Virus record (IMG/VR): IMGVR_UViG_3300018084_000007
Location: 1-33,007 of that record
DNA length: 33,007 bases
Origin: a virus
Reading direction: 5' to 3' (one strand)
A model generated the notes under the pieces. It saw only the letters and a program-made list of their open reading frames with translations, was not told the DNA's origin and ran no database searches. Both the position numbers and the translations under genes were made by a program. How positions within the stretch are numbered: the first letter of the stretch is position 1; each line of letters begins with the position of its first letter. Positions 1 through 33,007 of this stretch are shown piece after piece.

Positions 1-77
1 ATCCCACCATGCGACGGGTAGTTGCCAGTCGTGAAGAGGGTGACCGGGTCGAACTCGGCTGTGACCGCGAGACCCAT
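1..77 (-). CDS. Distal tail gene, 5' end only (cut by window edge)
   Basis: Only the first 25 codons are present, reading MGLAVTAEFDPVTLFTTGNY and then PSHGG before the window ends. The ATG lies 3 bases beyond the stop codon of the preceding 103-aa gene, so it continues the same leftward late operon. Its place two genes after the tape measure is where siphophages keep distal tail and tail-tip proteins, so a tail role is likely from context. Too little sequence is visible to name a family. Confidence 0.6.
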   Translation of the reverse strand, partial: MGLAVTAEFDPVTLFTTGNYPSHGG

Positions 78-80
78 CGT

Positions 81-392
81 CTACTTCTTCTGCAGGTTGG
101 GCAGGGAGATTCCGAGCGAGGTCATCAACTCCTTCACCTGTCCCGTCGCAGCGTCCAACGCAGCCTTCGGATCAGGCGGCTTCATGCGAGCAGAGAGTGC
201 CTCGGCCAGCTTGGTCAGCGCTGCGGCCATCATGCTCTGCCGCTCGACGAGGGCCTGCAGAAGGAGGATCTGTGCATAGGCCAGCTGGTGCCCGACGTCG
301 TTCAGATCCCACACCTCGATGTCGTGCATGGGCTTGCCGTCCTCGGCAATGGTGACGCGCTGGTTCTCGATCATAACGGTCTGCGTGCTCAT
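81..392 (-). CDS. Small hypothetical protein following the tape measure gene
   Basis: A 103-aa protein that I do not recognise. Its middle (about residues 35-70) is rich in Leu, Ala and Met and probably helical; the C-terminus is Lys-rich (ends NLQKK). The ATG has an AGGAG sequence 9 bases upstream, lying next to the stop codon of the tape measure gene, and the gene ends 3 bases before the next start. Its position between the tape measure and the next distal tail gene suggests a tail-related or tail-assembly role, but nothing in the residues proves it. Confidence 0.75.
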   Translation of the reverse strand: MSTQTVMIENQRVTIAEDGKPMHDIEVWDLNDVGHQLAYAQILLLQALVERQSMMAAALTKLAEALSARMKPPDPKAALDAATGQVKELMTSLGISLPNLQKK

Positions 393-404
393 CTGATTGG
401 GCTC

Positions 405-2981
405 CTAGAAGAGGGATGAAGAGGTGCTGCCGAGGAGCGTACCAGCCTGGTCATCCAGGCTGAGGGGCTGCCCACTGGGCGTCTGGCCAAGCAAGATAGC
501 GGCCACTCGGTCGATTGCAGCGATGACGCCGAGGTTGGCGCCTTCGAGCTCCTCACCAAGCTGGAAGATCGGGATGCTGGTCGGGCCCGCCACGACTCCG
601 CGCGTGGTCTGCGTGCTTTCGACGGCCGACTTCACGAGATTGTTGGTGACGTTGCTGCCGCTATCACGAGAGAAGAGATCGAGCGCGAGCCCCGCCACAC
701 CGACCGCGGCGCCGATAGCTTTGCCGAGCGTCGGACCTAGACCCGCGAGCGCACCGTTCGGAGCGGTGAGACCTTCGAAGAGCTTCTTCGCCTGCAGCGT
801 GAGGTCGGTGAGAATCCCGGCGATGCTCTCTTCGAGAGCCGCTGCGAATTGGTCAGCCAAGAGTGCCAGCACGTCGAAGCCTTCGCCCTGCGCCGCGGAG
901 CGAATGCCGGAGACGAGGCTGCTCGAGAGCTGGCTCGCGAAGGCTTCGCTCGACCGGAGCAGCTCCGCATCGATGGCGGCGGCAGCGTCCGCCGCCTCGT
1001 TAGCCACCGGCTTCAGCGCGGCGCTGACCTTCGCAAACCCGCCCTCTGTTGCGAGTGCAGCGACAGCGGCGCGCTCAAGGTCGTCGGCATACAACGGACT
1101 CACAAGGCGGATCCGCTCGATCGCAACAGCGGTGCGTGCCGCGAGGTTCTCATTCGTGGTACTGGCCGCTGCGATCTTCTCCTGAATCCCAACGATCTGC
1201 GCCTGCGCCGCTGCGATAGCTTTATCGGCGGTAGCTCGACCGCCGGAAGCTTTCGCAAGGTTTGCCGCCAGCACCTGCTGGATCTGCAGCTTCTGGATCT
1301 GTGCGACAAGGGGCTCGATCTGCTTCGTGCGGGCGACGGTGAGACTGTCTTCGAGCGCCTTCAGCCGCTTCGCCGCGGACTCAGCTTTCGCGATCTCAGA
1401 CTTGCTGCCGCCGGCCACGAGGGAGGAGTCGGCACCCGCGCCCTTGAGGCTTGCCTCGAGCTCCCGCAGCTGCTGAGCGAGCTTGTCGTTCTCCTCACGC
1501 TCTGCCTTCGTACGAGCTATAGCTGCATCCTGCGCAGCCTTGTACGCACCATCGTAGGCTTCCGTCACAGACTTCAGATGCGCTTGGAAGGTGTCGATCG
1601 CAGCCGTGCCTCCTTCGAACGCCGCCCCAACGAAGTCAGTATTGGCGGCGGTGGTGAACGAGTCCTTGATCGCTTTCAGTGCCTCATCCACCGACAGAGC
1701 GCCGCTCAGCCTCTTCGGGAGAACCTTAAAAGCTGTGACCGTGCCAGATATCAGACCGGCAATAAGGCCGAAGGCGGCATTCACGAAAGCCTTGATCAAG
1801 TTCAGAGCGGTGGAGAAGGCTTCTCCGACAGCCTTCGGTACCCCCACGTATGAAACTCGAAGATCGTCGTTGGACTGTTCCGCCTTGCTAGCTCCCTCGA
1901 CAAGGAAGGAGAAGAAGCGGCCGATGGGTGACACCAGTTGGCCGAAGGCAGCACCGAATGCTTGGATGGCGATTCCCATCCTCTGAAAGCCAGTGATCGA
2001 CTCACCCTGAATTTTCGTGGTGCTGAGCCCGAACGTAACCACCGCATCGATGAGCAGAGTGATCGCGACGATCAGAGTACCCACCCCCGTCGCGATGAAG
2101 AGACTTCGGGTGCTTGCCGCTGCGATCCGTGCAGCGATTGTATAGACGCCCAGAACGACCGTGACGGCGGCGACGGCGGAGGCAATGAGGGTGATGTTGG
2201 CCGCAGCAGCTCGAGCGAGGCCACCGAACGTGACGCTAGCTCCCGCTGCGTTGTTGAGCTGGCCCACGAACTGCTCGAACGCATTTCGGATGATCGTCCC
2301 AGCCTGCTCGATCGTCGGAGTCATCGTCTTGAAAGCAGCAGCTATGCGCGCGCTCTGAGACTCGATCGCTTTGGCGACGATCTCGGGGGTGAGCTTGCCT
2401 TCGAACGCCAGCTTCCGCAGCTCCCCGATGGGCTTGCCAAGGCCGTCCGCGATTGTGATCAGAAGGAACGGGAGCTGCTCGGCCACAGCGCGGAACTCTT
2501 CACCGCGTAGCTGACCTGACGCGAAGCCCTGCGAGAGCTGGATCAGACCGTTCCTCGCTTCCTGCGCCGTCGAGCCCGAGACGGCGACAGCCTTGTTGAT
2601 GTCGGTCACGAGACCGACGAGGCGCTGCTGCGAGAATCCGAGGTCCCGCGTGTTGACCGCGAGCCGGCTGTAGAGAATGGCCGTGGCTTCGAGGGGCTGA
2701 CGCGTCTCCTGCGCGATGTTGAAGACGTCCTTCATCGACTTCGAGAACTCTTGCGTGCCGCTCGTCGTGAGTCGGACACGGTTCTCCACCTTCGTGAAGC
2801 TGTCGGCGGCGTTGACGAGACCGCGGATGGCAGCGCCTGCACCAAGCCCGAGGAGCGCAGTGTTCAGCAGACCGACCCCGCGGCTCGCAGTGCGTGCTCG
2901 CGTGCCGACGTTCGTGAGCGCCGTGGTCGTGGCCTGCGCGCCCTGCTGCTGAACAACGATTAGGAGTCGAAGTGTTGCCAT
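405..2981 (-). CDS. Tape measure protein
   Basis: This 858-aa protein has the conserved N-terminal tape measure domain at about residues 40-250. The segment from residue 60 to 175 (VENRVRLTTSGTQEF, then AVSGSTAQEARNGLIQLSQG and LRGEEFRAVAEQLP) is typical of the family. Two hydrophobic segments follow at about 261-285 and 293-318, likely to help DNA cross the host membrane. The remainder is Ala-rich with coiled-coil-like helices around 490-680. The protein sets tail length and is packed inside the tube. Using the usual figure of about 0.15 nm per residue, 858 residues would correspond to a tail near 130 nm at most. It starts at ATG, 3 bases after the gp10-like gene, with no clear Shine-Dalgarno sequence, so translational coupling is likely. 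Confidence 0.95.
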   Translation of the reverse strand: MATLRLLIVVQQQGAQATTTALTNVGTRARTASRGVGLLNTALLGLGAGAAIRGLVNAADSFTKVENRVRLTTSGTQEFSKSMKDVFNIAQETRQPLEATAILYSRLAVNTRDLGFSQQRLVGLVTDINKAVAVSGSTAQEARNGLIQLSQGFASGQLRGEEFRAVAEQLPFLLITIADGLGKPIGELRKLAFEGKLTPEIVAKAIESQSARIAAAFKTMTPTIEQAGTIIRNAFEQFVGQLNNAAGASVTFGGLARAAAANITLIASAVAAVTVVLGVYTIAARIAAASTRSLFIATGVGTLIVAITLLIDAVVTFGLSTTKIQGESITGFQRMGIAIQAFGAAFGQLVSPIGRFFSFLVEGASKAEQSNDDLRVSYVGVPKAVGEAFSTALNLIKAFVNAAFGLIAGLISGTVTAFKVLPKRLSGALSVDEALKAIKDSFTTAANTDFVGAAFEGGTAAIDTFQAHLKSVTEAYDGAYKAAQDAAIARTKAEREENDKLAQQLRELEASLKGAGADSSLVAGGSKSEIAKAESAAKRLKALEDSLTVARTKQIEPLVAQIQKLQIQQVLAANLAKASGGRATADKAIAAAQAQIVGIQEKIAAASTTNENLAARTAVAIERIRLVSPLYADDLERAAVAALATEGGFAKVSAALKPVANEAADAAAAIDAELLRSSEAFASQLSSSLVSGIRSAAQGEGFDVLALLADQFAAALEESIAGILTDLTLQAKKLFEGLTAPNGALAGLGPTLGKAIGAAVGVAGLALDLFSRDSGSNVTNNLVKSAVESTQTTRGVVAGPTSIPIFQLGEELEGANLGVIAAIDRVAAILLGQTPSGQPLSLDDQAGTLLGSTSSSLF

Positions 2982-2984
2982 GGC

Positions 2985-3416
2985 TCAGATCTTGAAGTGA
3001 GAGGTAGAAGCTGCGATGCCCCGCTCGACACCGCGCGCGAAGGCACGCTCGATGAAGCCCGCGGATTGCTGGCTCGACTTTCCCTTGTTGAGAGCGTCGA
3101 TGTAGTCGGTGTTGTTCACGAGGTAGAAGACTGACCCGTTCCGGTAGAACGAGATCACAGCCTTCGCTTCGCCGATGGCTGCTTCGGGGGACTTCCCGAG
3201 CGTCTCCCGCACGGACCCTCGAGGAGAGCCGAGGGAGGCAAGCCAATTGGCTCGCGCCTTGCCCGTGTCGACCGGTGTGTCGCGTATCACCTCTTCGACG
3301 ATACCTTGAAGCGCGAGCTGCGTGATCTTTCGGATCGCAGCGTCGACCCCATTCACGACCTCGCGCTGCCAGCCCGTAGCGAAATCAGCGAAGCCCCTGA
3401 ACGTCCGTTGTGCCAC
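2985..3416 (-). CDS. HK97 gp10-like head-tail/tail-completion protein
   Basis: A 143-aa protein with hallmarks of the HK97 gp10-like family: a TPVDTGKARANW stretch near residues 46-57 and the C-terminal pattern FYLVNNTDYIDALNKG followed by GFIERAF. These proteins act at the head-tail junction or in tail completion. The start is GTG at 3416, preceded by a strong GGAGGAG about 7-8 bases upstream, and overlaps the preceding gene by 32 bases. The position is unusual: it lies between the tail chaperones and the tape measure instead of among the connector genes at 5746-7093. The family call is confident; the exact role in this phage is less so. Confidence 0.82.
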   Translation of the reverse strand: MAQRTFRGFADFATGWQREVVNGVDAAIRKITQLALQGIVEEVIRDTPVDTGKARANWLASLGSPRGSVRETLGKSPEAAIGEAKAVISFYRNGSVFYLVNNTDYIDALNKGKSSQQSAGFIERAFARGVERGIAASTSHFKI

Positions 3417-3741
3417 CGGCCATCTCCTCCCAGTCGTCAGGGAGCCTCGCTGTCAGCAGAATCGTTTCGAGCTCCTCGGGGTGCTCGAGCAGCCAAGTCT
3501 GCCAGTCCGCGGCGTTCTCGGGAAGGCCCGGGGTAGGAGAGCCCATGATCACGGTCTCAGCCACCACTTGTGCGAGGATCCCATAAGCACGCTCGTCGCT
3601 CAGCTTTCCGAGGTCAATCGCGAGCTGGTGGGGGAAGGCTGTGGCCTTCATGATCCGCACGTACTCTTCGTTCTCATCGGTAGCGGGGTAGATCTCGATC
3701 TCCCACCCGGCGGGTTCGAAGCGAATTGTGGCGGTCCTCAT
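3385..3741 (-). CDS. Hypothetical protein between tail chaperone and gp10-like gene
   Basis: A 118-aa acidic protein that I do not recognise. The N-terminal third looks like beta strands (TIRFEPAGWEIEIYPATDE); the C-terminal half is helical and carries a WQTWLLEHPEELETILL stretch. Its ATG overlaps the stop of the frameshifted chaperone reading frame (ATGA), and its end overlaps the gp10-like gene by 32 bases, so the three are translated together. The position next to the chaperone pair and before the tape measure suggests a tail assembly role by context only. Confidence 0.75.
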   Translation of the reverse strand: MRTATIRFEPAGWEIEIYPATDENEEYVRIMKATAFPHQLAIDLGKLSDERAYGILAQVVAETVIMGSPTPGLPENAADWQTWLLEHPEELETILLTARLPDDWEEMAGGTTDVQGLR

Positions 3742-4513
3742 TGCTTCACCTGGATCATACCCATGGAAGCCAGCTTACCGAACCGGCGCCTGACTTCTGC
3801 CATGCTCGTGCCTGCATCCTTTTTGGGCTTCAAGGCCTTCACGAACTTCTTCACGGCGTCCTTGCTCCCGAGCGCATTGGCTATCGCAGCGAGCGTCCCA
3901 TATGCATCGACGGCCCACTCCTCAGCTCGCGCTGCACCCTCGATGTCGAGGTAGAGCGTGTACTGATCCTCGGTGAGCGTGTTACGCAGATGCTCGACAT
4001 CACAGCCCCAGCGTCGTGCAAGGAAAGCGAGCCCCTCAGCTAGAGCGCGATCGTCTCGCTCGGGGTCTGGGGCTCGGGGCTTCGGGACAGGGCGCGCACT
4101 TCTGCGAGGCGCTGCTTGAGACCCGGCTCGATCTCGGCCTCCGGCTGCTTGCCCAGTGCCGCCATCACTTTTCCCATGACGCCATCCTTGCCACCTCGCA
4201 TCAGGCAGACTTCGACAACGGCCTGCGCAAGGGAGTAGACGTCCTCGTAGGCGACGTTCGCCTCCATCCATTCGTCGTCGACCCGGAGGGTGTCGCGGAT
4301 TATCTCGATCACTTGGTCTTCACACAGGTCGAAGATGTCAGTGAGAGAGGAGACGTTCTTGCCGGCAGTCTGTAGAGCGTCTACGATGCCAGTGATCTTC
4401 CGGCGGATCAGCCGACCCTGCTTCAGGCTCCACGGCTTGATCTCGACCTCCTTGCCACTCAGCAGTCGGACGGTCACTTCGGGGAAGGCAACGGTGGGCT
4501 TCTGGTCAGCCAT
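3738..4513 (-). CDS. Tail assembly chaperone, GT-type product of a -1 frameshift
   Basis: A long reading frame without its own good start overlaps the chaperone gene at 4040-4513 in the -1 frame and runs on to 3738. At 4175-4169 the chaperone frame contains G GGA AAA, a perfect X XXY YYZ slippery heptamer in phase. Slippage there joins the first 115 residues (ending DGVMGK) to 143 residues beginning SDGGTGQAAGG, giving a 258-aa product. The T part ends with a helical domain (LAEGLAFLARRWGC ... KKFVKALKPKK). In lambda-like phages the G and GT proteins bind the tape measure and recruit tube subunits; the gene order here (tube, G/GT, then tape measure) matches. The frameshift is inferred from sequence; its efficiency is unknown. 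Confidence 0.85.
4040..4513 (-). CDS. Tail assembly chaperone, G-type (unshifted product)
   Basis: A 157-aa protein beginning MADQKPTVAFPEVTVRLLSG and ending in SETIAL. The N-terminal half is a small beta-rich segment (TVRLLSGKEVEIKPW) followed by helices with a DLCEDQVIEIIRDTLRVDDEW stretch split over residues 63-83, a layout seen in phage tail assembly chaperones. ATG has AAGGAG 8 bases upstream, just after the terminator that follows the tube gene. The -1 frameshift heptamer falls at codons 114-115; without slippage translation continues for another 42 codons to the stop at 4040. Confidence 0.85.
   Translation of the reverse strand: MADQKPTVAFPEVTVRLLSGKEVEIKPWSLKQGRLIRRKITGIVDALQTAGKNVSSLTDIFDLCEDQVIEIIRDTLRVDDEWMEANVAYEDVYSLAQAVVEVCLMRGGKDGVMGKVMAALGKQPEAEIEPGLKQRLAEVRALSRSPEPQTPSETIAL
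4169..4175 (-). promoter_or_regulatory. Programmed -1 frameshift slippery site (GGGAAAA)
   Basis: On the minus strand the chaperone frame reads ATG GGA AAA GTG, so the heptamer is G GGA AAA in the correct phase. This is the canonical form of a -1 slippery site (lambda uses GGGAAAG). The -1 frame is open from here to 3738. The next 40 bases are GC-rich and could fold, but I could not define one clear stimulatory structure by eye. Confidence 0.85.
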
Positions 4514-4536
4514 CGGGTGGGCTCCTTAGATGGTGA

Positions 4537-4571
4537 AAAGGCCCCGGCAAGCTAGAGGCCTGCCGGAGCCC
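4537..4571 (-). terminator. Intrinsic terminator after the tail tube gene
   Basis: On the minus strand a 10-bp stem (GGCTCCGGCA pairing with TGCCGGGGCC, one T-G wobble, 11-base loop) is followed at once by TTTT. It lies 30 bases beyond the stop of the tail tube gene and before the chaperone gene. A terminator here would make the tube transcript more abundant than those of the downstream tail genes, with read-through or a further promoter supplying the rest. Confidence 0.75.
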
Positions 4572-4601
4572 TGTCGAGGCCCGATCAGATACGCGAGCCG
4601 T

Positions 4602-5735
4602 CTACGCGTTGGCTTCCGTCTCGCTCGACAGCGCCAGCGTCCCGTACGGAGCGCTGCCGCCCGCGTTCAGGATGTTCAGCACGAGCACCGCCGAAGCGAA
4701 GTCGGCCGCATCGAAGGTCAGCGAGTCGTCGGTGATGCGGATCGACGCCGAGGGGATCTGCCAGACGAAGTTGATACCGACGTCCGTCAGGTGCTTGATC
4801 GTGGCCTTGCCCTCGAACACGTTCTGCGTGAACGGGACGAGGTTGTTCGACGCATTCTGACTGTAGTCATAGGCCACGAGCATAGGCTGGTTGTCGCCGG
4901 TGGTCCGGAAGGGCGAGTTGTTCGCGCCCGTCGGATCGAAGAAGCGGATCCGGCCCACCAGCGGGTCGACGAAGAAGTCCGTGTTCAGCAGGAAATCAGC
5001 ACCGCTGAAGCTCGGATTGTACCCCGCCACGATCGCCGCACCATTGGCCGGGGGAGTCGTGGTGCCGCCGACGAAGAACTCGAGAGAGCCCGAGCCAGTC
5101 GGATGTGCGCCGTCGGTCTCACCAATCACGACCTCTACCTCGTTGCCGGCCGCGTTGGCGCCGACCGCGATGGCGGTGTAGAGGACGCCGCCCACGGTGA
5201 TCCCACCGAACGAGTTGATGTCGGTCAGTGCTTTCACCTTGAAGTCGAGCTGGAAGTTGTTCGCGGCGCCAGTACCCGTGCCGACCGCTTCGTCTACGAT
5301 CTCATCGGCCGTGACGGCCACGGTCGACTCCACGATCCCGCCGTTCGCGAGATCGAGGAACGTACCGAAGGGCAGCGTGGTGGGGAGCGTTACCTGCTCG
5401 CCGACCACCGAAGCCGTGGCGTCCGCCACGACCGGAGTCACCGACGAGCTGGCGAAGATGTACTGAGCCAGATTCGCCTTGAAGTTGAAAGTCGTGAGCT
5501 GCATGGAGAGTACGAGCTTGCTCACCAGTTCTCGGTCGATCACGATCAGACCCGCGTCCCCGCGCTCGAGCTGGAGCAGCTCGATCTCCTTCTGCAGCTC
5601 CTCTCCGGAGAGGATGCCGAGCGGCACCGTGGCACCGTAGACGCCACTCACCAGCGGGGTGAAGTAAACCTGTGAGAAACCCAGGAGCAGGTTGTCACGC
5701 GTGTAGATGTCTGTAGCTCGCTCTTCGACCGGCAT
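4602..5735 (-). CDS. Major tail (tube) protein, probable
   Basis: A 377-aa protein directly upstream of the G/GT chaperone pair, the standard place for the tail tube protein. It is beta-rich with few charged clusters: many short strand-like segments (for example GGITVGGVLYTAIAVGAN, PLVGRIRFFDPTG) and a C-terminal segment VWQIPSASIRITDD. The length exceeds most tube proteins, so an inserted surface domain is likely between about residues 105 and 250. Strong AGGAGG 5 bases before the ATG and an intrinsic terminator just behind the gene fit a highly expressed structural protein. I rely on position and composition, not on a recognised motif. Confidence 0.7.
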   Translation of the reverse strand: MPVEERATDIYTRDNLLLGFSQVYFTPLVSGVYGATVPLGILSGEELQKEIELLQLERGDAGLIVIDRELVSKLVLSMQLTTFNFKANLAQYIFASSSVTPVVADATASVVGEQVTLPTTLPFGTFLDLANGGIVESTVAVTADEIVDEAVGTGTGAANNFQLDFKVKALTDINSFGGITVGGVLYTAIAVGANAAGNEVEVVIGETDGAHPTGSGSLEFFVGGTTTPPANGAAIVAGYNPSFSGADFLLNTDFFVDPLVGRIRFFDPTGANNSPFRTTGDNQPMLVAYDYSQNASNNLVPFTQNVFEGKATIKHLTDVGINFVWQIPSASIRITDDSLTFDAADFASAVLVLNILNAGGSAPYGTLALSSETEANA

Positions 5736-5745
5736 GGCTGCCTCC

Positions 5746-6159
5746 TCAAGAGAATTCGAAGGACCGTTTCATCAGGGCGGAGAAGACCTGCTCTACCCGC
5801 CAACGACGGTTTTCATCTCGACCTAGTGTGACGGGAGTTCCGTCGGGGGCAAGCCGTCCGATTCGGATACCCCCGAAGCCACCCTGGCCCTTCTCCTGCA
5901 GATAGATCGCGATCTGCCGGAGAAGCACGTGGGCGGCCTCGTAGTCGAGGTTGCGCACTCTGACGGCGATCAGCCATTCCTCGGACACCGCGCTCGGGAA
6001 GCTGCCACCAACGGAGTTGAGCACGACGATGACGTTGTCGGGGGTCGTGGGCTCCTCCCCAACGAAGATGGTGCCTGTGCTGCCGGTCTCGTCGAAGACA
6101 CCGAAACCCTCAGTTTCGAGGTCGCGAGCGATCCCACCTTCCGGGCCAAGGACCGGCAT
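5746..6159 (-). CDS. Tail terminator-like protein
   Basis: A 137-aa protein with the feel of tail terminator/minor capsid family proteins: TIFVGEEPTTPDNVIVVLNS in the first half, then EEWLIAVRVRNLDYEAAHVL, a helix typical of these ring-forming proteins, and RWRVEQVFSALMKRSFEFS as the last strand and tail. Such proteins cap the growing tail tube and join it to the head. The ATG overlaps the stop of the gene before it (TGATG), and the tube gene begins 10 bases after its stop. Position between connector genes and the tube supports the call; a connector of another class is the main alternative. Confidence 0.65.
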   Translation of the reverse strand: MPVLGPEGGIARDLETEGFGVFDETGSTGTIFVGEEPTTPDNVIVVLNSVGGSFPSAVSEEWLIAVRVRNLDYEAAHVLLRQIAIYLQEKGQGGFGGIRIGRLAPDGTPVTLGRDENRRWRVEQVFSALMKRSFEFS

Positions 6160-6560
6160 CAGGCTGCGTTTCCGCGCACGACGATCTCCACGTGCTCACG
6201 AAGGAAGCCGGGCTGCTCCCAGATGTTCAACCTGACCACCTCGTCCTTCGTGACGTGGCTGGTGGGCCCGCTCGCGTTGATCGATGCCCACGACACAAGG
6301 TCACCTGCTTTCACGAGAGTCACCAGCCCCGCGGCGTCCTTGAGGTCGATCCAGAACGTGTTGTCCGCTCGAGCGAGCGCCGAGTTCTCGTCTCGTACCA
6401 TGAAGTCTCCGGCCGTCGCGAACGCGTTGAAGGGCTGGCGGTTCGCCACGATGTTGGCGACGAGCAGCGTTTCCAGAACGACCTTGCCACCGATGCCGCT
6501 CAGGGAGGGGCGCTCGATCGCGGTGATCGTGACGTTCACGAACGGGCGGTAGATAGCCAC
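6159..6560 (-). CDS. Head-tail connector-type hypothetical protein
   Basis: A 133-aa protein read from GTG at 6560, 2 bases after the stop of the adaptor gene; upstream in-frame sequence up to 6635 is the antisense-like shadow of that gene and looks unnatural, which is why I place the start here. The N-terminus reads VAIYRPFVNVTITAIERPS; the rest is beta-rich (WIDLKDAAGLVTLVKAGDLV). I do not recognise the family. The gene lies between the adaptor-like and tail terminator-like genes, where head completion or stopper proteins are found, and this is an inference from order only. Confidence 0.6.
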   Translation of the reverse strand: MAIYRPFVNVTITAIERPSLSGIGGKVVLETLLVANIVANRQPFNAFATAGDFMVRDENSALARADNTFWIDLKDAAGLVTLVKAGDLVSWASINASGPTSHVTKDEVVRLNIWEQPGFLREHVEIVVRGNAA

Positions 6561-6562
6561 GC

Positions 6563-7093
6563 TCAGCCTCGGAGCAGCATCGCGCTGCCGTTCCCAGTCT
6601 TCTTCCCGATCACGAAGGGGGCGATCAGATTCCACACGCGGGGGAAGAACCGAATTGAGACGTCCATGTCCCCTTCGGTCTCCGACTCGACGACACCGAC
6701 TCGCTCACGACGTCGGAAGATGTTGCCCTCAATCACCGGTGATGCGAAGCCTCCGTCACTGGTGCTGCCGAGAGCGAGGGCAAGCTCCGCCGTCGCTCGC
6801 TGGAGAGCCACCGGCAGGGCGTCGCTCGCGAACTCGACGACGTTCTCGTTGAAAACACCAGCGCGCGGCCACTCGAGAGCCTGCGGAGTCTCAGGGTACG
6901 TCGGCTCCCCCATGAAGTAGAACTCCGAGTCGAGGAACTCGGTGGCCTTCAGGATCAAGGCTTCTTTCGTCGGTGAGTCGAACGCGGCCCATGCCGTATT
7001 GCCGCGAGCGCGGTGGTAGGAGTCCGCGAAGCTGCGGCTGATGTAAGCCGTCGCGTTAGCGAGCCCACTTCCATCTTCGACGACGAGTGCCAT
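6563..7093 (-). CDS. Head-tail adaptor-like protein (family often labelled DnaT-like)
   Basis: A 176-aa protein beginning MALVVEDGSGLANATAYIS, followed by ALILKATEFLDSEFYFMG, then QALEWPRAGV and a helix DALPVALQRATAELALAL. This pattern matches a phage family often carrying a misleading DnaT-like ssDNA-binding label in databases but sitting in head-tail adaptor positions; the helical bundle resembles gp6/gp15-type adaptors that bind the portal ring. The ATG has GAGG 8 bases upstream. It opens the connector block (this gene, 6159-6560, 5746-6159). The adaptor role follows from family layout and location, not from an experiment. Confidence 0.7.
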   Translation of the reverse strand: MALVVEDGSGLANATAYISRSFADSYHRARGNTAWAAFDSPTKEALILKATEFLDSEFYFMGEPTYPETPQALEWPRAGVFNENVVEFASDALPVALQRATAELALALGSTSDGGFASPVIEGNIFRRRERVGVVESETEGDMDVSIRFFPRVWNLIAPFVIGKKTGNGSAMLLRG

Positions 7094-7103
7094 GCCCCTG
7101 CCT

Positions 7104-7460
7104 CTACTTCGTCACGTCTTGATCGAAGCTGAAAGCGCCCCGCGCCACCGTTCGGATGGCAGTGGACGCGTCGGTCATCTGAAGATCGTAGAAGTACGTG
7201 TTAGGAACCTGGTCCGCTTGCAGGGCCGACAGCGTGAAACGCACAGCCCCTCCCGGGCCATCGGTGATGACGCCCACCAGCTGAAAGATGTTGTCAGCGG
7301 GACTGATCGGATCAGGAGCCGGATCAACGGTGAGCAGGAAGCTCGCGCCGGTGATGTTGAGCGGAGTGCCATCGGCCTGCTTGATCAGCACGTCGATCGG
7401 GAAGGTGTCTCCGCGGGTTCGACAGATGTCAAGCTCGGTCGGTTGTGCTGTACAGGCCAC
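7104..7460 (-). CDS. Small beta-rich virion-type protein (BppU-N-like)
   Basis: A 118-aa protein with the segment TRGDTFPIDVLIKQADGTPL followed by NITGASFLLTVDP and a C-terminal AIRTVARGAFSFDQDVTK. This layout (RGDTF, a strand, a turn with DG, then a strand) resembles the small Ig-like N-terminal domain of baseplate upper proteins, which tethers fibres to virions. The start is GTG directly abutting the stop of the preceding 54-aa gene, with GGAG 6 bases upstream. A role attaching or decorating a fibre is plausible; the resemblance was judged by eye. Confidence 0.6.
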   Translation of the reverse strand: MACTAQPTELDICRTRGDTFPIDVLIKQADGTPLNITGASFLLTVDPAPDPISPADNIFQLVGVITDGPGGAVRFTLSALQADQVPNTYFYDLQMTDASTAIRTVARGAFSFDQDVTK

Positions 7461-7625
7461 CTAGGTCTCCAAGAGAACTACGAGTTCAGGTACGTTGAGG
7501 CTGACAGATCTTTCCGGCATCGCCGACTCCACCAAGATCTCGGACATCGCGAGCGCCACCAGATCCGCGTCTTGCACGATGGGGCTGAAGAACGGCCCGA
7601 GGTTTAGATGCAGCGGCAGAAGCAC
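7461..7625 (-). CDS. 54-aa hypothetical protein with VVLLE C-terminus
   Basis: A short gene starting at GTG, 2 bases after the stop of the methyltransferase gene, with a GGGGG run about 8 bases upstream. It reads VLLPLHLNLGPFFSPIVQDA and ends SLNVPELVVLLET; the stop abuts the next GTG start. It fills the gap exactly between two real genes and contains the next gene's ribosome binding site, which supports it. Its C-terminus resembles the end of the 603-aa virion protein at 11373-13184 (TPAEIVVVLE), perhaps a shared docking strand. Function unknown. Confidence 0.6.
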   Translation of the reverse strand: MLLPLHLNLGPFFSPIVQDADLVALAMSEILVESAMPERSVSLNVPELVVLLET

Positions 7626-7627
7626 GG

Positions 7628-8191
7628 TCAGCCCCCAGTAAGATGCGCAATCGTCTGGCCAACCTCCGGCTCAGCAGGGGTGGCGGGTCTCTTGGCAAGC
7701 GTAGCGACGATGTCCTGACAAGCCTCCTTGTAGAACTGCGCCGCGAAGCCCTGGAACTCCTGGTTCCGCACAGTCACCGCTGGGTGCAGGGAGTAGCCCC
7801 AGGTCGCATCGAAGTCGCAGGTGTACTCATCGTTGTGGGGAGCATTCACTTCTCGCCACGAACGCAGCAGATAGTAGAACCAGAACTCTGAGACCGGGGG
7901 CCATTGGTGAGTCAGGTCGCCGTAGGCTCGGCAGCTCGCCCAGTGCGGCACGATCAGGGTGGCCTTCGCTCCTGGCTTCAGCACGCGGTAGAGCTCGTTG
8001 ACGAAGTGGATGCGCTCGGGGCCTGTTAGATGCTCCACGAAGTGGGAGCAGTGGGCCTCGTCAACGGAGTCGTCCTCCCATTTCCATGTGCCGCGGAGGT
8101 CGCAGACGATGGCCTGCCCGAAGTCGCGAACGTCCACCCCCACGTAGCCGGGCTGGGGGTTCTTACCGCATCCGAGATCGATTTTCACCAT
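7628..8191 (-). CDS. SAM-dependent methyltransferase (class I, Methyltransferase_11-like)
   Basis: A 187-aa protein starting MVKIDLGCGKNPQPGYVGVD: the SAM-binding motif I (DLGCG, residues 5-9) with the acidic end of strand 2 at D20. FVEHL at 51-55 and YRVLKPGAKATLIVPHW at about 68-84 are typical of small class I methyltransferases. The start at 8191 is fixed by a perfect AAAGGAG 5 bases upstream; an in-frame extension to 8254 lies inside the previous gene. It lies directly after the glycosyltransferase gene, so the two may act on the same glycan or virion component. The substrate cannot be read from the sequence. Confidence 0.85.
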   Translation of the reverse strand: MVKIDLGCGKNPQPGYVGVDVRDFGQAIVCDLRGTWKWEDDSVDEAHCSHFVEHLTGPERIHFVNELYRVLKPGAKATLIVPHWASCRAYGDLTHQWPPVSEFWFYYLLRSWREVNAPHNDEYTCDFDATWGYSLHPAVTVRNQEFQGFAAQFYKEACQDIVATLAKRPATPAEPEVGQTIAHLTGG

Positions 8192-8202
8192 GGCTCCTTT
8201 GC

Positions 8203-8919
8203 TCACCAAACAATGTCGGTGGATACATCGTAATGACCCACTTTGATTGAACAATCAATTGCCGCGCGATAGCCGTACTTCCGAGCATCGCTCCAAAAAA
8301 ATAGGTCTTGAGTGCTCACGCCGTTGTGAGTCTGAGTCACGAACCAAGGACGACGAAGACGTTCGTCGCGGAACATGGAGAGGCGGAAGAGGTTGAACCC
8401 CATACCCGTGCCGCAGCACTCGACCAGCCCTCCGTTGACATCAGGGAGCTGGGGCCGGAAGTTCACCACTGGGTCGGACGGGTCGCCCCAGATCTGCGCC
8501 ACGCCGCCCTCACCCTTCGTGAAGTAGAGCCCACCGATGCAAGCGAACTCCGGGTGCGCCTCCATCTGCTCGGCCAGTCGGAGTACGCCGTCAGGCGGCG
8601 GTAGGTTGTCGTGCTCGACCGTGAGCAGGTACTCCCACGAGCCGAGCTCGGGGTGCGACAAGATCTGCTCGATTGCCGTCGAGTACGCCTCGCCGACCTC
8701 CATGCCCTGCGCCAGCAACCGCACGAGACCGTTGTTCGGAGGGAAGGCGAGGTTCCAGTGCGCCAGGGCTGCCTTCGCCGGGATGGACTCTCCGGTAGGC
8801 ACCACGAGGATGATGCGCTGCTTCTTCCACGACGCACCCTTGATCAGACGTGCGGTGGTCTGCGGGAGATCGCCACAGTGGGCGCCCCCGAAGTCTTGCA
8901 TTACGAGCTGGGGTTTCAT
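8203..8919 (-). CDS. Glycosyltransferase-like protein (GT-A fold, family 2-like)
   Basis: A 238-aa protein with features of a GT-A glycosyltransferase: a first strand RIILVVPTGESI (35-46), a DxD-like metal site in LLTVEHDNLPPPDG (98-111; EHDN), an acceptor-side segment CCGTGMGFNLF (168-178), STQDLFFW (202-209) and a C-terminal VGHYD (227-231) whose histidine could complete the metal site. It would transfer a sugar from a nucleotide donor. It lies between the fibre module and a methyltransferase gene. Possible targets are virion proteins, host surface glycans or DNA; none is indicated by residues. Confidence 0.75.
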   Translation of the reverse strand: MKPQLVMQDFGGAHCGDLPQTTARLIKGASWKKQRIILVVPTGESIPAKAALAHWNLAFPPNNGLVRLLAQGMEVGEAYSTAIEQILSHPELGSWEYLLTVEHDNLPPPDGVLRLAEQMEAHPEFACIGGLYFTKGEGGVAQIWGDPSDPVVNFRPQLPDVNGGLVECCGTGMGFNLFRLSMFRDERLRRPWFVTQTHNGVSTQDLFFWSDARKYGYRAAIDCSIKVGHYDVSTDIVW

Positions 8920-8922
8920 GAG

Positions 8923-10932
8923 TTAGAAAGTTCCACTGGTAAAGTAGAGAATGGGCGGGCGCTGGAAAGCACTGCTGTTGGCGCGGATGCTCACGAGGGG
9001 GACTGCAGTAGGCAGGTTGGTCGTAGTCGAAGAATAGACACCCAGACCCATGATGATGCCTTGGGCGTTCTGGATCGCCGACCCAATATAGCCTGAAACC
9101 GTGGAATTTTGTTGGGATTTCACGAGATGGGAAAGAGATGCGTTGTTGCCTGCCGTGGAGCTGATCCAGAGCAACCCCAGCACGTAGTTCCCTGCTGTGA
9201 TCGTAGTAGTGTCACCGAAGCTGACGATGCGGATCCCGCTGTTCGAACCGGAGGACACCGTACCCGAGCCGTTGATGGAGAAGGTCCCCGACCCGCTGGC
9301 GTAAAGTGAGAGCGTGTCGGAGCTTCTCGTGTACCAACCCCAGCGAAGCGTATTTGACACTGTCAGTGTCGAGTTGGTGGCCTGCGAATACTGGAAGGGC
9401 ATGATCATGCGGTCGTGCTGGAATGGACCAAACACGTCTACCGGGCACATCAGCAGCGACGAGTTTGATTGCCCAGCAGTGACGAAGATCGCATCGCCAT
9501 GCGGTTGGAAAGCCGAGAGCGTATTGCCGCCAGCTGCGGCAGCCGACAGGGATAGGGTGAACCCCGCGCTGTTGCTCGCCGTCGTACCGCTCAAGTTGGT
9601 CAGGTTGAGCTGGGGGTTTCCGTGACTGTGGTTCGAGAGCGCGGCGGTAGTGAGCCCGTTATGGGAGGCCGTGATCGTACTTACGTTCAGGCCGAAGCTG
9701 ATCCCGTTGGAGTTGCTGAAGACCACGGAGCCTAGATCACCGCTGGTGGTGCCCGCTGAGAAGTTGACGGGGGAAGGAGCGCCGGCCGGCACCGACACGA
9801 CCACGCTACCGCCAGTGACGCCTATCGAAGCGATGCCCGCCCCTCGGAAGATCAAGCTCGAAGCATTCGTGGTACCGGTGCTGCTCTGCGTCGTGTTACC
9901 CGTGGCGAAGAGCGTCATCTGCTGATTCGACTGACTCGTCAGCGCATTGTGGCTGCCCACTATCGTGTGGCTGCCAGCCGCACCAGTCGAAAGGGAGAGA
10001 GTCACTCCGTTAAGGTTGGTGAAGGCCAGCCGAGCGAGCGTGCCGGAAGTGGCGGCGTCGGAGATGCTCATCGAGGAGTTGGTCAGAGTCGGGACGGTGT
10101 AGCTACCGACCAGGCTGCCGTTCGTGGTATAGAAGTGCATGCCGTTAGAGCTGCCGAACGTGACCGTCTGAAAGGCAAAGCTCCCATTGCTTCCGCTCAG
10201 AGCTTGGTTCGACTGACTCGTGAGCGCGTTGTGGCTGCCCACGATCGTGTGGCTCCCGCCCGCCCCAGTAGAGAGCGAGAGGGTCACCCCGTTGAGGTTC
10301 GTGAAGGCTAAGCGCGCAAGCGTGCCAGAGGTGGCAGCATCGGAGATGCTCAGCGAGGAGTTGGTGACTGTGGGGACGGTATAGCTGGCAGTCATCGCCG
10401 GCCCAGCAGAAGTTCCGAAGGAAATACCGTTGGCGTTGCTGAAGGACGCCGTTTGGAATGTGAAAGAACCATTCGAACCACTGAGCGCCTGGTTCGACTG
10501 GCTCGTGAGAGCATTGTGGCTACCGACGATTGTGTGGCTGCCGCCTGCGCCGGTAGAGAGTGAGAGCGTCACACCGTTGAGATTCGTGAAGGCCAGCCGA
10601 GCAAGCGTACCGGAGGTGGCAGCATCAGAGATGCTCATCGAGGAATTGGTCAGAGTCGGGACGGTGTAGCTGGCCTGCACCTGTCCTGCGTTGTTGCTGA
10701 AGCTGACTCCATTGGCGTTGCTGAAGCTCAGTGTCTGGAACGTCGATGAGCCCCCATCGGCGGAGAATGCTTGCCCCGACTGCGTCGTCAAACCGTTGTG
10801 TGAGGCGGTAAGCGTTTGCCCATCAACACCAAAAGAGATGCCATTAGAATTGCTGAAGACGACTTCTCCCAGCGTGGCGCGAGTCGTGCCACCCGAGATA
10901 GAGCCGGTCGCCGCGGGGTTGAAGAGGGGCAT
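8923..10932 (-). CDS. Repeat-containing tail fibre-like protein
   Basis: A 669-aa Ser/Thr/Asn/Gly-rich protein with almost no charged residues, like phage fibre and adhesin proteins. Three near-identical units of 94-95 residues lie at about residues 90-370: each contains SISDAATSGTLARLAFTNLN, then SHTIVGSHNALTSQSNQ; shorter related FSNSNGISFG motifs occur before and after them. The last about 170 residues are non-repetitive (from HGDAIFVTAGQSNSSLL) and may form the receptor-binding or trimerising tip. Start chosen at ATG 10932 (MPLFNPAATGSISGG), 2 bases after the preceding stop; an extension to 11007 lies within the previous gene. A receptor-binding fibre is the best guess. Confidence 0.8.
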   Translation of the reverse strand: MPLFNPAATGSISGGTTRATLGEVVFSNSNGISFGVDGQTLTASHNGLTTQSGQAFSADGGSSTFQTLSFSNANGVSFSNNAGQVQASYTVPTLTNSSMSISDAATSGTLARLAFTNLNGVTLSLSTGAGGSHTIVGSHNALTSQSNQALSGSNGSFTFQTASFSNANGISFGTSAGPAMTASYTVPTVTNSSLSISDAATSGTLARLAFTNLNGVTLSLSTGAGGSHTIVGSHNALTSQSNQALSGSNGSFAFQTVTFGSSNGMHFYTTNGSLVGSYTVPTLTNSSMSISDAATSGTLARLAFTNLNGVTLSLSTGAAGSHTIVGSHNALTSQSNQQMTLFATGNTTQSSTGTTNASSLIFRGAGIASIGVTGGSVVVSVPAGAPSPVNFSAGTTSGDLGSVVFSNSNGISFGLNVSTITASHNGLTTAALSNHSHGNPQLNLTNLSGTTASNSAGFTLSLSAAAAGGNTLSAFQPHGDAIFVTAGQSNSSLLMCPVDVFGPFQHDRMIMPFQYSQATNSTLTVSNTLRWGWYTRSSDTLSLYASGSGTFSINGSGTVSSGSNSGIRIVSFGDTTTITAGNYVLGLLWISSTAGNNASLSHLVKSQQNSTVSGYIGSAIQNAQGIIMGLGVYSSTTTNLPTAVPLVSIRANSSAFQRPPILYFTSGTF
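9931..10672 (-). repeat. Three tandem 282/285-bp repeats coding fibre units
   Basis: Equivalent points in the DNA occur at 9931, 10213 and 10498 (spacings of 282 and 285 bases, 94 and 95 codons). About 170 bases of each unit are nearly identical, differing mostly at third codon positions, so the copies are old enough to have drifted but are kept at the protein level. Such repeats let fibres lengthen or shorten by recombination. Confidence 0.85.
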
Positions 10933-10934
10933 GG

Positions 10935-11369
10935 CTACGTGGACTCTGTGACTCGGGCAGTCCCCGTAGCGGAATCCCAGACCCCGTCGATCACGCCCGT
11001 GTAGCACGGATGCGGCAGCTCGAAGTACCCGCCCGCTAGAACCTTGACAGTGAAGCTGGTGGCGCTGGCCGTGACCCCAAGCTTGACGTACAGAGCTGAG
11101 GTCGAGTCGTTGAAGATCGAGGCCGCGAGCCGACTGGTATTCGAGGCCAGCAGCGTGACACTGGTCGCCGAGGCAGCAACATTGGTGGGGGCGGCGGCGC
11201 TAGCGCGGCGCTCCTTAGCAGGGATGGGGTTGGCCGAAGCCACATCCCCATCGCTGATGCCGTCGGAGCCCAAGACGAGCTTGACGCGCTGGTGCTGGAA
11301 GCCACCGATGTCGTCCGTCGCTACCGTTGCTCCGCCGACGCCGGGATTGAGGACTACGTTGTCAGCCAC
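10935..11369 (-). CDS. Conserved phage protein beginning ADNVVLNPGVGG
   Basis: A 144-aa protein with the widely seen phage N-terminus ADNVVLNPGVGGATVATDDI, then GGFQHQRVKLVLGSDG. Proteins of this type occur beside structural genes in many tailed phages; their function is not established. The second half is a beta-rich domain (SRLAASIFNDSTSALYVKLG ... FELPHPCYTGVIDGVW) that resembles small virion attachment domains. The start is GTG with GGAG 6 bases upstream. Its position between two fibre-like genes suggests a virion component, possibly a fibre attachment protein. Confidence 0.8.
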   Translation of the reverse strand: MADNVVLNPGVGGATVATDDIGGFQHQRVKLVLGSDGISDGDVASANPIPAKERRASAAAPTNVAASATSVTLLASNTSRLAASIFNDSTSALYVKLGVTASATSFTVKVLAGGYFELPHPCYTGVIDGVWDSATGTARVTEST

Positions 11370-11372
11370 GAC

Positions 11373-13184
11373 CTACTCCAGCACCACGACGATCTCAGCC
11401 GGGGTTAGATTGACCTCGAGTGTAGTGTCTTGCAGAAGCACCACCACCTCCTGCGAAGTAGTGATTAAAGTGGTATCCCCTCCAACGAGAGAGGAGAGGT
11501 CCCCCTCGAAGTGAGCGATAATTTGGAAGTTGGAGCTTCCCGACACCAGATCCATCCTGTGCGTGAAGTTGGTCCCTACGGGCGTGGTTCCTGTCGAGGA
11601 TTGCCGGCGAAGAACAACGCCGGCGCCGGCGTTGAGCCTGCCGTCGATGTCCGTGACGTCGTTGAAGACCTCGATCTCAGAGAAATCGTCCTCGTTGATC
11701 TCGGTGATCACCACCGCCAGCGCATCCACTGGCGTGGGGGGCACGGTGGGGAGCACGAACCGCGGGTTGAACGTGTACCTCTTCTCCGCGAATCGGTTAG
11801 TGAACGTGAAGTCTATGATCGACGTGATGTCGTAGTCCTCTCTCGGGTCGAGAACCACCATTGGTGTGGTGTCTGTGTTGTAGGAGTAGATGAACGCCGG
11901 GAACGCGATGTCCGACGAGATCAGGAGCCCACCGAAGGTCGCGGGGTTGGTGACCCCTATCGAGCCCGCCGACGAGGTTATCAGGAGGTTATTTATGCCT
12001 GGGGTACCGCCCACCAAGACCGGCTGATCCCCGTACACGGCAACGGACTCGATGGTTCCCCCCGTGCCCGACCCGAGGCCAATCGAGCCACGCACCACGG
12101 AGCCCACGACGGTGCCGTCGTTGGCGTTAAAACCGAGACCGCTCGTCCCATCGGAGTAAGAACCATACGCGAAGCCCCGAACTTGGAGGGTCGGTCCCGA
12201 GCGTATCCCCACGAGCACGCAGCCCTCGTCGGCCGCGTTGGGATCCCCGGTGGTGGAGCCGAGCGTAATCGTTAGCGAGCCGGCCCACGTCCCGGTCTTG
12301 TTCCATTGCGGCGTTCCCAACACGACGCCCGCGCCGGAGACGTCCGACTTGCCGTCGATGAATATGTCGTTTTCGAAGGTGAAGGTGCTCCCACCGCCGA
12401 GGCCGGCCTGGTTCCATGCCCACGAGCCGAGCCCCTCCATCACACACATCTGGCGCGGGTACAACGCTCCCCCGCTCCCGACGGGCCGCCTGCGGAAGTA
12501 GTCCCTGATATCGCCTGAGCCGAAGAACGGGGCGCCCCCGCTGGGCCCGTTCAGCGGTACCCCAATCGAGAGGATCGTATCGAGCGTGAGGGTGGCCTCG
12601 TCTGTCACCGCGATCACGTGAACACCCATCCTGATCGTGATGGCGCCGGTGCCGACAGCCTCCGCGGCCATGGTGGCGGCGGCGTTGCCGTCCGGCGGTC
12701 GCACCACCAGAAAGTCATCACTCACCACCTCCTGCACGCCCCAGGCGCCGTTGTTGGCTGCGATGGCGTTCCCGATCATGGTCATGCGGTCGTTGGGGCG
12801 CACGTCGAGGGTGCGGAAGTTTGCACCCGTAACCTGTACCAGCGCGAGACCACCCGTCAAAACCGCGATCGACGTGGTGGCGGCAGCCGCTATCGCGTAC
12901 TCGGTGGCGCGGTTGAGGCGGGCGCACGCCGTCGCCGCGGCGCCCATGTTGTTGGGGGCGGGTCGGAGCGTGTAGTTGTCAGCGCCCGCGTTCACGGTGA
13001 TCGCAGTGATCGTGTAAAATCCAGCGTTGCCGGCGGCCACGACGGTGGCCCCGAACAGTTCGACGATGTCCCCGACCCGCGCAGTGGTGAGGTCGAGGTT
13101 GGGGGTGAGTACGCCAGCAACGATCGTAACGATGTTGCGGGTCGTGGTGCGCGTGCCCTCCGCTTGCCGGAACGTGAACGACAC
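11373..13184 (-). CDS. Large beta-rich virion protein, fibre or spike-like
   Basis: A 603-aa protein from GTG 13184, whose first base overlaps the last base of the preceding stop (TAGTG). The in-frame stretch further upstream to 13562 is Arg-rich shadow of the previous gene, so I exclude it. The protein is Gly, Thr, Val and Asn-rich; residues about 290-470 contain stacked short strands (GSLTITLGSTTGDPN, GGTIESVAVYGDQPVL, INNLLITSSAGSIGV) like a beta-helix. The C-terminus has two similar strands, SQEVVVLLQ and PAEIVVVLE. It may be a fibre, spike or decoration protein; I recognise no named family. Confidence 0.65.
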   Translation of the reverse strand: MSFTFRQAEGTRTTTRNIVTIVAGVLTPNLDLTTARVGDIVELFGATVVAAGNAGFYTITAITVNAGADNYTLRPAPNNMGAAATACARLNRATEYAIAAAATTSIAVLTGGLALVQVTGANFRTLDVRPNDRMTMIGNAIAANNGAWGVQEVVSDDFLVVRPPDGNAAATMAAEAVGTGAITIRMGVHVIAVTDEATLTLDTILSIGVPLNGPSGGAPFFGSGDIRDYFRRRPVGSGGALYPRQMCVMEGLGSWAWNQAGLGGGSTFTFENDIFIDGKSDVSGAGVVLGTPQWNKTGTWAGSLTITLGSTTGDPNAADEGCVLVGIRSGPTLQVRGFAYGSYSDGTSGLGFNANDGTVVGSVVRGSIGLGSGTGGTIESVAVYGDQPVLVGGTPGINNLLITSSAGSIGVTNPATFGGLLISSDIAFPAFIYSYNTDTTPMVVLDPREDYDITSIIDFTFTNRFAEKRYTFNPRFVLPTVPPTPVDALAVVITEINEDDFSEIEVFNDVTDIDGRLNAGAGVVLRRQSSTGTTPVGTNFTHRMDLVSGSSNFQIIAHFEGDLSSLVGGDTTLITTSQEVVVLLQDTTLEVNLTPAEIVVVLE

Positions 13185-13699
13185 TACGGCGCTGCCAGCG
13201 CCCGGTCGCGGTCTCGAACGTATGCATTGCGGCGACGCGCGAGCACCCCGAGGTAGTTGTCGATCGCGATCAGAGAGTTGTCGCGATCGGCGCCGGGGGC
13301 CTCCGCGGCAACGGAGACGCGCAGGGCAGTGAAGATTGCGATGTCTGCGTCGACCACGGCGATCTTCTCGTTGAACCCCGCGACAATCTCGTCCTTCGCG
13401 TCCTGGAGGAGTAGGTCGCCTGTCAGGTACTCGAAGATGCACGCCGTCATGCGGATCCCGCGGGCCTGGTTGATGGCAACGAGCCGCGCCTTGAACGCCG
13501 AGTACGCCGGGTCGTCGGTGAACCCTACGTCGACGGAGCCCTGCGTGATCGCATCGACCCACGTCGTGGCCTTCGACTGCGAAACACCAACAGCACCCAC
13601 CAGCGCGGCGATCAACCCCGCGCGCGTACCACCGGCGTTCGCGATCCAGTAGACCACCGCGGCGTTGAACGCGTCGGTGAGGAGAGTCGCGGCGGCCAC
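13184..13699 (-). CDS. Hypothetical protein upstream of the large virion protein
   Basis: A 171-aa Ala-rich, largely helical protein that I do not recognise. The N-terminal part has a hydrophobic stretch (FNAAVVYWIANAGGTRAGLI and then AALVGAVGV) and the rest is amphipathic helix (AKDEIVAGFNEKIAVVDADI). The GTG start at 13699 is fixed by AAGGAGG 5 bases upstream. The stop overlaps the start of the large virion protein by one base, so the two products are probably made in step, as a chaperone or partner would be. Confidence 0.75.
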   Translation of the reverse strand: MAAATLLTDAFNAAVVYWIANAGGTRAGLIAALVGAVGVSQSKATTWVDAITQGSVDVGFTDDPAYSAFKARLVAINQARGIRMTACIFEYLTGDLLLQDAKDEIVAGFNEKIAVVDADIAIFTALRVSVAAEAPGADRDNSLIAIDNYLGVLARRRNAYVRDRDRALAAP

Positions 13700-13717
13700 C
13701 GAGGCCTCCTTGACGGA

Positions 13718-14026
13718 CTACTCCGCCGGTGCGTTCACAGGTTCCTGCGGGCCGCCGCCGCGTTGGCCGCGCTTGGCACCGCCCTTCGACTCACTGATAG
13801 ACTTCTCGACGGCGGCTTGCTCGATCCTCTCACCGGAGATCTCGATGCCCCCGGCCGGTTCTCCGGTGGAGACGTTACGCTCGATCATCTTGGAGCCTCG
13901 CTCAAGGCGACGCTCGAATCCCCAGTCACCACCGCCGGGGCCGGCAAGGAATTCCTTGGCATCGACGCTGAAGAGGCTAAGAATCTCACCGGTGTTCTTG
14001 TGCTTGAGCTGAACGATGGTAGCCAT
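13718..14026 (-). CDS. Hypothetical protein after the cement gene
   Basis: A 102-aa charged protein, starting MATIVQLKHKNTGEILSLFS and ending in a disordered, Gly/Pro/Gln-rich tail (KRGQRGGGPQEPVNAPAE). The N-terminal 45 residues look folded. It is the first gene after the strong terminator behind the cement gene; AAGGA lies 9 bases before the ATG. Proteins of this kind are common beside capsid genes, yet I can assign no role. Confidence 0.75.
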   Translation of the reverse strand: MATIVQLKHKNTGEILSLFSVDAKEFLAGPGGGDWGFERRLERGSKMIERNVSTGEPAGGIEISGERIEQAAVEKSISESKGGAKRGQRGGGPQEPVNAPAE

Positions 14027-14049
14027 GGGCGTGGTTCCTTGTCGTTGGT

Positions 14050-14088
14050 GAAAAATGTGGGGCCCCGGTCGATTGGCCGGGGCCCCTT
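14050..14088 (-). terminator. Intrinsic terminator after the capsid/cement genes
   Basis: On the minus strand a perfect 10-bp stem (GGGGCCCCGG with CCGGGGCCCC, 8-base loop) is followed by ACATTTTT. It lies 20 bases past the stop of the cement gene at 14107. It would cap the abundant capsid-cement transcript. It resembles the terminator behind the tail tube gene, even sharing the flanking GTGAAAA on the plus strand. Confidence 0.85.
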
Positions 14089-14106
14089 GGAGCAGAGAGG
14101 CGTAGT

Positions 14107-14628
14107 CTACAGCCGAGTGAGGTAGACGAACGGCGTGATGATCCCCGTGGTGCCGGTGATCACCAGAAAGAGCCGAGCGTACCGATACAGCGTCGGGCCG
14201 TAGCGGTTGTCTGCACCGCAGGTGTATCGCCCGAGAGCGTACAGGTCGTCGGTGTTCGCAACCGTCACGGCAGCGCCGCCAGCGCCGCCCGCAGCCCCGT
14301 CGCCGAACGGCAGAATGACGCGGCTCACGATCACGTCAGCCGCCTCGAACAGGGTGCCGTCGGCATCCGCGTCGTTGCTCAGCTGGAGGATGAACATGTA
14401 CGTCTCATCCCCCGTGGTGCTGTCAACAGCGCGCACGTCGACGACCAGTTCGAACGGCGTGAACGCCACGTTCACGATGCCAGTGCCCGACTGCGTCACG
14501 CCGAAGTCGATAACTCGCGCCACCGAAGCAACCGTGCCCGCCTGTGACGCCGAGATCGACACTGCGTCTTGCAGCAGCGTATCCGCGTCGAACGTGTAGG
14601 AATTCTGAGAGAGAGCCTGCGTTCCCAT
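14107..14628 (-). CDS. Capsid cement/decoration protein (Bbp16-like)
   Basis: A 173-aa protein immediately after the capsid gene. It begins MGTQALSQNSYTFDADTLLQ, followed by RVIDFGVTQSGTGIVNVAFT, and has a TTGDETYMFILQLSNDADAD stretch; this layout (an N-terminal arm, DFG at the first strand, then an LQLS strand) matches Bbp16-type cement proteins that brace capsid hexamers. The ATG has GGAGG 8 bases upstream, one of the better sites here. The terminator at 14050-14088 follows. Family assignment is from the pattern and position. Confidence 0.75.
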   Translation of the reverse strand: MGTQALSQNSYTFDADTLLQDAVSISASQAGTVASVARVIDFGVTQSGTGIVNVAFTPFELVVDVRAVDSTTGDETYMFILQLSNDADADGTLFEAADVIVSRVILPFGDGAAGGAGGAAVTVANTDDLYALGRYTCGADNRYGPTLYRYARLFLVITGTTGIITPFVYLTRL

Positions 14629-14674
14629 GTTGGGATCCTCCGAGGGGTTTTCGTCGCTTACCCGATCGTCATCC

Positions 14675-15610
14675 TTACAGGATGGCGGCCAGCGCGGCGT
14701 CGATGTTCCGCAGGCGGATCACGCTCCGCGGGTGGTTGATGTGGAAGTTGTTGTACCACTCGATGCGAGTGTCTTCCCGCGGAGTGGAGTTGTCCTCGCC
14801 GAGATTGCGGACCTGCATGCCTCCGTTCTCGATCCCCTCCACGCCGTCGTCACCGACGCCGCAGACGTAGATCGAAGTGCCGTCGGCCGTGCCACCGCCC
14901 GAGTACGCCTCGGTAAGACCCAGAACGATGTCGTTGTTCTGGTTGTCGGTGACCCGGATGACTTCGAGGTCGTTGTAGAAGAACACCTGACGACCGAACT
15001 CAGCCGGCACCATGCGGATTACCGAGCCCATTGCCGAAGTCCCGAGACGAGCCGCCTGCGTAATGCGCAGGTGCATCGTGCGGCCCATCAGCAGATACCG
15101 AGGGTTGTGACAGCGAGCGATGGCCTCGTCGAGCGCGATCAGCGACAGTGCAGCACCGTCTGCCGCCACGCTATTCGATACGACGTTAAAGCCATCGAGT
15201 CGGGTCTGGAGGCCGTCCACTTCGCGGGGCTCGGTGCTCGAGTCACCCTTGAAGAAGTCCGACACCCAGAGATTGCTGATCGCCTTGATCTTCATAGCGA
15301 TCTGCCGAGTGGCCTGATCCTGACCCTTCGTCTTGAGGATGAAGGGATCGATGCCGATGTCGCCGCCGTAGATCTTCAGCGACTGGATGATCTCTTCGAT
15401 CCGGCCGGTAGAACGGACGAACGCTTCGTTCACTCCGCGGACCGCCGCATCGGGAAGCACTGCTTCCTGCGTGATGCCGTCAGCCGAGCCGAGGATGCCC
15501 CGGAACGGCAGGATCTGCAGCAGGCGCTGATCTTCGATGAAGGTTTCGATGACGCCGCGAGTGAAAGGGTCGTTCTCACCCTTCGCAGCTTCGATGAGCG
15601 TATAAGCCAT
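14675..15610 (-). CDS. Major capsid protein
   Basis: A 311-aa protein in the HK97-fold style found with scaffold-type phages: an N-terminal helix segment (MAYTLIEAAKGENDPFTRGV), a central spine and beta-hairpin region, a LLMGRTMHLRITQAARLGTS segment, then GRQVFFYNDLEVIRV and a final WYNNFHINHPRSVIRLRNID. These last segments are typical of capsid proteins about 310-350 aa long. Two ATGs are possible; the second (15610) has AGGAG 7-8 bases upstream while the first (15616) is only 1 base away from it, so I chose 15610. The gene lies between a scaffold and a cement gene. No protease gene accompanies it. Confidence 0.9.
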   Translation of the reverse strand: MAYTLIEAAKGENDPFTRGVIETFIEDQRLLQILPFRGILGSADGITQEAVLPDAAVRGVNEAFVRSTGRIEEIIQSLKIYGGDIGIDPFILKTKGQDQATRQIAMKIKAISNLWVSDFFKGDSSTEPREVDGLQTRLDGFNVVSNSVAADGAALSLIALDEAIARCHNPRYLLMGRTMHLRITQAARLGTSAMGSVIRMVPAEFGRQVFFYNDLEVIRVTDNQNNDIVLGLTEAYSGGGTADGTSIYVCGVGDDGVEGIENGGMQVRNLGEDNSTPREDTRIEWYNNFHINHPRSVIRLRNIDAALAAIL

Positions 15611-15643
15611 GGCCATTCTCCTCTGAGAGCCCGGATCCTAAGT

Positions 15644-16501
15644 CTACTCGCTGGCCATCGCCAGTCCGAGGCTCAGCTTCTGCCGGGGACTCAGCTTCTC
15701 GATGTCAGCGTCGGTCTTCTTTTTGTTGCCGCCGCCTGCACCACCTGTTGAGCCACCACCACTGGAAGAACCCCACCACAGGGTCTTCCCACCCTCGAAA
15801 GTGGCCTGCAGCCACTCCACGACGGAGAGCGGAGACTTGCCGTCCTTGCCGATGATGGGCGAGCCGTCCGGTCGCTTCGCGACCGGAGCATCGTCGTCGT
15901 TGAGCGTGAAGATGTCGCGAGCGGCGCGGATCGCGTCACCCATGCCTCGGGCATCGACCGGAGGATCCATCGCGAGCCCGAGTTCACGGACCTGCGAATC
16001 GATGACGAGCGACTTGATGCGATCGGTCTTCTGACCGAGCTTTCCGCTCAGCTCGTCGATCTTCCCTCGCGCAGCATCGCGCTCGGCCTCGAGGCCTTTG
16101 CGCAGGTGCTCTGTGCGGCGGTTGATCACCTCGTCGAACTTGCCTTCTGCGATCAGCTTCATCTCTTCGTCGCCATCGAACTTCGCGAGGATAGTGCGGA
16201 CCTTGGCCGGGTCGAGACCCTTCCACGTGTCCGCCAGCTCCTGCGCCTTCCGCTCTGCTTCTCGCTTCTCAGCGAGGATGGTGTCGCGGTTGGTTCGGAG
16301 TCCTTGCGTCTGCTCGTCGGCCCACTTCTGCAGGACGGCGAGATCCGAAGCCTCCTTCTCCTCGGGTGTCGGATTGCCTTCCTTGTCGGGGGCGAACCGC
16401 CAACCAGAGTCACGGACACCCGGAACTGTGTTGAACAGCTTCGGAGTTCCGTCGGAGTACGGGAGACCGGGTAGACGACGATCGACGTGTTGCTTGCTCA
16501 T
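15644..16501 (-). CDS. Scaffold protein, probable
   Basis: A 285-aa, highly charged protein with a long coiled-coil region at about residues 45-170 (for example LAEKREAERKAQELADTWKG and HLRKGLEAERDAARGKIDEL), a Gly/Ser-rich linker near residue 245 and a basic C-terminal helix (SPRQKLSLGLAMASE). This layout, directly in front of the capsid gene, is typical of phage scaffolds, which bind capsid subunits through a C-terminal helix. The ATG at 16501 has AGGAGG 4 bases upstream; a GTG one codon earlier is too close to that site. No protease domain is visible. Confidence 0.85.
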   Translation of the reverse strand: MSKQHVDRRLPGLPYSDGTPKLFNTVPGVRDSGWRFAPDKEGNPTPEEKEASDLAVLQKWADEQTQGLRTNRDTILAEKREAERKAQELADTWKGLDPAKVRTILAKFDGDEEMKLIAEGKFDEVINRRTEHLRKGLEAERDAARGKIDELSGKLGQKTDRIKSLVIDSQVRELGLAMDPPVDARGMGDAIRAARDIFTLNDDDAPVAKRPDGSPIIGKDGKSPLSVVEWLQATFEGGKTLWWGSSSGGGSTGGAGGGNKKKTDADIEKLSPRQKLSLGLAMASE

Positions 16502-16544
16502 CACACCTCCTGGTGTTTGTGTCGGAGTTGAATGGGCTTCTGCC

Positions 16545-16562
16545 TCTCGGCTCCTGCCGAGA
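16545..16562. repeat. Small inverted repeat ahead of the scaffold gene
   Basis: TCTCGG and CCGAGA flank a 6-base loop in the 112-base gap between the lysozyme stop and the scaffold start. No T-run follows on the minus strand, so it is not an ordinary terminator. It could be an mRNA processing hairpin. The rest of the gap shows only the scaffold's ribosome binding site. Confidence 0.4.
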
Positions 16563-16613
16563 ACCTCCGATGAATGCGCAGAGTTCTACACCGACGGGAG
16601 GTGTGCGCGCAAG

Positions 16614-17135
16614 TCAGGGGGAAAGCACGAGCTTCCGAAGGGCTTCGCAGCGAGCGAGGAGCCCCTTCTTCCAGCGGGTACGCACGGCCAGCATTTCCCG
16701 CTGCTTGATCAACTCGAGGGAGGCCCCGCGGAAGATCCACTCTGTCACCCAGCGCGCCGTGATCGGGCCGATGTCGCCGTCAGCTTCGGCTGCGTGACCA
16801 GTTAGAACCTGAAGGGTATAGGCCGGGTCGTCCTCCCCGTGGTTCATAGCGAAGTCAAAGACCACGGCGTTCAAGGGCCACGAGAAGGAGTTGCACTGTG
16901 CCGGCATCCAGTAGCTGGCGTGCAGGATCTCCATCGCCTCTTCGATGCTCGGTATTTTACCGCCTACATAGGCCTCGGGGTGGAAGGCCTCGGCAATCCC
17001 GTGGATGGTTCGCCCGCCACGGTCTCCTTCCAGCCTTGTGACCTGGCACGTGCGAAGTCGGGCGACCTCCACACCGCACTCCCACGGGTGTGTGAAGAGG
17101 TGGAACATGCGCGTGAAGTCGGCCGGCAAACTCAC
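16614..17135 (-). CDS. GH108-type lysozyme (putative endolysin or virion lysin)
   Basis: A 173-aa protein from GTG 17135 (GTGA overlap with the portal stop), or 164 aa from ATG 17108, which has no ribosome binding site. It carries TRLEGDRGGRTIHGIAEAFH (catalytic Glu 36 in the EG motif, then the GG.T..GI signature), a SFSWPLNAVVFDFAMNHGED segment and a C-terminal DGDIGPITARW typical of the small peptidoglycan-binding part of this family. It would cut peptidoglycan glycan strands. The linker between E and GG is shorter than the usual EGGYxxDPxDxGG form. It lies between portal and scaffold; no holin or spanin is visible nearby. Confidence 0.8.
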   Translation of the reverse strand: MSLPADFTRMFHLFTHPWECGVEVARLRTCQVTRLEGDRGGRTIHGIAEAFHPEAYVGGKIPSIEEAMEILHASYWMPAQCNSFSWPLNAVVFDFAMNHGEDDPAYTLQVLTGHAAEADGDIGPITARWVTEWIFRGASLELIKQREMLAVRTRWKKGLLARCEALRKLVLSP

Positions 17136-18613
17136 GTCGGCGGTCCCGCGGGCTTCGGCGGCACCGCATCGGACATCTTCTTCGCGGCCTCGGCCGCTTG
17201 GTCCGCCGACTTCGCTGCCTTCTCTTCCTGCTCCTTCTCGCGAGATTGCTTCTCCTCTTCGAGAGTGCGCTCGGCGGGCATGATCTCGCCGCGCTGCAGA
17301 TTGAAGTGGTAGACCTCGTCGCTGATCGCACCTTCCTGCCAGCTCTTCACGAGTGCCGTCAGCTCCTCGGAAGTGAGGCGAGTTTCGACGAAGTCGCGGT
17401 TCAGTCGGAAGGCTACGTCTTCGGGATTTCCACCAGCCCAGTCGGCCGCGAACTGGCACGCGGCGGTGAACACCTGCTCGACAGTCTTCACCCCCGAGAG
17501 CAGCACACTCGTCTCTTCGCGGGCGTTGAGGCGCGTGGTCTCCGCCGACATGTTCTCGCGGTCTTCCCCGCGGATCATTCGCGCACCGAGAACCGCCATG
17601 CGGTTCTCCTTGTCCCCCATCGCGAGGCGGATCGTCGCAACGCCGGTGCCGGTGTACTCGATCATCCCGGCCTTCACATCCTTCGACACCGAGTGCCAGA
17701 TCTGGAAGGGACCGAAGGTGGTCGGCCTATCCTCTGCGCGGACGCCGAAGGCATAGGGCGTCGGCGAGCCGATGATGTGGATCGCCGTCTCGTAGTCCGC
17801 CGAGTTTCGGTAGTGCGCGAGGTTCACGTTCGTGATGTCGAGCATCGGCGGCTTAGTCGTGCGGGCCCGTTTGTCGGCTGCATTCGCGAAGAAGAACGGG
17901 ATCTCCTTCAGCGGCTGGTTGAAGCGCTGGGGGATGATAGCCGGACCCACGCGCTGGAACTGACCAGGGCGAGCGCGGTTAGTGATGCGTCCGAGAGCGT
18001 CGGTCTCGTCCTGCACTTCAGCCCAGCGCTGCTGCTTGTATGACCCATCATCGTCGATGTAGAGCTCGCGAAGATAGGTGGTCGTGAGAGTCTGAGAGTC
18101 GACCGGCTCCTCCTCAAGAACGACTCGTACCAGCCGGCGGAAGCCTGTCACCAGATCGACCATCTCTTCCCAGCGGAGGATGGCCTCAGCCTTCCACGTT
18201 GCGATGTAGGGGAGAGCGCCCTCTACCTGCGGCATGTCGACGAGCAGCCCGTAGCGACCGAGTGAGAGCACTTCGGCCAGAGCCTCACGTACCAACTCCG
18301 GCATCGTGAACCCCTCCGGGCTCGCCTTGTCCTTCATGGGCTCGAGCTTTGCCGGGAGATCGATCACGGGGTCGATGCGGAACACGAGGCCGACGAGGCC
18401 TTGGAGCGTGCGGTTCGTGACACCGTAGAACTCAGCCCGCTGCAGGTAGTTCAAGAAATCGATCTTCTTCATGCCGCGGGGCTTCGGCAAGTAAGTGTCC
18501 CCGGCATCCTTGACTTGATCCTCGCCTTCGAGGCAATCCCGAACCTTCTCCCATTGGGGCAGACGCACGTCGTAGTCGGGGGAAGTCTCGGTGATGTCCA
18601 GTTCGAGAGCCAT
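17132..18613 (-). CDS. Portal protein (DUF4055-type)
   Basis: A 493-aa protein with the DUF4055 portal pattern: WEKVRDCLEGEDQVKDAGDT at residues 21-40, YLPKPRG, AEFYGVTNRTLQGLVGLVFR at 60-79, LPAKLEPMKDKASPEG, and a central region with LAHYRNSADYETAIHIIGSP. The C-terminus is a Glu/Lys/Ala-rich tail that probably lies inside the head. Portals form the dodecameric DNA entry ring. The ATG overlaps the terminase stop (TGATG) and the stop overlaps the lysozyme GTG. Order terminase-portal-scaffold-capsid agrees with a packaging and head module. Confidence 0.92.
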   Translation of the reverse strand: MALELDITETSPDYDVRLPQWEKVRDCLEGEDQVKDAGDTYLPKPRGMKKIDFLNYLQRAEFYGVTNRTLQGLVGLVFRIDPVIDLPAKLEPMKDKASPEGFTMPELVREALAEVLSLGRYGLLVDMPQVEGALPYIATWKAEAILRWEEMVDLVTGFRRLVRVVLEEEPVDSQTLTTTYLRELYIDDDGSYKQQRWAEVQDETDALGRITNRARPGQFQRVGPAIIPQRFNQPLKEIPFFFANAADKRARTTKPPMLDITNVNLAHYRNSADYETAIHIIGSPTPYAFGVRAEDRPTTFGPFQIWHSVSKDVKAGMIEYTGTGVATIRLAMGDKENRMAVLGARMIRGEDRENMSAETTRLNAREETSVLLSGVKTVEQVFTAACQFAADWAGGNPEDVAFRLNRDFVETRLTSEELTALVKSWQEGAISDEVYHFNLQRGEIMPAERTLEEEKQSREKEQEEKAAKSADQAAEAAKKMSDAVPPKPAGPPT

Positions 18614-20358
18614 CAGATGAGGCCTCCGAGGTCAGCAGCTACGAAGTCGCCGCTGAGTGTTGCAGGCGCAAAGGTGAGCGCCAAGGCGTCAGCGTAATCG
18701 GGGCTCAGCACGCCCCGGGCCGCCATCGCCCGCTTGGACTCGATCAAGATCTTCCCACTGTTGGTCCGGTCCCACGTCGGGGCCGACAGCTGCGCAATCA
18801 GAATGGGGTCATCCGGCATGACGAGTAGCTCGTCGAGCGGGTGCTTGACGCCTCCCTCCTCTCCTCGCAGGAAGAGCCAGTGCTCGTGGCTCTTCTGGAG
18901 GCGGTCCCGCATGATCCACCAGACCTCAGCCCGGATGTTCGCGAACTTCTCATTCGCTCTCTTGTTGTCGGGCCAGATGTCGTAGGACGCTGTCTCTCCT
19001 ACGTTGATCGCATTCACGAGCACATAGCCGTAGGTGGTCTCAACACCTTGCTTCGTGTCCCGCTGCTCGACCTCCCACTTCTTCTCCCGCTCGAACACAC
19101 CAGACGTACCAGCACCGACGCCAAGCGGGTCGTAGTTGAGTGCGTCTACCGCGTCCTCGCGTGCGTACTGCATGGCCTTGAGAGCGGTGTATGATGGGTC
19201 CCTATCGCTCCATGCCTTCACAGGGTCGACGAAGGGGCCGAAGCGGCAGATGTACGTGCTCTTGCCAGAGCCACCACCGCCGACATCGACGCCAGCGATG
19301 CCGTGCTTGAAGACCGGCCAGTCGATGAGTCGGTTCAGATCGACCGCAGATCGCACCCAGCGATTAGGAATGACGATGCGCTCGATCGACGCCGTGTAGT
19401 CGATATCGACTTCCTGAGCGAGGATGTGTGGCTCTAGGCGGCGCTTCTGCTCGGCGTACCACGCATCATTCTTGCGCGGATCCTGCCGCCAGTGGAAGCG
19501 GAACACAGGGAACTTGCCCGATGTCACCTTACGGTAGAACGGGTTGCCCATGCCGTTCGCCGTCGACACCCAGATCTTCACGTTCGTCGTCTGGCTGAGC
19601 GCGCTCTCGACGCGGTCGGGGTGCTCGAGGAACGCAGCTTCATCGATGAAGTAGATCGACGCGCGACCACCGCGGCCGATCTGATCTCCTGCTTCCCCTG
19701 TGATCGACGAACCGTTCTCCGGGTTCAGGAACTTCATGAACGGAGCGTTCGTGTCTTCCTTGTAACCGGCGGGCAAGAACTCCGTCGGCAAGTTGCGGAA
19801 GAGAATACGCCCCTTCTCGAACAGCGAATCGGGGTCACCGATCTTGTCGACCTTCACCTCCTTGTAGGAGCCGAAGCCGACTTTCGCGCCACTGTGGAAG
19901 AGCCACATCCAGATTGCGAACGCCATGCAGAGCCATGAGATCCCCATCTCGCGGCTCTTTTCTACGACGCCGTCTTCACCCGCTCGCCAGCGATCATAGA
20001 GCCACTGGATGAACTCGCGCTGGCGAGGGTAAAGCACCATCGGGACGAAGGCGGTCTTGCCTTCTTGGCCCATCAACCGAGGATCGAACGTGGTCACCCA
20101 ATCTTGAATGAAGTCGATCGGGTGAGTCTTGTAGTGGATCCTCAGCGCGAGGAGTAGGTGCTGCCCCTGCGTGAGTGTTTGACCGCCAGGAAGCTCTTTC
20201 GCCGGGGCCGGGCTCTGGAGCGCAAGGAGGCGAGAGACGCGCTCTTGGATAATCGGGAGATAGTTGCGCTTCTCCCAGTCGAAGGCTTCGAGCGCGGGGG
20301 ACAGAGTGAAGTCGGGGGTCGACCCAACTTGCGTTTCGACAGTGCTAGTCGCAACCAC
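18613..20358 (-). CDS. Terminase large subunit (TerL)
   Basis: A 581-aa packaging motor. ATPase: Walker A-like VVEKSREMGIS at 131-141 (variant form usual in TerL), Walker B SIYFIDEAAF at 234-243 with the catalytic Glu, and coupling motif STANGMG at 265-271. Nuclease: D358 in GVDVGGGGSGKS, D410 in ALNYDPLGVG and D554/D557 in SPDYADALAL. It cuts and pumps DNA into the prohead through the portal. GTG 20358 has GAGG 7 bases upstream; an in-frame stop lies just ahead (20368-20370). Its first 72 codons overlap another frame of the gene before it. Confidence 0.96.
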   Translation of the reverse strand: MVATSTVETQVGSTPDFTLSPALEAFDWEKRNYLPIIQERVSRLLALQSPAPAKELPGGQTLTQGQHLLLALRIHYKTHPIDFIQDWVTTFDPRLMGQEGKTAFVPMVLYPRQREFIQWLYDRWRAGEDGVVEKSREMGISWLCMAFAIWMWLFHSGAKVGFGSYKEVKVDKIGDPDSLFEKGRILFRNLPTEFLPAGYKEDTNAPFMKFLNPENGSSITGEAGDQIGRGGRASIYFIDEAAFLEHPDRVESALSQTTNVKIWVSTANGMGNPFYRKVTSGKFPVFRFHWRQDPRKNDAWYAEQKRRLEPHILAQEVDIDYTASIERIVIPNRWVRSAVDLNRLIDWPVFKHGIAGVDVGGGGSGKSTYICRFGPFVDPVKAWSDRDPSYTALKAMQYAREDAVDALNYDPLGVGAGTSGVFEREKKWEVEQRDTKQGVETTYGYVLVNAINVGETASYDIWPDNKRANEKFANIRAEVWWIMRDRLQKSHEHWLFLRGEEGGVKHPLDELLVMPDDPILIAQLSAPTWDRTNSGKILIESKRAMAARGVLSPDYADALALTFAPATLSGDFVAADLGGLI

Positions 20359-20474
20359 CAGGAGCCCTCATCGGTCAGATGCCAATCTCGGTTGGTAGCA
20401 TCTACGAGTCGAGTGAGCACCTCGTCGGGAATGCCCTCGACCGTGAACACCTTAGCAGGGCGACGCTTCTTCAC
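20142..20474 (-). CDS. Small protein overlapping TerL in another frame
   Basis: Starts at GTG 20474 (GTGA overlap with the gene before it). The first about 50 residues look like a real folded domain (FTVEGIPDEVLTRLVDATNR, then DEGSWWLRLALSKRKLG). From about residue 40 onwards it overlaps TerL by 217 bases and the sequence turns Ser/Arg-rich and shadow-like. It could be a genuine overlapping gene, a small terminase-like partner with a junk tail, or the front part of TerL split by a -1 shift or sequencing error: the two frames are in the right relation for that. I recognise no family. Confidence 0.5.
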   Translation of the reverse strand: MKKRRPAKVFTVEGIPDEVLTRLVDATNRDWHLTDEGSWWLRLALSKRKLGRPPTSLCPPRSKPSTGRSATISRLSKSASLASLRSRARPRRKSFLAVKHSRRGSTYSSR

Positions 20475-20743
20475 GCGTCGAAGTCCTCCGTATGGTGCTT
20501 GCTTCCGAGATGGGTGATGCTCTCGACGCACCGGGTGGGGATCCACATGGTGCCGCCTGCACGATCAGTTCCCGGCTGCCGCTGCATCGTAAGGACGGTG
20601 TGGGTCTTGTCAGAAGCCACGAGCCAGCCCACGGTCTTCACGATGGCCTTTGTCTTGTCCTCGCGAATGTCCTCCGCGTGCTGCCAGCCGTCGACGCTGT
20701 ACGCGTCGTACCACGATACGATCACGAGGTCACCGAGCTTCAT
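20471..20743 (-). CDS. Hypothetical small beta-rich protein
   Basis: A 90-aa protein read from ATG 20743 (MKLGDLVIVSWYDAYSVDGW) with GGAG 10-13 bases upstream; its ATG also overlaps the stop of the zinc-ribbon gene (ATGA). The first 60 residues are like a small SH3-type barrel (LGDLVIVSWYDA, AIVKTVGWLVASDKTHTVLT), a form common in phage proteins that read as 'regulates or binds' without known role. The function is unknown. Confidence 0.72.
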   Translation of the reverse strand: MKLGDLVIVSWYDAYSVDGWQHAEDIREDKTKAIVKTVGWLVASDKTHTVLTMQRQPGTDRAGGTMWIPTRCVESITHLGSKHHTEDFDA

Positions 20744-20904
20744 CCGGCTAACTCTCCGTTGATCTCCGAAGTGGGCAGTGCGCTCGTGCTTCCGCAGTTC
20801 GGGCACTCTTCGTCGCCGTCAGGCACGAGATCGAAAGTACTGTGACAGTCAGGGCAGTAAAACTCGCCCACGTTGTTTTCCTTCGGTCGACGCCATCGCC
20901 TCAC
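20740..20904 (-). CDS. 54-aa zinc-ribbon protein
   Basis: Reads VRRWRRPKENNVGEFYCPDC, then HSTFDLVPDGDEECPNCGST and SALPTSEINGELAG. The paired CPDC and CPNC motifs 16 residues apart form a classic zinc ribbon; the N-terminus is Arg-rich. It starts at GTG 20904 overlapping the stop of the next gene upstream (GTGA), and its own stop overlaps the following ATG (ATGA), which makes a real gene very likely despite its size. Zinc ribbons of this kind bind nucleic acid or protein partners; which is not shown. Confidence 0.75.
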   Translation of the reverse strand: MRRWRRPKENNVGEFYCPDCHSTFDLVPDGDEECPNCGSTSALPTSEINGELAG

Positions 20905-21110
20905 GACATCTCCAACTTGCAGGCGATGCAGACTTCGTCGCCCGGGATCACGCGTCCGAAGTAGCAGCGAGGGCAGTCAGGCAAGGCTGTCCACCACGTG
21001 TGAAGGTATTTCCCGAGCAGCAATCCTACGACCACCGCTCCGAAAGCAATGGCGCAAAGCATCAGGTTCTGGATCTGCTCAGTTGCAAGGCGCAGGAGTT
21101 CGGGGTTCAC
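20901..21110 (-). CDS. Small membrane protein with a zinc-ribbon tail
   Basis: A 69-aa protein from GTG 21110 (GTGA overlap with the phosphoesterase stop; a GTG three codons earlier is also possible). One hydrophobic helix spans residues about 17-37 (LMLCAIAFGAVVVGLLLGKY). After it comes CPRCYFGRVIPGDEVCIACK, a zinc ribbon with two CxxC pairs. It is followed directly by another zinc-ribbon gene. Function unknown; its membrane location would suit a host-envelope role, and a lysis accessory is one possibility. Confidence 0.75.
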   Translation of the reverse strand: MNPELLRLATEQIQNLMLCAIAFGAVVVGLLLGKYLHTWWTALPDCPRCYFGRVIPGDEVCIACKLEMS

Positions 21111-22633
21111 GCGAAACACTGCCCGTCGATGACGTTGATGAGTTGTGACTTTCCATTCGGCCAGATCACTGCGTGGGTTTGGAGCCAGCTCGACGGCCCG
21201 CCGACCCCGTAGCTCAGATCGAGGTAGCTCGACGTACCAACCTGACGCGTCCCGCGGTAGATCCCGGGGCTATGGCTGTGTCCGATGATCGAGCGCGTAC
21301 CCATGCGGTCGAGGTTCTTTCGACTGCCTCGGGAACCATTTGGACCCTTGTCGCCGTGAAAGCCCACCTCTACCCCACCCACGCGGTGAGACTCTCCGCG
21401 TCGCAGAAAGCGGATCTGGGTCCCCCCCGTGAGATTGCGGTAGGCCCACCAAGCGAGGGGGTCGACCTGCTCGACTCCACTCGCCTTCGCTTTCGCACCG
21501 CGCACGAGCGCGAGCTGGAGCTGGAGCAGGAACGCCGCGTTCATCGGGGTCACTCTTCGCCAATCGCTCTCCAGCGCCCAACGTGCGAGGTGATCGTTGT
21601 GGTTCGAAGGCACGATCACCGAGAGCGTGTCTGTCGGCGTGTAGAACTCGACGAAACCAAGCGCGCGCTTCACCTCTTCCCGAACATTGTGTTTCCCCGC
21701 GAAGGCCAAGGCGATGCGCTCGACAGGATTGTTCCAGTGGCTGTCACTCTGGAAGTCGAGTAGGTCGTGCCAGATCAGTTGCTTTGGGCGCAGGACCCCG
21801 ACCAGGCCTCCCTTGTCGTACGTGGCTTTGACCACGGTAGGATCGACGCGGTCGACGTGCGTGTCCCCAGTAACCAGCGCGAGTGCTCGCTCGGCTTTGC
21901 GAGAACCCCCGGCGTGGTAATACCGAGCCTCGCCGCCCGCGATATCGTAGAACCCACCCTCGGAGTCTGCGATGAGCTGTCGAAGGTGGAAGGCACTTCC
22001 GCTCTTTTCGATGACTAGCGACGCGAGCGTGTGATGGAACTCCGCGCGCCGTCCGGCCTTCGACTTCGAGTAGATCGGCTCCGTCACGGCGCCAGTCGTG
22101 TGCAAGATCTTCGGGAGCACGTTCTGCGGAGTTGGTACTGTTTCCATTGCCATTTGGCCGTGACCGAATACCGCGCTCGCACCGCGGGTCATGGAGTCGA
22201 GACCCGTGAGCGGATTCAGCGCCGTCGCAGCGACGGGCACGTCCCCCATGTACCACAAAAGCCTGTGCAACTGGAGGCGGTTGGTGGAGAGATGTGGCTG
22301 CACCTCTTTCGCCCACCACAACCCTTCTTCCTGCTTCTTCGACTCCTGTGGCGAAGTCGGGTTCCGGTAGCGCATAGGTTGCACGAGAAACTCCGCCTCA
22401 TTGCGCTTGGCATAGGCCTGGAGCGCGGCCCAGAACTTCTTGCTCACGGGCGCGTTGTTCATCGCGGCCGCGATCACGACGCGCTTAGCTTTCTCATAGA
22501 CGCGGGCCTCGGCGCGGGGTAGCGTGAAGTCCGGCTCCTGCGCTGCCTCGCGACGCGCCGCCTCCGCCCTTGCCCGCTCTTCGGCCTGCTGGGTTGCTTC
22601 GGCGACCGGGTCGATAGGAGCCGACTTCTTCAC
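21107..22633 (-). CDS. Calcineurin-like metallophosphoesterase, resembling T5 A1-type proteins
   Basis: A 508-aa protein with a phosphoesterase core in the C-terminal half: GDTHVD at 256-261, WHDLLDFQSDSHW at 288-300, the SNHNDH box at 343-348, GFHGD at 424-428 and GHSHSP at 451-456. The N-terminal half contains ETVPTPQNVLPKILHTTGAV and SKAGRRAEFHHTLASLVIEK, a pattern that reminds me of phage T5 A1-type proteins, which are linked to host DNA breakdown. It would be a metal-dependent nuclease or phosphatase. The start is GTG, overlapping the gene before it. The enzyme fold is certain enough; the A1 comparison is from memory and tentative. Confidence 0.82.
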   Translation of the reverse strand: MKKSAPIDPVAEATQQAEERARAEAARREAAQEPDFTLPRAEARVYEKAKRVVIAAAMNNAPVSKKFWAALQAYAKRNEAEFLVQPMRYRNPTSPQESKKQEEGLWWAKEVQPHLSTNRLQLHRLLWYMGDVPVAATALNPLTGLDSMTRGASAVFGHGQMAMETVPTPQNVLPKILHTTGAVTEPIYSKSKAGRRAEFHHTLASLVIEKSGSAFHLRQLIADSEGGFYDIAGGEARYYHAGGSRKAERALALVTGDTHVDRVDPTVVKATYDKGGLVGVLRPKQLIWHDLLDFQSDSHWNNPVERIALAFAGKHNVREEVKRALGFVEFYTPTDTLSVIVPSNHNDHLARWALESDWRRVTPMNAAFLLQLQLALVRGAKAKASGVEQVDPLAWWAYRNLTGGTQIRFLRRGESHRVGGVEVGFHGDKGPNGSRGSRKNLDRMGTRSIIGHSHSPGIYRGTRQVGTSSYLDLSYGVGGPSSWLQTHAVIWPNGKSQLINVIDGQCFA

Positions 22634-23007
22634 TTGCTCTGCACCTTAGCCCACAGCTCGGGGAAGCTGATCCGTGCCAAGTACGAGATCGAGTTCTCGG
22701 AGTAGCCCCGACGACTGAACTCGTGGAGCGTGCGCAGCTCGGGGATAGTGAGAGCGCGTGTCGTACCACCAAGGACGACACGCGTCTTGGGGTTGGATAG
22801 TGCCTTCTGCGCCGCCTCGGCTAGCTGCTGATGCATGGCTCCCCATGAGTACTTCCGACCCCGATCAGCCTTCAGCTCGAGCAGCCCAGCGAGCCACGTT
22901 CGAAGAGGCTCCTGCATCATCAGCCGATCGGGGTCTATGGGCTTAGCGTTTCGAGCGGAGGCAACCGGGTCTAGGACGTCATCCGGGGCCGGTGAGGGCT
23001 TGGGCAT
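22630..23007 (-). CDS. Hypothetical protein at the head of the late operon
   Basis: A 125-aa protein: a disordered Pro/Asp-rich first 30 residues, then helices (EPLRTWLAGLLELKADRGRK, MHQQLAEAAQKAL, LRTLHEFSRRGYSENSISYL) that could include a helix-turn-helix. The ATG has AGAAGGAG 6 bases upstream. It precedes the metallophosphoesterase and overlaps it by GTGA. A small terminase subunit is not otherwise obvious in the window, and this is one candidate, but no residue proves it. Confidence 0.7.
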   Translation of the reverse strand: MPKPSPAPDDVLDPVASARNAKPIDPDRLMMQEPLRTWLAGLLELKADRGRKYSWGAMHQQLAEAAQKALSNPKTRVVLGGTTRALTIPELRTLHEFSRRGYSENSISYLARISFPELWAKVQSK

Positions 23008-23100
23008 TCGGGGCTCCTTCTGTGGGCAAAAGATGGTGACACCACACTAGCGCGAAGGGCACCCACTTGGTAGATAGGAGGTAGAATGCCCAGCCCGCTC
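23008..23100 (-). promoter_or_regulatory. Short gap with an 11-bp palindrome before the late genes
   Basis: The 93 bases between the LysR-like gene and the first late gene hold TGGTG-A-CACCA (23034-23044), a symmetric site placed about 27-37 bases upstream of the ATG. It could be an operator for a regulator, or chance. I see no convincing -35/-10 pair here. Confidence 0.3.
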
Positions 23101-23334
23101 CTACAGGTCCCGGAGCAGCTTCTTCGACCTCTTCAGAAGGCCCGTCCCAGCCTGCGTGAGCTTCGTACCCACGCCGCGCGAGCCCTCCGTCAGATCCTTG
23201 CCCATCTCGGCCTCCAGCTTCTTCACGCGCTTGAAGGCACTCGCCACGTGGATCCCCAGCTCGATGGCGGCACCGGTGAAGGACCCGTGCCGCTCGACAG
23301 CCTGCAGAGCCAGAAGCTGTTTAGTCGTTGCCAT
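23101..23334 (-). CDS. Stand-alone LysR-type DNA-binding domain
   Basis: A 77-aa protein that matches only the N-terminal winged helix-turn-helix of LysR-type regulators: LLALQAVERHGSFTGAAIEL at 7-26, GIHVASAFKRVKKLEAEMGK, then the wing KLTQAGTGLL at 58-67. The usual 200-residue effector domain is absent. AAAGGAG 6 bases before the ATG is a strong ribosome binding site. It is divergent from the sigma factor gene, with only 54 bases between the two starts, and it lies directly upstream of the late operon on the same strand, so it may control both. ModE-type domains are the nearest alternative. Confidence 0.82.
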   Translation of the reverse strand: MATTKQLLALQAVERHGSFTGAAIELGIHVASAFKRVKKLEAEMGKDLTEGSRGVGTKLTQAGTGLLKRSKKLLRDL

Positions 23335-23388
23335 GAAAAATCTCCTTTTTCACTCAGGTCCAAGAGTGGTCAAGACGATAGGTACTAG

Positions 23389-24141
23389 ATGTCCCCCCAA
23401 ACCCACAAGGACATTCTCAGCTGCGAGGAGGCGGACTGTGGGGGATGTCGGAACCGACTGTTCCACGCGAACCTGCCCCTCGTTCGTTTCCTCGTGAGGA
23501 GGTATTTCCCCCGAATCAACCGCCCGGCCGGCTACGGCGCAGAGCGTGACTGGAATGACCTGGTGCAGGCCGGGAGCATGGGCCTCTGGCATGCGTGCCT
23601 TCGCCGCGATCCGACGAAGAGCCCCCACGAATGGCGGGGCTACATGGCCCGGTGCATTATCGGCTACTTGCACACTTCGATGCGTGACAACGGGGTAGCA
23701 GCTTTCGTGCGAGACAACGAAGGCAAAAGACCCTTCATGATTCATGTGGATTTCACGATCTCCGACAACCAAGAGTCCGAATCGGTCGACAACCACTGGT
23801 TCAGACTCGCCGACAAGCGGGCGACGGACCGTCAGTACGAATTGGGCAACCGACCCTGGTGGGATCTTGACATCCTTCTTGACGAAGATCATGAGCGTCT
23901 CCGCAATGCCATCGAGGCCCTGCCTGATCGGCTCAAGACCATCCTGAATACTCGGCTCGACGACAAGAGCCTGCAGGGCGCCGCCGAGAAGCTCGGCATC
24001 AGCCGCGAGAGGGTCCGACAACTACAGGTGCGGGCTCTTCGAGCCGTCTACCGCCTCATTCACACGAAAGCTCCGACTCGGAAAGCCGAACGCGAGATGA
24101 TCAGTGCCCTCAACATGTTCGATCCCAGCCACCCGGCGTGA
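23389..24141 (+). CDS. Sigma-70 family RNA polymerase sigma factor
   Basis: A 250-aa protein with region 2 at about residues 24-100 (NLPLVRFLVRRYFP, then DWNDLVQAGSMGLWHACLRR and YMARCIIGYLHTSMRD) and region 4 at about 170-224 (AIEALPDRLKTILNTRLDD, SLQGAAEKLGISRERVRQLQ). The region 4 helix-turn-helix would read a -35 element. A Cys cluster (CEEADCGGC, 12-20) sits at the N-terminus. It would redirect host polymerase to phage genes. A TAG immediately precedes the ATG, so no longer start exists. It leads the rightward operon. Its target promoter sequence is not identified. Confidence 0.9.
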   Translation: MSPQTHKDILSCEEADCGGCRNRLFHANLPLVRFLVRRYFPRINRPAGYGAERDWNDLVQAGSMGLWHACLRRDPTKSPHEWRGYMARCIIGYLHTSMRDNGVAAFVRDNEGKRPFMIHVDFTISDNQESESVDNHWFRLADKRATDRQYELGNRPWWDLDILLDEDHERLRNAIEALPDRLKTILNTRLDDKSLQGAAEKLGISRERVRQLQVRALRAVYRLIHTKAPTRKAEREMISALNMFDPSHPA

Positions 24142-24152
24142 AGGAGAACTCC

Positions 24153-24488
24153 ATGAAGCCCAAGATGTCCGCGCCTTCGACATTCAGCGCCGAGAATCTT
24201 CACATTCACATCCCGGCCGGCAGCGCAGTCGAGATCGCCAAGATCGGCGACAAGACGCACGTCACCGTGAAGCCGATGCCGAGCGTGGTCGAAAACTCCA
24301 ACTGGGAAGAGGTCAACAAAGTCGTCAACGGACACTTGCGTAAGATGGATGCCGAGGCAGTAATCACCTCCGCGCAGGCGCTGATCAACTTCTACAACGG
24401 CTCCCCACCCGACCCCCACAACTTGGGAGATCTCATCGGTGACCTGCGCATCGCTCTCAGCATCTACAAGAAGAGGCACGGATCATGA
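24153..24488 (+). CDS. Hypothetical protein in the sigma factor operon
   Basis: A 111-aa protein from ATG 24153, which has AAGGAG 6 bases upstream; the GTG at 24138 is less likely. The first half is beta-like (LHIHIPAGSAVEIAKIGDKT HV), the second helical (DLIGDLRIALSIYKKRHGS). It has no motif I know. It lies between the sigma factor and a 38-aa membrane miniprotein, and its stop overlaps the next start (ATGA). Confidence 0.75.
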   Translation: MKPKMSAPSTFSAENLHIHIPAGSAVEIAKIGDKTHVTVKPMPSVVENSNWEEVNKVVNGHLRKMDAEAVITSAQALINFYNGSPPDPHNLGDLIGDLRIALSIYKKRHGS

Positions 24489-24601
24489 AGTACTTCCTCA
24501 TTTTCGTCTGCGGCTGGTCGCTCGGAGCGAACGCCGCTGGCTACGGGCTCTATACCCAGGTCTCGGACCTCGTGAGTCTCATCGGGAGGATCGGGTGGTG
24601 A
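24485..24601 (+). CDS. 38-aa membrane miniprotein
   Basis: Reads MKYFLIFVCGWSLGANAAGY and then GLYTQVSDLVSLIGRIGW. It has a hydrophobic start like a signal or short membrane helix with two possible helices. ATG overlaps the previous stop (ATGA) and its own stop overlaps the ligase GTG (GTGA), and it holds the ligase ribosome binding site (GGAGG). The gene therefore fits perfectly into the overlapping operon. Function unknown. Confidence 0.65.
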   Translation: MKYFLIFVCGWSLGANAAGYGLYTQVSDLVSLIGRIGW

Positions 24602-25500
24602 AGCCCTTCAAACCCCTCCTCGCGGCCACGGTTGAGGACGCCACGAAGCTGACGTTTCCGCTGTATGCGACACCGAAGATCGACGGGATCCGATGTCTGC
24701 TGCTGAGCGGTGGGAAGTTCCAGCCGAATGAGCCGAAGACGCGTGCCCTCAAGGACATCCCGAACCGCCACATCCGCAAGCTCCTTGAGCGGAATCTCCC
24801 GGCCGGGCTCGACGGCGAGCTGTGGATCGAGGGTGCGACGTGCTTCGGTGATGTGAGCAGTGGCGTGATGTCGGGGAGCGGCGAGCCGCCGTTCACCTTC
24901 TACATCTTCGACTGGTTCACGCAGCCGGGCGGCTACCTCGAACGCATGGGGATGCTGAACGTGCTTCACGAGCGCGGACTCCCCGCTTGGGCTCAGGTGC
25001 TCTTCCCCACCCCGGTCAAGACGCTGAAGCAGCTGACTCGCTACGAGGGCGGCGCGCTCGGGCGCGGCTACGAAGGCGTGATGCTCCGCATCGGGCACGG
25101 TCGCTACAAGTTCGGCCGCTCGACGCTGAAGGAGGGCATCCTCATGAAGCTGAAGCGATTCACCGACGGTGAGGCGATGATCATCGGCTTCGAGGAGCAG
25201 CTGCATAACGAGAACGAACTCGAACAGGACAACCTCGGCCACGCGAAGCGCAGCACGAAGAAGGCGGGCATGAAGCCGGCCGGCACGCTCGGCAAGCTCG
25301 TCGTCCTCGACGTGAAGACGCAGCGAGAGTTCCGCATCGGCACAGGCCGAGGGCTCACGGCGCAGCTTCGTGACGAGATCTGGAAAAACCAGACCCACTA
25401 CCTGCGGTGGTACGTGAAATACCAACACCAGGCCCACGGGGCGAAGGATGCGGCGCGCATTCCGATCTTCCTCGGGTTTCGAAGCAAGGAGGACATGTGA
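24598..25500 (+). CDS. ATP-dependent DNA ligase
   Basis: A 300-aa ligase of the small phage T7-like kind. Motif I KIDGIR at 27-32 with nucleotidyl-accepting Lys 27, DGELW at 72-76, motif III FYIFDW at 101-106, motif IV YEGVMLR at 158-164 and motif V LMKLKRF at 182-188; the C-terminal OB fold follows. It seals nicks in phage DNA during replication or repair, using ATP. The start is GTG 24598 (GTGA with the previous gene) with GGAGG 8 bases upstream; a GTG one codon earlier is possible. Confidence 0.94.
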   Translation: MKPFKPLLAATVEDATKLTFPLYATPKIDGIRCLLLSGGKFQPNEPKTRALKDIPNRHIRKLLERNLPAGLDGELWIEGATCFGDVSSGVMSGSGEPPFTFYIFDWFTQPGGYLERMGMLNVLHERGLPAWAQVLFPTPVKTLKQLTRYEGGALGRGYEGVMLRIGHGRYKFGRSTLKEGILMKLKRFTDGEAMIIGFEEQLHNENELEQDNLGHAKRSTKKAGMKPAGTLGKLVVLDVKTQREFRIGTGRGLTAQLRDEIWKNQTHYLRWYVKYQHQAHGAKDAARIPIFLGFRSKEDM

Positions 25501-25820
25501 TACCTGGGATTCGCAAGGAGCTCGGCAAGATCGAATCGATCGACTTCGGCATGGGCGGCTACGACGACGCCATGCTCGGCTTCTCCGTGACACTCTCCGG
25601 TGACGCGTGGAGCGTCGGAGACTTCAAGGGCTTCTGGGCTCCGAATGTCCGAGGAGGCGACGACTGCATGGGGGCCTACGCGGAAGCGATGGCGTGGGCG
25701 GGGGTGCTCATGCTCAGCGCGAAGAAGGCCAAGCTCCGCGACCTCGTGGGCGTCCCCGTCGAAGTGACGTTCGACGGCAACGTGCTCAAGTCGTGGCGCG
25801 TACTCAAGGAGGTGCTGTGA
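25497..25820 (+). CDS. Conserved phage protein following the ligase
   Basis: A 107-aa protein starting at GTG 25497 (GTGA overlap with the ligase) and reading VIPGIRKELGKIESIDFGMG, then GYDDAMLGFSVTLSG and GVPVEVTFDGNVLKSWRVLK. I have seen this pattern (FGMGGYDDAM) in many phages in nucleotide and replication regions, without known function. AGGAGG lies 4 bases upstream. It is part of the ligase-containing unit, so a DNA-linked role is possible. Confidence 0.8.
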   Translation: MIPGIRKELGKIESIDFGMGGYDDAMLGFSVTLSGDAWSVGDFKGFWAPNVRGGDDCMGAYAEAMAWAGVLMLSAKKAKLRDLVGVPVEVTFDGNVLKSWRVLKEVL

Positions 25821-26017
25821 TGTCCCGCGATCCTTCTCGCATACCCACGATGCTCGCCACCGTCGAGGCTTACTGGAAGCAGTACCCCGACCTTCGGCTC
25901 GGACAGATCATCTTCAATCTCACCCACACCGGCCCTGCCGCCTCGATCTTCTACATCGAGGACGACGACCTACTGGGCAGGCTCGGGAAAGAGCTGGCGA
26001 GGGAGCCTCAGCAGTGA
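25820..26017 (+). CDS. 65-aa protein, TGATG-coupled
   Basis: Reads MSRDPSRIPTMLATVEAYWK, then QYPDLRLGQIIFNLTHTG and a helical, acidic end (FYIEDDDLLGRLGKEL). This form (xYPDLRLGQIxxN) is widely seen in phages and some plasmids but its function is unknown to me. AGGAGG lies 7 bases upstream of the ATG, which overlaps the previous stop by one base. Confidence 0.82.
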   Translation: MSRDPSRIPTMLATVEAYWKQYPDLRLGQIIFNLTHTGPAASIFYIEDDDLLGRLGKELAREPQQ

Positions 26018-26253
26018 ACGCAACCAGACGAGAGTTCCTGAAGGGCCTCGGCGCTCTGGTTGCGCTCGCCGTGGTGCCGACAGCTGTCGGGGCCTTCCCT
26101 TCTTACCCCACCACTACGACGCTCACTACCGCAGCCGCTCAGTACTGCGTCGGAGACGTTCTCTTCGTCTCGTTCGGAACGCGACGAGAAGACGACGGCT
26201 ACTACACGATCACCGAGATCAGCGACCAGAGCTACACAATGAGGCCCGGGTGA
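26014..26253 (+). CDS. Small protein with a twin-arginine (Tat) signal
   Basis: A 79-aa protein from GTG 26014. It opens MNATRREFLKGLGALVALAV and then VPTAVGAFPS: a textbook Tat motif (TRREFLK) followed by a hydrophobic core and an AVGA-F cleavage-like site. The mature part would be about 52 residues with a YCVGDVLFVSFGTR strand segment and one Cys. It would be exported folded to the periplasm by the host. Phages rarely carry Tat substrates. It overlaps both neighbours, so it is co-translated with cytoplasmic genes. The role is unknown. Confidence 0.8.
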   Translation: MNATRREFLKGLGALVALAVVPTAVGAFPSYPTTTTLTTAAAQYCVGDVLFVSFGTRREDDGYYTITEISDQSYTMRPG

Positions 26254-26684
26254 AGCCCCCCACGAAGACCGAAGCCCGACGCCTCGCCCGCGCCGTGAAG
26301 GCCGCGCTGAAGCGCAAGGAGTGCCAGCACTGGCGCGACGGCTTCTTCCCGAAGTCAGAAGCCTGGAACGACGGCCCGTGCTATGCGACCGCGCTCGCGA
26401 TCCGTTGCGTAGACGGGGGGCGCGGCGAGATGATGGAGGTTAGCGCTGGGGCCCACGCGGTCTACGTGCTCGCAGGAGTCGCGATCGACGGGCACGGGGT
26501 CTACGACCTCCAGAGAGGCCGTCTCGGCCGCCCAGAGAGGCCTCACCCGCTCGGCTGGCACCACGGGCGCAAGAAGGCCAAGGGCTGGTCGATCAACTGG
26601 CGCAGGACGCACGGCCTCGTGTTCCTCCGCGCACCGGCAACCCTCGTGCGGGCGATCCGCCGAGAACTCAGGAGGATGAAGTGA
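26250..26684 (+). CDS. Hypothetical protein with a possible Cys-His site
   Basis: A 144-aa basic protein. The central part reads NDGPCYATALAIRCVDGGRG, then SAGAHAVYVLAGVAIDGHGV and YDLQ; the order Cys in a helix start, His in a strand and Asp downstream resembles papain-like or transglutaminase-like folds, but this is a weak, by-eye comparison. Both ends are Arg/Lys-rich. Start GTG 26250 (GTGA). A metabolic or regulatory role cannot be read. It directly precedes the deaminase gene. Confidence 0.7.
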   Translation: MKPPTKTEARRLARAVKAALKRKECQHWRDGFFPKSEAWNDGPCYATALAIRCVDGGRGEMMEVSAGAHAVYVLAGVAIDGHGVYDLQRGRLGRPERPHPLGWHHGRKKAKGWSINWRRTHGLVFLRAPATLVRAIRRELRRMK

Positions 26685-27130
26685 CGGACTGGAACAAACG
26701 CTTCCTCGAACTCGCACATCATGTGGCGGGCTGGAGCAAGGATCCGAGCACGAAAACCGGGGCCGTGATCGCCATCGGTCGGCACGACATCAGCTGCGGC
26801 TACAACGGCTTCCCGCGCGGCGTCGAAGACACCGAGCAGCGACTCACCAACCGCGACCTAAGGTACAAGTTCACCGTCCACGCCGAGGCGAACGCGATCC
26901 TGAATGCCCTTATGCAGATGACACCGATCGTCGGGGCAACGATGTACATGACGCTCTTCCCCTGCTCCGAGTGCGCGAAGCTGATCATCCAAGCCGGGAT
27001 CCGAGAGCTGGTGATCACCGAAACAGGGCGACCGAAGAACCCCGACGGGCGCCCGTGGGGCTGGGACCAGTCGGCCACCGAAATCATGTTCGAAGAAGCC
27101 GGAGTTCACATCCGGTGGGAGGATCGCTGA
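26681..27130 (+). CDS. dCMP deaminase family protein
   Basis: A 149-aa zinc deaminase: HAE at 67-69 with the catalytic Glu, PCSEC at 94-98 supplying two Cys ligands, and SKDPSTKTGAVI at 19-30 as in the dCMP deaminase family. It converts dCMP to dUMP, feeding dTMP synthesis for phage DNA. No thymidylate synthase is in the window. GTG 26681 has a strong AGGAGG six bases upstream. Alternative: a related cytidine deaminase; the pattern favours dCMP. Confidence 0.92.
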   Translation: MTDWNKRFLELAHHVAGWSKDPSTKTGAVIAIGRHDISCGYNGFPRGVEDTEQRLTNRDLRYKFTVHAEANAILNALMQMTPIVGATMYMTLFPCSECAKLIIQAGIRELVITETGRPKNPDGRPWGWDQSATEIMFEEAGVHIRWEDR

Positions 27131-27309
27131 TGCACTGGACCCCGATGGATCTCCGCCGCCTCGAGAACCTCGTACTGATCAACGAGGATTCCCCCTCCGC
27201 AACAGCCCGAAAGCTCGGGCGCACTGAGGACGACGTGGTGCGAAAGGCCTCCGAGCGCAGTCTCAAGTGGAGCCCGCGCTGGATACTCGTAGAAAAGGAG
27301 ATGTCATGA
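27130..27309 (+). CDS. 59-aa helix-turn-helix-like protein
   Basis: Reads MHWTPMDLRRLENLVLINED, SPSATARKLGRTEDDVVRKA and SERSLKWSPRW. The Trp-containing start and the pattern W..D...L...........ARKLGRT...V..KA resemble SANT/Myb or sigma region 4-like helix-turn-helix domains, so it may bind DNA. The ATG overlaps the deaminase stop (TGATG) and its stop overlaps the next ATG (ATGA). Confidence 0.65.
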   Translation: MHWTPMDLRRLENLVLINEDSPSATARKLGRTEDDVVRKASERSLKWSPRWILVEKEMS

Positions 27310-27698
27310 AATTCTTGCAGCGCGGCAAGGACGGCGGCCCGGAGTCGCACGTCTACGGCTACTGGCTTGTCGAGATCAAGGGCCTCTTCTCGGTCGTGCT
27401 GCTCCGCTTCGAGGACGGCACGCGGAGCGCCTACCACAGCCACGCGTTCAACTCGATCTCGTGGCTTCTTGCTGGCGGAGGCCTGCTGGAGCGAGACAAG
27501 CACGGGCTGATCACCAACTACTTCGACCCCGGCCTTCGCCCGATTATCACGCGCCGCAGCACCTTCCATCAAGTGAAGAGCTTCGGCCGGAACTGGGTAC
27601 TGTCCTTCCGCGGGCCGTGGGCAAAGACGTGGAAGGAGTACCTCCCCGAAGAGGGCCGCGAGATCACGCTCGCCGACGGACGGAAGGAGTCCGAATGA
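27306..27698 (+). CDS. Cupin-like phage protein
   Basis: A 130-aa protein whose centre is RSAYHSHAFNSISWLLAGGG, followed by ITRRSTFHQVKSFGRNWVLS. The HxH then GGG turn and the later His resemble a small cupin barrel with a metal site. It starts at ATG 27306 (ATGA with the previous gene), with AAAAGGAG 5 bases upstream. Many phages have such a gene with no known substrate. Fold call moderate, function unknown. Confidence 0.7.
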   Translation: MKFLQRGKDGGPESHVYGYWLVEIKGLFSVVLLRFEDGTRSAYHSHAFNSISWLLAGGGLLERDKHGLITNYFDPGLRPIITRRSTFHQVKSFGRNWVLSFRGPWAKTWKEYLPEEGREITLADGRKESE

Positions 27699-28078
27699 AC
27701 GCCCCCGACCTCATCAACGGAGCGTTCGAGTTCGGCGCCTTCCTCGCGATCGTGAACAACTGCCGCGTGCTCCTGCGCGACAAGGTGGTGCGCGGCTTCT
27801 CGGGCACCTCGACCCTGTTCTTCACGCTCTGGGGCTTCTGGAACATCCTCTACTACCCGCACCTGGGCCAGACGGCGTCGTTCTTGGCGGGCCTCCTCGT
27901 CGTCACCGCGAACTGCGCCTACTTGGGGCTACTGCTCCATTACCGGCGCCGCGCGAAGCGGAATCAGCTCGATCTGTGGCGGATGCTCACTGAGCCTCCG
28001 CCCCCGAACGAAGCCCTGCGCCGCGCCGCGCAGGAGTACCGCGACTCCGTAGAGAGCGGCCGACTGGTGGTCCGATGA
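27695..28078 (+). CDS. Small membrane protein, three-helix (PQ-loop-like)
   Basis: A 127-aa protein with three probable membrane helices: residues about 6-22 (LINGAFEFGAFLAIVNN), 37-55 (TSTLFFTLWGFWNILYYPH) and 59-81 (ASFLAGLLVVTANCAYLGLL), then a basic cytoplasmic-looking tail. The FFTLWGFWNILYYP segment recurs in a conserved phage family of unknown role. The arrangement resembles a half PQ-loop transporter. Begins at ATG 27695 with AAGGAG 7 bases upstream and overlaps its neighbours by ATGA. Confidence 0.72.
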   Translation: MNAPDLINGAFEFGAFLAIVNNCRVLLRDKVVRGFSGTSTLFFTLWGFWNILYYPHLGQTASFLAGLLVVTANCAYLGLLLHYRRRAKRNQLDLWRMLTEPPPPNEALRRAAQEYRDSVESGRLVVR

Positions 28079-28572
28079 ACACCAAACGCGGCTGCGGCTA
28101 CTGCCGAGACACCGAGTGCGAGGACTATGCGAAGGGCGTCTTCGTCCTCGGGGACTACGACCAGAAGCCGTTCTACTGCCCCCGCTGCAGGAAGACCGCC
28201 CACTTCGAGCTCGAGCGCACCGAGTACATGAACCAAGAGGAGGTCTTCAAGGAGGTGCAGGTCCACTACAACTTCGACTCCGTCTGCGGCTGCTACCGCG
28301 AGATCGCGATCGTGAGGGACAACGCAGTAGTGCGACCCCACAACCATCTCAAGTTCTTCTCACCACTCATCAAGACCGAGCCCCGCGCGCTGAAGGTGGC
28401 GGAGGCGATCCTCGCGAGCGTCCAGTGCCAGGGTGTCGTCAGTGACGACGCGCTGCGCCGCTCGGAGGACGTCCTCTCCTTCGACGATCCGCTCGACAAG
28501 TTCCTCAGCGACCTCAAGGTGCTCGGGGAGCGGCTCACTCAGCGAGCCGAAAGAGAAAGGGCCCATCAATGA
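28075..28572 (+). CDS. Cys-rich hypothetical protein
   Basis: A 165-aa protein with CGYC at 7-10 and, after 25 residues, CPRC at 35-38; together they look like a zinc-binding N-terminal module, and another Cys pair follows in CGCYRE near 71. The rest is helical and acidic. It begins at ATG 28075 (ATGA overlap with the membrane protein). I do not recognise a family. Confidence 0.7.
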   Translation: MNTKRGCGYCRDTECEDYAKGVFVLGDYDQKPFYCPRCRKTAHFELERTEYMNQEEVFKEVQVHYNFDSVCGCYREIAIVRDNAVVRPHNHLKFFSPLIKTEPRALKVAEAILASVQCQGVVSDDALRRSEDVLSFDDPLDKFLSDLKVLGERLTQRAERERAHQ

Positions 28573-28760
28573 AACCCAACTGGAGGAGCATCCTCACTCG
28601 TGCAGCCGAAGAGGCCGCGTGCCACGCGTGGCGACGCCTCGTCGAGGAGAGCGACAACAAGACCCTGCGCAAGCTCGGCCGAGACGACGTCGCGGACGTC
28701 TTCGCGAGTGAACTCTTCAACGCGCTTGAGGAGTTCGTTCAGTGGGAGGACGTCGAATGA
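28569..28760 (+). CDS. 63-aa hypothetical protein
   Basis: Reads MKPNWRSILTRAAEEAACHA, WRRLVEESDNKTLRKLGRDD and VADVFASELFNALEEF. It is an all-helical, charged protein, of a form known in several phages without function. ATG overlaps the previous stop (ATGA); AAAGG lies 9 bases upstream. It overlaps the next gene by ATGA. Confidence 0.72.
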   Translation: MKPNWRSILTRAAEEAACHAWRRLVEESDNKTLRKLGRDDVADVFASELFNALEEFVQWEDVE

Positions 28761-29020
28761 ACGACGCTGACATCAGCCACCTCGAGTCCATCGCAGGCAC
28801 TCGCATCACCCCGCATCCCGGCGCCCGCTACAGCTGGACGTGCATTTGCGGCTTCGTCTATCCGGTGCAGAAGCCGACGCACTTCCACGAGAAGCTGAGG
28901 GGCACCGACGGCTGCGTCACGAAGGGCCTGCTCCGCGTCCGCACGTTCTGCACGGCGCCGGACTGCGGGCAAGGAAGCATCGAGGCCCACTACAACGTCG
29001 GGCCGGTGGTGAGTCGGTGA
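28757..29020 (+). CDS. Cys/His-rich small protein, end of the rightward operon
   Basis: An 87-aa protein with CICG at 29-32, HFHEK, then CVTKG and CTAPDCG; four or more Cys with His suggest a structural zinc. Starts at ATG 28757 (ATGA). It is the last clear gene before the opposite-strand gene at 29051-29410; no terminator is visible in the 30-base gap. Function unknown. Confidence 0.7.
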   Translation: MNDADISHLESIAGTRITPHPGARYSWTCICGFVYPVQKPTHFHEKLRGTDGCVTKGLLRVRTFCTAPDCGQGSIEAHYNVGPVVSR

Positions 29021-29050
29021 GACCTTTCCGCTGGGAATCTCGGGGGCGGG

Positions 29051-29410
29051 TCATCCGCGCACCGAGCGCCGGGGCCTCTCGTCTATAACCTCCACCAGCT
29101 TGGCCTTGAACGTCTGGCAGAGACATCCGGGCCCGTTGTCGTCTTCGAGAATCGCGCTCAGCTCGTCGATTGCGTTGTCCGCACACCACGACCCTGCGTT
29201 GCGGTGGAACTCGAACTGCTTGGCCTCCCAGTTATGCGGGATGTCGATCTCCAACGTGAAGGTGTAGGTGACGCGCACTCGCTTCTGGACGACCACGCAG
29301 CTCAGGCCGTGGGGCTCCCCAACCCGGTTCTTGCAGTAGAAGCAAGCGTCGGGCGGACCTGCAGGGCGGATTCCGTCGTCGTTCGGGACGACCAGGGGCC
29401 AGTTGACCAT
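29051..29410 (-). CDS. Cys-containing hypothetical protein
   Basis: A 119-aa protein reading MVNWPLVVPNDDGIRPAGPP then DACFYCKNRVGEPHGLSCVV: CFYC plus H and C could bind zinc. The centre (VRVTYTFTLEIDIPHNWEAK) is beta-rich, followed by SWCADNAIDELSAILEDDNG. The pattern recurs in phages and has no known role. A strong AAAGGAG lies 7 bases before the ATG. It is convergent with the rightward operon and separated from the gp88-like gene by a 424-base gap. Confidence 0.78.
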   Translation of the reverse strand: MVNWPLVVPNDDGIRPAGPPDACFYCKNRVGEPHGLSCVVVQKRVRVTYTFTLEIDIPHNWEAKQFEFHRNAGSWCADNAIDELSAILEDDNGPGCLCQTFKAKLVEVIDERPRRSVRG

Positions 29411-29834
29411 GAAGGGACTCCTTTCGTGGCTGGGATGTTGGACTTATCGGACTTTAGTGCAAGAACTTGAGCCGAAGTGGTTGCGAAAGCGGGGGTTTCG
29501 TGGTGGGTTCCGCAAACAGAGTGGCTCGGGGCGAAAATTTCGTAGCGCGCGGAGCTGGGGCTCCGGGGCTTCGAAGAGGGGTGGGTGTTTGCCCACAGAA
29601 GCGATTCGCGCAGCGCACTAGAGACCAAGTATCTCCGCTTCGCGTAGAACCGACCGGGGGGGTGTCAGGAATCCGACACCCTCGAGTTACGAGCTCAATT
29701 GCTCATTCATGCTAGTGCAACTCGACCTGGAACCTCCCTGCAACAAAGTGTTGCTTATCCCTGCATCAATAGTTACCTCGCATGGTTGCGTGCTCATGAG
29801 TGTGCACCATGGGTACACCCCACCATGAGCACCC
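29411..29834. other. 424-base gap without a convincing gene
   Basis: No open frame here looks protein-like: the 72-aa plus-strand frame (29403-29621) is basic, low-complexity and has no ribosome binding site. The gap holds a 7-bp hairpin (GGGTGTC at 29660-29666 with GACACCC at 29675-29681) and the 9-bp inverted repeat at 29790-29832. Composition is less GC-biased than elsewhere. It probably contains the control region of the leftward gene at 29051-29410, or a small non-coding RNA. Confidence 0.6.
29790..29832. repeat. 9-bp inverted repeat with nested palindromes
   Basis: GTGCTCATG (29790-29798) and CATGAGCAC (29824-29832) are perfect complements around a 25-base centre that itself contains GTGCAC (29802-29807), the overlapping CCATGG (29807-29812) and a GTGT/ACAC pair. 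It begins 2 bases past the gp88-like stop. On the minus strand no T-run follows, so it is not a standard intrinsic terminator; a protein-binding site or structured RNA end is possible. Confidence 0.5.
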
Positions 29835-30662
29835 CTACGCTTGCACAGCGAACCCTCCTGCAAGGGCCGCAGCAAGGGCCTTCGCTCTTCCCTTCGCTTG
29901 CTTGAAACGTAGTCCTACTACGTACCCTCCCTGCGGGTCTAGAAAGCGAAGGTCCGTCACGTCTCCATCAATGACCCTCGCTCCCCTCCACTCCGTGGGC
30001 AACGCTTCCCCCTTCGCTGTGGAGAAGACCACAGCAACATTCCCCCCTGCTGTTAGCACCCTCCCCGCATCCTCCCCATTCTGGCCACTGTAGGACAGCG
30101 TGACCCGGTAGGATGCATCCCCCGCATGGGCTAGTGCTCGGGTGGGCACCTTCGAGTAGTCGTAGAACGTCACCGCAGGGAAGGCCTCTACCAGCCGAGC
30201 ACCCTCCCCCGTATCCGTCGAACCATCGACGCGGACCACGGGAGCTAGCCCCGCGCTCTTCGCCGTTCGCTCGAAGCGCTCGACTTCGGCCCTCAGAAGC
30301 TCGCGCCAGAGGTCGCGCGCGCCCAGGTAGAGGGTTGCTTTCCAGAGTCGCGAGCGCTTGACCGGTTGCATAATCATTCTACCGGCTTTCGCCCCGAGGC
30401 ACGCTGCTGAGCACGCGTTAGTGGCCATCGGGCAAAGGGTCCGCTTGTCGCCGGGAGCGAAGGCCTCGCGAGCGGGGCTCATGTAAACCACGGAAGTGAG
30501 ATAGCCGAGGCCTTCCCCCTTCTCCGTCTTCGTACCCGAGCCGAGTAGGGTCGGATTCTGCGGGAGCGCTTTCCGCGCCCCACGTCGGACGCGAGCACGT
30601 TTGACGATGCTCGGCCACTGCGCGCGGATTTCTCCGCGAATCGCTGCGAGGGTTCGGCTCAC
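29835..30662 (-). CDS. gp88-like conserved phage protein
   Basis: A 275-aa protein with the family-type core: TLCPMATNACSAACLGAKAG, three Cys spaced like a metal-binding site, then WKATLYLGARDLWRELLRAE, VVRVDGSTDTG and FYDYSKVPTRALAH, and later VTLSYSGQNGEDAG. This matches mycobacteriophage gp88-like proteins seen across many phages; function is not established, though the Cys set and the DGSTD segment suggest an enzyme. Start GTG 30662 (GTGA overlap), chosen over GTG 30677 which lies within the previous gene. Confidence 0.85.
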   Translation of the reverse strand: MSRTLAAIRGEIRAQWPSIVKRARVRRGARKALPQNPTLLGSGTKTEKGEGLGYLTSVVYMSPAREAFAPGDKRTLCPMATNACSAACLGAKAGRMIMQPVKRSRLWKATLYLGARDLWRELLRAEVERFERTAKSAGLAPVVRVDGSTDTGEGARLVEAFPAVTFYDYSKVPTRALAHAGDASYRVTLSYSGQNGEDAGRVLTAGGNVAVVFSTAKGEALPTEWRGARVIDGDVTDLRFLDPQGGYVVGLRFKQAKGRAKALAAALAGGFAVQA

Positions 30663-30778
30663 AGTTTGTGGCTCCACCCGCCACCGGGGAAGTACGTAAT
30701 CCTCCCCCCGTCGCCATCGGGTACGGTGATGGGGCGCCCCAAAAGTCTCGCGAGCGCGGTCAAGACTTTGTCAATCAT
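30659..30778 (-). CDS. 39-aa miniprotein
   Basis: Reads MIDKVLTALARLLGRPITVP and DGDGGRITYFPGGGWSHKL. ATG overlaps the previous stop and its stop overlaps the gp88-like GTG (GTGA), so it fits the coupled pattern of the operon. An amphipathic start and a Gly-rich hairpin-like end are visible. Unknown function. The type of short gene commonly missed by automatic annotation. Confidence 0.6.
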   Translation of the reverse strand: MIDKVLTALARLLGRPITVPDGDGGRITYFPGGGWSHKL

Positions 30779-30894
30779 CGGCTCACCTCGCACATATAAG
30801 GATCCATCGTGTTTTCGCAGAAGTCGTCACCATGAGAGGCGAGCCCCGCGAGTAGAGTCACGATCAGGAGCGCTTCGAGTAGGGCACGCATCAT
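30775..30894 (-). CDS. 39-aa secreted or membrane miniprotein
   Basis: Reads MMRALLEALLIVTLLAGLAS and HGDDFCENTMDPYMCEVSR. A hydrophobic first 20 residues look like a signal peptide or membrane anchor; the remaining 19 residues carry two Cys. ATG 30894 overlaps the previous stop (ATGA); a second ATG is at 30891. Its stop overlaps the next ATG. Confidence 0.65.
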   Translation of the reverse strand: MMRALLEALLIVTLLAGLASHGDDFCENTMDPYMCEVSR

Positions 30895-31193
30895 CGCGAA
30901 CCCCTTTGCGCGCAGGGCCAGCACGGGCGCCCCGCATCGTCGCGGCCGGTGACAAGGGGCTGCGCGCAGATCGGGCAGTTCCTCAGCTTGACTTCCACGC
31001 ACACAATTCCACGTCCCAGCGCTTGCCGCGTTGCTTCGTAGGCCTCCGCGTCTGCCGGAGACTCGACCACGAGAATGGTGGCCCCCGTTTCGGGGTCCAT
31101 AGCGGTATGCGCGCGTTTGCCTTCCATCGTCCGATAGCGTCCCGTCTTGGCCCACTTGATCGGGTCGAAGTCAGAGCCAGTTAGTGCGCTCAC
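30891..31193 (-). CDS. 100-aa protein with a C-terminal zinc ribbon
   Basis: Starts at GTG 31193, 1 base after the preceding stop; the in-frame region beyond is Arg-rich shadow. Reads VSALTGSDFDPIKWAKTGRY, a beta-like ATILVVESPADAEAYEATRQ, and ends CPICAQPLVTGRDDAGRPCW and PCAQRGSR: a CxxC pair followed by CxxC, a zinc ribbon. Unknown function; ribbons like this are common in small phage proteins that bind host factors or nucleic acid. Confidence 0.72.
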   Translation of the reverse strand: MSALTGSDFDPIKWAKTGRYRTMEGKRAHTAMDPETGATILVVESPADAEAYEATRQALGRGIVCVEVKLRNCPICAQPLVTGRDDAGRPCWPCAQRGSR

Positions 31194-31194
31194 G

Positions 31195-31371
31195 CTAGCG
31201 AGCCTCCTGCGCCGCGCGGATCGCACGGGTGAGCGAGAAGAGCGCGCGATGCGCCTCTGTGCGCGCCTTCTGCGCCGCTGCGATTCTGCGCGCGTTGCCG
31301 CTCGCCATTGCACCCGCCAGTAACATCGTCGCGCGCTGGAGCTTCTGTGCTCGATCGGTCGTTAGATCCAT
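31195..31371 (-). CDS. 58-aa helical, basic protein
   Basis: Start chosen at ATG 31371 because GGAG lies 8 bases upstream, whereas ATG 31392 has no ribosome binding site. The protein is almost entirely helical and basic (RAQKLQRATMLLAGAMASGN, ARRIAAAQKARTEAHRALFS). It might bind nucleic acid. I recognise no family. Confidence 0.68.
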   Translation of the reverse strand: MDLTTDRAQKLQRATMLLAGAMASGNARRIAAAQKARTEAHRALFSLTRAIRAAQEAR

Positions 31372-31424
31372 TTTCTTTTCTCCGTTGCTCATGCTGTAGA
31401 TATCGGCGCGCCCGAGCCGGAGCT

Positions 31425-31625
31425 TTAGCGCTTTCTCGCGGGGCGCACTCGAATCGTGTTCTCTTCCGAGGCGATCCCCGGAGTCCCGTATCGGCCACCT
31501 ATGTCCAAGACCCACCCGGCCGGGCCACGCATCACTGCGCGCCCGGAGTGCGCGACTCCGAACCGATCGAGGATAGTGACGCGATCCCCTGCGCGGATGG
31601 CATCAAGTACGGTTCCGTTTTCCAT
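31425..31625 (-). CDS. 66-aa SH3-like conserved phage protein
   Basis: Reads MENGTVLDAIRAGDRVTILD, then RFGVAHSGRAVMRGPAGWVL and DIGGRYGTPGIASEENTIRV. A small beta barrel (RVTILDRFG, RAVMRGPAGWVLD) frequent in phage early regions; function unknown. AAAGGA lies 6 bases upstream of the ATG. Confidence 0.8.
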   Translation of the reverse strand: MENGTVLDAIRAGDRVTILDRFGVAHSGRAVMRGPAGWVLDIGGRYGTPGIASEENTIRVRPARKR

Positions 31626-31636
31626 GTTCGTTCCTT

Positions 31637-31930
31637 TCAGGATCCGAGGTAGTAGCTCGGAGCTTCGCCCGTCCTGAGCGCTTCGCGAGCATCGCCGGCG
31701 AAGAGCCAGAGCACGCGGTCTGCTAGGGTTTCATCGTCGACGGAGTCAAGATCCTCCCACGATCCGAATCCCCGCAGGTACTCGACCGCATAGGCTCGCG
31801 GCACAGTGAACCCGAGCCGTTCGCGCCAGTAGGTGACTGCTTCCTGCGCATCCTGTCCGGGGGCGGAGCAATCGCTCACACACTCCGCCGGTAGATCCTC
31901 TACAAGCTCGCGCCCGTTCCATTCCACCAT
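31637..31930 (-). CDS. Conserved small phage protein
   Basis: A 97-aa acidic protein: YWRERLGFTVPRAYAVEYLR then GFGSWEDLDSVDDETLADRV and LWLFAGDAREAL. The helix-rich pattern occurs in many phages; no role is known. The ATG lies only 1 base after the stop of the 27-aa membrane peptide, so translation is likely coupled. Confidence 0.78.
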   Translation of the reverse strand: MVEWNGRELVEDLPAECVSDCSAPGQDAQEAVTYWRERLGFTVPRAYAVEYLRGFGSWEDLDSVDDETLADRVLWLFAGDAREALRTGEAPSYYLGS

Positions 31931-31931
31931 G

Positions 31932-32015
31932 TTAGAGGCCCATCGCAGAGGCGAGGTCCGCCAGCATGTAGAGGGTGACCAGACCGAACCCCAGAACCAG
32001 CGCTGCTCGTGCCAT
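31932..32015 (-). CDS. 27-aa single-helix membrane peptide
   Basis: Reads MARAALVLGFGLVTLYMLAD and LASAMGL. The whole chain is one hydrophobic helix with a positive N-terminus. AAGGAG 5 bases before the ATG is a strong ribosome binding site and the peptide is the first gene behind a perfect -24/-12 promoter sequence, so it is probably made. Its size and form resemble tiny holin-like or membrane toxin/regulatory peptides, which is a guess. Confidence 0.65.
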   Translation of the reverse strand: MARAALVLGFGLVTLYMLADLASAMGL

Positions 32016-32043
32016 TTTGTCTCCTTCTTTCGAGGGGAGTCTA

Positions 32044-32060
32044 TTGCAACCCACGTGCCA
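32044..32060 (-). promoter_or_regulatory. Sigma-54-type -24/-12 promoter, leftward
   Basis: On the minus strand TGGCAC (32060-32055), then GTGGG, then TTGCAA (32049-32044): a perfect TGGCAC-N5-TTGCA. Transcription would begin near 32034, about 19 bases before the ATG at 32015 and just ahead of its ribosome binding site. It faces away from the rightward promoter at 32207. Confidence 0.7.
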
Positions 32061-32108
32061 GCCCCGCGAGCGCTCCCGTGGGCCCGCAGGGCCGCGAGTG
32101 CCAGGAAA

Positions 32109-32136
32109 CGTCACTCGAGTGACGCAATTTTGCGTC
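32109..32136. promoter_or_regulatory. Two overlapping palindromes between the divergent promoters
   Basis: Palindrome A, CGTCACTCGAGTGACG (32109-32124), is a perfect 16-bp palindrome. Palindrome B, GACGCAA-TT-TTGCGTC (32121-32136), shares GACG with it. They lie about 50-75 bases upstream of the leftward and 70-100 bases upstream of the rightward -24 element, the distance at which enhancer-binding activators of sigma-54 promoters usually bind. A related pair occurs at 32463-32488. Confidence 0.55.
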
Positions 32137-32206
32137 TCGTTTCTCCGCTTTCGGGAGCTTTTGCACTTTGGCCACCGTCGGAGCGCTTGCGGCGCGTTCT
32201 TAAGGC

Positions 32207-32224
32207 TTGGCACAGCGGTTGCAA
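32207..32224 (+). promoter_or_regulatory. Sigma-54-type -24/-12 promoter, rightward
   Basis: TTGGCAC (32207-32213), then AGCGG, then TTGCAA (32219-32224): a perfect TGGCAC-N5-TTGCA. Transcription would begin near 32234, immediately ahead of the first 34-base leader (32237-32270) and about 41 bases before ATG 32276. No sigma-70 pair is seen in the same place. Confidence 0.7.
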
Positions 32225-32236
32225 TGGATCGGGTAT

Positions 32237-32270
32237 CAACCCAAAGCGCTGAAGGGCGCAACGAACGGAG
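32237..32270 (+). repeat. 34-base leader repeat, copy 1
   Basis: CAACCCAAAGCGCTGAAGGG followed by CGCAACGAACGGAG ends in the GGAG ribosome binding site of the gene at 32276, five bases before its ATG. A perfect copy lies at 32514-32547. GCGCT and GGCGC within it may form a 5-bp hairpin around GAAG. Confidence 0.85.
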
Positions 32271-32275
32271 ACACG

Positions 32276-32470
32276 ATGCAATTTCGAGTAATCCACTACT
32301 ACACCTCTTCAGAGGTTTTCATCGTGGAAGCGGACAGCGCGGAACATGCATCGGAGATAGTCAACGGAGCAGGCAGCCCGCAACCCATCGACGCGACCGG
32401 CCCTAGCTTCGATTCCGAGTGGATCGAGTCCGCGGAGAGTGACTTTCCCGGCGATGGCATGCGACGCTAA
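32276..32470 (+). CDS. 64-aa small protein behind leader copy 1
   Basis: Reads MQFRVIHYYTSSEVFIVEAD, SAEHASEIVNGAGSPQPIDA and ends SDFPGDGMRR. Its start matches a common phage small-protein form in which a strand IHYYTSSEVFIVEADS is followed by a helix AEHASEIV. GGAG of the 34-base leader lies 5 bases upstream. First gene of the rightward operon behind the -24/-12 site. Function unknown. Confidence 0.8.
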   Translation: MQFRVIHYYTSSEVFIVEADSAEHASEIVNGAGSPQPIDATGPSFDSEWIESAESDFPGDGMRR

Positions 32471-32488
32471 GCGTCACTCAAGTCTACG
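32463..32488. promoter_or_regulatory. Second pair of related palindromes before leader copy 2
   Basis: GACGC-TAA-GCGTC (32463-32475, including the stop codon of the first gene) is followed by CGTCACTCAAGT (32472-32483) and CTACG, a diverged copy of palindrome A at 32109. The two overlap on CGTC as A and B do, but in reversed order. Leader copy 2 begins 25 bases further on. Confidence 0.45.
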
Positions 32489-32513
32489 CTCGGCCCTGCC
32501 GATAAGTAGAAAG

Positions 32514-32547
32514 CAACCCAAAGCGCTGAAGGGCGCAACGAACGGAG
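32514..32547 (+). repeat. 34-base leader repeat, copy 2
   Basis: Identical in all 34 bases to copy 1 at 32237-32270, and again placed so that GGAG stands 5 bases ahead of an ATG (32553). No -24/-12 element precedes this copy. Confidence 0.85.
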
Positions 32548-32552
32548 CCAAG

Positions 32553-32705
32553 ATGTCAAGAACACACTTCGAAGCAATCGCGGCAGCGCTGCGCGCAAGT
32601 CACGCGAGCATGGATACCATCCTCGCCATCGCGGCAGCGCTGGAGACGTCAAACCCTCGTTTCGACGCGGAGCGCTTCGTGCGCGCCGCGGAGCCGAAGT
32701 CATGA
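32553..32705 (+). CDS. 50-aa conserved phage protein behind leader copy 2
   Basis: Reads MSRTHFEAIAAALRASHASM, DTILAIAAALETSNPRFDAE and RFVRAAEPKS. The HFEAIAAALR start and NPRFDxERF end are familiar from many small phage proteins in early regions; the function is not known to me. GGAG of the leader lies 5 bases upstream. Its stop overlaps the next ATG (ATGA). Confidence 0.82.
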   Translation: MSRTHFEAIAAALRASHASMDTILAIAAALETSNPRFDAERFVRAAEPKS

Positions 32706-32911
32706 GCAACCGGGAAACCCCTCACGCGTCATTCTGCGAAGACGTCTCCCAATACGAGCACGACACAGAGTGTCAAGAAATGCGAGACGCGAATCCGGAC
32801 GCGGAGGCTTGCTTCTGTGCCCCCTGCCCCGAGTGCAATTTCGGGGCAGGTCTCGACTACTCTCCAGAGGCGATTGAAGAATTCTTCGCCACCTTCGGCG
32901 GAAGGAACTAA
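32702..32911 (+). CDS. 69-aa Cys-rich hypothetical protein
   Basis: Acidic protein with six Cys (CEDV, CQEM, ACFCAPCPEC), a pattern suited to one zinc or to disulphides, and a helical end (SPEAIEEFFATFGG). The ATG overlaps the previous stop (ATGA). No family recognised. Confidence 0.7.
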   Translation: MSNRETPHASFCEDVSQYEHDTECQEMRDANPDAEACFCAPCPECNFGAGLDYSPEAIEEFFATFGGRN

Positions 32912-32913
32912 CC

Positions 32914-33007
32914 ATGAGCGCCCGAACGAAACACGCGCGGAAGAGCCGCGAGACGTCCAAGGCGCAGCGCGAGCGCGCTCGCATCCTCGAAGCTTTCGAG
33001 AGCTTCG
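32914..33007 (+). CDS. Basic protein, 5' end only (cut by window edge)
   Basis: The first 31 codons read MSARTKHARKSRETSKAQRE and RARILEAFESF. The start is Lys/Arg-rich. GGAAGGA lies 7 bases before the ATG. Only the front end is present, so no function can be given. Confidence 0.6.
   Translation, partial: MSARTKHARKSRETSKAQRERARILEAFESF

Follow-up and report, generated by a model that had tools for sequence, protein, structure and literature searches.

Transcription of phage genes from host sigma-54 (RpoN) promoters is not new. Development of the Pseudomonas phage YuA (Yuavirus, NC_010116) is strictly dependent on host sigma-54, as stated in PMC5053324, and its record annotates three -24/-12 promoters whose measured activity is high. 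Our literature search found no other case with experimental support, in keeping with the original prediction, which held that phage use of host RpoN is rarely reported. On the Salmonella chromosome, the sigma-54 sites of zraP and hydH lie ~170 bp apart, and those of hycA and hypA ~115 bp apart, on opposite strands (PMC3844500).

The locus considered here lies in a window of 33,007 bp, the whole stretch of DNA that was analysed and a complete virus record in IMG/VR. Its source is an uncultured tailed phage. The minus strand encodes portal, terminase, tape-measure and DNA-transfer functions at 0.4-22.6 kb, while the plus strand encodes a deoxycytidylate deaminase, a ligase and a sigma-70-family factor. 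The contig is probably a phage fragment, since the nearest cultured relatives have 72-80 kb and the plus operon described below reaches the contig end. Its portal shares 39-41% identity with the portals of R5C and R26L, which infect Dinoroseobacter, and of the Pseudanabaena phage Pan1 (filed under Nanhaivirus), and the right end of the window had no DNA match among phage records.

The original prediction described perfect TGGCAC-N5-TTGCA sites on both strands, facing outward, and no other full match in the window. Both points were confirmed by an exact-match scan, in which TGGCACNNNNNTTGCA occurred only at 32045-32060 (minus) and 32208-32223 (plus) of the 33,007-bp contig. The remaining matches each carried two mismatches and were at chance level (10 matches in total vs 7.15 expected). 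For sequence of the same composition, 0.027 exact matches per window are expected under a first-order Markov model and 0.003 under a second-order model, where two were observed. A whole-contig scan with an approximate RpoN matrix, written from the published consensus and not fitted to data, also ranked these sites above all others, the third-best window position scoring 13.2, ~7 bits below both. The two sites are as follows:

32045-32061, minus strand: sigma-54-type promoter core CTGGCACGTGGGTTGCA, exact consensus (match 32060-32045), matrix score 19.9 (second-highest of the window), predicted start near 32034
32207-32223, plus strand: sigma-54-type promoter core TTGGCACAGCGGTTGCA, exact consensus (match 32208-32223), matrix score 20.2 (highest of the window), predicted start near 32234

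Agreement between the two extends past the reported core (TGGCAC-N3-GGTTGCAAT-N-GA). Sigma-54 consensus positions outside TGGCAC-N5-TTGCA also match, namely Y before TGG and G or A after TGGCAC, and each site has the GG at -24, the GC at -12, the fixed spacing and the YTGGCAC[GA]-N4-TTGCW context of a sigma-54 promoter. Only 2 of 18 bases distinguish the minus site TGGCACGTGGGTTGCAAT from the Salmonella rsr site TGGCACGCTGGTTGCAAT, which is bound by sigma-54 (PMC3844500). No sigma-70-type promoter (TTGACA, 16-18 bp, TATAAT) was detected in 31900-32600.

The sites stand back to back, 147 bp apart, and face outward. They occupy, as had been claimed, a gene-free stretch between opposed small-gene operons: start codons at 32015 (minus) and 32276 (plus) bound ~260 bp without a credible gene. 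The surrounding features are:

23389-24141, plus strand: phage-encoded sigma-70-family factor (PF04545, E=2.3e-10; phrog_351, E=2.4e-19)
29835-30677, minus strand: GP88-family protein (PF17338, phrog_1617), on the same strand as the minus operon and further downstream
31637-31930, minus strand: minus operon gene 2, 97 aa, directly after gene 1, weak match to phrog_14450 (function unknown)
31932-32015, minus strand: minus operon gene 1, 27-aa hydrophobic peptide, with AAGGAG just 5'
32237-32278, plus strand: leader element copy 1 (direct repeat D1), starting 3 nt past the predicted plus start and ending with ATG
32276-32470, plus strand: plus operon gene 1, 64 aa, no assigned function
32514-32555, plus strand: leader element copy 2, 42 nt, 95% identical to copy 1, preceding the next plus gene and ending with its start codon
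32554-32705, plus strand: plus operon gene 2, 50 aa, no assigned function
32702-32911, plus strand: plus operon gene 3, 69 aa, no assigned function

Sigma-54 transcription starts ~12 bp after the -12 element, so starts are predicted near 32034 and 32234. These predicted starts would precede the start codons by 19 nt (minus) and 42 nt (plus), in the same orientation as the genes. A strong ribosome binding site had been claimed after each; the description suits the minus gene (AAGGAG) and is generous for the plus gene (CGGAG). Given that the 42-nt repeat begins 3 nt past the predicted plus start and ends at the start codon, the repeat unit and the predicted plus leader are almost coextensive, and the repeat is possibly a reused translation-initiation leader. 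The 22-nt core of this repeat had no match in IMG/VR.

The stretch that separates the promoters contains two perfect dyads that overlap (32109-32136, no strand assigned) and form a candidate shared enhancer, or upstream activating sequence:

32109-32124: dyad 1, CGTCACTCGAGTGACG, arms CGTCACTC and GAGTGACG
32121-32136: dyad 2, GACGCAATTTTGCGTC, GACGCAA-TT-TTGCGTC

Measured from the predicted starts, the dyad centres lie at -82 and -94 (minus) and at -118 and -106 (plus), and sigma-54 enhancers are usually found ~70-150 bp upstream (PMC3844500). The better dyad was equalled in 5 of 200 shuffles; the second (32121-32136) also scores as a terminator-like hairpin.

We consider it quite likely, judging from these sequence features, that the two sites are divergent host-RpoN promoters and that an activator acting on the shared dyads opens both. 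Host RNA polymerase carrying host RpoN would bind both promoters as closed complexes. A sigma-54 activator, supplied by the host or by an unsequenced part of the phage, would then bind the dyads midway (32109-32136) and open both promoters, with the minus operon read from near 32034 and the plus operon from near 32234. Neither RpoN nor a sigma-54 activator domain is encoded in the 33-kb contig. With sigma-54, no transcription takes place until an activator has spent ATP, and a phage using it thus ties part of its programme to the state of its host. The signal might be nitrogen, stress or flagellar, as the original prediction proposed, or phage shock or another cue.

Such a phage would resemble YuA in having genes read from host RpoN promoters. 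It belongs to a different group, however, and the arrangement differs: the three YuA promoters are single and co-directional and serve the structural and lysis region, whereas the window holds a divergent perfect-consensus pair, with a candidate shared enhancer, between small-gene operons and away from the structural genes. The three promoters of YuA lie within its first 50 kb, where the approximate matrix found no full-consensus site. What sets the present case apart is the phage group, the gene class and the divergent pair with its candidate enhancer. The Salmonella zraP/hydHG (zraSR) and hycA/hypA regions also have two -24/-12 promoters that face outward from closely spaced positions, but these are chromosomal and have known activators (ZraR and FhlA), while the window operons are phage-borne and would depend on a putative activator.

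The host of the phage plausibly carries RpoN, as an RpoN DNA-binding domain was present in six of the seven top bacterial genomes, those whose portal relatives were nearest. The best portal matches in bacterial genomes came mostly from Alphaproteobacteria, with Rhodobacterales prominent. Among viruses, the exact sigma-54-type site was absent from R5C, R26L, Pan1 and other portal-bearing viral contigs, which are distant and include several short fragments; this suggests that the phage group does not have the sites in general, and absence from relatives so distant says nothing for or against conservation. A portal scan found no close relative spanning the locus, yielding only L135, a 6.4-kb contig whose portal is identical and which lacks the exact site.

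The same layout recurs in other phages. Divergent pairs with a gap of 132-162 bp were found in 10 other IMG/VR contigs (L153-L162), representing about seven lineages by eye, and a control with the wrong spacer (6 bp, not 5) gave 0 divergent pairs. A scan for the 15-base single site gave 104 matches, approximately the number expected by chance for a collection of ~5e10 bases (estimated size), so single sites are uninformative. If all 104 are taken as chance, the collection is bounded at ~5.6e10 bases and ~0.1 divergent pairs would be expected. Neither RpoN DNA-binding nor sigma-54 activator domains were found in the 10 divergent-pair contigs or in six further multi-site contigs. Dyads between the sites exceeded shuffles only in L153, L158 and L161, and not in L155, L156, L157 or L159.

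The base after TGGCAC, which lies outside the search pattern, was G in 62% and A in 33% of 127 dereplicated paired-locus sites, vs 28% and 28% in single-hit loci, such that G or A followed in 95% of the former vs 56% of the latter. This bias is sigma-54's own preference, which argues that the paired-locus sites are real sigma-54-type sites, and not iterons or operators with a chance likeness. In L153, L154, L160, L159, L157 and L161, 4-6 exact sites are clustered tightly, within about 170-310 bp; the L154 cluster occupies a long stretch without genes, with endolysin and terminase genes of the minus strand on one side and plus-strand genes on the other. Two different phages have a GP88-family gene downstream of a divergent sigma-54 pair (29835-30677 in the window and 1720-2352 in L156). 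An association between gene and pair was tested and set aside as weak (2 of 14 records); such sites are missing from nearly every other GP88 contig that was checked, and the placement may be coincidence.

Taken with the full consensus, the exact spacing, the position and orientation of the sites, the dyads at enhancer distance and the lack of a detected sigma-70 alternative, the recurrence of this layout, with none in the control, makes the sigma-54 promoter reading of the window well supported.

Other readings of the pair were weighed against this one. The two sites together form an imperfect inverted repeat (21 nt, 81%), and the phage encodes a 77-aa protein with little beyond a LysR-type HTH domain (23101-23334, minus strand), a divergent neighbour of the sigma-70-family factor gene (23389-24141, plus strand). 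The pair could on these grounds be operators, an inverted repressor or regulator site beside each start, with the true promoters unrecognised. We consider this improbable: the conserved bases are exactly the sigma-54 ones, a single site is only weakly symmetric, the region 31900-32600 held no other detected promoter, and many unrelated phages carry the site with sigma-54's base preference at a position that was not searched for. It is likewise improbable that the sites are phage-specific promoters for the phage's own sigma-70-family factor, their likeness to sigma-54 promoters being coincidental. The phage does encode such a factor, and the sites have extra bases in common (GG before TTGCA, AAT-N-GA after), but their conserved blocks begin 11 bp from each other, as sigma-54 requires. 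Sigma-70-family factors need ~16-18 bp between hexamers, which makes the phage factor an unlikely reader of blocks so spaced. Moreover, the window scan found no more copies ahead of other phage operons, and a full sigma-54 consensus match arising by chance twice would be very unlikely. The sites could also act as RpoN decoys, holding sigma-54 polymerase in non-transcribing closed complexes and blunting host sigma-54 responses such as phage shock. In favour of this are the dense clusters of other phages, which are spaced too tightly for independent promoters. It seems hardly credible here, since the window has just two sites, outward-facing and each properly ahead of a ribosome site and a gene.

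Beyond divergent promoters in a single phage, we tentatively suggest, with slightly more doubt than confidence, that the window is one case of widespread and largely unrecognised phage control regions whose paired sigma-54 sites tie divergent operons in many unrelated phages to host RpoN. If true, the class includes both back-to-back pairs and face-to-face pairs, the latter serving as bidirectional promoters or polymerase decoys. We regard this paired-site class as the more interesting lead. Its members in other phages (L153-L162, L243-L308 and PAK_P1) resemble the window in having paired full-consensus sites in gene-free regions; in most of them, however, the sites oppose each other at a distance of 1-6 bp or are clustered, while the two sites of the window simply stand back to back with 147 bp between them.

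An IMG/VR scan for face-to-face pairs, allowing gaps of 0-30 bp, matched 69 contigs, including L243-L308, and such pairs were also noted in L158, L161 and L162. Many of these contigs come from one marine lineage, which lowers the number of independent origins. In 60 or more viral contigs the element has the form TGGCACN5TTGCA-N1-6-TGCAAN5GTGCCA, and the gap was 1-6 bp in 71 of 78 occurrences, with none at 0 or 7-19. In this geometry the -12 ends face each other and transcripts would run outward past the opposite -24, as in a bidirectional promoter. In L257, four such pairs are stacked in about 180 bp, and stacks of this kind are possible decoys for sigma-54 polymerase. None of 398 Pseudomonadota genomes contained a face-to-face pair, but so small a sample does not allow such pairs to be called phage-specific.

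Cultured phages carry the face-to-face element as well. In PAK_P1 (Pakpunavirus, NC_015294.2) it lies at 55588-55621 in a 624-bp gene-free stretch with matching DNA in 135 phage records, the element itself being checked in three; no copy was detected in phage Kassivere, which is more distant. The PAK_P4 record (NC_022986.1) has the element at 55823-55856, together with an antisense RNA annotated from RNA-Seq at 55650-55850 on the minus strand. The 5' end of this RNA falls inside the element, upstream of an annotated promoter at 55784-55811, and, given that the annotated end may be rounded, the coincidence is only suggestive of transcription from the face-to-face element.
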